Of a stretch of DNA of 64,000 nt, positions 1 to 64,000 are shown one piece after another. The DNA lies in NCBI GenBank assembly GCA_002077065.1, contig NAJO01000023.1, positions 248,001 through 312,000 on the forward strand, given 5' to 3'. How positions within the stretch are numbered: the first letter of the stretch is position 1; every line of letters starts with the position of its first letter. The stretch comes from Cryoendolithus antarcticus. Its lineage: Eukaryota > Ascomycota > Dothideomycetes > Cladosporiales > Cladosporiaceae. A program made the translations under genes and the position numbers. A model generated the notes under the pieces. The model saw nothing but the letters and a program-made list of their open reading frames with translations, had not been told where the DNA came from and searched no databases.

Positions 1-1468
1 CTATTACATCCGAAGTAGCAGAATAGTGCGACTGGACTAGCGGTCTGATCTGAGATTGTTGTGTCGTGTGAGCTGGTGGAGGCAGGGCTTGCGCTTGCCT
101 CGCCGCATACTGCATCTGTTGTCCATTGCTCCCGTGAGAGCGCTGCTGAGTCTGCGCTTGCGTAGTCGCATAATGGCCCTGTTGGACGCCTTGCTGTACC
201 GAGATCGCTTGAGGTACATGGGCCGTCTGCACGCCTCCATGCGATGTTGTTCGCGTGCTCAATGACGAAGCTTGCGTCTGCACCGATTCTGTATATGTTG
301 AGCTTTGCATGGAGCCCACGACAGGCGGCCGTACATGGGCCTGGCCACTCGAATGCTGTGTAAATAGCTGTGGAGGTACCACTTGACGATCAGGAGGCGT
401 TTGTACCGCTCTGGACAGAGTCATCTGCGCACTAGATGGCGAGGGACGCATCACCGCGGGTGCTGTAAACGTTGGACTCTGTACCGGAGTTGCGGAACAT
501 GGCTGTACATGGGGTGGGGTGCTGTACTGCTGTGTGGATTGCTGCATCGATGCGGTCTGAGCTAATGGGGGCGTTTGTACAGCACCGTACGAGGTTGCCC
601 GCATGTTTGACGAAGAGGACTGGATCTGCGCCGGTGCCATGATTGTTGGGGCTTGCATAGAACTTGCGATTTGCCGCTGACCGTATGCTTGCGCACTGGA
701 CTGCTGACTACTTTGCCGCGTGTCGACGACTTGACCTAGCGCGGGCGCTTGGACGGCGCTGTATGATATAGTCCGCGTTGTCGACGAGGAAGATCGCATT
801 TCCGCTGGTGCTGTGAATGTTGTAGTCTGCATCGGGCTGACTATGTGCGGTTGTGTGTTCGTATGGGTCGTGGATTGCTGCATATCATATGTCGTCGGCT
901 GAGATGAGGTATCTTGCATTGTATGCGTGATTCGGGACGTTGAATGATGTCGCTCGAGCGGCGCACGCTGAGCCAGGATTTGTTGCTGGTGCTGCTGCTG
1001 ATACAGAGGCTGCTGGACCGGTGCGAGCTGAGACGGGATCGGTGTATGCTGTACATATTGGGTCTGCTGCACTGCAGGAGGTGATGGTAGAGGCTGCTGG
1101 TGCTGATTCTGCTGGCCAGGTGCTACTACTGGCGCTGAGTACGTTCGCTGCATCTGCTGCACAATCTGCGGCTGTACAGCATCCTGCGGCACGACCTGCT
1201 GCGACCCCTGCCTTGGCACACGCCGTACAGTTCTCGTCCTAATAGTTTCCGAAGTAGGTTGATACGGTCCAACGTGACCAGCGTACTCAAAGATGCCATC
1301 GCCTTTCGGTCTACTTGATTCTGGACCCTCTACGATGCGCGCAAGGCCGTTCTCAACACGCCAGCGCCGGAAGTTAGGATCCACCCAGCCAGGTGGTGGA
1401 GGGCTGCGAGGTCGAGGGGCTGGAGCCCGTGGAGTTTGAGGTATGTGCGGCTGTTGATTGGGGTCCAT
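1..1468 (-). CDS. Q/P/S-rich low-complexity protein, 3' end cut by window edge (family copy A)
   Basis: An uninterrupted frame reads from an ATG at 1468 leftward through position 1, at least 489 codons with no stop. The protein starts MDPNQQPHIPQTPRAPAPR, then has a short ordered-looking stretch (about residues 25-75, with GWVDPNFRRWRVENG). A very long Gln/Ser/Thr/Pro-rich region with many VQQ, TQQ and MQQS repeats follows. The start context (AACATGGACCC) is the same as that of the neighbouring copy B, and proline runs of the PRSPPPP type recur in the other family copies. The Cys/His modules seen at the C-terminus of other copies would lie beyond the window, so membership rests on composition, start region and pairing. 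Function unknown; the composition is prion-like. Sequence between 1 and about 1240 is strongly repetitive. Confidence 0.6.
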   Translation of the reverse strand, partial: MDPNQQPHIPQTPRAPAPRPRSPPPPGWVDPNFRRWRVENGLARIVEGPESSRPKGDGIFEYAGHVGPYQPTSETIRTRTVRRVPRQGSQQVVPQDAVQPQIVQQMQRTYSAPVVAPGQQNQHQQPLPSPPAVQQTQYVQHTPIPSQLAPVQQPLYQQQHQQQILAQRAPLERHHSTSRITHTMQDTSSQPTTYDMQQSTTHTNTQPHIVSPMQTTTFTAPAEMRSSSSTTRTISYSAVQAPALGQVVDTRQSSQQSSAQAYGQRQIASSMQAPTIMAPAQIQSSSSNMRATSYGAVQTPPLAQTASMQQSTQQYSTPPHVQPCSATPVQSPTFTAPAVMRPSPSSAQMTLSRAVQTPPDRQVVPPQLFTQHSSGQAHVRPPVVGSMQSSTYTESVQTQASSLSTRTTSHGGVQTAHVPQAISVQQGVQQGHYATTQAQTQQRSHGSNGQQMQYAARQAQALPPPAHTTQQSQIRPLVQSHYSATSDVI

Positions 1469-1804
1469 GTTGATGATTTTGCGTCAGAAGGGCGATGTAA
1501 TGGACGAGATAGATGTTGTCGAGAGAAGCGGCGATGGCAAAGACCTGCCACATGTCGTAAAGTCGGTTGGTCAGATGAATGGGCCGGAGAGGTTGATGCC
1601 TGGCTTGCTGTATAGTGCATGTCGGCAGCGTTAGGCTGGTCGCCATTGACTGCGGTGCGGCCGCAACGAGAGAATGCAGTGCCTGCGTTTGTCGTAGCCG
1701 CCAACTGCAGCCAACTTCAGTTTACCAAACACTTGGTGAATGATAGCGTGAAAGTCGAAGTACATCAGAAGAACACAAACTCCGATTCCTAGCCTTCGAG
1801 CACC
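1469..1804. other. Intergenic between copies A and B
   Basis: About 336 bases between the stop of the downstream part of copy B (1805) and the ATG of copy A (1468). It should hold the promoter of copy A. Short overlapping frames read through it, but none has recognisable content. Confidence 0.4.
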
Positions 1805-2836
1805 CTACCGCTTATGCCTCCACATCTCGTGCCTGTGATCGCAGTAACGGTCCCCATCCCACCACTGGCCCCTGTAATTCTTCGGCAAAGGTACCTTGTT
1901 CGCCCTTCTAAACCCTTCCCTATCAAGATTATAGAACCCATCTCCATCCCCAGGCGGCGGTTTGATCACTCGATCGATGACTGTAGGCGCTCCATTGACT
2001 TTCTCCACAGGAACTCCATCAGCATGGCGCCCAGCCATGACTTCTTCCACGTGGCGATGCGATACGAGATGGTGCCCACCGCCGCAAAGATACCCCAACT
2101 TGACAGGGTACCACCTCTAATTGTGCGGGCATACTCCCAAGGCAGCCTGAGTCAGCTCATCTGAGACGTCGTCATCGTACTCCCGGAGACGCCGGCGGCC
2201 TTTTCTCACGACTGACTGTCGAGCTGCGCCACCCCACTGTGATGTGTCGTGGCCGTGAATATCAGTACTGTCCTCAAGGCCTGGCCGTCGACGATATGGA
2301 CTCCGGCTACGAGAGCGAGAGGATGTCGTATCGCTTGATGTAGGCGTAGATGAGTAGCTCGGGGACGGCGAGTGCCTCCGTGATTGCGATATGTGTTTTG
2401 ACTGTACAGCATTGCCGATATGTAAATCTTTGGGCTGCTTCACGAGTGCACCCTCGCTCTCCTTCTGTGATTCTAGCTGAGGACCTATAAATCGTTCCAC
2501 TAGAGACAGAGTCTGCGCCATAGCTCCGGGTTGAGGACCTGCTCGTGCACTACTGTTCATCTTTGCAGTGCGAGTCGAAGAGCTTTGTGACACCATCCGC
2601 GAGCTCGATGGCTTAGCTGCTGGTGCAATGGTCTGCGACCGTGACTTTAGGCCTTCGATCTGTCGCTGAGGCTTCTTGCTTGATGGTTCAGCCACTGATG
2701 CCATAGTCGGCGACTGTGGCTTTGGCCCTTCGATCTGTCGTTGAGGTTTCTTGCTAGATGAAGATACGGATGATTCGGCATGTCGCAGTACGCGACGTGC
2801 TAAGGTGAGTTTTTGCTGTGATTTCTTAGGGTCCAT
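1805..2836 (-). pseudogene. Family copy B: disordered S/K/R-rich protein interrupted by an in-frame TAG inside its first Cys/His module
   Basis: The frame opens at ATG 2836 (MDPKKSQQKL) and runs 239 residues to a TAG at 2117-2119, then stays open in the same frame to a second stop at 1805. The upstream part is low-complexity, with two 25-residue repeats (SSKKPQRQIEG, residues 27-76) and an SR/RS-rich patch. Just before the TAG the protein reads GVCPHN; after it, RWYPVKLGYLCGGGHHLVSH. Aligned to the other copies, the first Cys, Pro, Trp, Gly, second Cys, Gly and His all fall at exactly the expected spacing, and the TAG takes the place of a position that is Tyr, Phe or Asp elsewhere. The distal part ends with WDGDRYCDHRHEMW, a blurred version of the second module. 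Either a recent nonsense mutation or a read-through gene. A 36-nt intron (gtatgc...gtcaag) could remove the stop but is unusually short and would delete the conserved Cys-Pro. Confidence 0.6.
2609..2758 (-). repeat. Two tandem 75-bp coding repeats in family copy B
   Basis: Residues 27-51 and 52-76 of copy B are a direct repeat beginning SSKKPQRQIEG, followed by a more diverged half. This is an in-frame 75-bp duplication. Confidence 0.75.
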
Positions 2837-3024
2837 GTTAATAGTGTAGTGAGTAAAATGCGGTTATAGGAAATATAGAAGAAGAGTAGATGAGAAATAG
2901 TGTTAGAGCGCTCGACAAAACAGGAGAGGCGGTGAGCATTGAACATCGTCGTAAGCAGAGGCATGCACTAGTACCACCAAACACGCAGTACACGCGACCT
3001 CTCCATGACTCACACCCACAGCAA

Positions 3025-4065
3025 TCACGACGGCACGACCACCTCCCCAATCACCGGCTTCAACAGCTCCGGCACAATCACCGCCGCATCACCCTTGAAC
3101 ATCCAATCCCCGTCCTCCCACCCTCCGGCAGGTACATCATTAGCATCCATATTGATCACCGCAACTTTCGCGCCCCTTTGCCTCGCTTCCTGCACATACC
3201 CAGCAGCAGGATACACCTTCGCACTCGTCCCAATAACCAGAATCAGATCCACGCCAGCCAAATCGTTGAGGTAGTTCTCAACATTCCTCAAGACTTGCAT
3301 CGGGAGCTGCTCGCCGAACCAGACGACGCCAGGGCGTAGCGCGTTACGTTTGCAGCGTGGGCACTGCGGGAGGGACTCAATCGGGATGCGGGAAAGGGGG
3401 ACTTTAGGGTCGGAAATATCGGGCGTGGCTGTTGGGTCTTTGCCATCCACTGGGAGGGCTAGAGCAGGTACTATAGGGTCTGTGAAGTTCTCCTCGCGGT
3501 AGCCGCAGTTCTCGCTCCAGCACTTGACTTCGAAGAGCGTGCCGTGTAGGAGCTGGAGGCCTTCTCTCGGGTGATCAGCGCGTTGGTGCAAGCCGTCGAC
3601 GTTCTGGCTGAAGCACTGGAAGCCGGGAAGTTTCCTGCTAAGTTCCGCTAGAGCGTAGTGGGCTGGGTTCGGTTTGACTGAGAGAGCCATGTGGCGGCGG
3701 TAGGAGTAAAATTGCCATACTAAGCCTGCATCGCAGAGGAAGGCTCCTGGCGTGGCGAGGGAGGTAGCTTCATGGGTGCGCCAGTACCCGCCTGGACCAC
3801 GGAAAGTGGGCAGGCCAGAGGAGGCCGAGAGACCGGCGCCGCAGAGGGCTATGATGCGGGGGTATTGGAGGGAGGAGAGGTAGGCGTGGAATGAAGCTGT
3901 GTCTGTGCGAGGGGTGGCCATTCTGAATCGGAGACGGCGTTGATTTGAAAAATTGTTGTGACGTCGGGGCATACGTCTTGAGATGGCTGAGAAAAGGTGA
4001 TGGGAGAGATATGGAAGCTGTAGGAGAGGAGAGGGGAAGAGTACAATAGCGAAATGTTTGCTCAT
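3025..4065 (-). CDS. NAD-dependent protein deacylase, class III (SIRT5-like) sirtuin
   Basis: Single-exon, 346 residues. Sirtuins remove acyl groups from lysine using NAD+. The Rossmann motif GAGLSASSGLPTFRG lies at 76-90, QNVDGLH at 154-160, the catalytic His at 174 (LLHGT), and the zinc cysteines are C182, C187, C235 and C238. The stretch FYSYRR carries Tyr120 and Arg123 at the spacing of the Tyr-x-x-Arg pair that lets human SIRT5 bind succinyl/malonyl groups, so negatively charged acyl groups are the likely substrates. The N-terminal 48 residues before a second ATG (3921) are hydrophobic then Arg-rich, consistent with mitochondrial import. A shorter cytosolic form starting MATPRTD is possible. 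It is transcribed divergently from the ICP55 gene, with 232 bases between start codons. Confidence 0.92.
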   Translation of the reverse strand: MSKHFAIVLFPSPLLQLPYLSHHLFSAISRRMPRRHNNFSNQRRLRFRMATPRTDTASFHAYLSSLQYPRIIALCGAGLSASSGLPTFRGPGGYWRTHEATSLATPGAFLCDAGLVWQFYSYRRHMALSVKPNPAHYALAELSRKLPGFQCFSQNVDGLHQRADHPREGLQLLHGTLFEVKCWSENCGYREENFTDPIVPALALPVDGKDPTATPDISDPKVPLSRIPIESLPQCPRCKRNALRPGVVWFGEQLPMQVLRNVENYLNDLAGVDLILVIGTSAKVYPAAGYVQEARQRGAKVAVINMDANDVPAGGWEDGDWMFKGDAAVIVPELLKPVIGEVVVPS

Positions 4066-4297
4066 GCGCGGCTAGTGCTGTGCGAGGTGACTCGAAGGCT
4101 GCCTGGTACGCCTTCGAGGAGCTGTAACTGGACAATATGCATTGGACATGCGCGAGCATACCCGACATGCATGTCGATGATGGTGGCGGAGGAGGGGAGT
4201 GCAGGCTGCACGTCGGGAGTGAAGTTGAGTCTTTCCCCGAACGTCATGTGTAGATTCCCGCCGCAAACCCCCCCCTCTCCTCCGTCCGTATATAACC

Positions 4298-5884
4298 ATG
4301 ATACTGCGAGCATTGCGACCCTTCGCGGTCGCACGCATACCGATAAGATGCAAGCCCATACCCACCTTCCGCAGCAGACCATGCTATCGTACCCTCGTGT
4401 CCGCGGCGCAAGTCCAGTTTGGACAGCCAATTCACGAGACACATCCGCATCTCATTGCGCCGGGAGACCTCACGCCAGGCATACCGGCGTTGGAGTATCA
4501 CTACAGGAGAGCAGCGTTGGCTGAGAAGCTGCCGAAGAATAGTATGGCAATACTAGCCGCGAATGGATTGAAGTACAAGTCCGGCGCAGTGTTCTATGAA
4601 TATCACCAAGATCCGAACTTCTTCTACCTTACGGGTGAGCAGCAACGCCGTTGTACCCTCTCGTAACACTCAGACTAAGTCATTCCAGGCTTCAACGAAC
4701 CCGACGCCCTCGCAATAATCGGTACGTGTCCGTCTCACCCACCCATCGCCCCCGCTACCCAGCCCTAATACTTCGATCTAGAAAAAGGATCCTCCCCGGT
4801 CGAATACACCTTCCACCTACACCTCCGCGCCAAAGACCCCAAATCCGAGCTCTGGGACGGCGCACGCTCCGGCCTCCAAGCAGCCCAAGACATCTTCAAC
4901 GCCGACGAAGCCCGCGACATAGCCTCCTCGGCCACCACCTCAACCCTCCGAGACTTGATCGCTAGCGCAAAGGAGGTCTACACAGACATCGGCACTGATG
5001 TTGGAAGGCGAAGTAGCGTGGCGAAGCTGGTGCAGGGAAAGGGAACAGGGGTAGAGGGCTTCCAGTCTCTCCTCGCGTCCTCCACCGTGCGCCCCCTGCG
5101 ACCTCTGATGAATGACCTCCGCACTATCAAATCCTCGTCCGAACTCACCAACCTTCGTCGCGCCGGTGCAATCTCAGGCGAAGTCCTCACAGCCGCCATG
5201 TCCCGCCCCCAGACATCCGAAGCCCAACTCTGGGCCGATCTCAGCTATGGCTACCGCTCCGCGGGCCTAGACGGGGAAGCCTACGTGCCTGTAGTCGCGG
5301 GCGGGAAGAACGGGCTGAGTATACATTATACGCGGAATGATGCGTTGTTGAGAGATGGGGGGACGGTGCTGGTGGATGCTGGGGGCGCTTATGGAGGCTA
5401 CATAGCGGATATCACGCGAGTATTTCCGGTAAATGGGCGGTTTAGTGAGGCACAGAGGGAGCTGTATGCTATGGTGCTTGGAGTGCAGAAGAAAGTCATT
5501 GCGCTTTGTCGCGAGTCCTCTGGCACTTCGCTGGATGGGCTGCACAGCACGACCGAGTCGCTGCTCACCTCCGGACTCAAGGATCTGGGTTTCGACATAT
5601 CGTCTTCTGGCTTAGATGTCCTCTTCCCACATCATGTGGGCCACTTCATTGGGCTTGATGTCCATGATGCGCCAGGCTACCCGAGGACAGGGAAATTAAA
5701 GGAGGGTATGTGCGTTACAGTTGAGCCGGGGATCTACGTGCCTGATGATGAGAGGTGGCCGAAAGACTTCAGAGGACTGGCTGTAAGAGTGGAGGACAGC
5801 GTAGTGGTAGGGGAGAAGGCAGAGGAGGTGTTGACTGGAAGTGCTATCAAGGAGGTGGATGAAATTGAGGGGCTGAGGGCCTAG
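4298..5884 (+). CDS. ICP55: Mitochondrial intermediate-cleaving aminopeptidase (M24B, ICP55-like)
   Basis: Exons 4298-4634, 4689-4721 (only 33 nt) and 4782-5884 join in frame to give 490 residues. ICP55 trims one residue after mitochondrial processing peptidase has removed the presequence, stabilising imported proteins. The N-terminus (MILRALRPFAVARIPIRC) is an Arg-rich presequence. The aminopeptidase P N-domain follows (FYEYHQDPNFFYLTGFNEPD), then the pita-bread catalytic domain with the metal ligands: two Asp in VDAGGAYGGYIADITRVF, His in HHVGHFIGLDVHD, Glu in VEPGIYVP and Glu in VRVEDSVVV. All five ligands are present. A TATATAA lies only a few bases before the ATG; transcription could start inside codon 1, but no downstream ATG preserves the presequence. 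Confidence 0.9.
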
Positions 5885-6209
5885 ACATAGCAAGTCGGAT
5901 CTGCAGATGTAATTTGCATGTCAATCACCTGTATATATGTAGTTTTAGAGCCCATGCGAGGACGAAGCACGGGAAGTAGGTCAAGATCAAACCTGCTTGC
6001 TTGAAGTGACGTTATGCCTAGCTAGCAATCGACTTCGCCAACGCGACTTTCAATTTTGCAAGAGCTAAATCTCGACCCAAGTGAGCAAAAGAGTTGTAAG
6101 CCAGATCGCCCAAGCTTAGCTTCCGTTCAGATCCATGCAACCTTTTGAAGCCCTAAGATGCATCATAGCAGCCCAGCAGTGTCGTTGAAGTCCGTCTCTC
6201 CACGAGGGC
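5885..6209. other. Convergent intergenic spacer
   Basis: 325 bases between the 3' ends of ICP55 (+) and KAR5 (-). No open frame or motif recognised; probably the two 3' UTRs and polyadenylation signals. Confidence 0.4.
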
Positions 6210-8147
6210 TCACACCACAGATCTACTCCCAGCCACCTCCCGAAACGCCTTCGGGTCATTGAACCACAGCCCACGCTTCTCGTCGATCCTGCCTACGCTA
6301 CCACCGGACTTCGTTGACGTGGGCAGACCCTCCAGCTCACCCTCTGAACCATCTGCGGAGGGACGAGCGAAGCAGCGCTTAGCTAGCCCCACCGTCCAAG
6401 CACCCAAGACAATGGCACAGAACACTGCAACCAGCACTTTCTCGTGATCCAGGATGCCATCATTCCGCCAGCGGTCCGCCACGTGGGTGGGCGACTCCAC
6501 GTACATGAGGTAGCCGCCTAGTACGGCGAGACATAGCAGACTCAAAAGGTGCTGGAATGTAAGACGTACTCCGTTGGCGATGAGGCTGAGCACAGCGGCC
6601 ATACTGCCAGGTACGGTGCAGAATGCGATGATCGTGAAGGTCATGCCAGTGAAGCCAAGCAAGTACCACCCAAGCGAAGACAAGCATGCGAAGAGGTCGC
6701 CAAGACTGCTGAAGGAGCCCATGACCTCAGCCCATGCCTTTTGCGCACTCTCAGCATCTAGCCTCGACTGCGCAGTAAGAGCCATGGTATCGTTAGCCAT
6801 CTTGTGCAACTCCTGATGGTCTCCGCGCAGATTCTGCACTTGACTGGTCAAGCTATGCAGCTGCGTCGCCAGTGCCATCGTAAGCTCCGAAGTACCAGCG
6901 ACATCGAGCTGCAGGTCGCGCACACTCTGCTGCGTGGTTTGGACAAAGTTGTTGGAGATTTCAAGGTCGCGGGTAATAGCGTAGATGCTCTGCACGACAT
7001 TTTGCTGAAAGAGCTCGTTGGCGAATTGCATTTGCTCGCGCGCTGTCTTTGCTTCGGTCGAGACTAGAGCGAGCTCTTGCTGATGCTGTTGAGCAAGGGC
7101 TTTGATTGCTGCCAGGACCTCATCCATAGTGGCGAGAGTGGTCTTGCCGGATTTGGCAATCTGGACATCGGTGTCATGAACATTCTCGGCGAGCTTGCGC
7201 ATGCCATGCATGAGGTCTTCGACGCCTTCTTGCATGTCACCGGAGAAATCATTCCACATTTGCTTTACCGTCGCCAGCATGAGCTCGTCCTCGGCTGTAA
7301 GATCGAAGTGAAACTGCCTGACGTTCAACACCAGATCGTGAAAAGCTTGCGTAGCATCTTCAGCCTCCTGCTTCGATTGGCGTAGAGTCTCTCCCAGATC
7401 AGCAGTAGTCTCAGCGAGGATCTTGTGCAAGTGAAGCTGCTCGTCCTTCTCGATCTCGCCGCGAACGGCATGACAGAGACTGACTGCATTCTGACGTGAA
7501 TTCGAGTAGCTCGTCCACCACTGCGCGCGAGTCTCAAGCGCGCTGCGGCAGATGTCCAGATCGCGACCAGTAGTAGCCTCGTAGACTGGGTAGTTGACGG
7601 TCGAATGGAAAGGGCCTTGAGCAGTAAGCTTCCCAAGAAGCCCCTTCTTCTTGGCATTCTGCTCAGTGGGGATGAAAGCTGTACACTCCGGAGGAAAAGA
7701 TGCCTTCACCTCGGCAATCTCACAGATTGCAAAACGGGTGGCGAAGATCGACTTGGCTTCATCAAGCACAGTGTCAGGTCCCCTTGGGTTAGTGTTGTCT
7801 TCGGCTTCGGCAGTGGTGTCCATGGTGGCGCATGAGTGAAGTAGTGCAGAAGCAGCCATCTTATTGCAAGATGGCAGTCTTTCGACGGTCTTGAAGGTCT
7901 GCAAGGCACGCCTCAAGGACTCGGGCACATGCGAGCCGTCTCCAAGGTAGCGATCGTAGTCGATGGCTGGGTTGCTGTGGCGCATAGAGGACCGTGAGAG
8001 ATCTAGTCATCGTCAGCTTAAAACTGAGAGTACAAGACTCGGTGTCCACCCACGGTACTGACCACTCGGATCGGATAGGAGCGCAGCTTGGCCATACTGC
8101 ACCTTTAAGGTGGCATAAAGGCCAAGCGCAAGGAACGTCGATAACAT
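6210..8147 (-). CDS. KAR5: Nuclear fusion protein KAR5/Tht1 family
   Basis: Exons (minus strand) 8147-8059 and 7974-6210, 617 residues. KAR5/Tht1 is an ER/nuclear-envelope protein needed for nuclear-membrane fusion during karyogamy. The large exon has the family's conserved Cys region (LPSCNKMAASALLHSC, then FAICEIAEVKASFPPEC), a long coiled coil (about residues 180-430) and three C-terminal hydrophobic segments ending in a basic tail. The first exon is my proposal: ATG 8147 encodes MLSTFLALGLYATLKVQYGQ, a convincing signal peptide. The donor gtaccg at 8058 and acceptor cacag join in phase. The internal ATG at 7985 would give a protein with no signal peptide, unlike the family. Likely expressed in mating. 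Confidence 0.85.
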
Positions 8148-8586
8148 CGCAATGTTAATCGAACAAACCTCGCGGTATGGTGCTTACTAGTAGTCGTTGT
8201 CGATGCACTGCTGGATCAAAGTCAATACCAAATTCCAAAGGTTGATGAGTGTACGGTCGATCATTGTAGGAAACCGACATATCTGTAGTCCAATAGGCAG
8301 CATCTCAATGCTTGCATGTGCGCATGCAGGTCCCACTCATCACCTGTGTTGAACATGTGAGAGGCTGGACGTTCATTGAGGGGTGAAGCCGTGTCGTTGC
8401 ACGTGAGATCACACGATTGATGTTGCTGCTGGGTCGAAGACGCGTCGAGAGACGAGATGAAGTGTGAGCGAACAGACTTACGGACAAACTCTCTCCCGAC
8501 ACGAAAGTAGGACAAGATCACGCTTCACCATTGGACTTCATCTCCATACACGCCGATCGACCCCCAACACCCACATCGACACCCAC
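8148..8586. promoter_or_regulatory. Divergent promoter region, KAR5 / MRPL6
   Basis: About 440 bases between the start codons of KAR5 (-) and the L6 gene (+). No specific factor site can be called with confidence. Confidence 0.4.
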
Positions 8587-9409
8587 ATGGCCTCCCATCA
8601 TTGCGCGGTCACCTCACGTGCCCTCTGGTCTACCTTCATACCCGTCCGCACAAGCCCACTCACTGTTCCGACATTCCTCCTCCCCTCCCTCGCCCATCGC
8701 TCGAACTTTAGCACCACCACCCCCGCCCGCTCGAAAATCGGCAGCGCACCGCTCTCACTACCTCCCGACGTTACATTTACAATCACACCCACCTCCGCCA
8801 CCTCCGCAAGCCGATCATCACCCCGAAATGCCGCTGGCAGCTCAGTCGAGATCGCCGGTCCGCAGGGAAAGCTGTCACTCAGTATACCAAATTACATGAG
8901 TATCGAAGTGGATGAGGAGAAGCGGACGCGCACGCTGAGGATCCAGGATGCAGATGAGAGGAAGCAGAGGGAGATGTGGGGTGAGTACATAGAGTATGCT
9001 CGATCGTGGAGGGCATGAGCTAACAAACGACGCAGGCACAGTGAGAGCCTACCTAGCGAATCACATTCTTGGCGTGAGTGAGGGCCACACCGCCATCCTC
9101 CGGCTCGTGGGCGTGGGCTACCGAGCTACGGTCGAAAGTAAGGCCATCACGAAGTCTCCGGCATACGACGGGCAGAAGTTCGTATCTCTCAAAGTCGGGT
9201 ACTCCCACCCGATTGAGCTAGGTATACCCGTCGGAGTAAAGGCTAGCACGCCACAGCCAACGCGCATCTTATTAGAGGGCGCCGAGAGGGAGGTAGTGAT
9301 GCAGTTCGCGGCTGAGATCAGAGCGTGGCGAAAACCAGAGCCGTACAAGGGCAAAGGCATCTTCGTGAATGGGGAGACGATCAAGCTGAAGGCCAAGAAG
9401 ATCAAGTAG
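8587..9409 (+). CDS. MRPL6: Mitochondrial large-subunit ribosomal protein L6 (bL6m)
   Basis: Exons 8587-8980 and 9036-9409 give 255 residues. The N-terminus (MASHHCAVTSRALWSTFIPV...) is rich in Ser, Thr and Arg without acids, as expected of a mitochondrial presequence. The rest shows the two alpha-beta repeats of bacterial-type L6: IAGPQGKLSLSIPNYMSIEV in the first, and the conserved GVGYRATVE, YSHPIELGIPVGV and KPEPYKGKGIFVNGE in the second. This last motif is the L6 signature that contacts 23S-like rRNA. The intron splits codon G (G|GC) and has a consensus gtgagt donor. ATG 8587 is the first in-frame ATG. Confidence 0.93.
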
Positions 9410-9481
9410 CGGCATCCGAGAAGCGATTGTAACATCAGTGTACAGATATGCAAAACCTTCACATACACCACCTCTCACATC

Positions 9482-11329
9482 TCAGCTGAGCAGACTCCTC
9501 CTCCTTCCCTCCTCTTCACTCTTGCCACCCCCCACAATCCCCACCACAATATCATCGCGCGCGTCCAATGCCACTTGCGGCCCAATATACCCATGCTTCC
9601 GCTTCCACAGATACCACCCCGTGAGCAAAATCGTAATACCTCCCACCATAACGCTTGCATAATTCATCCCAAGAGCCGTGACCGGCATAGAAAACGGAAA
9701 GCAATAGATAACGTTGAACACAATAATGTACGTGCTCGCGATCCCCAACGCGATCTCACCCCACGGACTCGGCATCCAGAATGGTCCAGGCCGGATATTC
9801 CTGCGGCCAGTCAAGAGATGCGGCAGCAAAGCAGAGAGGTATGACAATGTCGTCATGATCGCGAAGCTGCCCACTATTGCGTTGAAAGCCGTCGCACTGC
9901 CAATGTAGACGCATCCTAGCACCAAGATGCCTGCGATGACGACGAGCTGAGCGTTGAATGGGTTCTTCCAGCGTGGGCTCACCTTACGAAGCCAGTGCGA
10001 TGCGGGTGTCGCGTCGTCGCGGGCTAGCGTCCAGAGCATGCGGCCGCAGACTACTTGACAGCCGGGAATCGTGATTAAAAAGTTTACCAGGAAAAGGATT
10101 AGGAGGGCTGTGGTGCCGGCATTGGAGCGCGTGGCTTGTTGGTAAATCGCCGCAAGGGGAAGGGAGACGATGTTTGTCGCGAAGACGTCGTCCAGGGACG
10201 TGATGCTGTAGAGGATCGCGGTGAAAAAGCAGAAAGTCGATAGTAGGCCGATGATGATCTGCGCCGCGATGCCTTTTGGGACGTTCACGCGCGGATTTGG
10301 CATCTCCTCGCACATGTGGCAGACGCCGTCGGGGGTGCCGACCTACAGCACATCAGCATAAATAACAGACTAGGGGGACGGAAAGTCTTCTTTACCGTGA
10401 AAGCGCCGTTCAGCATTCCCATGAGAAACACGAAGCCGTTGCTCGACCAGCCCGTGAGGTTCTGGAAGTCGGACCAGACAAACGAATTCGTTGCATAGCC
10501 GGCACCAGTGCGAGAGGGCATGATGGCGCAGACCATAGTTGAGATGAAGACGATAAGCATACAAAGCATGCCACAGGCGCTAGCCGCACGGGCAAGATAC
10601 TTTTGGCCGAACAGAACGAGGCTGCCATCTATGGCTGTGATGCCTAGGTAAGCGATCTAAGAATTCGGATCAGTATGACGGTAGTGATGCTAGCATACCG
10701 CAGACTTACGAAGACGTGCCATCGCTCTGGGACATATTCCGGATGATACAGCGCATACACAGCTATGGCGACGTTCGCGCCAGGGAGTGTGACAGCCGCT
10801 GCGCCGAAGACCCATGCAATGCCTGGCAGATGATCAGAAGATTCCACAACGTCCATGTTGCTATAAATCTACTCACCATTGAACCAGCCACCGTACCACG
10901 ATAGTACGCGCCCATACTTCGGGCCACCAGTCACGGATGCCCAGTGGTACACATTCGCAGACGATGGGATCGCAGAGGCCAATTCAGCGAGTCCAAGGCA
11001 GATGAAAGCATAGAAGAAAGCCGCCGCGAGGAGCCCATAGAGCACGCCAGGTCCACCGCCGTTGTACAGAGCGATGACGAGAGTGCCGCCGCCAGCACCC
11101 CAAGCATTGTTCGAGATGATGCCTAATACATAACACTGGTCAGCACGGACGGGACTTCGAAGGAAGTGTAAAGAGAAGTCAACTTACCTACAGCACACAC
11201 GCTAAGCACGCCGAAGGATCGGTCGAGTTCCTGAGCATGGCCAGAGACATTGATAATCTCGCCCTCTTCCGCAACGCCTGCCTCATATTTCGGCGAGGCG
11301 TCCACCGTCTTCTTCTCGTCGATACTCAT
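9482..11329 (-). CDS. Amino acid / choline-type permease (APC superfamily)
   Basis: Five exons on the minus strand (11329-11188, 11122-10877, 10822-10710, 10656-10396, 10342-9482) join in phase to 540 residues. The soluble N-terminus is MSIDEKKTVDASPKYEAG. The first TM segment carries the APC signature around SNNAWGAGGGTLVIALYNGG, followed by about 11 further hydrophobic segments and a basic tail. The loop GTPDGVCHMCEEMPNPR matches the consensus found in fungal choline/GABA permeases (Hnm1, Uga4-like). It imports a small nitrogenous solute across the plasma membrane by proton symport; the substrate cannot be fixed from sequence. All introns are 51-65 nt with gtaagt/gtgagt/gtaaag donors. Confidence 0.88.
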
Positions 11330-12144
11330 CGCGTAGCAATAGCTGAAGTCAGTTTGTACAATGCAATGCGACAAAAGAAAAGAAGACCAGGACGCATACA
11401 GAGATCAAGGCGATAGTCCGAAACGAAACAACACTGCCGCTCCACACGCCCGCGTCACAAACACCCAATGCCTAGACCTACCTCTCGGCACTGATACGGC
11501 ATCGCTCTGCTCAACCTCTAGTAGATCAGATACGCTGCAGGGGGAGCTCACAAGAGTCTACACAGTGATTTCGCTCCAATGGAAATTCGCCGAGGCTGCA
11601 GTGACATTCCTACCTCGCGCAACGATTCCACCGCATCGATAAACGCCTCGCCATCGATATGCATGCGAGATGCGTAGAGTTCGCGACCAGATTCGCAGGG
11701 GCGTGCGGTCGAGATAAGAGATACCAGATTTACGTGAGAGGCAATATAAGAGGCAGGAGCAAGCGGGCCGCGCCTTCTGCGCTAGGAGGGATCGGTAGAC
11801 CAAGGCCAATGATGGGAATCTTGCAAATGTGGATCCGACTGCACCATGATGCTGAAGCTACAAATCTGCCCTTTGAGATACAGAGCGATGGAGTTGAAAA
11901 TCAGTAGCATCTACCTCCACTTTTCCAACGTAGGGCGATGAACGTGTACTCCCTATGGACCTTGTCCATATATACGCGTTGCAGTTTTAACTAGTTGAGA
12001 GGGGTATCTATCATTATACATCGCCGCATCGGGCTCCTTCATTCAAATCTTTGCTCGACTTGGTATCGACTGTCTCCCGGAGATTGGACGCCCGGTGAGT
12101 GACATGGCAGATTCCTTTCCGTCCGCCTTGAGTCCAGGCTCCTA
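11330..12144. promoter_or_regulatory. Upstream region of the permease and 3' flank of the Zn2Cys6 gene
   Basis: 815 bases with only short frames and no recognisable protein. It must contain the permease promoter; no specific site was identified. Confidence 0.35.
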
Positions 12145-14351
12145 CTATTGGAAGGTTGTCATATTGGGGAAGAAGAACGTGTTCTCCAGCTGGTCGTTGG
12201 GACCAGCAAAGTCCGTCATAATCTGCTCCCAATCACCCCAGCTTGGATCGATCGAGAACGTGTCCCATGCGCCAGGCTGAGCTATGTAGTCCAGCGTGTT
12301 TGCCCCTTGATTCATCATAGTCGGGTCAAATGACACCGGCTCTGCAACAGTCATAGTGTCTGGGATGGCTCCAGTGGTGGCAGGTGTGGTCTCATTCATT
12401 GTCATCTTCTGCAGGGAGGGGTCCAGCTCCATCGGCTTGTCTGCAGTCACAGGTCTCCAGCCGCCCGCATTGCGGTAGTTCAGCGCTTTGCGATAGAGCC
12501 TTTCGATTGGCTTCCACAGCATGCCCTCCTTACTGTCTGCAATAAGTGGCATCCACCGCGCGTATTGTCGTTCCACGTAGTACCATGCTTGTTCTGCCAC
12601 AGGCGTGCCTCGAACAGAGCAGAGACCCGCCAGGGCAACAGCGACCGGAACCCACTGCACCCAGATCATCCATCTCCATCTCTCGGCTTCCGGGTCCTCG
12701 TACATGCGTTCAGACGATCTCAGATTCTCGATTGCAGCTTGTAGCACGAAGTTAGAGTCTAAGCGAGGCGGCGTGAAAGTCGTGGAGACTTGTAGCGGTC
12801 TCAAAGCACGGAGGACACAACTCGCACTGATCGAACATCCAGTGATCTGGAGGAAGCGCTGGAACGGATCCGAGACATCGCAATACTGCAGGAACTTGTC
12901 GCGGATCTCGGTATCAAAGTCCAGAGCAACCTGGTGACGGAGCTCCCATGTTGTCCCACTTGGTTGCACGTCAACTTGACTTAGACTGTCCCCGACCGAT
13001 ACAGCTATGAATGCCATTAGGGCGAAAGACATCTCTGTGTGACATTTGGTGTAGTGGGGAATGCTTTCAGACTGCTCGTCCCAGTCGTCGTTGTTGGCAT
13101 GAGGGAAAGGCACACTGTAGTCGCTGGTATCAATAAGCGGGCGACTGCCTCTATCGGTCGCCAGGAATACATCAAGATACCGTATGCGATGGAAAAGTCG
13201 TCGACGGAGTTCTCGATCGAAGGGCGAACGTGAAGAGTCTTCGTGATACATTCCTGTCGCTGCTGCCAAGCGAACCAACACTGCAGTCAGCGTCCAAATG
13301 CGTCTCGTCGAGTCGCTAGCACGCGCGCAGGTCTGTTACACTGTCAGTCTGGTCCGTAGAGCAGTCTGTGTAGAGTGCATCGATCGACTTCCACTTACAA
13401 GATATGTGCAGAAACCTTGCAGCAGCGCAAAGTCTGTGGTGTTGAGTAGTTCGGCCTGAGCAAGCGAGATATCCACCAGACGCCTGTGATTATCAAGAGC
13501 TTCCATTCGCGACTTTCCCAAAAGTTTTTGACACTCCTGATCACTCATAGCCGTCACAGCACCGAACCACACTATGCGTTTCAGGGCGAGGTTCGACGGC
13601 GAGTCAGGACTTTGACCCAGGTAATCAGCACCGTGAAGCATGAAAGCACTTAATGTTGGCCGGTTGAAGATCTTGAGGATTCGCTCGACGCCGTCCATGA
13701 ACGCATGGAACAGAGCATCGCTCGTCTCCGGTGGCAGATCTTGCAAGGCTCCAGGCATGACATAGACACGACCCGGTGGACAGACGAGCATATCATACTC
13801 CAGCGAGGGCGATGGGTTGGCAGAAGTTCCTGATGGAGAAACCACGTCTTTCGATCCGGACTCAGGCGTGTCGCCATCGTTGTCGTCCTCGAGAGCATCG
13901 CGCAGACCTTGCACTTCTGTCGACAGCACAGACCAGAAGGAACTCGCAACGAAACGATTCACGGCTGGCGTCGCGTCTGGCTTGTCTTGGGCACAGTTCA
14001 GCTCGCGCTGTTCCTGGGCATCTGGCTCCACACCAGCATCGGCAGGACCGCCTTCACCGCTCAGACTTTCCACGAGACTCTCGAGCTTAGATATGCGGCT
14101 TCGGAGCTCACCATCGACTGCTCGCTTGCCTGCGTGTCGTACACGTTGCTTGCGTGAACTGGGTACGCAATGCAAGTTCGATTTGATGCACTGCCCGCAC
14201 ACTGGACCAGTCTACCACCTCGTCAGCTTGAACGATACTTGGCTTTGATCTGGACACTGACTCTGTCACACTTGATCTTCTTCCTCTGACAAGGCTGACA
14301 CGCAAGACGACCGTGCGCCGATTCGTACCCGTGACTCATCGATCTGTCCAT
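12145..14351 (-). CDS. Zn2Cys6 fungal-specific transcription factor
   Basis: Exons 14351-14262, 14211-13399 and 13332-12145 give 696 residues. The DNA-binding domain is split by the first intron: CQPCQRKKIKCDR in exon 1, then TGPVCGQCIKSNLHC in exon 2, giving the six zinc cysteines with C-x2-C-x6-C-x6-C-x2-C-x6-C spacing. The acceptor at ggtag (exon start 14211) was chosen because it keeps phase and this spacing. A basic linker and short coiled coil (LRSRISKLESLVESL) follow. The middle and C-terminal parts resemble the fungal transcription factor middle-homology region (FNRPTLSAFMLHGADYL, later RRRLFHRIRYLDVFLATDRG). Target genes unknown; it lies downstream of the permease in the same orientation, which by itself is weak evidence for control of it. 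Confidence 0.9.
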
Positions 14352-14720
14352 CTTAATCGTCACTCATGCACAGCGACGATGCACGAGAGGATTTCAGGTC
14401 GATGCTGAGCTGACTGTGAGATGCATTGGTGTCAGGCTGTGACGACTACGAGGTACAGGAAGATAACGCAAGGAAGCATTATTGAAGGATCATGACTGTC
14501 GTCGACTAGACCGGCTTAAGTAACAAGGTTTAGTTTAAGGTCGTGTGGCTGCCTCCACATGCCGAGCGCCGAATGTCCGATCTTAGGGTCGCGTTCACTC
14601 GACTTCATGACACGTGAGGAATATCCATGTTATAGAAGGTAGCAGCTCGAATGACCTCTGCCTCGTTGAAAGACGGCTCAGTATCTCTCCTTGTACATAA
14701 GGTACACATGTAATCGCAAC
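14352..14720. promoter_or_regulatory. Divergent promoter region, Zn2Cys6 factor / Rsm1-like gene
   Basis: About 370 bases between divergent starts. It contains a CACGTG palindrome (in gacacgtgagg near 14610), a common bHLH/bZIP target in fungi. Regulatory use is an inference. Confidence 0.35.
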
Positions 14721-16157
14721 ATGCACGACTCTCTTACAACGACCAAGCGCAAGTTCCATAAGCTGCTCGACAGCATCAATGCCTCGTCAAACACTTTTCC
14801 ATCACCAGAAGTAGATGCATCCGCCACTGCAGTACCCCTCACCGCCCGCCAACGTCTCGATGCGGCGAGTGAACGCGCCAAGAAGCGCCTACGAACGAGC
14901 TCCTCGACCACATCTCTCACATCAACCTCCAGCCCAAACATAGGCCGAAGAAGCTATACGCCAGTATCGTCACTTTCCCGGAAGATCCTGACTCCAAAAA
15001 GCATGGCAAGCCGGAAGAGCGACTTGAAGCCTGACGACAAGGACCTGCCAAACTTCTCGCCATGGTCACACGAGCAATTCCTGGCGCGGTTGAAGACGTT
15101 CAGTAAAGTCAGCTACTGGCAGCCGCGACCTGCAGCGATCGGTGAGCTCAAGTGGGCGAAGCAGGGATGGCAGTGTATAGATGTGAATACTGTAGCATGC
15201 AAAGGTGGATGCGAGCGAAGGGTGGTAGTCAAGCTCGAACGGGCTGCGACTGGAGGAGCCCACTGCATTGCGGATGGGAGGGGAGACGATGAGGATGATG
15301 ACGCCGAGGACGAGGCAGATGCAGAGGAACTCGAGACCGCCTTAGTGCAGCGCTACACGGACGAGATCACCAACGGCCACGCATCGCACTGCATGTGGCG
15401 TAAAGCAGGATGCAAAGACGACATCTACCGACTCTCGCTAGTCCGCCCTGTGATCTGGCAGCCAGCTCTGCGCGCACGCTACATCTCATTACTGAACATT
15501 GCCGACTCAATCAATGATATCACATGTCACTCCTTGTCCCGAGACGACCCAGCTTTCCTGCCGCCCGAGAAATTGGTCGACGAGCTGCCAGCCAATGTCC
15601 TCAGCTCTCCCGACGCTGACACAACACTCAAGGTCACAGCCCTTGGCATTGCTCTCCACGGCTGGCGTGGCGACTCAGAGCTGGATATAAATCTTCTACA
15701 TTGCGATGCTTGCTTTCAGCGAATCGGATTATGGATGTACCAGCCCGGCTACGTACCGGGTCGAGGCGTTCTGGCAGCAGAAGACAATGACGGTGCTGAG
15801 CCGGAGCAGGCAGCGATCAACCTGCTCGAGATGCATCGTATGCATTGCCCATGGCAGAACGCAGGGAATCAGGCAGCGAGCGGAACGTTCGAAGGCATGA
15901 ATGCTGGTCAGATTCTGAACAAAGTAGTGTCGACGTATGCAAGAGAGCAGAGGAGGAGATCAGAGCAGGCTGGCAAGGAAGACGAGGTGGATTTAGAGAG
16001 CACTAATCTTCATGGCGCACTTGCCAACAATGGTGACGCAGCGCAGAAACCTAGCGCCGCCGAGATCGATCAGATGGACAAGGAGAGGGAGTCGAAGCTT
16101 AGGAAGCTGAAGCGGTTATTCACTGTCCATCGATCATCGAAAGTGGCGGCAAAGTGA
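14721..16157 (+). CDS. C3HC zinc-finger protein, Rsm1/NIPA-like
   Basis: Single exon, 478 residues from ATG 14721 (MHDSLTTTKRKFHKLLDSIN); an in-frame ATG 30 bases upstream adds ten residues. After a Ser/Thr-rich N-terminus comes the C3HC zinc-finger region: FSPWSHEQFLARLKTF, WAKQGWQCIDVNTVACKGGC, with a His/Cys pair in GHASHCMWRKAGC. A second Rsm1-type domain follows (LLHCDACFQRIGLWMY ... MHRMHCPWQNAG). In fission yeast Rsm1 acts in mRNA export; in animals the related NIPA is an F-box-like protein. An acidic insert (DDEDDDAEDEADAEE) separates the halves of the first domain. The C-terminus has a charged coil. Family assignment is firm; role by homology only. Confidence 0.85.
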   Translation: MHDSLTTTKRKFHKLLDSINASSNTFPSPEVDASATAVPLTARQRLDAASERAKKRLRTSSSTTSLTSTSSPNIGRRSYTPVSSLSRKILTPKSMASRKSDLKPDDKDLPNFSPWSHEQFLARLKTFSKVSYWQPRPAAIGELKWAKQGWQCIDVNTVACKGGCERRVVVKLERAATGGAHCIADGRGDDEDDDAEDEADAEELETALVQRYTDEITNGHASHCMWRKAGCKDDIYRLSLVRPVIWQPALRARYISLLNIADSINDITCHSLSRDDPAFLPPEKLVDELPANVLSSPDADTTLKVTALGIALHGWRGDSELDINLLHCDACFQRIGLWMYQPGYVPGRGVLAAEDNDGAEPEQAAINLLEMHRMHCPWQNAGNQAASGTFEGMNAGQILNKVVSTYAREQRRRSEQAGKEDEVDLESTNLHGALANNGDAAQKPSAAEIDQMDKERESKLRKLKRLFTVHRSSKVAAK

Positions 16158-16417
16158 CCGGTCGCTACCCTAGCGCTTCTGGACGTGCATGTCTGCTCCT
16201 GCGCCTTGCAGAATGACCCTGGCGAACAGAAACTACGGCGCTGCAAAACGGCAGCATGCCGAAACTATGCCTTGCCACCGAGAGATCGTGCTGACTCTTA
16301 CGTCAGCTACTCGGTGGCATGACCTGGAAGTTGTCAAGCGCTGCGGATGAGACAACAGCACCTTCAGGAGTTGCAAAGTGGAACATGGCGTTGCTATGAC
16401 GACTGCTATACCCCTCG

Positions 16418-17487
16418 CTAGATCATCATTCGATAGTTCAGGTCAGTCTCAGCATCCACAGAAAGCTGAGGAACCTGCGTATACCTGCCCTGCAAAATCT
16501 GCCGCGTATTCTGCAGCACCTGCAAATAGCTCTGCGCCGTACCAAATTGCTTGATACTCTCCAAGAACGCCCAACTCATAGCTCCCACATGACTCCCTGC
16601 AATCGCCGCATCAGCACTCGTCTGATCATCCCTACAGCCGCTGTACATGAAAACGCTTCTCGGTCCTTCGTCACGATACTCCTCCGCGAAGCCCTCAGCC
16701 TGGCCAAGCCCGTACTGATCTTGCTCCTCTCGATGCGTGAGCGAGCGGAAGAACGACGTAGCGCCTGCTAGAAGGTGCTCGCCTTCACGAATCGAGTTCA
16801 TGCCGTAGCCGCCTTGGATGAGATTCGAGGCCTCGCTGACGAGCTGGATGCCCATCTTCACGTTGCTGAGCATGGAGACATTGCCCTCTGAGTCAGAGCG
16901 GTAGACGTAAGGCAGCTCGACGGCGGAGCCAGAGTGGCAGCAATCGAAGATGATGAATAGGGAGCTGTTGCGGGGCATGGCTGTGACAAGCGTGTGGTGG
17001 AGATCGCCGGAACGGATCTGACCACGAGTCTCGAAGTCTACGGGTACAATCGTGTCGTCTAGGCCTGTACTGCGGTAGTTGTCTTCATCGTCGGGGACTT
17101 GACCGCCGTGGCCAGAGTAGTGGAGGAAATTCGTAGTGCCAGGTTCCGAAACCAGCCATTGCATTGCGGCTATGATGTTGTGGCCATTTGGCCAGAAGGG
17201 ACCGCGAGGGTCGGTCCGGCTATCATCGCGCATGATTACTTGAGAGCGTTGGTCCGTCGGGTAGTTCATGGCCGTGAGGAATTCCTGCATGTTGGAGACG
17301 TCTTGGTGGCATCCTTGAAGTGCGTGTTGGCCTAGAGGTTGGGTCAGTAAGCTGGTCACATGTGCGGTTCAATCAGGCTTAGAGATGACGCACTCCCAAC
17401 GTAGTTGATACCGATCATAAGCGATTTCCTCCGTGGTCCTCTGGGCGGTATCGCTCGCTCTTCGTACTCCTCCTCGTAGGAAGGCAT
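16418..17487 (-). CDS. Type I metacaspase with a very short N-terminal prodomain
   Basis: Exons 17487-17394 and 17331-16418 give 335 residues. Metacaspases are Cys proteases cleaving after Arg/Lys, active in stress response, protein quality control and cell death. The catalytic dyad is clear: His106 in HYSGHGG and Cys163 in DCCHSGS, with calcium-site acids in DDTIVP. The strand LMIGINYVGSQHALQGC that begins the p20 fold starts about residue 23. Fungal type I enzymes usually carry a long Pro/Gln-rich prodomain; here only about 20 charged residues (MPSYEEEYEERAIPP) precede the fold. A cryptic upstream exon is not excluded, but none was seen. The intron splits one Ser codon. Confidence 0.9.
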
Positions 17488-18351
17488 CTTGTGCTTTTGA
17501 TCACCACCGATTCTAACCTGACCTGTGAATGGATAGCGAGCTCCAACGTACTATGTAAGAGAAAGCCGCGGGGAAGGAGAGTCCAAAGGATTGAAAGGAG
17601 TGTGGTGAGTGACTCTGGAAAGATGATATGAGTGAGGTTACGTGTCTTGGCGGGGTCGATGCATTGGCTTCAGGCGAGCATTTGAGCACGTGAATATGCG
17701 TCAAGCTCGCGTTCAGTGATGCAATGAAGTGAGAGCCGATCCAATGCTCACACTCTGTGAATTACTGCTCTCACTTTCACGTCTGTGAGACAGCGTCAGA
17801 CGTCCTCATCTCGCCTACATTGCATCTCTTTGGAAAGTGCCAAGACGTGTCGTTGCTATGGCCTCGATTGTGTAGTCTGTCGCACATGTCGCAACATCAT
17901 CTGATTCAGCGTCGATCATGGAGAGCCTCTGGACCGATCAGCATCAGATGTTTTGGTCGGACATGCCTGCCATCTCATAAGGTATAAACGTAGAATCATG
18001 TGATCATGTTGTGGCAGGAAAGAAGAGCGGAGGTTGATGTCAGGCAGGTGGAGCCCAAGCGCCTGCATAAAGCTAGCGCGAGACTACCTCAAGCGAGGAC
18101 AACAGCCTCTCGAATCTCATAACAAGACGACTCCAACCACCACCCCGACGCCCGCCCACCGCTGCTGCGACAGCTCACAGCCACTCCTTGATCTGCACAT
18201 ACCACTCCTTGGTGGTGTCGTCTCTGTACCTCCGCTCCTCAGGTCGACAAGGGCTTCCTTGCTGCACCACTGAGCGCGTAGCTGTCGCGTGTTCCTGCCC
18301 CACTGAGTGCGACTTCAGACCGTCTGCTCACTTCGACATATCACATATGCT
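17488..18351. promoter_or_regulatory. Divergent intergenic region, metacaspase / DBF4
   Basis: 864 bases between divergent genes. Short frames only, with no convincing protein. A CACGTG lies near 17687 (gagcacgtgaa). Both promoters must be here, and an upstream 5' UTR exon of either gene would be invisible. Confidence 0.35.
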
Positions 18352-20529
18352 ATGGCAGCAGCTCTTATACTGAGTCCGAACACTCAGACAGGCATGGCCG
18401 CCAGACGACAACCTCTAGCCAGCGTCCCCAATGCTGTCAACTCTCCATTCCGCAACACACAGTCAATCAATGGCAAGCGCACACGTGCCCAAGCTGGACA
18501 TACAGAACATGGGCAGCCACCTGCAAAGAAGCAGGCTTTGGATGTGAGGGGCGGCAATGAAGAGAATGTCGATCCACGTCGGACAGTCGTCATTCCCGCC
18601 CATGACAAGCTGAGTGAGCAGTCACTCAGGCGGACCAGCACGGCTCCCACAGCCCTTGACAGGAAGCTTGCAGCAGCTCGTGACAGGACCCCAGCGCCGA
18701 CACAGAGTCAACATACGACAGCAAAGGCTGCTCGGCCTGCTCCAGATAACACCGAGAGCATACGCCTGTGGCAGAAGCATTACAAAAGACTGTTTCCCAC
18801 GTTCGTCTTCTACTTCGACAACATCCAGGAGGATGTGCGATTAAAGCTTTCACGCCTTGTGCATCATCTAGGCTCGGTGCGTAATCACTGACAATACCCA
18901 TGATTGAGCATCGCTGACCGCTATTGTAGCGTGAAGAGAAGTTCTTCTCTAAAGCTGTGACCCATGTTGTCACGACTCGAGCCATCCCAGCAGAGCTGAT
19001 TACTACGAGCCCTGATGATGATCAAGCTCAGTACGTCAATACTGGTACCGTCATGCATTCTGTCAGCGTCACTGCCCTGTCACAAGATCAACGCCGTACC
19101 ACGAGCCTGCTGGATGCCAATCTGCAAAGACGTGCACAGACTCAGCTCGCTCCGGTGACGGGCGACAATGATGCTCGCCGTAGCCATGCACACGTTTCCG
19201 ACATCCTGATCAAGGCTCGAGAGCTTGGCATCAAGATCTGGGCCTACGAGAAGCTCAACCGCATGCTCAACACCATGTTCTCCGGCGAGCCCAGCGAAAA
19301 GCTGCCCAATGTCGAGGTCAAGGCACCTGCCAGCGCTGTCACTCGCACCATGGTGAAGCCAGCTGCTGCAGATGGCGATCTGGAACAGTTGCTTCGCAAT
19401 GAGAAGATCACTGGACCTGCGGATCGTGATCCCACTGTTGCTGCACAAGACATGTGCACTTTTCGAGGCAACTTTATGTACATACATGACATGGACGAGC
19501 GGACAAAGCCTGTCATGATTCGGGACTACCCAAAGCCGGTAAAGCAAGAGACAGGCAAGTGGCCCCAATTTCGCATGACGGCGGCAGGACGCTGCCCTTT
19601 TATTGAAGATCCCTCGCATGTTAAGAGGCTGCACCAGCAGGATCTTCGAGAACAAGAAGCACAACGAGCTCAGCAAGACATCATCAGCACGAGACGTACT
19701 CGAGGCACACCCACTCTTGATGCACAACCCCTCGCCGAACGACAGGGCAACCTTAGGCGCTCACCTCGCAAGGCTGCTCAAGCAGACGATCTTGCAAAGC
19801 CACTTGGCCCGCCACAGATGATCCCTGCCAAGCGATCGTTCGATGCAGGAGACGAGCCTCCACTCTTTGGCAGCGCCCAGGTGAAGCATCGCGGCCTGCC
19901 TCGAACCATTCGCGGCGAGCCGGTAGCGTCTGGCATGCAGCACTCGAACGTCACGTCTGCTATTCGCTCACAGGCGGTCTCCTCGAACATCTCATCAACG
20001 GCCCCTGGACTCACTCGCCGTATCACTGACAGCAAAGAAGTCACTGCGATGAGACGCAAAGTTCTCGAACGAGGCGCGAGCGTCAACTCGAACGTAAGCG
20101 TGCCGTCATCCTACATGAACGATATGCGCGCCGCTATCAACGATGATCCACCCCCTCCGCCTCGCGCTGCCAAGCGACGGGCACAGGAGACGCTCCTCGG
20201 TGTCGTACATGAAGAGGAAGCCATGGACCGCATGCCCTCCAAGGTGCGCAAGACGGCTCCGAAGCGCAAAGCAGAGAAGGAAGCGAAGCCTGGCTACTGC
20301 GAGAACTGTCGTGACAAGTTCGAAGACTTTGATGAGGTGAGTTCGAGATTCTGTGATTTCGCGTCGCCTTACATGTACTGACCATCAACAGCACATCCTC
20401 ACACGCAAACATCGCAAGTTTGCTATGACAACAGAGAATTGGAAGGAGCTGGATGCCCTGCTCGTACAGCTCGGGCGGAAACACAAAGATCCCAGTACCG
20501 CGGTCAGAGCAACGCACGAGACACAATGA
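18352..20529 (+). CDS. DBF4: DBF4-type regulatory subunit of Cdc7 kinase
   Basis: Exons 18352-18876, 18930-20336 and 20392-20529 give 689 residues. Dbf4 binds and activates Cdc7 (DDK), which phosphorylates MCM helicase to fire replication origins. An N-terminal BRCT-like region (motif N) spans WQKHYKRLFPTFVFYFD to KIWAYEKLNRML. Motif M, the Cdc7-binding part, is GNFMYIHDMDERTKPVMIRD, followed by KWPQFRMTAAGRCPFIEDP. Motif C is a CCHH zinc finger (YCENCRDKF, then HILTRKHRKF), split by the last intron. ATG 18352 is first in frame; ATG 18394 is an alternative. A basic, Pro-rich linker of about 250 residues between motifs M and C is poorly conserved in the family. Usually cell-cycle regulated. 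Confidence 0.9.
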
Positions 20530-21068
20530 GAGACCTCCACACTACAGAAACAGCATTCCTATCTTGACGAACATTTTGTAGCATCGTGTCGGTTGGCCGG
20601 AGTAACGATTGTCTTCAATGCATCGCGACAACCCGGGGCGAGCTTGCTGATACGGATGCGGGTCGAAGGACTCGCTTGGAAACATGAAGCCCAGGCAGTC
20701 ATGTCGGCGGCGCAATCAGCATTTCAAGGATGAGGTATGCTTATGAGCATTGGAATGAGTATTGTTGTACGTTCATAGCGTCTCGTAGCTCGGTGGCGGT
20801 CAGTCGAGACCGACCGAATTTCAGCAGCACGTCAGTCTTACTCACATCCTCTCCAAGCGTGCCACAGTTGAAGCAGCAGTATGTTGTGGACGAGCTGAAG
20901 ATCCATGCGTTCATCCGTCCTTGTATCACCTCTAGTCTCGCAACGCCACCTCATTCGCAACTTCGATTTCTACGCTGAACATTGCAATTCTATGCGGACA
21001 TACGTATATCTCTCACAGACTACGCCTACTTCCAGCCCCCCGGGCATCACCCATATGTAACCTCAAGC
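20530..21068. promoter_or_regulatory. Intergenic region upstream of ATG12
   Basis: 539 bases holding the DBF4 3' UTR and ATG12 promoter; no recognisable frame. Confidence 0.35.
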
Positions 21069-21595
21069 ATGGCCTCTGCATCCCCATCGCCCTCACCTCA
21101 CCCCTCGGACACCGAAGCGTCGACGCTCCCGCTACCCCTCTCAGCATCAGTCCTCCTCGAAAATCTTCCCAAACCCACGGCAGCTGCGCTCGCCACTGCT
21201 GGAGCGTTGCCGCAAGCCAAAGGTACTCAACCTCCCACCACCTCCCTGTAAGATTTGCTGACATCTACTATAGTCACCATCAAACTTACCGCACTGCCTG
21301 GCGCGCCAGAGCTGAAGTCACCGAGATTCAAGTGCAGTAGCAGTAATACGTTCTTGACTATTGTTACCTTTGTGCGGAAGAAGCTGGGCGTGAAGGTTGG
21401 GGAAAGCGTGTTTTGTTATGTGAATTCTACGTTTGCGCCTGGACTTGATGAGGGAGTTGGGGGGTTGTGGGCTGTAAGTCGAATGGAAGGAGGGGAGGAA
21501 AACTTGGGTAGGGACTTGGGCTGACAGGTTGGCAGTGCTTCAAGACCGGCGAGGAGCTGGTGGTGAGTTATGGGGTTACGCCTGCTTTTGGGTGA
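21069..21595 (+). CDS. ATG12: Ubiquitin-like autophagy protein ATG12
   Basis: Exons 21069-21222, 21274-21473 and 21536-21595 give 137 residues. Atg12 is conjugated through its C-terminal glycine to Atg5; the conjugate with Atg16 acts as E3 for Atg8 lipidation in autophagosome formation. After a Ser/Pro-rich N-terminus the ubiquitin fold starts at VTIKLTALPGAPELK. The diagnostic stretch is YVNSTFAPGLDEGVGGLWA, continuing CFKTGEELVVSYGVTPAFG. The protein ends exactly at the conjugating Gly with no extension, as normal for Atg12. The last acceptor (ttggcag) was chosen because it restores the conserved CFKT after LW; an upstream acag would break the frame. Confidence 0.95.
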
Positions 21596-21734
21596 AGGGG
21601 AGCACTCGGACGTAAACGGGTATAGAAGACGCTGCCACTGGCAGTACAAGGCTCTTGCGCTACGACGAAGGGATCTTGAGGCTGGTCACCAGACGAACGA
21701 CAGGCAATGAGTGGGTGCGAAGCGAGATTGAGCA

Positions 21735-22802
21735 TTACTGCTCCTCTTCACTACCGACAGTCCTCGACATATTCTCGACGACCTTCTCAAACTCAGCGAA
21801 CTCCTCCTTCGGCATAGGATATGTGTGCTCTTCCGCTGGGTACGATCCGCCCTTGACCTCCTCCCGGTACGACTGAATCGCTCTAGTCGTCTCCCCCCAG
21901 ACATCGCCGAATCGCTTTACGAATTTCGGCAGAAATCTACCCGGCGGGTAATTGCCTATCATATCGACCTGCACGAGCACCTGGCCGGAACAGCCTGCTC
22001 CAGCTCCTATGCCGATCGTTGGAATCCTTAGCTTCTTGGTCACCAGAGCAGCAACCTCAGCCGGCACAGCTTCTAGCACCACGCCCCAAGCGCCCGCTTC
22101 TTGCACAGCCAGCGCATCTCGCAGCACCTTCACAGCACCCGCTACGCTCTTGCCCTGTACACGGAACCCACCCAGCGCGTTGGATCGCTGCGGTGTCAAC
22201 CCAACGTGCGCCAGCACCGGGATGCCCGCCCTCGTAACTCCACGAATCTGCTCCACGACATCCACCCCACCCTCAAGCTTCACGCCATGCACGCCACCCT
22301 CCTTCACCATCCGGATCGCACTCTCGGTAGCCTGTCTGGCATCCAGCTCATAACTCCCCATGGGCAGATCGCCTACGACGAACGCCGCCTGCGCGCCTCG
22401 CATGACGGAGCGGCAGTGCACAAGCATATCCTCGAGAGTTACGGAGTTTGTATCTGGCAGGCCGAGAGCAACCATGGCCAAGGAGTCGCCGACAAGGATG
22501 ACTTCTATGCCGCTGGTATCTGCCGCGTGAGCAGACGGGAAGTCATGGGCTGTGAGCATTGTTATAGGGTCGTGGCGGCGGTGCATGGCTTGGAGGGTGG
22601 GAAGTGTAATCTTTTTGCGGGTTGTTGTCGAGGGGCCGAGGGGGGAGTGGGAGGAGGCTCGGCTTGGCATGGACGGGCCATGGTGAGTTGTTTGTGTGGG
22701 TAGCGACGGTCTTGCCGAGCAACTCAGGCTAGGTAGCGCTGTTGTTGAAGTCGCTGGCGACCTCGTAGCCACACGAATTGCATAGTTCAAGGTTCGCGAC
22801 AT
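21735..22802 (-). CDS. ECM31: 3-methyl-2-oxobutanoate (ketopantoate) hydroxymethyltransferase
   Basis: Single exon, 355 residues. PanB/Ecm31 adds a hydroxymethyl group from methylene-tetrahydrofolate to alpha-ketoisovalerate, the first committed step to pantothenate and CoA. The (beta/alpha)8 core begins LQAMHRRHDPITMLTAHDFP and contains VILVGDSLAMVALG (metal-binding Asp), VVGDLPMGSYE, GVKLEGG, PVLAHVGLTPQ and PTIGIGAGAGCSGQVLV, all PanB signatures. The first 70 residues are Ser/Thr/Arg-rich with no acidic stretch, consistent with mitochondrial targeting. The C-terminal extension after the core is typical of fungal forms. It converges with ATG12, with 139 bases between stops. Confidence 0.95.
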   Translation of the reverse strand: MSRTLNYAIRVATRSPATSTTALPSLSCSARPSLPTQTTHHGPSMPSRASSHSPLGPSTTTRKKITLPTLQAMHRRHDPITMLTAHDFPSAHAADTSGIEVILVGDSLAMVALGLPDTNSVTLEDMLVHCRSVMRGAQAAFVVGDLPMGSYELDARQATESAIRMVKEGGVHGVKLEGGVDVVEQIRGVTRAGIPVLAHVGLTPQRSNALGGFRVQGKSVAGAVKVLRDALAVQEAGAWGVVLEAVPAEVAALVTKKLRIPTIGIGAGAGCSGQVLVQVDMIGNYPPGRFLPKFVKRFGDVWGETTRAIQSYREEVKGGSYPAEEHTYPMPKEEFAEFEKVVENMSRTVGSEEEQ

Positions 22803-24000
22803 GTTCGCGTTTCTTCTCTCCTTCCTCTGCTCGTTGGCGGCGTTGAAGGGTACTGATGATGTTGCAGACTCGACGCTGCTGATGATGGCCCCGAGTATGC
22901 CTCCATCCTGTCAGCTGAAAAGTGGGCGAAGGGAGAAACGCTGACAGCGACTGTGAACAGTTCTACATGTGTACGTCTGAGGCTGCCGTGAGGAATTCGG
23001 TCATCCCTCGGCTGTCGGCTTGCCCGTTTGGACCCTGCTGGTGCTTGCGCCGTGGGAGTTGCTGAGGTAAGACATAGTACCATATTGCAGACTTGATGCA
23101 AAAGCTGGAGTAGGTGTGACAAAGCTCCGAGCGTCTCGAGATAACAGATGATTCCGGCTGGGACAGTCATTACATGTATGCCTGCAAATGGCCACAGAAG
23201 GTGTATTGATGCGAACAACGACGTGGCTTGGCAAGGTCAAGGTGGGATGGTGGGGCAAGTGCGATGGCTGGACATCAAGGTGCTTCTTTGGCTAGAACGC
23301 ACATCACCTTCAGACGAGCATGCTGGCGAAGGCTTGGGTACGCACACAGAGATGAACCGGCAAGGCTCCAATGTCAGTAGATAGCACTGCACAGTCTAGT
23401 AGACTTCGTCGTTGATCACTCCCACCCCGCCACGTGAGACATCCCGCGGTTCCGGCTTCCGAGGGCTTTGTGAGCTGGCTGCGTGACTGTATAGCTCGTG
23501 CTCGTGATCCGCTTCACCACCGTTTTGATCTCTAAGTACGCAAGTCCCTCAAGACAATTCCAACCTCCTAGCCTCGAATTCTTACTGCAATTCAACGCCA
23601 GCCGAATCCTGTCTCCCGCCCTGTCCACATCGCAGCAGAGAGTCTACCCCCGCAGATCCACCTCAGTACCGTGCCCAAGCAACCCAAACCGACAGTCACA
23701 GCTTGAAGCGACGCGACTACCGCCTTATCAACCATTCGCTGGCGTAGTATCGGAGACGTGATCGCGATCTGTGGCCTCTTTCGATCCAGTCCGCACTAGG
23801 CACACCAGACAAAGGCCCGCAAAGTCATCTAGGCACCCGATAAGGCGAAAGCAAGGCCAAAACACCTGGTTCGGACCGTCCAACTCTCCAGTCACTGCTG
23901 TTATCGTCAACGCGCACGAGCACGCAGCCTCCACCTTGCGTTGGTCGACATCGAAGAAGACCTCAGCAAGCCGGCGGAGCACAAGTAGATAAGGCACAAG
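22803..24000. other. Gene-free stretch between ECM31 and UBC8
   Basis: About 1.2 kb between divergent genes. Several 60-140 codon frames exist on both strands, but none has a domain, a codon pattern or a plausible splice chain. It should hold both promoters. Confidence 0.4.
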
Positions 24001-24691
24001 ATGTCGAGTCCCAAGCGGCGGATTGAGACGGACGTCATGAAGATGCTCATGAGCGACTACGAAGTCACACTCGTGAATGACAACATGCAAGAGTTCTACG
24101 TACGGTTCAAGGGGCCTGAAGAAAGTGTGTTGACCTGCTATCCCTTCACAATTTCCACTACTAACGACGTGTGACAGCACCCTTCCACGGCGGCCTCTGG
24201 AAGATCCACGTCGAGCTCCCCGACCAATACCCCTACAAATCGCCCTCCATCGGCTTCGTGAACCGCATCTTCCACCCTAACATTGACGAGCTGAGCGGGT
24301 CTGTGTGTTTAGACGTCATCAACCAGACGTGGAGTCCGATGTACGACATGGTGAACATCTTTGAGGTATTCTTGCCGCAGTTGCTGCGGTATCCGAATCC
24401 GACGGATCCGCTGAATGGGGAGGCGGCAGCGTTGATGATGAGGGATTCGAGAGGGTATGAGGCGAAAGTGAAGGGTGAGTTCTCCTGATTGCGAAGAGCT
24501 GGACTGCAGAGAGCAGCCTAGGCATCCGTGCTGACGAAGGATTGCGAGCAGAGTACGTAACCAAGTACGCCTCGAAAGAGCAAGCCGACGAAGCTGGACA
24601 CGAGACGGATGACAGTGATGAGATGAGCAGTGTGGGGAGCTATAACGATGATGACGACGATGATGAGCCTGCGGGTACGATGGAGGTCTAG
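24001..24691 (+). CDS. UBC8: Ubiquitin-conjugating enzyme E2, UBC8/UBE2H type
   Basis: Exons 24001-24124, 24178-24474 and 24552-24691 give 186 residues. Ubc8 transfers ubiquitin and in yeast works with the GID E3 in degrading gluconeogenic enzymes. The start [20 protein letters not shown] is characteristic of this E2 class. The fold continues [20 protein letters not shown] and [20 protein letters not shown], where the Cys is the catalytic residue, preceded by the E2 HPN motif. The C-terminus is a very acidic tail ([13 protein letters not shown]), also typical of UBC8/UBE2H. Both introns are in phase with consensus donors. Confidence 0.95.
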
Positions 24692-27088
24692 GAAACACGG
24701 TATTCAAATCTAGTATGAAGGTTCACCTCGATTGGTCTTTGCAGGTACATTAGCAGACAACCCGGCGTAGGAGACATTTGGCTTGGGATCACGTATGCAT
24801 TGGACAGTGGAAGGAAAGGACTTTGGGCGGTATGGAGGCGTTCAATCGGGCGAGGTCTACACCTTGCTATCGTGCCTACATGTGAAAGCATTTCACTACT
24901 CACCATCTGTGCATGCTCTGGCGCCTCTGGATTCCGTTTCTACAGCCGGCTCGTCGTCCCGTCTCTCCAGTCATAGGAATCATGCTCATGCACCTCTACT
25001 CCACTCCCACGTCAATCACCGCTGCCAAAGCGCGTACGGACGGACCCACCAGGTCATGAACCCCTCCGATAAGCTGGCACGACATGACTCGATACACCAA
25101 GGCCATGGCACGCTATCGCGATTCGTCAAACTGCATAAGTGGGCCCGGCATTTTGAAGTGTGACGCCTGAGCTCGCGGAAAGAGCTGGGGATCTGCTTGT
25201 CAATGCGCCGCTATTGGGGGAGGTTTAAGTGGGTGATCGACTCATGGTGTGGGGGAGTGATGACCAAACTTCGCGGTGGGCGTGGGGGTGCAGATCTCGG
25301 GAGAATGGACATGTAGTAGCATTATCACCTGCGTGGTAATATGCTGCGCTGTGATGGCTGAGGCACACGGACACAGCGACGACAGGATGTCCGGGAGGTG
25401 TGCAAGGACGGGTGGAGTCTTTCGGGTGTTGCTTCCTGCTCGAGGAAAGCTGTTTTTTCTGGAAGAAGTCTGACAGCGCACGAAGTTCGGACGGAGAAAT
25501 GGTCACGTGGTGGCGATTTCTGATTCGCTCGCCAGTAATCGATTGGCTCCGCTCTCGTGCCTGTGCCACGTGGTCGAGAGAGTTTGTGGTGGGTACGACA
25601 TGGGCTGGAGTCACTCGGCTTGCGAAGGTGAGAGAGATATATGGTAAGATATATGAGTGCATATTGTCGGTACATGAGATGCAAGGTGCACGCATAGAGA
25701 TCTTTCATATGAAACGCTGCTTCAGTGCGGTTCAGCAATGGCTTCATGCAGTCTGACTGACGAGAAAGGTGGCATCGCATCGCCGCGGACTCGCCCGTGT
25801 CCGGCAGATGAAAAGCACGTTGTCGACACCTTCGCTGCTACAGTACCACGTTGCACCGCGTGGCTCTGGACATTCGGTAATACGGTTGCGGAAGTTGGTT
25901 CAGGGCGTGCAGCACTAATTAGCTGACGCTCCATCCGGTATGCCGATTATTCGGCTTCGGATAGGGAGTAGGCGAGTTGAAGATCAGTGGCGAACGGCCC
26001 AATGGCTCTCGAAGATCAATGTGCTTCCCGAGGCTTACCATCTATGAGCGGCCAACTTCTTTGAATCCGACACCAATGGTGAAACGCGAAACAAGCACTC
26101 CAACATCTGCACCTCGCATCTTGGTGCCACATTGACACACATCCCCTGTGCGATGCCGAAGAGATGCCACCCGCCCAGCACACCCCCAGCGTGATCAGCA
26201 CGCTACGGCCATGACATCGCACGCACGTTTGTGGAGCCCGCAGAGCCCGCCCCCAAGACTTTCCTCCCACATGCGAGTAACGCCGCCGATCACACTGGAC
26301 GCATCGCATACGCGCATCGCCCGGAGACGAAAGCATCTTCTGTAATTCGTTACCGACAGCACCTGCATCAAACGATGGTACGAGTAGCTTGATGATCTGT
26401 CTCGTCTGGTGATGCCTTCCATCCCCGCTACTTGTTGACCGCCTACTCTCCGCTCTCCACCCCATATATCGCTGTCGTCTGACCGTCAACCCCTCTTCTG
26501 CCTCCATCGTCACCATCGATCTCCCACCTCTTGGCCGTGCACCTCCACCCTTACCACAATAAACTTCAGCCTCATTCGTTCCTCCGAGCTTCTTCATACT
26601 TTGCACGTCCACTCACTCGGCATCGCTTTCGAGAAGACGTCTAATCTCCAAGGATATTCCTGGCTCCATCTCTGAAACACTTGCTGCTCTGCCGGGTTTG
26701 GCTTGCAGTGATCTAGTCGGACTTTAAGAAGCGTTTCTTGGACGATCGTGCGTAGAGGCTTCGAGCCGGGTCGCCGGAGCGGGTTTGCGGACAGTATTTC
26801 ACTTCTGCATCTGTCTGCATCGATTGCTGTTGTGCGAAATTGGGAGCATCGCAATTGGGAGCTTGCCACTTTTGGGAATCTGTACGGCATTGTCGGGCCA
26901 AAGGTGACTGGATTGCGTGTGCGTCAAAGAGGAAGACACCACGCGTAGGGATTACCACCGTACCACGGCATGATGCGTGCGGAATAGTCAACGACACGAC
27001 AGACAAATTCGCGGGTGCTGGTGACGACATCACTGCTGGTTGACGACAACATTCCCCCGACAGCGCACGCGCGCTACCGATACATACA
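24692..27088. promoter_or_regulatory. 2.4 kb gene-free region upstream of the STK32-like kinase
   Basis: The longest stretch without a supportable gene. Frames up to about 200 codons occur on both strands, but none shows a domain or spliceable structure. CACGTG palindromes occur near 25503 and 25567. Several short ATG-initiated frames precede the kinase start and could act as upstream ORFs if the 5' leader is long. It may hold a noncoding RNA or a complex promoter; nothing in the sequence decides this. Confidence 0.35.
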
Positions 27089-28950
27089 ATGGGCAACTCC
27101 AATGGCAAACCAGTGGTCATGACCGACGAGGTCAACCTGAACCACTTCCGATTACTGCGGGTAGTAGGCAAGGGCGCGTTTGGCAAAGTGCGCATCGTGG
27201 AGCGGAAAGACAGTGGCTTGACGTTTGCGCTGAAGTACATACGGAAGGATGAGGTGGTCAGGTCGGAGAGCGTACGGAATATAATACGAGAGCGGAGGAT
27301 GTTGGAGCATTTGAATCATCCATTTCTGTGCAATCTGCGGTATAGCTTTCAGGACATGGAATACTTGTATGTCGCACATCAGGAGTACAGGGATACGCCG
27401 AAGAGGAATACTGACAGGCGGGTAGGTATATTGTGGTCGACCTAATGAACGGCGGAGACTTGCGCTTCCACATCTCGAGAAAGACATTCACGGAAGAGGC
27501 AGTGCGGTTCTGGATCTCGGAGCTGGGATGCGCGTTGAGATATGTGCACAAGCAGGGGATAGTGCATCGAGATGTGAAGCCGGATAATGTGTTACTGGAC
27601 TCGGAAGGGCATGTGCATCTGGCGGACTTCAACGTGGCATCAGATATCACACCTCACAGGCCACTGACGAGCAAATCGGGCACACTTGCATATCTGGCGC
27701 CGGAAGTTTACATGGGAAAAGGGTACTACACGGAGGTGGACTGGTGGGCGCTGGGAGTGCTGTTCTACGAGTGCATATACAACAAGCGGCCATTCGAGGC
27801 GAACCACCAGGACGCGCTGGCACAGCAGATCGTGAAGGCGGACCCGGATTACCCGCGCACGAATCCGCCAGTATCGAATGTGTGCTTGCATGCGATCAGC
27901 AGCTGTTTGGAAAAGGACCGAAGTCAGCGAATAGGGGCGTCTGGCTGGGGAACATTCACTGATAACCCGTTCTTCCGGGAGATCGATTTCGAGGCGCTGG
28001 AGAGGAAGGAGATCGAGCCGGTCTTCTGTCCGTCAAGTGAGAAGACAAACTTCGATGCGACGTACGACCTGGAGGAGCTACTGCTGGAAGAGGCACCACT
28101 GGAAGCTAGAGCACGGAAGCAAAAGCCGCGACCAGAACTTCGGGAAGACGCCACACCCCAGGAGGCACGAGCAGATGAGCTCCACCGCATGATCGAAAAA
28201 ATGTTCGAGCCGTTTGACTACACCCTGATGCCTGAAGAACGCGAAGTCGTAGCAGAAGGCGATGCAGCAGCGAAAGCAGCGGCCGCGCTCGAGCACTCCA
28301 CAACAAAGAAGTACGCCAAGAGCGAGAAGGGCGTCGATGCCTCAACACGGCCACGAGTGAAGACGACGCGCTCAATACCTACCTCCCGCTCTCATACCCC
28401 AGGCAGCTCATCCCGAACGCGATCTTCCACACATTCTCCCAACGGTTCGCCACCCTTGCCAGCTTCGGCACTTACAGCAAACTACGCCATACAGCCGCAA
28501 CAACAGCAATCCCCCACCTCCTACGCCGAGCACTTCCCACCCGGCGCTCCACCAACCTCAGATCCGACATCCGCCCCCCGAGACCCACCTCGGAACGAAA
28601 ACCCCGCCCTCCCCAAGTCCCGCGCCATCCGCTACGAAGACACCGCGCCCGCCGCGCCACCACAACCCCGCTCTCACCGACCACGAGGCAGTGCACGAAG
28701 TACGTCTGTCAGTGGAGGTGGCGTGAGTGTAGTGCTCAATGAGCAGGGGAGCTGGAGCGACATGGAGCATGGAGGAAAAGGTGTAGTGGGCAGTGGAGGT
28801 GAGAGTGAGCATAAGGGGAGTGGGAAGCCGGCGGGTATGCTAGGTTTCTTGAGCAGGAAGAAGGGCAGGGATCGTAGTCCGAAGGCGGGGAAGGAGAGAG
28901 AGAGGGGAGTGCTTGGGAAGGAGGGGGCGAGGGTTGTGGTGTCGCATTGA
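27089..28950 (+). CDS. AGC-type Ser/Thr kinase, STK32/YANK family
   Basis: Exons 27089-27366 and 27426-28950 give 600 residues. The N-terminus MGNSNGKP is a good myristoylation site, suggesting membrane attachment. The kinase domain starts at FRLLRVVGKGAFGKV (P-loop), with Lys49 in FALKYIRKD and HRDVKPDNVLL as catalytic loop. The metal-binding motif is DFN rather than DFG (HLADFNVAS), which is the normal form in YANK kinases and supports the assignment. Substrate-lobe motifs GTLAYLAPEVY and DWWALGVLFYE follow. The C-terminal 230 residues are disordered, Pro/Ser/Arg-rich and probably regulatory. The intron interrupts EYL|YIVVDL. Substrates are unknown in fungi. Confidence 0.9.
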
Positions 28951-29933
28951 TGATGAGTGGATCATGAGTTGGAGTGAAGACGGGAGACGAAGGGACTTTG
29001 GATGCCTGACCGTGGCCGCTCGTAGGGACTGGATGAGAGCCAAAGCGCCAACTTATTGGTGGGGCAAGACAGCGAAGGCAACGCTCAAGCGCCGAGAATT
29101 GGTGGACAAGTGGGTCAAAAGATCACGAAAACATCTGCTGCTTATCTGCGAGGCGTTTGGGGCATATGAGCATTTCCATGGGCATTGCGAGGAAGACGAA
29201 GACATGGGATATAGCGCCGCGGCGAAGAACTGTAGGGATGAGCTGAGGGGCGTATATAGTCAGAGTCGAAAGGTTTTCGCCACTCCAACCTGTGCTTTAC
29301 AGAGCGCCTTGCCATCAGTAGTCATTTCACAATGGCGCTCCGTTGCCATAATCGTGCTTCGACACTGCGGGCTTGGCGTATCGGAAATATATGCAGGCTG
29401 TGGCAGGGGTGTCCGTGGGTAGTTCGCAAATAGCGTGAAACCCGACACCCACACCAGCAAACGCCTTCCTCTGTGGTCTCTACGAGGGTATTGGAGCTTG
29501 CACATGACCAAACTACAGCAACTTGAAGTACACATGGGGCTGCTGCCGATGTGCAAGATCAAGCAATGTTGCGAAGAGCGCGAGGCATTGCGAAGTACGC
29601 GCCGTGAGGAGAGTACAGTAGTAGCCCAGACCCCTCCCCACGCGAGGACGAAACGAGCTGGGGAGGCTGAACGGGAGGATCGTCGCACGCCTCCCTACCA
29701 CAGCACCTCACCTGTGCGTCTTTGCTTGCTCGCCTTCTTTCTCTTCTATCTCTACCACGATCCTGAGTGTCTATCTCGTCCACCCGTCTCTGCGTTGATC
29801 GCAAGTACACTCATTTCGCGCCCCGGACCACCTAACATCCCGTTCACGACTACAATTGCGCGTGCACTGGTCGTCTGTCGCATTTGACACCCCGACCCGC
29901 CACACCTCTAGGGACTTTCGATACAACGCAACG
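28951..29933. other. Intergenic between kinase and membrane protein
   Basis: 983 bases. A frame on the plus strand (to 29422) follows the kinase stop and looks partly coding-like, but it has no start of its own with context, no domain and no support; I treat it as 3' UTR. The downstream part should hold the promoter of the membrane protein. Confidence 0.35.
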
Positions 29934-30856
29934 ATGCTGTTCTCCTCCTCCCGCCGCGGCGGTGCAAAGACCGCCCCATCAGTCTACCCTCGCATTCCCT
30001 TCCACGGCCTTCGCGCAGTCCAGCTGCTATCATCCGTGATAGTGGGAGGCATAACGAGCTATTTCATGTACCACCTCACACATGACCACTGGCCTACGCC
30101 GTGGACGTTTATCTTCGTAAGATCTCACTTTTCCTCAGCCGCACATCGCATAATACTAACACACAGCACAGCTTATGGCCTCCTCCCTGTTCTCCATCGC
30201 AGCCCTCACATTCACGATCTGTCTGCACTGCTTCGTGGGCCTGAAACCAGATCTGAACATCGGCATCAACGGCTTTAACGCGCTGCTCTGGACGCTGAGC
30301 TGGAGTCTGTTGACGTGGTATATGAGTCCCACGCTGAAGCACACGTGCGATATCGAGAACTGGAGGGAGGATGTCGGGATCATGGTGTGCAGGATCTACA
30401 AGGCGCTGTTCACGTTTGCGTTCTTGGGGATGTATGTCGCCCCTGCCACTACCTCATGCATGACATGAGGACAAGGTCTAACAAGAACGCAGGATCTCCA
30501 CCATCGCCGCCCTCCTCCTAGACTTCTACGTCCGCGGCCAGTCGAACCGCCGCGGCATCTACAAGCTGCACGACCTGGACTCCAAGGCTTCTCGTCCTCG
30601 GCCAGAAGCTACCGCAGGACCTTTCACGGATCCTTCGTCAGTTTCCTATGGTAGTGGTGGACTTGCAGAGCCGCGTGAGAGCGAAGCTTGGGATGCGCCG
30701 CGCATGAGCATGGGGCCTTATGGCGAGGAGAAGAACGCACACAGTGGAGATTTGGGGCTAGAGGGGCTGAGGAGAGGTGGGTATGGTGCGCCGGAGGAGC
30801 AACATCTTTATGCGGAGGATACGGGGTATCATGGGGGGCACTTGGAGAAGCCATAG
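29934..30856 (+). CDS. Four-TM (MARVEL-like) membrane protein
   Basis: Exons 29934-30116, 30172-30431 and 30493-30856 give 268 residues. A short basic N-terminus (MLFSSSRRGGAKTAPSVYPR) precedes four hydrophobic segments: around LLSSVIVGGITSYFMYHL, SSLFSIAALTFTICLHCFVG, LLWTLSWSLLTWYM, and a last one spanning the second intron (LFTFAFLGMISTIAALLLDF). The spacing matches fungal MARVEL-like proteins of the plasma membrane. The cytoplasmic tail is hydrophilic (RGQSNRRGIYKLHDLDS ..., then acidic Gly/Glu). No catalytic motif. Function not assignable from sequence. Confidence 0.8.
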
Positions 30857-30987
30857 ATATGTTGGGAACATCAGTAGAGGAGAAGACGGGCGTTGCAACT
30901 TAGCTAAACTCAACAAGGGAGCTATTCTGATCTGCCTAGCATATCGAGCCAGGCTTTTTGCTAAACTCTGGTACCTTACATTCATAC

Positions 30988-31619
30988 TCAGCCTCTCATG
31001 AGGCCAGACCTCCCTCCACGAGGCACGTCGCGATCTGGTGCGTACCCACACGTATCGCAAACAACAAGACGATTCACCCATCCAAAGCCATGACCGTAGC
31101 GGCCGTCCTTGCAGCGCGGCACACGAAATAGAAGAGCAGCATGGCGTTCATCGACTTCGTCGTATTGCCTCATGCCTTCTAGAGTCCCTTCGACCCACAC
31201 TGCCCATTCCTCATGATTGATGACATTGCGATAGCGTGCCTCTGCCTCTCTGGCTTGATGAGGCGTTGCAGGAATGATTCTTGGGCGGCGCTGGCCGCGG
31301 TCGGTGGCAGATTGCTCTTCGTTGGTGATGTAGTGGCGGCCGTTCTGGCAGATCCTCCCCGCCTGGTGAGTGCAGCCAGCCGTAGCCTTCTGGGCAAAGG
31401 ACTATGCCGTAGGGGTGGGCACCAGACGCGATCGCGTTCCGTGACGCATGCATCGAGGCGGTTGTATTGAGGTGAGGTGGCGGAGGCCGACTCCTAGCTT
31501 CATTGGACTGGGATTGCGTGAATGGAGGTGGAGCGGACCTGCGACCAAGACCGTTGGTTAGCTGAGTGGTCGTAAAGGGACTTAACAGTGGAAATCCATT
31601 GCTTCCGTGTAGGTGTAGC
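30988..31619 (-). pseudogene. Family copy D: Cys/His-module protein with a one-base frameshift
   Basis: On the minus strand a frame from an acceptor-like ctctag at about 31620 reads an N-S-P-T-rich lead-in and then the first module, CPEGYGWLHSPGG. There a run of four C on the plus strand (31357-31360), one base longer than needed, shifts the frame. Skipping one base restores RICQNGRHYITNEEQ, then EEWAVWVEG and the second module RCKDGRYGHG...VVCDTCG, ending at a stop at 30988. Apart from that base the copy is intact and as conserved as copy C just upstream. No Q-rich N-terminal part or clear start codon was found, so it looks 5'-truncated as well. A homopolymer sequencing error is possible. 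Confidence 0.6.
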
Positions 31620-31639
31620 TAGAGCTGAAAGAGCTCGGT

Positions 31640-31770
31640 CGGGAACAACAATGTCGTTCATCTAGCTTGCGACATATACGCTCTTGTCTAGAACGCCCGT
31701 CGCTGCATCGCGGCGTGTGCTTGCAAAGTACCAATGGCTCGCCAAGAGTCCAGCCATATGTGTACATCCA
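31640..31770 (-). pseudogene. Possible relic of the second Cys/His module
   Basis: Between copies C and D a minus-strand frame includes TPRCSDGRSRQERICRK. The string RC-S-DGR followed by a Cys resembles the second module (RC-[RK]-DGR-x-GH), but the His and CxxC are missing. It may be the decayed end of a further copy, or chance. Confidence 0.25.
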
Positions 31771-31791
31771 ATGCAGCGATTCCGGACGAGC

Positions 31792-33389
31792 TCAGGAGAA
31801 CAACATGCTCATCCACGCTCTAGCCGCATTTGCCATGTCTTGTAGATAGAGTGGCGACGGCGGCATCAGGGGGATGACATGACCGCATTCCGCGCACACC
31901 ATTCTATCCGCGGGAGACTGGTAGTTGTGACCGAAACGGCCATCGCGACAGCGCGGCGGAGGCTCGAAACTCGCACCGTACTTCTCCTTTACCTCTTCGG
32001 CAGTGCTTAGCGAGTGGACCCAAACAGCCCATCCGTTCCTGTCGTGGACGGTGGCGTAGCGCATTTGTCCGGCCTGGAACTGTTGTGGAGTAGCGCGTGG
32101 GACGTGAGAGCTAGTGCATTCGCCTCGAAAAGCAGCGTCTATAGCTTGATTCGAGACGTAATGTTGACCGTTCTGACAGAGTCTCCCGCCGCGGGCATGA
32201 AGCCAGGAGTAGCCGTCTGGGCACTTCGGAAGACAGCGTGCGGTCGTGGCCGATGAAGTGACTGTTGTGGAAGTACCCGTAGAGATTTTGGTAGAGGTTT
32301 GAGGCGGTGGAGATCGCGGCCGCGATCCAGCTTTGTCAGCCCGTGCCACGGAAGAGTTCGACGTCCTGACCTGTTTGTTACTTGAACGACATCGTGAGGG
32401 GAAAAGACATTGAAGAAAAGATCGCACACGTACCACTTAGTAGACTCTGGCAAGACTTGAGGGGGTGGCGAGCGGGGCCTCGGAGGAGATTTCGGCAGGA
32501 CTTGAGGAGGTGGTGACGGTGGCTTCGGAGGCGGCTTTGACAACACTTGCGGAGGTGGTGACTGTATCCTCGGAGGTGGAGGTGGAAGAATTTGTTTCGG
32601 AGGCTCCTTGACCTGGACTTGCACATACTGCTGTTGCTGAACATGCTCTTGCGCATGCTGCGGTTGTCCGATGTGCTGTTGTCGCACGTGGTTGTGCTGA
32701 ATCGGGGGCGGCTGCTGTTGTTGCCCATAGACTTGTTGGACCGTCTGCTGCTGCTGAACACGTCCTTGCTGGACTCGCTGCTGCGTCATATGCTGCTGCT
32801 GAGCTTGGGCGTGCTGCTGCTGCCGAACATATTGCTGATGCACTACCTGCATGTGTTGATTGATTGGCGAAGATCGAGCCATTTGCTGTTGTTGCACATA
32901 TTGTCGTTGCACTTGTGGTTGTTGGACAGGCCGCTGCTGTACGTATTGCTGCTGTACTTGCGGTTGGGAAACAAGCTGTGGTGGAGGAGGCAGTCGCTGT
33001 ACATACTGCGCCTGTACGTAATACGTCTGTTGTACCGGTTGCGGTAGCTGTGGCGGCTGCGAGTATAGCGGAGGTTGCTGGACTTGCGACTGATGCTGGT
33101 GTTGTAGCTGCAGCTGCGCGGATGAGGTCGTCGTGGTCGAAGTGGTCGTCGTCGTAGTTGAGGTGCTCTGCTGAAGAGCATGCTCGCCATATGCGGTCTG
33201 TGCTACTCCCGCTTGCAGCTGGCCATGCTGCTGCAATGGGAACGGGTTCTGGTTCTGGGGGCCAGATGGTCGTTGAGCAGATATAGCAACTGGCTGCACT
33301 TCTTGTAGCGGTCTGATGGCGAGCTGTCCATGATTCGGAGATCGAAGCGGGTTTTGTGGATGAGCCCAGTTCGGATGATTACTTGACAT
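31792..33389 (-). CDS. Q/P-rich protein with two C-terminal Cys/His modules (family copy C, intact)
   Basis: Exons 33389-32434 and 32365-31792 give 509 residues. The acceptor ggtcag (exon start 32365) was chosen because it keeps phase and completes a Trp codon. Residues 1-230 are Gln-dominated with VQQ/QQQ repeats, and 230-320 form proline repeats (three units of the type PPPQVLPKSPPRPRS). A Ser/Thr linker leads to module 1 at 367-389 (CPDGYSWLHARGG...CQNGQHYV), a Trp motif NGWAVWV, and module 2 at 458-480 (CRDGRFGH, then CAECG). Module 2 spacing C-x6-H-x10-C-x2-C suggests zinc binding. This is the complete reference copy in the window. I recognise no known family; location and function unknown. 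Confidence 0.8.
32434..33350 (-). repeat. CAG/CAA-rich polyglutamine and proline-repeat coding region of copy C
   Basis: On the plus strand this is a dense run of ctg/ttg triplets; on the coding strand it gives Gln-rich and then PPPQVLPKSPP-type repeats. Such tracts are prone to length change. Confidence 0.7.
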
Positions 33390-34546
33390 TTTCGCGATAG
33401 TTTCGTGACGATGAAGCGGATGCCTTTGGAGGTCATAAGTGGAGGTCGACGAAAAGTTGGAGGTAAACTGTGTGAAAGGTATCGCACCCCTTGTGCTGGT
33501 CAATGTTTGCTGCCCGTTGTGTTCTGTCCAAAAACGCCATTCCCTGGAGCGTTTGATGGGAATGTGAGGCGCCTGAGAGTCTGGATCGCGCGCCTGTTAC
33601 ATGCGTGCGTTCGGACCGGACAGCATGCATGAAAGTTTGCGAGCCAACATTGCCGCCCAGCTCTCACATGCTATCATTTCGGCTCTTTGTAGACGCGAGG
33701 TGGAAGCTTAGGCATCGCGGCCACCAGGATCGATCTGCTTTGCATCTCACGCAGTGAAGGACTCCCCCAACTGGGAAATGCGGACTGATGTCCGACGTAA
33801 AAGGCGTCGGCATCGCAAAAACTCTATAAAACACTTAAATCAAAGACTTATCTCGGAACTCGATCATCCACTGCCCAAAGTCACAGCCGTTTACCAAACC
33901 TAGTCAGAAAGACACAGTGCACTGCTAAATCGCACGCTAGCTCTTTCGCAGTCTGCTTAAAAACCGCCGAGACTTACAACGGAGAAACCTGTGGGAAGCG
34001 CCCGAATGCCTCGCGGTAAAGATCAAAGCACTTCCCAGGAGCATCGAAGCGCATGGCAGCCCTGCAAGAACTGTCATCAGATGGTTTGCGACGGCTTCTG
34101 CACCAGGAAAGCATCGGCGGCAGGCACCGTCCCCGCATCGACGCCGCAACCCAGCAAGACCAGTAAAGACAAGGGTGAGAAGAAGGGTCGCTAGCTAGGG
34201 ACCGGGACATGCAAGACAGGCTGTAGGACATCGACGTCTAGGGTGGCGTTTGTGGATATTTCCCGTTGCAGTACGTAAGGCGTGGTATGTAACGCGATTG
34301 CTAGCCAGCGGCAAAGTAAGAAAGCAAGTGGTCATACATCATTTTAGTCGATGATGATGATATATACTTTGAGACGCTTGAGGTGGGTAGTTGTTGTGTG
34401 TCGCGTCACGTCTATCGATGTCCTGTGTTGATGAAGTGAGAGTGAGGTGGCGTTCATCTTGGCGGAATCTCCATCAACATGCGGATCTCCGTTGCGATCG
34501 TACAGACTGCAAGAGTACCCTCTACCATCTACCAATTATTGATGTA
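33390..34546. promoter_or_regulatory. Intergenic between copy C and IND1
   Basis: About 1.15 kb between divergent genes. Apart from the small frame at 34006-34194 no coding content was recognised. Both promoters should be here. Confidence 0.35.
34006..34194 (+). CDS. Small Cys-containing hypothetical protein (62 aa)
   Basis: ATG 34006 opens a 62-codon frame with a short cysteine cluster (CKNCHQMVCDGFC) followed by a Lys/Ser/Thr/Pro-rich tail ending KDKGEKKGR. The CxxC...CxxxC arrangement could bind a metal. No homologue is recognised, and a frame this short can arise by chance. Confidence 0.3.
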   Translation: MPRGKDQSTSQEHRSAWQPCKNCHQMVCDGFCTRKASAAGTVPASTPQPSKTSKDKGEKKGR

Positions 34547-35683
34547 ATGATATTAGCTCTCCCTCCAGCGATTCGCGCTGAGGTATTGAAGCAATGTCTC
34601 GCACGCCGACCGTTTTCGATAGCAGGCACCCTGCAAGCCGGCGGCCATGAGAACCCACTCGTAAGTCAGACAGGCGTAACGGAGCATGCTCTTCAACATC
34701 ACATTCGTCCTGCGTCTAACATGCTTAGGGTCTCCCTCGATCGAAGCCCATCCCACAGAACCTAAGTGCTCGTATGCAACGGAATGTTCCTCAGAAACGA
34801 CCCATCCCGAACGTCAAGAAGATTATCGCAGTGAGCAGTGCGAAAGGCGGCGTGGGCAAGAGCACCCTCGCCGTGAATCTTGCACTTGCTAGTGCCCGTC
34901 AAGGTATCTCCACTGGGATTCTGGATGCCGATATCTATGGACCTAGCATACCCACACTGCTGAACGTACGTCTTGAATCGCCCTACGGCAAGCCAGTCAT
35001 CGACCATAGCTGACCAGATACCTCATAGCTGGAGGGTCTAGAACCCGAGCTAGATGATCGCAACTTCCTCGTCCCCCTAACGGCCTACGGTCTCAAAGCA
35101 ATCTCGATTGGCTTCCTCATCCCCGTTACCTCTCCGCTCGCTTGGCGCGCTCCTTTGCTCCAGAAAGCACTATCTCAACTCCTTTTCGAAACTTCTTGGC
35201 CTCCTCTCGATCTTCTCGTACTAGATCTGCCGCCTGGCACTGGTGATATCCAGCTTACGATCGCGCAGTCCCTGGAGTTGGCTGGTGCTGTGATTGTCTC
35301 GACGCCACAAGACCTAGCGTTGCGAGATGCCGTGCGAGGCGTTGGATTCTGGGAACGAACTGGAGTGAAGCGATTGGGCATGGTGCAGAACATGAGTGGA
35401 TTTGTTTGCGGAGGGTGTGGTGAGGTTACTGACATTTTCGGAGGCGATGGTAAGTTTCTCTTCCGCGAATAGAGTCGGCATGGCGATTGACTTGAGACCA
35501 GGTGCGAAGAGGAAATGCAAGGAGCTCGGTCTCGACTTCTTAGGCGACGTCCCATTGCACGCATCAATATGCGCCGATGCAGACGCCGGGAAGCCGACTG
35601 TAGTGGCGAATCCAGATGGGCCGCAAGCGAAGGCATTCGGCGATATTATGGCAAAGATCTCGAAGCAGATCGGGCTGGTGTGA
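34547..35683 (+). CDS. IND1: Mitochondrial Fe-S P-loop NTPase IND1 (NUBPL, Mrp/NBP35 family)
   Basis: Exons 34547-34660, 34729-34965, 35029-35449 and 35502-35683 give 317 residues. Ind1 delivers Fe-S clusters to respiratory complex I. The presequence is [21 protein letters not shown]. Exon 1 ends in ENPL and exon 2 starts GLPRSKPIP, joining the family motif. The deviant Walker A is [17 protein letters not shown]; the switch region is [14 protein letters not shown]; Walker B-like [15 protein letters not shown] follows. The cluster-binding CxxC is in GFVCGGCGE. The last intron splits Gly after TDIFGGD. All junctions are in phase. A downstream ATG in exon 2 (MQRNVPQKR) would lose the targeting sequence. 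Confidence 0.93.
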
Positions 35684-35843
35684 GAGCGATCGAGGACAAT
35701 GTATGAGTATGTGCGATGTACGATAGTCTTTCGACTCTATGTAAGATGTGTTAACATTATGCGAAGCTATGCAGCCTTCGGGTATCCCAGCCATTACGAA
35801 ACGCCAGCGCTATGCAGCTTTCAATCGGACATTCTCTCTCCAT

Positions 35844-37685
35844 CTAATGACCGCGTCCATGTCCGTGACCGTGGAAGTGGCTCTTCCACTCGCCATCGAA
35901 GCCGAACTTCCTGCCCTTAGTAACTTCAGGCAGAGCCTCAAAGCCACCCCAGCGTGCAATTTGCCCCTTCGCGCCTGGCAATTGCACGACACTCGTCATG
36001 ATCGCGATCTGCAGACCCGGCACATCATCCTTGTCAACGACCGAGCCATCTGCCTTCACAATCTTCCACTCGATATGTTTCTTCAGATACGCCGAGACAG
36101 AGTCCGTCGAAAGATCCTTGAGCCCACCAGATTTCAATTTGCTGGCCAAGCTACCCGTGAGCGAAATACCAGCGTTTACACGCGCGCTACTGTCTCCCAT
36201 CGCTTTGGGCGAGGAGAAGAAGCCATGTGCACCGATGAGGTTCGGCTCGTCGTGCCACTGTTCCGGCTTGGACTCATCGAACGTGCCGTCAAAGAGGTAG
36301 ATCGTGAAGCTGCCCTCCATGGCCTGGCTGTCGACTTCGACGTTGGCGATGTACTCGGAGACCTCTTCCCGCGATGTGGCGCCGATACCGCGGTTGATAT
36401 AGTCACCCATGTTGCCCGCTGGCGGAGCAGCGCGCTTGCTGAGAGGAGTTTGAGAATCGCGGTAGAGACGGTTGATGATGTTCGCGGCAGAGTCGCCGGA
36501 CGCAAGGTCGGCGTAAAGGTACGTGAAAGTCTCGGTATTACGGACTGCGTCCGAGGAATAGAAACCGCCTGACGTACTCGAGTGAAAGGGAGTGAGGTCT
36601 GACGATGCGCTCTCGGTGGCGCCGGAAGCGTAGCTGGTCGTACTACCAACCTCGCTCCAAGGTTGAACCCAGACGTCTGGGTGGGCTGCTTGCCAGAGAG
36701 CGAAAACGTGATCGACTTGCGCGTGGTGGATCCAGAAGAAGGGATCGAAAGCTGCTTGTGGGACGATGCCCATCTGGCCACCAGTGTTAATATGCACTTG
36801 ATCGTGAAGCGCTTCAATGCTGTATGGGTTCTGGTTGTCCCAAGCCGCCGACAGAGATTGCGTGCTGAAAGCATTGTATTGCACTTGCGAAGTAAGAACG
36901 GCCCAGGTGTCCGAGCGAAGCTGCGCGCGGTTGGCAGCATTGAAGGTTGGGTTGCGCCATGTCACATCCCCGCCACCTTGAATGAAACTGTGGTCCTGAT
37001 CGTTCTTGAAGTGGTATCGGAGAAGGGGATTCTCGATTTGAACGTCGCCTTGGGGCTTCGTGACGGTAATGAATTCGTCTCGGAAAAGGCTAGGGAAGTA
37101 ATCGTTCTCATCTGCCGGGTATTGTGCCCAATCCCAGAACGGCTGTGCGATTGTTAGTGTATTGCACATTGCTTACGGGGTGAAGTTCCAATATACCATG
37201 CGAAGGACAGACGCCCTGTTCAAGTAACGATCCTTCTGCGCTCCCTCGAACTCGTTGGCGACCTCGTACGCATTGTTAATCAGACTCTGCTCGAACAGTG
37301 CCAAGTACGGTCGGTGCCATGTGGGAAACAGTGTCGACTGATGTGTGCAGTAGCCTGACAGTGTGCAGTTGTCGCAGGGTCCTACGCTGTCCCACGCCAC
37401 GTATGGCTGACCGTGTATGCCAGCGATCTGGTACCAGGACAGAGGATCTGATGCTGGCATGTCCTTGAAGCGCTCCAATGCAAGCATGTAGATGTTCCAA
37501 GCGTCGGCATCGCTCTTGAGTGTGAAGATCTCCTGCCGCCAGCCGACGGCGCCCTCAACGCCTGTGACATGTATGAATGAGCCGCCATCTTGTCGCTTCG
37601 CAGGCGATGTGTGTTGTGTAGGAAGTGTAGTAGGGAATGCGGAAGCTGCAGCCGCAAAGGCGCAGAGAACATTAATGGTGAGCAT
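35844..37685 (-). CDS. Secreted tyrosinase (type-3 copper oxidase)
   Basis: Exons 37685-37197 and 37142-35844 give 595 residues. Tyrosinases hydroxylate phenols and oxidise catechols to quinones, feeding pigment formation. MLTINVLCAFAAAASA is a signal peptide; a Kex2-type KR site lies just after (SPAKRQDGG). The CuA histidines are in IHGQP, YCTHQSTLFPTWHRPYL; CuB in HDQVHINTGGQMG and FFWIHHAQVDHVF. I place the intron donor at gtatat (37196), joining VLRM to PFWDWAQ; this removes a misleading TAA and restores the conserved strand before CuB. The protein ends with a His/Gly tail (HFHGHGHGRGH). The long C-terminal domain is probably the lid removed on activation. Confidence 0.9.
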
Positions 37686-38810
37686 TCGAGCGAAGGCCAA
37701 CAAAAAGTAGTAATAGAGCAATCCTAGGAAAGAACAGTGGTTGCTGGTAGCAAGAGCGACGGACGGTAGGAAAGAAGACAGACGTGAAGGAAATAAACGC
37801 GTTGTTGGTTTGCTGGGACAGAAGGTTGACACAGGAAGCAGTCACAACCTACACGCGATGGCGCCGATCTTAAGATCGTCCCGAACGTGGGCTGAGCGCC
37901 ACGGTGCCGCAAGTGAGAACAGCAGTGCGGCGTGGGGATCACGATTCCCTCGCCAAAGGCACAGCTAATTTCTGCGTGTAGCAAAGATAGACGTTGGTGG
38001 ATGTGGAGGCGGAGGCTAGAGTTTGGCGGGCCGTTGATGCTGTGTGGCAGGATGCAGGAACACCGCCTCTTAGCTCCTCCCCTGCCATCTCGTAATCCAT
38101 GCGTGCGGCTGTTTGACATCCAATTGACGATTGTTCCAATTCGCTGGATCGCATTGTCTGCCACGCTGCCATTAATTGATAAATCCCGGTGGATGATCTC
38201 TTGGTGGCGGCGCTACTCTACAACGAGTCTCAAGTGTGCAGCCGCAACACTGCGACTACCCGCGTGTTCTGCACACGGCGGCAACAGTGTGGCGAAGTCG
38301 CGCGTATGCGGAAAACCCACAATAATGATGCTGTAGCAGCGCGCCGTTGTTGACCAGTCGTTTCAGAAGCACCCCTTGGATCTCCACGTCCAGGGGCGTC
38401 GATCACTGCATTAATTTCCGAGGGGTGCTCCCGTTGTGTTTCTGTGAGAAGCACATCTCGGGAAAGTTAATATGCAGGCTATGCGCACTTTCGCTGCATC
38501 AGTGAAGCCATGCGTGCCGTTCGCACGCCTGTGAGAATAGAACGGGTAGTGGCAGTGGTTTACAAAGAAGCCTTCCGACTGCTGGTAGCCGCAGCTCGAA
38601 CAGAAAGCCGAAAATACATGTGGATAACTCAGCACCGCGTTCCCGCAGGCGGCCCGGAGGCTGTAACAACATCAGGTCCACAACGTGACATCGTCTCATC
38701 CATCCTTCGATCAGAACATGTCACGTGGAACTGCGTGAAGTGCTTCGCCGAGACGTCGAACAATCAATTCGGCTAGACAGTACCGATCCGGACTCGGGCG
38801 GCGTCGATTG
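37686..38810. promoter_or_regulatory. Divergent intergenic region, tyrosinase / hydrolase-fold gene
   Basis: About 1.1 kb between divergent starts with no convincing frame. Promoters of both genes expected; no named site called. Confidence 0.35.
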
Positions 38811-40137
38811 ATGCTACGATGCCTTGACGCGCTTCGTGGAGCGGCACTGCGCCGCAGCTATGCCTTCGAGGGGAAGATCCAGATTTCAGGCCGGCCCTTC
38901 AGCTCACTCAGTAAATCGGAGCGTGTTAGCGTACCTGTGAAGGGCAACGGGCGAATTAAGCTTGAGTACGGAAGACCCGTGATCAAGTCTTTGACGCGAT
39001 CTGACAGCTTACAGCATCTACCACCCGCAGTCAGGCATCCCACCAAGCTCGGGTGTACCGACAATCGCATTGTACCTCCCGCGCGGTCCCCTTTTACACG
39101 ATGCCGAGACTGATATCCTGAACGCCCAGACACTGCGCAGCTCCCTTCCATGGACGGTGGTGCAGCTGAACTACCGGCTCGATCAAGCTTACCCTTATCC
39201 AACGCCCGTTCATGATGTTCTGGCGGGTTACGACTGGATCCAGGAACATCTCCTCCCGAAACGCTCCATCACACGTCCTGGTAGATCGGCGCATGTAGGT
39301 CAACTTGCAGTCTTCGGCGAGCTTGTTGGCGGTGGTCTTGCCACCATGTTGGGCTTAACCGAATGCCGCAGAGGCGAGGCTAGTGTTGTCGCAGCCGCTG
39401 TCAGCAATCCGTTAGTGGACTGGGTGTTCCCTCAGGATGGCGAGGTTGGACATGCGAAGTCTAGTGTGGCCAAGTTCGGATTCCAGCACCCTGGACTAAC
39501 GGCTGCGGATCTTCTGAACACTCGAGCAGGGCTATTCAGGAAGCCAGCGGACTACTTTGACCCATTCGCGTCGCCCATACTATTCTTCAGGACAGCTGGG
39601 ACAGAGCCTCCACTACCTATGGCTCCCACCGTGACCGATGAGCTCGAGCAACTCAGCCTGTTGGACCGAGAAGACTTCTTTCGCGAACAGCAATTGCTGA
39701 GCAGTATCTCGAACACACCTCCGGCTGCTCCAACAGAATCTCCATCACAGTCCATCGTCACAAAGCGCAAAGCTTCTCGCATGTTCCCAAGCAAAGACCT
39801 TAAGCTCATACTACCGTCCTTTCACATCTCCACAGGCACCACATCTCCATTGTGCGATCAAGCTAAGGAGCTATCAGGTGCATTACGCAAGAGCGTCATC
39901 CGGCAGCATCGTGCACGTAAGCCGGGAGGAGACTTCGGACGCAAAGTCCTGACGGAGGAAGAGGAGCTGGAGCAGCTGGAACCCGAGGAAAGGGTCGCAA
40001 AAGTCCAGGAGGACGAGCTGGCTGCAGAGCAAGTACGCTTCGAAACGGTCAAGGGTCTAGGGCTGTGGAACGGCAGCACTGCTGGCACTGCACGGCTGCA
40101 AGCGGCAGCCGCTTGGGCACGAGAGAATGTGAGGTAG
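38811..40137 (+). CDS. Alpha/beta-hydrolase-fold protein lacking the nucleophile serine
   Basis: Exons 38811-38965 and 39015-40137 (acceptor ttacag) give 425 residues. The start MLRCLDALRGAALRRSYAF suggests mitochondrial import. The fold follows the HSL/carboxylesterase plan: PTIALYLPRGPLLHDAETD, WTVVQLNYRLDQAYPYPTPVHD, then the nucleophile elbow as VFGELVGGGLATMLG. In active enzymes the elbow is G-x-S-x-G; here Leu sits in the Ser position. The C-terminal 100 residues are a charged coil (VLTEEEELEQLEPEERVAK). I infer a non-catalytic or differently acting member. Other fungal members of this group may share the change; I cannot check. Role unknown. Confidence 0.75.
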
Positions 40138-40862
40138 TGTGGACTGCGTCTACCGGACTGTACATAATCTACACTCTATCGAAGCAAACATCAACTTATT
40201 GCGACTCCGTAGCAAGTCATCGCTATATTCATCTTGCATCTTTCCTCTACTTATCGTGGCCTCGGCCGTCCAGGATGTGGTTTGCCAGTCGCCTGGTACA
40301 TGCACATGAAGCTGCCGCAGTAGGGGCAGACTGGCGATGACGGGGGCATGCTGATACTGTCTGCGAACTGATATGTAGCTCGTTCGTGCTCGAACGGAGT
40401 TCGGCTTGTGGAAGTCGGTCTGGAGGGAATAGTGTCGTTTGATTGGAAGATGGATTGAGCTGGTACGCAACAGGATCGGAATCGACTGGAATAGAAGGCT
40501 TTATACCCGATAGCGCTGATCGTTGACTGACCGACGAATGCAGTCCATGGCGGTGTTTCCTGTCACTGCTGTGCAGATAGGCCGAAGCTTTGGCTGGGGT
40601 ACCAGACAAGGGCGTCCCTACGCTTCTCCAGGAGTCTCAAATGTGGCCAACGGTCTGTTCAGCTTGCCCTGAGTAGTAGATGGCTGCACTGCAGTGACTG
40701 GAAATGGCTCGATTCGGTAGCAAAGACATGATCAACCCTAACACGCCCTATCGTCAGCATTGGGTAACAGCTCCGCGGTTGGAGGTATGCTTTCAGCAGC
40801 GCAGAAAGATTCTGGCGTTTGAAAAGGCGGAGCTTGCGCTACAACTCAATATATTTGCAGCT
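40138..40862. other. Convergent intergenic spacer
   Basis: 725 bases between the 3' ends of the hydrolase-fold gene and the MFS transporter. Only short frames; nothing recognised. Confidence 0.35.
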
Positions 40863-42729
40863 TCACCGACTCCTCTGTGCAGCGTCTTCGTCGAAGGCTA
40901 AAGCAGGGCTTGTTTCCTCATCGGCTTCCTTTGAGTGCGTAATCTCCTCCCTCACGCTCCCCCACACCCCGCCCAGCGCTGCCCACGTCCCCAAAGCAGC
41001 CACAACGCCCACCCAAAACACCTCCGTCAGCGTCTCGCCATAAGCACCCAGCACCTCCTGTACTAAGGCTTCCGGCACCAAGCCCTCCCAGCCCTCTCGT
41101 CCAGCATCCATGATCTGCTTCGTCTCCACCCCAGGAACAATCTTCTCCAGCCGAGTCGAAAGCCTCGACAAGAAGACATTCTGACACACAGCCAGCGCCG
41201 CAATCCCGCCGAGCTCCTGACAGAACGACAGTACGACTAATGCCGTAGTGACGTCGTCCGGCCGAGCGGCGAGAACAACTTGCACGGCTGTATACGCCTG
41301 ACCGAAGACCAGACCTGCGCCGGTGCCGAAGAGAGCTTGCGCGATGATCCAGCTGTAGCCTTCGATCGCCATAGGCGCAGGGTAGACGAGCGTTCTGACG
41401 ATATGGAGGGATCCGAGAGTCAGGAGTAAGCTGCCAAGGGCTGATACGGGGGTGTAGTAGCCAATTCGCGTGACCAAGGGGCCGGCTAGAAGGATAGAGA
41501 TGGCGAAGGATACCGCAGTGGGGAGATAGAGGAGGGAGGACTGGAGAGGGAAGGCGAGGAGTAGGGTCTGGAAGTAAAGCGGGAGCTGGCAGAGTGATTA
41601 GCATGGGGAGTTCTAGGACTGGCATTAAGGGACGCGTACGTAGAACCCGATCACAAAGAGCGAGGCGGAAACGCTAAACTGCGTGATTGCCCCGAGAGCT
41701 ACGGTACGGTCTTTAAGAAGGCCGAGTGGGAACATGCCTTTGCTGCCGGCCTGCCATTGAACAGTGAAGAATACTACTGCCAGTACCGCAGATGTGAGCA
41801 GCAAGATGGTCATACGCCAGTCGCTCCACTCAATGGTCACGCCTCCGAATTGCAGTGCCATGATCAGCACAATAATACCAGGCATAAATGTGATGAAGCC
41901 GGCGAGATCAAGAGTCCTGAACTTCTGCAACGTCGACAGTGTCGAGTCCTCGGGCTTGGGAAGGTTGTCGACCAAGAGCCCGATGGCAATGATGTTGATC
42001 ACGCAGACTGGCACTATCACTGCAAATGCGACACGCCAGGAAGACCAGCCTTCGATTACACCACTTGCTATGGGTCCGAGTGCTAGTGCAATGCACTCCA
42101 TGCCGCCGGAAAGAGATTGGAAGATGGGCCTGTACTTGAGGGGCGTGGTGTGGGCTACGATGCTGCGTAGGTTCAGTAATCATACTACTGACGACTAGAG
42201 TCGTCTGCGAAGCTTACATGGTACCACCAGCAAAGATTCCCGAGCCACCAAGACCAGACACCGCTCGACCTACGATGAACATAAGCGACGAAGCCGCTGT
42301 AGCGCTTATCGCCGATCCGAGGGCGAATGTGGCGAATGAAGCAAGAAAGATGGCCTTCATGGGGTACATGTTGTATAGCTGGCCAAACGTAAGGACTGTA
42401 GACGCCATTGCCAGTACGCTGAACGGTGTCAATCGCAGTCCGACCTCACGATGGTCACCGTGTACGTACTAAGCAATGCCATACCAGCCCATATTGTCAA
42501 TCGCATGAAACTCAGCGGTGATGACAGGCGTCAACGTCGCGACGCAACTTGTGTCGTAGCCGACGAAGAAGTCGCCAAGCAGTATGCATGCGAAGACGAT
42601 GGCGAACTTGAAGCCGGTAGATCTCTTTGAATTCTCGATGTTATCGTCGACAGCATCTTGAGTGCCGATCGCTGGCGACGACGACGTGTCCACCGCCAGC
42701 AGAGGCGTGCGGTCGTCCGACGCGCTCAT
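40863..42729 (-). CDS. MFS transporter, DHA2-like (14-TM drug:H+ antiporter type)
   Basis: Exons 42729-42470, 42418-42218, 42162-41640 and 41585-40863 give 568 residues. After a polar N-terminus (MSASDDRTPLLAVD) the first TM ends in GDFFVGYDTSCVATLTPVI, a DHA2-type motif, and the loop region YNMYPMKAIFLASFATF follows. VGRAVSGLGGSGIFAGG is the conserved Gly-rich helix. Repeated hydrophobic segments continue to YTPVSALGSLLLTLGS near the C-terminus, with an acidic cytosolic tail. Such proteins export toxins, drugs or metabolites, or import substrates. The substrate is not evident, and no biosynthetic backbone gene adjoins it. Confidence 0.88.
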
Positions 42730-43677
42730 CGCGAAGATTGTGAAATGGAAGCGAAGTCTCCGCAATCAAGATATGGGTACGTATAATGAAGACATCCATG
42801 TGCCGTGTTCTCATGCAGGGGAGATCTGCGGGCTACGCCGGCCGACGGCACATTCGGTACCCTTAGCGTGGTGGACGGCGCGTGGCCGAGTGCAAAAGAA
42901 GCGAATTAGACAGCAAAAGCTGAAAGAGAGGAGAGACGAATCCTACCAATGCAGATCATACATGCAGCGCAAACTTTGCCATAGCAGGAAGAGCGGTTCG
43001 GTCTTCAAACCTCCGGTTTCGATCTGACACTGCTTGCCTGGGAACATTTAACTTCTTGATCGTGCGCTAGTCTTCTAGGGTGCCTGAGAGGTCTTCGGGA
43101 GGTTTTCAATAGCGAAGAGCCAGTGGCCTGCAGCGTTCACTTGGGGCAAGTCGAGTGCTCTCGATACTGCAGGTCAAGCACCATCTCAGATGCGCCATCC
43201 CGCAGTAGCCGGCCGCTCCGTGAAGGCTTGATTTCGTAGGGCTGCCGGGGTAAGGGTGGGGCGGGACAGCGATGACGAAGCCTGGCATGTGATGTATTTC
43301 CATCGAAAACATCGAAAGACACAGAAGCAGTCAAGAGTGCCGAGCATGCGCGAACGAGTCACCGGAAAGGTTATCCGGCATAGCACTTGGTCCAAGGTAG
43401 GTAGGCCTCAGGACTGATTCGGGCACACGCGCATAGCGTCGTGTCACCGGTTCGCCCTGAAAGTGTCACTGGGCCTGGGGTACTAAGCGCGCCAGTTTGC
43501 ATCGCCACACTCGACTGACACCATTGCCTCTTCTCACACTCCCGACGTAGCGACATCGTGACAGCTGACTGTATCCTCCTTGCCATCTCGTCACATTACA
43601 GACCCGACATCTTGGCGATTGCGCACAACAACCCAGCGTACGGCAGTAATTTGTAGCAACCTCAACACACAGCCGCG
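42730..43677. promoter_or_regulatory. Divergent intergenic region, MFS transporter / glycine-zipper gene
   Basis: 948 bases between divergent starts. Short frames only; nothing recognised. Confidence 0.35.
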
Positions 43678-44619
43678 ATGGCCGCGCAAGAGTACTTCCA
43701 AGGCCACATCCCAGGCGCTCCCCACAATCCTCCTCCTCCACCGCAGCAAGCACCACCAACACAGCCCATCCGCATTCAGTCGTCTGGTCCCCAGTCGCCC
43801 CTTCCATACCCGCTCTTCGACGGTCCTCCACCACCATACTCCCCAGGCGGCGTGAACGGAGCAGACCAGCGGCCTCATTCCCAACCTCCGCCACAGCAAC
43901 GCTTTAGCCAGACCCTAGGCCAGCCCCAGCAGCATCAGGAGTACCGACCTTCGAATCTCTCGCAATCCTATCGCCCACCAGGTCCATCACAGTCCCAATC
44001 CTCCTACGGCTACCCACCCGAGAAGCTCTACCCTCAGACACAGCAGTACGGGCTCCCGCGCCCTGGATCTCAAAGCGGTCCACCCCAAGCCTTTGACTCA
44101 CAGCGGCAACAATACCCTCCGCCACCCCAGCAACAAGGCGCCTGGCCTCAGCAAACTCGCCCATACTCCCCTGCACCTGCAGTCCAGCCACCCAATCTGC
44201 ACCAACCGCGCCGAAAGAACTCAGCAACCTCAACCGAGTACCCACCCTCAGTCTATCGCCCTGATCCGCGTGATACAAAATCAAGCCACAGACCCCAACG
44301 CTCCCGCTCACGAAGCCGGTCACGAAGTCGAGAACGCCGACGCCACGGTGAGCGAGGGACCGAACGTAATTCCGGCGGCAAGCCAAAGAGCAGCGTCAAT
44401 ACCTTTCTTGGTGCCTCTGGAGGCGCACTGATAGGCGACGCCATATTCCCCGGTTTAGGCACGCTTGGAGGCGCATTGCTTGGAGGACTAGGTGGGCACG
44501 AGTACGGGAAGAAGGATAAGAAAGGGCGAAGTGCGGGGCGGGATGACCGGGAGAGGGACAGGGATGGGAGGAGGAGAAGGTATAGCGATGAGGACGATGG
44601 GAGGAGGGGTAGGAGATGA
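43678..44619 (+). CDS. Pro/Gln-rich protein with C-terminal glycine zipper
   Basis: Single exon, 313 residues. Residues 1-195 are Pro/Gln/Tyr-rich and disordered (APHNPPPPPQQAPP). A basic RS stretch (RSRSRSRSRERRRHGERG) leads to a glycine-zipper segment TFLGASGGALIGDAIF, then PGLGTLGGALLGGLGGHEYG. This hydrophobic helical hairpin resembles glycine-zipper 2TM domains found in many fungal and bacterial surface proteins. The end is a Lys/Arg/Asp-rich tail. Function unknown; membrane association through the zipper is an inference. Confidence 0.75.
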   Translation: MAAQEYFQGHIPGAPHNPPPPPQQAPPTQPIRIQSSGPQSPLPYPLFDGPPPPYSPGGVNGADQRPHSQPPPQQRFSQTLGQPQQHQEYRPSNLSQSYRPPGPSQSQSSYGYPPEKLYPQTQQYGLPRPGSQSGPPQAFDSQRQQYPPPPQQQGAWPQQTRPYSPAPAVQPPNLHQPRRKNSATSTEYPPSVYRPDPRDTKSSHRPQRSRSRSRSRSRERRRHGERGTERNSGGKPKSSVNTFLGASGGALIGDAIFPGLGTLGGALLGGLGGHEYGKKDKKGRSAGRDDRERDRDGRRRRYSDEDDGRRGRR

Positions 44620-44844
44620 GTCGATCAGGACGGAGGACGGGCGCTGGTCGCTCGGCGGGTAATCTATATCCACAGGCGGAGGATTCGAAACGGAGATGAT
44701 ATAATGAATGTACGAGCTGCACCATTTCAAAACTTACAACCCTTCCAGCTGGCCCGGAATCATTTCATGCAGGAACGTAGAGTATACGATAAGCTTCAAG
44801 GCAAGTCAAGGAAGCGCTTTCACATGACTACTCGAAAATCTCGT

Positions 44845-46890
44845 TCACCAAACTCCCATCACTCCCACAAAAGCAGCTACAAGTAGTGCTGCCACAGGAA
44901 AGGTGGTCCTGCCGGCTCTGCTCGTGCTGACCTTGATCTCCGCGCCCGGAGCTTTCATCTCAGGCACATAGCTACCCGGCGCCGTCTCATTAAGCGTGCC
45001 ATCCCAGCAGTACTTCGCGAAACACGTCGTGCACGCCTCCGGCACCTCCACGCCATTCCTCTCCAGACTCCGACTCAGAATCGCACAGCCGACGCAAGTC
45101 CCCCAGCCCGGATCCACAGTTCCGTTTCCTTGCGTAGCTAAGTTGTAGCCGTTGGCGACGATAGCGTTGCGCTCCGTGTTATTGTACTCCAAGTCGAAGG
45201 TTGAGACGTTGGAGGTGTAGACGTACGGTGCATTGGGCAGGTAGACGATCAGCGGCGCGATTCCACCGGTGGTGTTGCTCGAGTCACACCCGAAGAACGT
45301 GGGTCGGTTGTTGAGGCCGAGATTGAAGAACGTATTCACATCCGGGATCGAGGGGAAGGGCGTGCCGTTCTGAATCTCCGTCAAAGAGCGACGGTACGTC
45401 GATTCTATTGCGAAGCCGCTTGGCCAGCCGGTTGCGGAAGCGTTGGTTGGAAGTGTGGCGTTCGTATCTGCCGAGGAGTCGACGGCGAAAATCACGTCGA
45501 CGGCTCGTGGGGGCTGGATCAGGGGAAGGAGAGGAATATTCTGCCCGTCTTCGCCGCCGTCCACAAGCGTGAGTTGTTGCGAAGCGTGGCCGAGGTTCGT
45601 ATCGTTGTTCCAGCCGTAGAAGGGGTTGGGGTAGTCTGCTATGTCGTTGTTGGCTGAGCCGAGGCCGCCTAGGAGAGCAGTCAGACTAGCTTGGAGGGCT
45701 GTACTCAGCAGACCGGTGCTGTTCGTGCCGTTGACGGCTGTGAGGATTGTGTTGAAGAGAGAGCTGGAGGTGCCGAAGACGAAGCCGATGTTGTCGAAGC
45801 CTGTGACGCAGGCTTCTGTGCTGCGGACCAATCCGGAGGAGAAGTTCGAGCCGACGTACTTCAGTGGTGCGAAGCCGCGGACCGTGGGGTCGAAGGTACC
45901 CAATTCCCAGGGGCTGAACTCGAAGACTGTGGTGTTGCCCGGGATGATGGTTTCGCCTGGTGCGCGGCCGTCGGCTACGACTAAGGGTAGAGGCACGGAG
46001 CCGGAGGTGAACCAGTCTTGTTGCGAAATAGAGGAGAAGGTGTATGCTGGCCCGCCATCTGATGCGTTGACAAGTTGGTAGCTCAACGCGCGTCCCCAGT
46101 AGTCCGTGATGGATGTGTTGAACCCAGCATCCTCCTTCCCACTCACTTGATCCTCCAGCGCCGCGTAGTAGCCTGCACTGTCAAGCAGTTGGATGCTACC
46201 CATACTGGGGCCCTCGTAAATAGTATTTCCGAGTTGCCACAAGTCGCTGTCATCCGGATTTGAGGCAAGGATATCCGAAACAGAGGAGAAGTTGTTCGCG
46301 TACAGTGAGCTGACTGCCCAGCTCCCACCTGAAAGACCAGCTAAGTATGTTGCAGCTTGCAGCAGCCCACCCAGCTGACCGGCATTCGTCGAGTTCACCG
46401 TCCTACTGTCGAATGCCTGAACGACGCCAGCACCGTTCAGCATCGCCCTGTACCCGCCTCCTGATAGCGCGATGCCGATATTTGGCAAGTTGCTGACATT
46501 GCTCTGGTGATCTGAAATATACTTATCTGTATCCAAACCTGAGATATTCAAACGCGCCAGCAGCTGCTTCATCGGATCAATAGTGGCCTGTCTTCGGACC
46601 TCCAGCCATGCTGTCTCGTTCGGTGACAGTCCGCTGGCGTTTCGTATCGTGGGCGCATCTGATGGGCAGGCGTTTGTCTGAGGGGTGTAGCCATGAGGCG
46701 TATTGGCGGCGAAGGCACGCGCTGCGAGGAGTGCTGTCTCGCGGACTGCCTCTCGCTTTAAGACTTCGGACTCGACACTTCTCGCTGCGCGTTTCATCAG
46801 CACTGCATTCCTCTCGGCCTCGTACTCCGCCAACTCACCAGCAACAACTCCCACCACCGCCGCGTAAGCTAGGATGCTCGTAAACCTCAT
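44845..46890 (-). CDS. Phospholipase B / lysophospholipase, GPI-anchored
   Basis: Single exon, 681 residues. Phospholipase B removes both acyl chains from glycerophospholipids at the cell surface or in the medium. MRFTSILAYAAVVGVVAG is the signal peptide. The cPLA2-like catalytic core has IALSGGGYRAMLNGAG (oxyanion region) and the nucleophile motif YLAGLSGGSWAVSSLY; the catalytic Asp region is LVDGGEDGQNIPLLPL. Many N-x-S/T sites and paired Cys (GWGTCVGCAILSRSLE, CTTCFAKYCW) fit a secreted glycoprotein. The C-terminus (TTFPVAALLVAAFVGVMGVW) is a GPI-attachment signal. Confidence 0.95.
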   Translation of the reverse strand: MRFTSILAYAAVVGVVAGELAEYEAERNAVLMKRAARSVESEVLKREAVRETALLAARAFAANTPHGYTPQTNACPSDAPTIRNASGLSPNETAWLEVRRQATIDPMKQLLARLNISGLDTDKYISDHQSNVSNLPNIGIALSGGGYRAMLNGAGVVQAFDSRTVNSTNAGQLGGLLQAATYLAGLSGGSWAVSSLYANNFSSVSDILASNPDDSDLWQLGNTIYEGPSMGSIQLLDSAGYYAALEDQVSGKEDAGFNTSITDYWGRALSYQLVNASDGGPAYTFSSISQQDWFTSGSVPLPLVVADGRAPGETIIPGNTTVFEFSPWELGTFDPTVRGFAPLKYVGSNFSSGLVRSTEACVTGFDNIGFVFGTSSSLFNTILTAVNGTNSTGLLSTALQASLTALLGGLGSANNDIADYPNPFYGWNNDTNLGHASQQLTLVDGGEDGQNIPLLPLIQPPRAVDVIFAVDSSADTNATLPTNASATGWPSGFAIESTYRRSLTEIQNGTPFPSIPDVNTFFNLGLNNRPTFFGCDSSNTTGGIAPLIVYLPNAPYVYTSNVSTFDLEYNNTERNAIVANGYNLATQGNGTVDPGWGTCVGCAILSRSLERNGVEVPEACTTCFAKYCWDGTLNETAPGSYVPEMKAPGAEIKVSTSRAGRTTFPVAALLVAAFVGVMGVW

Positions 46891-47726
46891 GTTCGCTTCA
46901 CCCTATAATGCCGTAATGAAGTGAATGTGAGGGAGAAAGGAAACCCAAGGAGATGCGATCCTACATTACTAGGCTAATCACCAGTCATTACATATCGTAT
47001 GCGCAGCCCGTGATGGATGTTTCAAACTCCGGCCGGCTGTGTACGGCATCTTGGCCACGCGACTGAGAAGGTTCGCGCTGACGTCGCTCTCGCAAGGCGC
47101 CGCGGGCGCGGCGCTGACCTTATAACTTTATTTAGATCAGGTACCTGTCGATCTGCTTGGCGTGTGTCTTTCGCGAGCCCTATATGTCGGTAGGGATGGC
47201 AATGGTGTGGGTCTTCCAGTACAATAGAAACGGGGGAACGCAGATGTGCAGCGCATGGCGAAGATGCGTCGTACAGCATCGCGACGGGGCAGGTAACCGA
47301 TCGGGTGCACCTACTTCACATACCGCTGAAGACAATAAAAGCTCCCCTGTAGAGGTGGGGCATTCCTCTCCCGCCGTGCGGCGAGTGAAGCGCAGTGATG
47401 CCGCGAAAGATTCCACGGTCGGGGCGATTTACAGGCTTACGTCCGACGCCGGCATGGCTGCATCCCGCAACTGAACTAACCTCATCGCCAGATGCCGAAA
47501 GTTATGCTGGATAATTTTCTCCGCGCAGAGGCGACAGATCGAAACAGACGCATGAACGGGAGACGATAGCCGACACCATTGCATTGACATTATGGACACT
47601 TGCTATGGCACACCGCCCTCTTGTCAGCCATCTCGCCTTCCCGCCACCAAATCATGTCCGTAGCTTCGCTAGACGCTGTGCGATCTGATGGGCAGGTCGT
47701 GCCGAGCACAGTCCAGCTCGCGGAAT
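46891..47726. promoter_or_regulatory. Intergenic region upstream of phospholipase B
   Basis: 836 bases with the phospholipase B promoter and the 3' flank of the mucin-like gene. No supported frame. Confidence 0.35.
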
Positions 47727-49580
47727 CTACATAGTGCTGATGACAAGCAGAACACTGTTCATGGAGATGACCAGAAGCGCTAGGCATTTCTTGCCAGACA
47801 ACCTCGCGCTGCCACCCGTGTATTGCGCGGGAGATACGGTAGTCGCTGGAGTCGACTCGGTAGTAGGCGAAGGGCTCGCCGGCTTGCTGCTGGCGGTGAA
47901 CACAGGTACGGTGGTCGCTACGAGCGTTGTCGACGTCGAAAACGATGGCGCTGGGGACCGCGAAGTTGAAGCCGGAGTCGTCGGGGTCGTCAAGGTCGTT
48001 GAACTCGTCGAACTTGTCGTTGGCGTGCTCGTAGGCGTACTCGCAGGCTGAGTCGTAGGCGGCTTGGTTGGCGTAGTCATAGGACTCGTTGTACGCGTAG
48101 TCGTAGACGTAGTAGCTTGCGAAGTCGGAGTCGATGGCAGTGTCGTAGCCGATGTCGACGGCGTGCTAATAATTGTGTCTGGCACAGGGATCGGAGTACT
48201 ACTCGAGACAGTTCTCGTAGTGTCTGGCGGCGGTGGTGACGGCTCTTGCGGCGGTGCGGGACGAGGCGTAGACTGGAGTGATCGCGGAAGTCAGTAATCG
48301 CCATCGGATCTAACACCGACACACCTGAGCTTACTGTAGTCGTGGTCTGGACAGGTACCATTGGGCTTGACGTCGTCAACTGGAAGTGGGGTTAGCGGAT
48401 GCGATCGCGAGGGAGCCTAAGCTGTTGGGATTTACTGTGATCTTTGTCACAGTCACCCCTATAGGAGCGACGGTGGAGGAGGAACTCGCGCTTGGCGTCG
48501 TCAACTGGACGTGGAGTCAGCGGATGCGATCGCGAGGGAGCCTCAGCTGCTGGGTTTTACTGTGATCTTTGACACAGTCACCCCTATAGGAGCATCGGTG
48601 GCAGAAGAACTCTCGCTGGGCTTCGTCAACTGGAAGTGGAGTCAGTGCATGCGATTGCGGGAGCCTCAGCTGCGGAGACTTACCGTAATCTTTGTTACAG
48701 TCACCCCTATCGGAGCATCGGTGGCGGAAGAAGATGAGCTTGGCACGAGCTGATCGAACAGCGGGCCGAGATTAGCGAGTGTACGGGTGTCGAGATGTAA
48801 CTTGGAGGTCTTACTGTAGGAGTAACAAAGGAAGTCACGGTCGATGTCTGTGTAGTCGTACTTGTGCTCGTCACAGGCTGATATAGCAGCACGTCGGACG
48901 GTCAGTAACCTGTAGGCACGGTACCTCCCAACAGATCCAGGAGTGACTCACCGTGATGGACGACGTAGCGGGAGTTGTAGTCGATGTGTTGGAAGTAGTG
49001 TGTCGGCTTGGTATGCTCGGCGTTGTAGTAGTGGACGAGGTGGTATTATGAGATGTGTGATAGCTAGGTTCAGGCCACGTGGTTGACATCGTGTATGTCG
49101 TTGGGGTTGTATGTACGCTCGGAAGTGTGTATGAGCTCGGCATGGGCGATGTGGTGGATAGACACGAAGTTGTTGAGTTGTAGGGCGAGGTCGTCGTAGT
49201 CCATGTCCTTGGTGTGGTCGGTGGATAGGGTGTAGTCGATTTACTTTCGGTCCATGGGATCGATGGTGTCCGGGATTTCCACGTAGAGGATGAGCGTGAT
49301 GTGGTCGATCTGCTTACAGTGGTAGAAGAGCAGGATGTGGACGACGTGATTGGAGCTGTTGAAGTATGGGTACTTCTGGGTGAGTGCCATGTCGTCGACG
49401 TGGTCGAGGAACAGGACGTCGTATTCCAGCCATCAGGATCTTATGAGCATGAGCACAACACTGGCTTATCGGACGTGAGGACAACTCACGACCCCAGCCC
49501 TCCCCTCCGACTCCGTCCCATCCCAAGACGACCGGAAAGAGCAGAATAGCACCGCCTAGAATAGAGCGAGGAAGGGACAT
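47727..49580 (-). CDS. Thr/Ser-rich mucin-like cell-wall protein, eight exons with duplicated units
   Basis: Exons on the minus strand: 49580-49490, 49439-48952, 48877-48815, 48749-48684, 48629-48561, 48504-48436, 48379-48335 and 48272-47727; all join in phase to 478 residues. MSLPRSILGGAILLFPVVLG is a signal peptide. Exon 2 encodes about 160 residues of Thr/Ser/Pro-rich sequence; exons 4-6 encode near-identical 22-23 residue units (ATDAPIGVTVTKIT type); the last exon is TTPTST-rich. The end, GKKCLALLVISMNSVLLVIS, is a hydrophobic GPI-type signal. Expected to be heavily O-mannosylated and wall-bound. No domain with known activity is seen. Confidence 0.75.
48380..48749 (-). repeat. Tandem duplication of an exon-plus-intron unit (125 bp)
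   Basis: Two adjacent 125-bp units, each a 69-nt exon followed by a 56-nt intron (48629-48505 and 48504-48380). A third, slightly shorter upstream copy is a 66-nt exon with a 54-nt intron (48749-48630). The introns are as alike as the exons (shared ccgcaatcgcatg/cgcgatcgcat core). The next exon (48379-48335) starts with the same TTGACGACG. Confidence 0.9.
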
Positions 49581-50283
49581 GATCGGAATTTCACTGTCCT
49601 ATGCTGAATCGTGCAAGAACAGAACAACCGTAACAGAGATACATGTACTTACGAAATGGAGCGGCCGTACTATAGAACAAGACATCTGTCTTGGGACTTT
49701 CCAAGATCCCGAACTGGCTATACATGCGGCACTGCATGGCTTAGAGGCAATCACTGGCATTAGCTCTGAATATTCGATAAACACCTGCACCTGCGCGGCA
49801 CGCCTTTTCATCCTGAGGCAGACGAGGCTGAAAGGGTCTCTCCTCATCGGTATACGTAGGCGCCAAGGCGAAGCGACGTGTAGCGTATCAGGCATGTACA
49901 AGAAGCTAGCACGAGCCGCGCAGTACTTCTCGAACTCATTGTTACACCAGCTAGATAGACAGTCAGATAGATTCCGCAAACGATGAGGCGGTGATGCTAA
50001 GGCACAGCAGAAGGAAAATGCTCTAGAAAACGCCATCGCGGGCTTGTAGATCCGGCTTGGTGTAGTCCTCAGCCTTGCAGGAATAATGCATGTTCCCCGC
50101 TGGGACCACGAATCACTGGACGATGCGTGGCACCCTCGAAGAAGTCCATCCACCGCGTCGATCCTCTGTCTCCTAGGCCTGATGCTCAAATAGTCATGAA
50201 CGGTCGAGGCGGTTCGCGCACCGGGCAGAGGCATTACTGTCTAGCTCTCGTTGCTCGTCGTGACACCCGACCTTTTGCTTACC
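49581..50283. promoter_or_regulatory. Divergent intergenic region, mucin-like / A1-like genes
   Basis: 703 bases between divergent starts. A 135-codon plus-strand frame (49579-49986) overlaps the mucin start codon and has no family signal, so it is not called. Confidence 0.35.
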
Positions 50284-52310
50284 ATGGCATTGGTGAGTCT
50301 GGCGGTCGTGTATTTCGGTGTAGCAGTCGCAGCATTGTCACCAAAAGCTATCAGCATACCACCGAGTGAATATTTGTTTGTCGTTCCGTCTACATCGCGA
50401 GTTGGTGGTCCGGAGAAGGCTGACACACGGTAGTATTGGCGACGATGGACGATGGTCGACGTTCTGGGTGACGCTCGGGACACCAAGGCAATCTGTCCAG
50501 CTGCTTCCAGGGACTTCTGCAACTGCATCTAATATACCATGGGTAAGTCGATTATTCTTCCCAGTCTGTTGCAGATGGTTCGATCGAGTGTTTCTCGTTG
50601 TTGCACACACGGGACGGAACTACAGTTTCGCCGATAGGCGATCGAGACAACACCCTTCACGCTAACACTCTTCAACGCCCAATGCTGGAGACACATGACC
50701 AAGTGACTGATGTGCTATGCGGTATAGGTCATTCAGCCCGAAGGATGTACTGGCTCCAATGCAAACATCACGGATTGCGCCAGTGATCGCGGCGGGCTGT
50801 TTGCCCGAAATCAATCGACATCATGGTCAACAGATACGCCAGGCAAGAACGACCTCTACAGTCTTGCGACCTATGAAGAAAGCATCTTAGGTCTCTATGG
50901 CACGTGTGTAGTCTCTCCTATTGGTTAGCGAAGATATGATGCTGACCACTCCTTTGAGTGCATACTATGGCTTCGACAACATACAGCTTGGGCCCGTAGG
51001 CTCTGGCGTGCCCATTATCGAAAAGCAGCTCATTGCTGCATACGAATCAAATGACTGGTTTGTCGGATATCTGGGTCTAAGCCCATACGGATTCAACTTT
51101 ACGTAAGTCTCATGTATCTGCCTGTGTTGCAACGGCTGAAGAACGTTCCTGCAGTACTATTGATCCACCGATTCCGAGCCTCATTGGCAATCTGGTGAAC
51201 CAGAGTGCAATTCCAGGACCCTCTTGGGGTTATACAGCTGGTGCGGCCTACCTTGAGACCCCAGTGTATGGGAGCCTGACACTGGGTGGCTACGACAAGG
51301 CGCGCATTGACTCCAGCAACACATTACACGACGTGCCATTTGGCCCGGACATCTCTCGCGATCTTGTCGTCCAACTATTGTCGATCACCTACGATTCAGA
51401 GGGCACCACACTTCTGTCGACCGAGCCCATATCCATCTTCATCAACTCCATGGTGACAGAGCTGTGGCTACCGGTCACAGTATGTCAGCAATTTGAGAAA
51501 GCATTCAACCTTACCTACAACGACACTGCGAGTCTCTACTTGATCGACGACTTTGTCCATGCAACGCTGGCGGCACACAACCCGACGTTCCAATTTAAGC
51601 TTTCTAGTCCGTCTAACATCAGCGGTCCATTGGTCTCCATCAGTATTCCTTACGCAGCACTAGATCTCACCGCCAGCGCGCCATTGTATCCGTCCGGATC
51701 AAGGTACTTCCCGCTGAAGCAAGCCCAGAACTCAACACAGTACACCCTAGGTCGCGCATTTCTGCAAGCTGCATATGTCATCGCGGACTATGACAAGCAA
51801 AGTTTCTCGATAGCCCAAGCTCTGTTCCCGATGGACTGGAAGGCCGTCGATCTAGTCACCATAGGCGGATCGCCTGCGCCTGGATTGAGTAGAGCCGCAA
51901 TCGCAGGTGTCGCTGTCGGTGGGGCAGCCATTCTTATCTTCCTTGCAATGGTCGCGGTCTGGCTGATTCGCAAGCGTCGACGCCGACAACAGACTCATAC
52001 CTCAGCCGTGACAGCGGGTGAGACGAATGGAACTCTCGACGCCGCAGAAGAGCACTACAATGATAAACACGACTCTCATGAATTGAAGGGCTCGCCAGCA
52101 CAGCATTACGGTAGCAAACACGATTCTTACGAATTAAGAGGCTCGCCTGCGCCGCAATACGACCCAAGAGGCTCCTTGCTCAGCGAGCTGTCAGCAGACG
52201 GACGGTATCAGCATCGCGGGAGCGCGAGGTATGAGTTGGCCGGGACGCCTGTGAACGAAGTACCAGGGTCATCTACGATCTTCGAGCTGCGGGAGACTGG
52301 GGAGAGATAG
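50284..52310 (+). CDS. Aspartic-protease-like (A1 fold) type I membrane protein, both catalytic Asp absent
   Basis: Exons 50284-50375, 50434-50542, 50728-50903, 50959-51102 and 51155-52310 give 558 residues. A signal peptide (MALVSLAVVYFGVAVAALS) leads into the pepsin-like fold: WSTFWVTLGTPRQSVQLLPG, PEGCTGSN, YYGFDNIQLG, GSLTLGGYD and YTLGRAFLQAAYVI. The first active-site motif is LPGTSAT instead of DTGS, and the second is FINSMVTELWLP, so neither Asp remains. One TM (AGVAVGGAAILIFLAMVAVW) is followed by a basic stop-transfer and a cytoplasmic tail with DSHELKGSPA / DSYELRGSPA repeats. Likely a surface sensor or binding protein. The 185-nt second intron and the GAG acceptor at 50958 are the least certain junctions. 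Confidence 0.75.
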
Positions 52311-52547
52311 GTAGCTCAGAGTGGGTTATGCATCGACCACGCAGCTCAGCCTCAAGATTTGAACTCTTCCCACAGCGTGGCGAGTGGATAGTAGCATCTG
52401 CCTAGGACAGCTTCGCATTCACAGTGACAATCTTACATACCATACGCCGTCGCTTCATGCCTGTCGTCCTGCCCAATCACAAGGGGTATCTTCCATCCGT
52501 ATAACGCCCGTGTCATGTTCTCGTAAACCCCAAGCATCACGCTGGGA

Positions 52548-53669
52548 TCAGAATGGATCCTCCATCTTGACGTCCTGCTGCACGCCAAGACCGGCTTTAG
52601 CAGTGGCCATGACATCCGGGCCCTCCTCTACTCGGTCTCGCACAGTGATCTCGTCCCCGATGAAGACTCCAAGTCCGCCAAACGCTTCGCACAAAGCTCG
52701 CTCGGTGTACTGCTCAAAGACATTGTACCCTCCGGCCTTAAGCTTGGGGTCCCGGAGATGCGTTTGCAGTGACTCCGCGACGTAGTGGTCTTGAATGCTG
52801 TAGTACTGCCGTCCCTCGAAGCTGAGTCCGCCGAACGGATCGATTGGTGCTTCAGGTGGTGCCGGTCCTCGTGCCTTCAGTCCCTTGATGACCAGACTCG
52901 AGCTGCCGTTACGCGACTCATCCGGCGCAGCGTTCAGCAATCTCTGCCGCTCCTCAGCAGCCTGACGATCCATCCTCCGCTTCAGCTGCACCTTCTGGCC
53001 CTCCTTTGCCACAGTCTCTGCATCCTCCTTTCCAGTGGCGAGCCTCTGCAGCAAATCTTTACGGTCTTCCAGCTGTGCCCTTTTCTCCTCATCCTCCTCC
53101 CTCCTCGCTGCCGCCCGTCGTAGCTTCGCAGCGTCCCTTTCTTCTTTTTGCAGTTCCTTATAGCTCGCCCCCCCGCCTCCTCGTGCATTCGCCTCGATCT
53201 CCTCCCGATGCGCCTTGGCATACTTCTCCAGCCGCCTTTCTGACTCCTCCACATCCAAGCCTTCAACAAGATTGAATGTCACGTCCTCAACCTCGTTCAA
53301 ATAATCGTTCCAGGCTCTCAAGTCCTCAAAGTCCTCCTCCCGCTTATTAAACACAGTAGCTATCCGCTTCCTAATATCCACCTCCCTCTCCACCTTGATA
53401 TCCTCGAACGTCTGCTCGCGGAAGCGGTGCTTGCGCAGCGTGCGCTTGCAGCCTGCTATAGGACACTGCGCAGGTCCGTGACCAAAGATGCGGTCCACGC
53501 AGGACTCGCACATCTTGTGGTAGCATTCTGGGTTTACTAAGAAGCGGAGGGAGGGGTTCAGGTAGCGGGAGGATTTGCAGACCGGGCAGGTCTCGTCTGC
53601 TGTGTCCCCACCGCCGCCGCCAGTACCAGTCGGCCGCTTGGGCGCTGGGGCTGGCTTGGGGCGCGACAT
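52548..53669 (-). CDS. TFB3: TFIIH/CAK assembly subunit TFB3 (MAT1)
   Basis: Single exon, 373 residues from ATG 53669. Tfb3/MAT1 bridges the Cdk-activating kinase to core TFIIH for transcription and DNA repair. The N-terminal RING has CPVCKSSRYLNPSLRFLVNP, CYHKMCESCVDRIF and CPIAGCKRTL, followed by the conserved RKHRFREQTFEDIKVEREVD. A long coiled coil (residues about 130-270) with Glu/Lys/Arg-rich sequence leads to a C-terminal region (DPFGGLSFEGRQYYSIQDHY) that binds the kinase. A Gly-rich stretch precedes the RING. A divergent promoter is shared with TIM17. Confidence 0.93.
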   Translation of the reverse strand: MSRPKPAPAPKRPTGTGGGGGDTADETCPVCKSSRYLNPSLRFLVNPECYHKMCESCVDRIFGHGPAQCPIAGCKRTLRKHRFREQTFEDIKVEREVDIRKRIATVFNKREEDFEDLRAWNDYLNEVEDVTFNLVEGLDVEESERRLEKYAKAHREEIEANARGGGGASYKELQKEERDAAKLRRAAARREEDEEKRAQLEDRKDLLQRLATGKEDAETVAKEGQKVQLKRRMDRQAAEERQRLLNAAPDESRNGSSSLVIKGLKARGPAPPEAPIDPFGGLSFEGRQYYSIQDHYVAESLQTHLRDPKLKAGGYNVFEQYTERALCEAFGGLGVFIGDEITVRDRVEEGPDVMATAKAGLGVQQDVKMEDPF

Positions 53670-53960
53670 GTTGTTGTTTAAGGGAGGAAGTGGGAGTTGG
53701 AGTAGGAATGTATATGCAGTGTCATGGCGGGGAGTTTCGGGAGTGCCGATCGCGCTTGCCTCAGGGAAATACTTTGGACCTCGACATGTGAGATCATCGA
53801 ACTCATATCTGAACACTGCTTTTACCATCTCGACCATACTCTCATTCCATCGCATCATCATCTCGATCGCTACCGGTCTATAGACTATCCTCGCCATCGT
53901 TCTCTGGCTCACTGAGTCCCGCGCGCCTTCCCTAGACTCCACACCCACAGTTTTGCGATC
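53670..53960. promoter_or_regulatory. Compact divergent promoter, TFB3 / TIM17
   Basis: 291 bases between the two start codons serve both genes. No named motif called. Confidence 0.5.
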
Positions 53961-54580
53961 ATGGCAGAGCAAGGACACGGGCTAGATCACTCGAGAGATC
54001 CGTGTCCATGGGTCGCATTATCAGATTTCGGAGGAGCGTTCTGTATGGGGGTGCGTTGCACGGAAGTGGCTTGAGTCGGCAGGAGCATCACTAATTCCCA
54101 GCGCAGGCAATAGGAGGAGCAGTATGGCACGGCGTAAAAGGCTACAGGAATAGTCCCTACGGCGAGCGAAGAATAGGAGGTATGCTGGATACGGGATGGT
54201 TATCTCCGCGCCCATACTGATGCATCTACCCAGCCCTCACAGCGATTAAAGCCCGCGCACCCGTTCTCGGCGGCAACTTCGGCGTCTGGGGTGGCATGTT
54301 CAGCACTTTCGACTGCGCTGTCAAGGGCGTGCGAAAGAAGGAAGACCCTTGGAATGCCATCATCGCCGGTTTCTTCACAGGTGGCGCTTTGGCAGTGCGA
54401 GGCGGACCACGAGCGATAAGAAACGGGGCGATAGGATGTGCGATTTTGCTGGCAGTCATCGAAGGTGTTGGGATTGGATTCCAGAGGATGATGGCCGAGA
54501 ATACGAGGCTGGAGATGCCACCGCCACCGCCTAGTCAGCCGAGTTTGGGAAGTGAGGGACCTCTGGGGGCGTTGGCATGA
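53961..54580 (+). CDS. TIM17: Mitochondrial inner-membrane translocase subunit TIM17
   Basis: Exons 53961-54050, 54107-54179 and 54234-54580 give 169 residues. Tim17 is the core of the TIM23 presequence translocase. The start has the conserved [16 protein letters not shown] and [15 protein letters not shown], then the motif [40 protein letters not shown] and [15 protein letters not shown]. The four TM helices carry the expected GxxxG spacing. The two Cys that form the Tim17 disulphide are present (one in DPCPW, one in TFDCAV). A Pro-rich tail follows. Confidence 0.95.
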
Positions 54581-54977
54581 GATTGAAGGGGTCGGTGGCA
54601 ACTTCATGGCAGGTTCTGAGGTGATAGACATGGCGTTCTGGATGACGGGATGCATAGCGGGCGTCATTTGGCGCGGTCTTTGGTCCGACTTCAGACACTC
54701 TACTCTTGATTGGCGAGGACGATGAGGCGCAAGTAGCGTACTGCGGACGCAGATTCGCGACTCCAGTGCCGTATGTACAATTATCGAACGTGTAAGAAGA
54801 CAGAAACAAAACATCAAAGCCGCGCATGGAGGATAGCTCATCACGTGAACAACACCTTGACAGGCTGATGCACGATGCATGTAAGTGGCACAGCCCTCCC
54901 TTTTCTTAAGACCAACGGTTTGCTCTCAACTTTACTAATTCAACTTGCCTAATTCGGCCTATCGAAGTAGAGACACC
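54581..54977. promoter_or_regulatory. Intergenic between TIM17 and the hypothetical gene
   Basis: 397 bases; TIM17 3' UTR and next promoter expected. No frame of note. Confidence 0.35.
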
Positions 54978-55523
54978 ATGCCACGGAACAAGCATCGCCT
55001 CCACCTGGCCCTCTACGCCCGTCCAAAGCATCCCGGGACTTACCACTACGCCCTGTTCATCGCACTAAAGAACGGCCAAGGACCCACGACGAAGCATTAC
55101 GTCAATAACACACTCCTTGTTGACGACCGCGGACATGCGACAACGCCCTGGCGCTACGAGAACCTCATCATCGACGATATTGAAAGTGAGCCGAGACTTC
55201 TGGTTCGGGTGGTCCTGGGTAAGGTAGTGAGAGTTGATGCTGAGGTCCAGCGTGTGGTTGGAAGCGTGCCTGTGATGGATGCAAAGGAGCTGGTATCAGA
55301 AGCTAGCGAGACCTTCAATTGCATTAGCTGGGTTCGAGATGTCTTCCAGGAGCTTGTGACGCAGAAAGCAATTGCGGCTAGGCATGCGGATTGGGACGAG
55401 ATCCAAAGGCAGGCTGTGGAGTATGTTGATAGGAAGCGAGAAGCGGGTCGATGGGATGGCGGATGGGAGGGAGGTGGAGTGCCGCTGATGGATCTCATGA
55501 CGGACAAGGAGATCGGGGCATAG
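54978..55523 (+). CDS. Conserved-looking fungal hypothetical protein
   Basis: Single exon, 181 residues from ATG 54978 (MPRNKHRLHLALYARPK); an in-frame ATG at 54945 would add eleven residues. The sequence alternates beta strands early (YHYALFIALKNGQGPTTKHY, then TPWRYENLIIDDIESEPRLL) and has a helical C-terminal half with FNCISWVRDVFQELV. This resembles small fungal proteins of unknown function that begin NKHRLYVALY..YHW; no catalytic residue can be claimed. Codon use fits the neighbours. Confidence 0.65.
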   Translation: MPRNKHRLHLALYARPKHPGTYHYALFIALKNGQGPTTKHYVNNTLLVDDRGHATTPWRYENLIIDDIESEPRLLVRVVLGKVVRVDAEVQRVVGSVPVMDAKELVSEASETFNCISWVRDVFQELVTQKAIAARHADWDEIQRQAVEYVDRKREAGRWDGGWEGGGVPLMDLMTDKEIGA

Positions 55524-55782
55524 TGCACTGCCACTCCACGACGAGAGATAGATGAGAGCAGATGAGGTTGTACCAGGCTTGGCAAACCAGCTTCGTTCCT
55601 GACCTCCGCGATGCCTTTCCATTGGTTGCTTTCCTCATCTACAACAAACTCACTACAACGGTCTTTCAAGATTGAGATGATCAGCTTGTCCATTGCATGT
55701 GAAGATCCAGAAGTTGTGATTCGGTACATAAAAGCCGTGCCTCCATCGCTCGCGACAAGATGAAAGGTGGATCTACAACACC

Positions 55783-57968
55783 ATGGCTGACGCGACGCCC
55801 CCTCGGCAGATGTCGCTGATCCCATATCCCTCTGACAGCGAACGTGAGATAGTCCTGTAAGCATCGCAGAAGCCTCTTGAGCCGGTACGATCCGCTGACT
55901 ATGCCCTAGGCGTCGTGGCAATGCAGTGGTTGTGTATGACAACGCGTCTCGACACCTGTCAGTCGTTGCTGCTCCGGAGCAGCCGGTAGACCTACCTGAG
56001 TGCCCATACTGCCACCGACCTTTGCGAGATGACGATCAATCTAGACGTGAGGGCCGTGGTCCCGCCGAGGAGTACTGGCCTGACGGCCGTCCTCAGACCG
56101 CGCGACGAGGTCCATTCGTTGACCCAGAGTACTTTGGCATGCTGGCTGCCAGTCAACAACCTTCACCTTCGGCTAGTGCACCTGGTACACCATTACCAGC
56201 TCGACTAGTCCCCCACGCGATTAGGTCTGGCCGCTCAAGGGAGATCAGTGGAGCCGGCGATCTGCCCTCTGGTGCTGAATTTGTTACCAGCGGGCCAGCT
56301 CAAGGCTCAAGTCAAGGTATCAGCAGCACCGCCTTCTCTCCTGGATTCTTTCGACAGAACTTCCGCGAGATGAAGGAGCTCGGCCGCGGCGGCTTTGGCG
56401 TAGTCCTCCTGCTCGAGCATGTTATGGATGGGGTAGTATTGGGCGAATTCGCATGCAAGCGTATACCCGTCGGCAACGATCATGCATGGCTTGAAAAGAC
56501 TCTTATCGAGGTCAAGCTTCTCAAGAAGATCCCGCATGTCAATCTCGTGCCATATCACTGGGTGTGGTTAGAGGACTGCCAGCCTACGAAATTCGGACCA
56601 AGTGTGCCGTGTCTCTGGATCTTGCAGGATTATTGCAACGGTGGTGATCTACACAACTATGTCCTACAATCCAAGGATGCGAGTGATGCAACACAGTCGT
56701 TGCACCAAGAGCGACTGCGTAGGCGATCTCGGGAGCAGCTGCCACCACCCGTTGATCTTCGCGGACCAAGTAAGCTCACGTTTGACGAAATCTTCACTTT
56801 TTTCCGAGACATCACGTCAGGCTTACACCATCTACACACCAAAGGCTACATACACCGAGACCTGAAGCCTTCGAATTGTCTCTTACAACACGACGATGCC
56901 CAAACAAGAGTGCTGATCTCCGACTTTGGCGAAGTTCAAGCTGCAGGCGCAAAGAGACGAAACACAGGAGCCACTGGCACGATATCGTATTGTGCGCCGG
57001 AAGTTCTGCGCAAGGGTGCGTCTGAAGATGCATTCGGCGACTTCACTACGAAGAGCGACATCTTTTCGCTAGGCATGATAGTGTACTTCATGTGCTTTGG
57101 CCGTCTCCCGTACACCAGTACGGATGGTCTTGACGAGGACAACGAGGACGTAGACGAGCTTCGTACCGAGATCAGTGCTTGGCAAGGGCTGCACCAAGAA
57201 GCTCGCATCCGCGTGGACCTACCTGACAAGCTGTACACCTTCCTGCAGCGATTGCTCGCCGCAAATCCCGATGAACGCCCAACGACTGGAGAGATCCTGA
57301 GCACCATCAAAGCTGAAGCCGGACTGGGCGACATATTTTCAGTGACAGACGATGATAGTCCACCACGGTTCGCGTCCGTCGACTCACCATCACAGCGACC
57401 TTCGTCTCAACAGCGCCGTCAATCGTCAAATCTCGTGAGTCGATTCGGTTTATCGAGTGCGGGACGGAAAAGATCTGGAGAGGAGCGCGTAAAGCGATCG
57501 CCTTCACCGATCAAGTTCGACAAACCACGTAATCCTGACGGCTCTGGAACTCAAAGCAATGCGTCCGCAGTTGTGTTGCGCCCACGAAAGATCGATCTGA
57601 CGTCAACTTCACATGATCACCTGCCTGAGCCACAGCAAAGCCCCAGGTTGATGCTACCGCCGCCACCGCATCGCTCTTGGTACTCGGCGTGTGTCAGATG
57701 GAAGCATCATTCACTCGTGAAGCCCAGCCTTCGAATTGTGCTGTTTGGCGCGAAGCTAGCTTCGCTCAATCTACCTTGTGCACCGTATGCAGCAAACGTC
57801 GTGCTATTGTACGCTCTCCTGGCAATCGCGGCGCTCGACCTGGGCTTGGTGCCACTCAATCTGACGATGTCTGTGCTGATGCTTGGCGTTCATCTCGCGG
57901 TGGTGTACATCGCGAACCAGCAAGGATGGCTTTGCGAGGGCCCAGACGTGTTTCGGCAATCTAAGTAA
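55783..57968 (+). CDS. IKS1: Ser/Thr protein kinase, IKS1-like
   Basis: Exons 55783-55856 and 55910-57968 give 710 residues. Near the N-terminus is a short CPYCHRPL zinc-knuckle-like element, as in IKS1 proteins. The kinase domain begins MKELGRGGFGVVLLLE (P-loop), Lys in FACKRIPVG, catalytic loop HRDLKPSNCLL, DFGE metal motif, and APEVLR. A long Ser/Arg/Pro-rich linker follows (residues about 480-600). The C-terminus has two TM segments (NVVLLYALLAIAALDLGLV; LTMSVLMLGVHLAVVYI), indicating a membrane-tethered kinase. In yeast the role is poorly defined (links to ionic stress). Confidence 0.88.
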
Positions 57969-58472
57969 ATATCGGCCGCCTCTGGCTGCGTTACAGAATG
58001 GCAAAGTCACCGCGGCTGGAAAGTGTTACGGCTGCGTGTTTACCGATAACCTGGATCGCACGGCTGGAGAAAGTCGGGCCAAAAAGTCAAGCATGCAGCC
58101 ACGAAAGGCTTTTTGTGCCAAGCCTGAGCTTATGCACGTTCCCGCAGACTCCGAACCACAGATGACGTCTGAAGATCCATCTCTTATCTGCACAGAAGCA
58201 ATTCCCAATGGTCAGTTACACGGCAGGCGATGTCGACGTACCTGCATCTGGCATCTACGTCGTACGCCTATCTTCCAGTCGGTACAAGACTCAGTCAGGC
58301 TAGGCGATGGCCGATAGAAGAGTCAACAGTATTTGCGTAACGTTGCATAAGTAGTGTAGACCCGACTTCCTAGTAAGTCCTACCAATTCCTCTCTTACTT
58401 AGCATCGCGTGTATATCTGCGACAGCTCCTCTGCATCAGTCCCGTACCTCTATCCTGTCCCTGCAATTCAAG
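57969..58472. promoter_or_regulatory. Intergenic upstream of the purine permease
   Basis: 504 bases with no supported frame; IKS1 3' UTR and the permease promoter. Confidence 0.35.
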
Positions 58473-59787
58473 ATGCGCTCCACATCGATCACTGCTGCGT
58501 TTGGGCTCACATCTCTAGCTTCGGCAGCATTGCTTTCGACGAAGAAAGTGGAAGAGCGTGCTCTCGAGTATGTCGTCCAGCCGAAGGTCTTCATCATCAG
58601 CATGTTCGATCCAGAGGCGGAGGTCTGGTGGGGAATCCCTGAGTTCGATCTTCTCGCGCTCAACATCACGGTGCCTGGCTTCTCGCCATTGTTCCCGGAT
58701 GCACACTGCACTGCTGATGGCGAGATCTGCCAGCTTGTGACAGGCGAGAGTGGTATGCCAGACCCTTGAGAGGCACATAATGGGAGCTCCAGTTGATTTG
58801 TCGTGCACAGAAATCAACGCAGCCGTTACCATCTCGTCCCTCGTCCAGTCGCCACGCTTCGATCTGAAATCTACCTACTTCATGGTAGCAGGCATCGCTG
58901 GAGTCAATCCCGAAGTGGCCACTATCTGTGCGGTGACGTTCGCACGCTATGCAGTTCAGGTCGCGCTGCAATACGAGATCGACCCTCGTGAAATCTCAGC
59001 CAACTACAGCACCGGCTACATCCCACAGGGCAGTGTTGTCCCAGATGAGTACCCGCAGTCGATCTATGGAACCGAGGTGTTTGAGGTCAACCAAGACCTA
59101 CAGAAGCTGGCAGCCTCCTTCGCCAGAAATGCTACACTCAACGACAGCTCCGAAGCCGTAGCCTACCGTGCGTTGTACGCCACGTCCGATCTTTACGTTG
59201 CTGGTACGAAGGCTCCCTCAGTGATCGAGTGTGATGTCGCAACTTCGGACGTCTACTACTCTGGCAAAATCCTTGGTGAGGTCTTCGGGAACTTCACGAC
59301 ACTCGTCACGAATGGTACTGGTGTATACTGCACGACAGCGCAAGAAGACAACGCAACGCTCGAGGCTCTACTTCGCGCTGCAGCAGTCAAGGCCGTAGAC
59401 TTCAGCCGCATTATTGTCATGCGCACTGCTTCAGATATGGATCGCCCGTGGCCCGGCCAGGCAGCAACAGCCAATCTGTTCTATTCGAACCAGGGAGCGT
59501 TTGAGCCGGCGATCCAGAACATCTATCTCGCAGGTGTGAAGGTCGTGGAAGGCATCTTGGAGGGATGGAACGCGACGTTTGCTGGTGGCGTGAAGCCGTC
59601 AAACTACATCGGAGAGTGAGTCATCCCCTTCAGGACGTTTGCAGCGATCGATGACTGACAATCTTCTAGCATCTTTGGCACTTTGGGTGGCACACCAGAC
59701 TTTGGCCCATATGCTTATAACAACAACCCCGTGAAGCGCGGCCTCAGCAGGCGCAGCGTAAAGGGTAAGAGGAACGTACCGCTGTAG
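58473..59787 (+). CDS. Purine nucleoside permease (NUP family)
   Basis: Exons 58473-58752, 58811-59615 and 59670-59787 give 400 residues. The N-terminus MRSTSITAAFGLTSLASAAL is a signal peptide. The core begins PKVFIISMFDPEAEVWWGI, a signature of the fungal purine nucleoside permease family, related in fold to nucleoside phosphorylases. YFMVAGIAGVNPEVATICAV follows, with RIIVMRTASDMDRPWPG and NIYLAGVKVVEGILEGW near the end. Proteins of this family have been linked to nucleoside uptake, though the absence of many TM helices suggests a secreted or periplasmic binding/enzymatic role. Both introns split codons in phase. Confidence 0.9.
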
Positions 59788-60058
59788 ACTTCTGCACAGT
59801 CGACAGTCAATAACGGTCCGCTGGGCAGCCAACAATGTACATAAACCTTCCCAGTAGACACTAAATACCTTGGCAGTGTATGGCCTGCGAACATTCTCAC
59901 TAAACGCTTGCCAGAGCTGTAGATTCATGGAACACTCTTACTTTCTCTATCACGCAAACATCGACTTCTGCGCGTCTTGCGATCGAAGCTTCTTTCTCCC
60001 CTACGACAGTGGGTCATCCAAAGTACTACGCACTTGACACGAGCAGCAGTAAATTGTG

Positions 60059-61639
60059 ATGGCGCCGCCTCCACCCAACCAACAAATCATCGCGAAAGGG
60101 CCACTGGGTCACTATCATCAGCAGGCATGGCTTCAGCCGTCCGCTAGGCAGTCATCGCCCACCCAGCAACCACAAGTTCGTCAACCACCACCCGTGCAAG
60201 GGTTTCCTGCTCAGCAGCTGGTAAAACAGCTACCGCCGCCGGTATACCAGACGCAAAGCCAACAGACCAGCGTTCAGCAGCCGATACGCCAGCAGCCATA
60301 TGGACAACAGGCAGTAATCCATCAACAAATTTTTCAGCAGGTCGGAGGTCAGCAACTCGTAGCTACGCATGTCTCTCCGCCTGTGCCTGTCATCGCTGGA
60401 TATCAGCAGCAAGTAGGCGGCTACGCTGGCGGCTATGCGCAGCAAGGTATGGCACATGCCCAGCACGCCCAGCGGTTGTCTTCAAGTAGCTCAACAACGA
60501 CGTCAACCACTACGACTACGACACAGACCACGCAGCAGCAACAACGCTACCAGCAGCAGTCTGCTGGGCAGGTACAGCAATCAACTCTTACCCCTCTGAT
60601 CCAACATCACCAACAGCTACAGATCCAACAAGCACCGCCTGCGCCACAAGCACAGCATCACCAACAGCTGCAGATAAGACAGGCATCAGCTGCCCCTCAG
60701 GTACATCACCAACAGCAGCAGATCCAGTATGTGCAGCGAGTGCAGCCACCTCCTCCTCCCGCACCGGTCAAGTACACGTCACCGCCCCCACCGGTCCAGT
60801 ATGTTGCACCTCCGCCAGTGCAGTACATCGCGCCGCCTCCACAAGCTCCCGTACATCATACTACAAACTACACGACAATAATCCAGGCCGCGCCTGCTCC
60901 GCTGCCTCCTCAACAGCAAGTCGTTCAGACTTCGTCGGCACAAATCGTGCAGCAGCAACGACCACGCTGGCCGCCACCACAAGTGCATGTCAACATCACG
61001 AACGTGTCCTCGTCCTCGTCGTTACAGACCAGGCCCAAGTCGCCCCCACCCCAGGTGCGACACCCATCTCCGCCTTGTCAGCTGGCTGTGCCGTCTCCTC
61101 CCAGGCACTCGTCTCGTTACGATCAGGGCGCCAACAAGTCCACTACCAACACCACAACAACAACAACAATAACGAACATCACTCGTACCGAAGCGGAGTC
61201 CCGTGGCGCCGACTTCCTCGAACGCTACGATCTCGAAATGGCCCGCCGCCTGCTCGTCGTCTGCCCGCCCTGCCCCGCAGGCTTCGGCTGGGAAGCCCAT
61301 GAAGACGGCTACGAGTGCGAAGCGGGCAGCCACTTGATCCCCTACGCCGAAACGGATGCCTGGATAGCTGGGCTTAGACCGGACGGAAATATCATTGGCA
61401 AGACGTTCACTGTAGATGAGGTCAGGGAGAGGTATCTCAGGCGAGCGATCCAGAACGGGATGGACCCACGGCTTGCGGGGGAGCTGTCGAGGATGTCTGA
61501 GCAGCGAGGTGGAGGACGAAGGGGTGGAATGCAGAGGCGAGGGCGCATGTTTGACGACGACGATGATGACGACGATGACTTATTTAGTGCATTCAGCGCG
61601 GCGCGGCGGAGGCAGGGGATGAGGGATCCATTTAGGTAG
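60059..61639 (+). CDS. Q/P-rich protein with the first Cys/His module only (family copy E)
   Basis: Single exon, 526 residues from ATG 60059 (MAPPPPNQQIIAK). Residues 1-340 are Gln/Pro-rich (AQHHQQLQI repeats, PPPPVQYVAPPPVQYIAPPP). A Thr/Asn stretch (TTNTTTTTTITNITRTEAE) precedes a charged helix (FLERYDLEMARRLLVV), then module 1, CPAGFGWEAHEDGYECEAGSHLI, where all key residues are at the family spacing. Module 2 is absent: the protein ends in an Arg/Gly-rich part and nine consecutive Asp before FSAFSAARRRQGMRDPFR. The complete-module unit F lies just downstream on the same strand. Function unknown. Confidence 0.75.
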   Translation: MAPPPPNQQIIAKGPLGHYHQQAWLQPSARQSSPTQQPQVRQPPPVQGFPAQQLVKQLPPPVYQTQSQQTSVQQPIRQQPYGQQAVIHQQIFQQVGGQQLVATHVSPPVPVIAGYQQQVGGYAGGYAQQGMAHAQHAQRLSSSSSTTTSTTTTTTQTTQQQQRYQQQSAGQVQQSTLTPLIQHHQQLQIQQAPPAPQAQHHQQLQIRQASAAPQVHHQQQQIQYVQRVQPPPPPAPVKYTSPPPPVQYVAPPPVQYIAPPPQAPVHHTTNYTTIIQAAPAPLPPQQQVVQTSSAQIVQQQRPRWPPPQVHVNITNVSSSSSLQTRPKSPPPQVRHPSPPCQLAVPSPPRHSSRYDQGANKSTTNTTTTTTITNITRTEAESRGADFLERYDLEMARRLLVVCPPCPAGFGWEAHEDGYECEAGSHLIPYAETDAWIAGLRPDGNIIGKTFTVDEVRERYLRRAIQNGMDPRLAGELSRMSEQRGGGRRGGMQRRGRMFDDDDDDDDDLFSAFSAARRRQGMRDPFR

Positions 61640-61841
61640 GTCTTGCGAAAATCTGGCACTGGAAAGCGTAGGGCAGCTCAGGTAGGCTTGCTAAAAACTA
61701 TGCACGGAGATACCATAACGTATAGAGCGTCTCTGCCCTCCGAAGAATGTGCGATGGACTTCGTGACGTGACCCTGTTAACAAGCACCGCCAGGGTCATG
61801 AAGCCAGTGGTGCTGCTTTTTCGATTATCGTTTTCAGCTGA

Positions 61842-62360
61842 CCAAGCTCAACTCATCGACCGAGCACGTCGCCACTCGCGCAGACCAGACCGCACAATCC
61901 AAGACCACGATCACCGCCGCCTCAGACCATCACCACAAGTCCCTGCTTAAGGTCCGCGATAACAACCAACGCGAGCCGCTCGCGTCGAGACGGCACACCA
62001 CAGTGCCCAGAAGGCGACGGCTGGCTCAAAGCCCCTGGCGGCGCCATCTGCCAGCGCGGCACCCACTTCATCACTCACTCAGAACAAGACGCCGATGACC
62101 AAGGTCAACGCGAACGCAGCGGACCTGTCATCTTACGCGCGACTCCAGCGCAGTACCAGCAGGCGTACGCTCGGTATGGTGTGGACTTTTACCGGCACAA
62201 CAGTGGTGCCTGGGCTGGAGGGAGCCTCGCTACCGATCCCGACGTGCGTGTTGGGGAGTTTGGTGGATTGTCGCGGTGTCGTGACGGGCGTCATGGGCAT
62301 GACTCTTTGGTGACGATGGGAAGGGTTCTGTGCCAGATTTGTGGCTGCGAATTGAGGTAG
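61842..62360 (+). pseudogene. Family copy F: solitary Cys/His-module unit without a Q-rich head
   Basis: A frame open from 61842 to a TAG at 62358-62360. It begins Pro/Ser-rich with NPRPRSPPPQTITT (matching PRPRSPPPQTSTK just before the modules of copy C), then module 1 CPEGDGWLKAPGGAICQRGTHFI, a middle part with AYARYGVDFY and SGAWAGG, and module 2 CRDGRHGH...LCQICG. No clear ATG, so the start is not fixed; a tttcag acceptor lies at 61837, and an exon upstream may exist. It is the fourth copy in the window in which module 1 can be read straight through apart from D's shift. It could be a 5'-truncated copy or the last exon of an undetected gene. Confidence 0.5.
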
Positions 62361-62627
62361 GGTTGGGCTGGTGACTGGCCCAGGAGCTCAGTAGACACCC
62401 GCGATTGGCCATGTTGGCTAGATCTTGCAGGTTGGCGTACGCTAGTCACAACTCTAGAGCAGATACTTCATATACTGCTTTCAATGGCTGAGGTGCAGAT
62501 CTGATGAGTTGCTATAAAGCAGCGTACTGATAATGGTTGCGACGCTCGGGGATGCCGTGAGATCTCCATTGCATATCTGTTACCAACGATCCTCTAGCTA
62601 TATCATCATTAGCGATCATGTAGTGGA
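62361..62627. other. Convergent spacer
   Basis: 267 bases between the end of copy F and the stop of the Myb/Rap1-like gene; nothing recognised. Confidence 0.35.
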
Positions 62628-64000
62628 CTAAGCACTCTCCCACTCCTCCAAAAAGCTCATCCGCCTCTCCACCTCATCCCATCCGAACTTCTCCGTCAGC
62701 CTCCTCAGAGCCCCACTGCTGCCTCCAAACACCGCTTGATCCTCTTCCGCCGTCCAGATCCCTTGCCTCACATGCAAGTCACTCAAAGACTGCTTGTGCT
62801 TTTCCGAGATCAATAGAGCCTGCGCAAGATCGAAGCGCATGCTGGTACGGTGCAGCGCGCACCAAATCGCGGTTTCGGGATAGTGGAGCTGCGTAAGGCG
62901 GTGGAGAAAGGAGGCCAGAGTCTCGTCAGCGGGGATTGGCGGGCGCTTTGTGGGCACAGAGGATCTTGTGAAGGGCAGGGACGAGCGGGGTTTGGGATTT
63001 GAGGACGCGAAGGGCCGAGGGGCTGGGGTGGATTTGACAGGTGCCGCGGACGAGGGTTGTGGTTTCGTCGAAGGTAGCGTGGAGCTCGCTGGTACTTGTA
63101 CAGCCTCGATGGGTAAGTCTCGCGCAACGAGGGTGTCGTCTTCTTCGTCCGAGTCTGGCGGCAGCGGCATGCTTAGATCGAACGCCTGCGTCTCGGCGTC
63201 AAGTATGGCCTGGGTGTTGAGCATGCGAAGGCTCTGCTGGCTGACCGGAAGTGCCTTCGGCTGCTGGTGCTCAAGCTCGGCATCATCTGAGCTGTCCGAC
63301 GATGATGCAGCCGATGAGATCTCCATGACTTCGGCGTGTTGCTCTGCCACGTTCTCTCGCGGTAGGTCCGAATACTCAATCTTTCGACGCGGACTGGATC
63401 GTGGTATATCCTGTTGTGATGAGAACATGTCGAAGCCGCCTTCTGGTTCTGGTATCGTGAGATCGATCTCATCATCGCCGTTCTCGGCCTGGCCATCATC
63501 TTGACTCATCTCGCTTTCGTCGTCGCGCAGGACAGTGTCGTGAATTTGCGCAGCACGTTCAGAACTGTCGTGTGCTTCATGCGCCTCTGCGTCTTGCTCG
63601 TCAGGTCCATTCGCAGCTTGTGAGGGGATGGCGCTACGGTCTTGTCGAGCCATCACATCCACGCTCTCCACCACTTCTTCCTCATCGTCCTCGTCCCAAC
63701 CACCCATCAAACTCGGCCGCTGCTGCAATAGCACCGCACTACGGCGCCGTATCGCAGGCAAACTCCGGCCGGGCAGATACAGCTCCGCAAGGGTATCTGC
63801 AGCACGTGACGATCGCTGCATCGCGGTCGTGATCGCAGCGTCCTCTTCCAGAGACCATTCGTGTGGTGCATTTGTGCTCGATTTCGCAAGGTGCGCTGAT
63901 GGCTCACGTTGCGATGATCGCTGATCTTGAGTGGCTGCTGCGACCACTTCCTTGGGCTCACCAGGCGGCGTTGTGGATCGCACTCGTCTCGTAGGTGATC
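62628..64000 (-). CDS. Partial protein with Myb-like and Rap1-C-terminal-like segments (5' end cut)
   Basis: The frame is open from 64000 to a stop at 62628, at least 457 residues, with the start outside the window. A Myb/SANT-like helix set is seen at HEWSLEEDAAITTAMQRSSR ... LPGRSLPAIRRRSAVLL. A long acidic, Ser-rich linker follows, including EEVVESVDVMAR. The C-terminal 90 residues (LASFLHRLTQLHYPETAIWC, GIWTAEEDQAVFGGSSGALR, then EKFGWDEVERRMSFLEEW) resemble the C-terminal domain of Rap1/TRF2IP telomere proteins. I infer a Rap1-like telomere or chromatin protein; a simple Myb-like regulator is the alternative. The N-terminal BRCT expected in Rap1 would be outside the window. Confidence 0.5.
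   Translation of the reverse strand, partial: SPTRRVRSTTPPGEPKEVVAAATQDQRSSQREPSAHLAKSSTNAPHEWSLEEDAAITTAMQRSSRAADTLAELYLPGRSLPAIRRRSAVLLQQRPSLMGGWDEDDEEEVVESVDVMARQDRSAIPSQAANGPDEQDAEAHEAHDSSERAAQIHDTVLRDDESEMSQDDGQAENGDDEIDLTIPEPEGGFDMFSSQQDIPRSSPRRKIEYSDLPRENVAEQHAEVMEISSAASSSDSSDDAELEHQQPKALPVSQQSLRMLNTQAILDAETQAFDLSMPLPPDSDEEDDTLVARDLPIEAVQVPASSTLPSTKPQPSSAAPVKSTPAPRPFASSNPKPRSSLPFTRSSVPTKRPPIPADETLASFLHRLTQLHYPETAIWCALHRTSMRFDLAQALLISEKHKQSLSDLHVRQGIWTAEEDQAVFGGSSGALRRLTEKFGWDEVERRMSFLEEWESA

Follow-up and report, generated by a model that had tools for sequence, protein, structure and literature searches.

Copies of a gene family in the window and in a duplicated block

The window analysed here, a stretch of 64,000 nucleotides (C66:248001-312000) in the Cryoendolithus antarcticus assembly searched (46,965,068 bases, 149 contigs), contains six copies (A-F) of a gene family encoding one or two Cys/His modules at fixed spacing. 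Their features, in order of position, are as follows.

about C66:247.4-247.5 kb, outside the window: module 1 of copy A, complete
1..1468, minus strand: copy A, 5' part only; the gene runs on left of the window
1805..2836, minus strand: copy B, one-module type with a TAG inside module 1
2069-2131, minus strand: module 1 of B with the in-frame stop (six-frame search)
30988..31619, minus strand: copy D, broken in the window block
31045-31113, minus strand: module 2 of D
about 31334-31397, minus strand: module 1 of D, its halves in two different frames
31792..33389, minus strand: copy C, intact two-exon gene, 509 aa
31882..31950, minus strand: module 2 of C, C-x6-H-x10-C-x2-C-G (six-frame search); knuckle rows shared with rubredoxin/TFIIB in the profile search
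32161..32223, minus strand: module 1 of C (six-frame search)
32365-31792, minus strand: exon 2 of C, with module 1 and module 2
32433-32366, minus strand: intron of C, 68 nt, its only one; the frames of C' shift at the same place
33389-32434, minus strand: exon 1 of C, Q/P-rich, with the ATG at 33389
60059..61639, plus strand: copy E, with a Q/P-rich N-terminal part, an E-type module 1 and an Asp-rich end
61271-61333, plus strand: module 1 of E (six-frame search)
61842..62360, plus strand: copy F, open frame with both modules and without a usable ATG
62004-62066, plus strand: module 1 of F (six-frame search)
62277-62345, plus strand: module 2 of F (six-frame search)

A seventh paralogue, copy G, lies just left of the window, and each of the seven has a partner, denoted by a prime, in an inverted duplicate of the block on a second contig (C73:64-135 kb). 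Six ORFs neighbouring the family in the window have protein identities of 78-97% between the two blocks. With C, F, E, B, A and D' as queries, searches of the whole genome revealed clear relatives only in these blocks; five weak matches fell outside both, and of the three that were read none is a family member. Both modules occur in copies C, D and F, and the remaining four (A, B, E and G) have only module 1. Identity is 38-39% among paralogues C, D' and F, 63% between C and C' over exon 2 and 90% between E and E' over the C-terminal part. In G, a stop after CGG cuts module 1 in both blocks and the matching second half of the module is found downstream in another frame, which suggests an intron inside module 1.

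The original prediction on these copies, which did not include A and G, was borne out in part. The gene span of C was correct, B is indeed broken, with its stop inside module 1, and the six-frame search recovered module 1 (C1, P2, W7, G13, C16, G19 and H21) in C, E, F and B and module 2 in C, D and F. The part described as polyQ/proline is rich in both residues (16-28% Gln and 11-17% Pro in the arms of E, C, A and the relative from Oleoguttula described below), but contains no long glutamine runs, the longest being four. The view of the copies as separate proteins did not hold for E and F. E ends with ...TTTAG/GTAGGT, so that its stop TAG (61637-61639) falls within a GTAGGT donor at 61636. Splicing from the donor GTAGGT to the acceptor TCATAG in C73 would fuse E' to F' in frame, giving RDPFKSITSPLAQTG in the computed gene model, which aligns gap-free with RDPFRPALSPLAQTG of LTR95_008971, an annotated protein of 682 aa from Oleoguttula sp. 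CCFEE 5521 corresponding to the E-F fusion. In the window, the AG of the C73 acceptor is absent from positions 61838-61888; four other in-frame AGs could be used after the E donor, and a CAG resulting in a computed intron of 253 nt represents the most usual form. Based on these comparisons, E and F most likely constitute one gene, in which an E-type module 1 comes first, then module 1 and then module 2.

LTR95_008971, a relative of E, is annotated as a hypothetical protein, as is B0A48_01460 of C. antarcticus, the public-database entry of the E homeolog; over the C-terminal part, identity to E is 84% for LTR95_008971 and 90% for B0A48_01460. The sources for the two entries give neither function nor Pfam domain. 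Conservation in related species, proposed beforehand as support for a family, reaches Oleoguttula for E and F, and the family has so far been found in two fungi, C. antarcticus and Oleoguttula sp. CCFEE 5521.

Conservation and structure of the two modules

Alignment of the five two-module sequences (C, C', D', F and Oleoguttula F) has 152 gap-free columns, with no gaps within either module and 27 gap letters between them. Thirty of the 152 columns are invariant; among the seven candidate ligand columns this applies to six, the exception being H21 of module 1. Among the gap-free columns holding any Cys, five of eight are invariant; among those holding any His, only one of 17 is, namely H8 of module 2. 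The chance of six ligand columns all being invariant is ~4e-5, a generous estimate, because the failing column is omitted and two of the pairs, C/C' and F/Oleoguttula F, are closely related. The identical spacing initially ascribed to every copy applies to D only if the frame break in module 1 is bridged. Nor are all residues once listed as invariant strictly so: in module 1, the open copy D' has Tyr instead of H21, and B' has Cys instead of W7 and Ala instead of G13; in module 2, Oleoguttula carries Glu in place of G7 and F', which also has a stop, carries Ser in place of C19. Just two module 1 cysteines are common to all nine aligned sequences, and the first half of module 2 reads C-x-DGR-x-x-H in all six sequences aligned.

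The candidate ligands of module 2, C139, H146, C157 and C160 (C exon 2 numbering), are invariant in the five two-module sequences. When PDB sequences were searched with a module 2 profile, 32 were listed, 14 of them rubredoxins, with TFIIB in fourth place. The best whole-sequence E-value (0.0014) is a sum over two knuckles, and the best single stretch, 14 residues of the second knuckle, has an i-Evalue of 0.5. Module 2 shares with zinc ribbon and rubredoxin-like proteins (TFIIB PF08271, rubredoxin, L32, RpoM) the second knuckle, V-C-x2-C-G, and four candidate ligands in CHCC order, but differs from them in its first half, C-x6-H with an invariant DGR. The TFIIB ribbon also uses C, H, C, C. Canonical zinc ribbons have a CPxC-like first and a CxxCG second knuckle; an assignment of both knuckles of module 2 to this type was rejected, as the second fits and the first, C-x-DGR-x-x-H, is not canonical. 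In the structural model of C, module 2 falls in blocks with pLDDT of 51-62, and the ribbon matches are weak. For module 2, the best reading is a CHCC site of zinc-ribbon-like type whose first half is unusual, likely a variant of the zinc-ribbon site. Zinc binding had been proposed for both modules; the proposal is strengthened for module 2 by its four invariant ligands and rubredoxin/TFIIB-type knuckle, but not for module 1, which has three candidates, one of them (H21) lost in D'.

In agreement with the initial view that neither module is a named domain, none of the Pfam models reached its cut-off for family members, and NCBIfam produced a single weak match (TFIIB, E-value = 0.038) in one of five members. 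PF08271 (Zn_Ribbon_TF) was likewise listed for one of the five, C', with 16.6 bits, below the gathering score of 29. Module 1 gave no convincing match to anything named. The structure models of C and E, based on four sequences each, are poor (mean pLDDT 55.8 and 54.3), and Foldseek searches with both gave no significant match, with no E-value below 0.39 for C or 1.9 for E. Residues 51-100 of C exon 2, comprising module 1 and the following stretch, have higher block means of pLDDT (71-84), and the strands and helix of module 1 are in the same register in the two low-confidence models. Three candidate ligands of module 1 are widely shared (C1, C16 and H21), without a shared fourth, and cysteines upstream of the module follow different patterns: CPPC in E, C-x3-C in C and C-x4-C in D'. 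The ribbon of eS31/RPS27A has one CxxC pair before and another after the hairpin. Chains of eS31 recur among the Foldseek matches of the E model, all with E-values of 1.9 or more. Module 1 does not show the two CxxC pairs of this ribbon: A, B' and F have no upstream Cys and the second part of the module is C-x4-H.

Seven columns between the modules are also invariant (A77, G81, T92, Q95, R102, Y103 and W115; C exon 2 numbering), and both modules occur in the same order in C, D and F. Module 1, linker and module 2 might therefore fold together as a single domain of some 115 residues, which we regard as a serious, if minority, possibility. It is at odds with the presence of module 1 alone in A and B and with E, whose own module 1 is not directly followed by module 2; moreover, the intervening stretch varies in length, as seen from the gap letters, and its residues 106-119 and 130-136 are modelled at pLDDT under 50.

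Selection and gene decay

The fixed spacing of the modules had been taken as a sign of selection. However, the copies share descent, so that spacing alone is no proof and a dN/dS test is needed. We computed dN/dS between the two blocks for five pairs, with bootstrap, and obtained 0.17 for C exon 2, 0.15 for the C-terminus of E, 0.26 for F, 0.16 for D past the frame break and 0.13 for B past the stop. All five values are far below 1, the bootstrap upper bounds being 0.24-0.43, and purifying selection is clear in the pairs tested; the claim of selection itself is thus upheld. The corresponding values for the six neighbouring ORFs are 0.02-0.23, and the pace of the family is about that of the faster of these. 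The dN/dS of the C pair is rough, because dS of C/C' exon 2 (window 31795-32364) is as high as 1.67, compared with 0.35-0.76 in the other family pairs and 0.39 in the adjoining D/D'. This high dS might stem from gene conversion, from C having a separate origin or from rapid change in this region.

Several copies are damaged. In the window block, D has a frameshift and B a stop, both inside module 1. In C73, D' is open through both modules, A' has two TGA and one TAG, C' has a frame break in the Q-rich part, and F' combines its stop with the lost ligand. Such damage would be expected of a decaying array whose shared spacing reflects recent common descent without present function. We consider such an array unlikely given the dN/dS upper bounds in the five pairs, E being open in both blocks and E-F being complete in Oleoguttula. 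The low dN/dS past the stop of B and the frameshift of D indicates recent damage at most.

Possible function and origin

The copies belong to a real, selected, unnamed and partly decayed fungal gene family, with a shared column pattern and a duplicate block, and no named family was matched in our searches. The explanation that we prefer overall, with a probability of roughly one half, is that of a local family combining a Q/P-rich arm with a Cys/His C-terminal domain, in which module 2 is a zinc site, the proteins act as regulators or scaffolds, and E-F is one gene. The long Q/P-rich N-terminal arm would probably be disordered, and the C-terminal domain would be small and Cys/His-rich. Module 2 is predicted to bind one zinc via C1, H8, C19 and C22, while module 1 may pack as a beta-hairpin, strand and helix that C1 and C16 would hold together, whether or not a metal is bound. 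Conceivably, the C-terminal domain has a protein or a nucleic acid as its binding partner and the arm provides multivalent or activator-like contacts, although our confidence in these two steps is low. The most likely function would be that of an intracellular binding regulator or scaffold, a step that taken alone has about one chance in four; it is proposed because of the anatomy, namely the Q/P-rich arm, the small metal-type domain and the lack of a signal peptide by eye.

It is very improbable that module 1 is instead a disulfide-bonded extracellular or wall unit of the WSC type with a C1-C16 bridge: PF01822 (WSC) does match C over module 1 (13.6 bits, E-value = 0.08) and just two cysteines of module 1 are shared by all nine aligned sequences, but the match concerns one of five members and is below the gathering score of 27.8, the N-termini MSSNHPNWAH and MAPPPPNQQ have no hydrophobic signal by eye, and a CHCC set such as that of module 2 is usually an intracellular zinc site.

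A broader version of the regulator reading is tentative. According to it, module 1 would be an undescribed small domain (hairpin, strand and helix, with C1/C16 and usually H21) occurring in one- and two-module proteins, and together with the variant CHCC ribbon it would define lineage-restricted Q-rich regulators built by duplication of genes and exons and now being sorted after genome doubling. If the overall explanation holds, the orphan genes of black fungi that live on rock would gain a selected family, as yet without a name, whose end is a variant zinc ribbon; no known principle would be overturned.

C. antarcticus was earlier named Rachicladosporium antarcticum CCFEE 5527 (PMC10739867). 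The genome paper reports an assembly from Illumina reads of 47.4 Mb with 18,781 genes and 267 contigs (PMC5502844), versus 149 contigs in the assembly analysed here. Because the figures given for Rachicladosporium sp. CGMCC 3.30118 are 24.6 Mb and 10,933 genes (PMC12560822), a doubled genome in C. antarcticus is a fair inference. Identity to the Oleoguttula relative is 85 and 87% for the two homeologs E and E', so that the gap between the homeologs is nearly as wide as that to Oleoguttula, as would fit a doubling long ago or an origin by hybridization. The duplicated block would also allow a natural comparison, as all seven copies are present twice, on separate contigs, and some are undamaged on one side only. 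In the E-F region, the blocks differ at separate places: the window copy is without the acceptor AG used in C73, and F' has the stop and the lost Cys.
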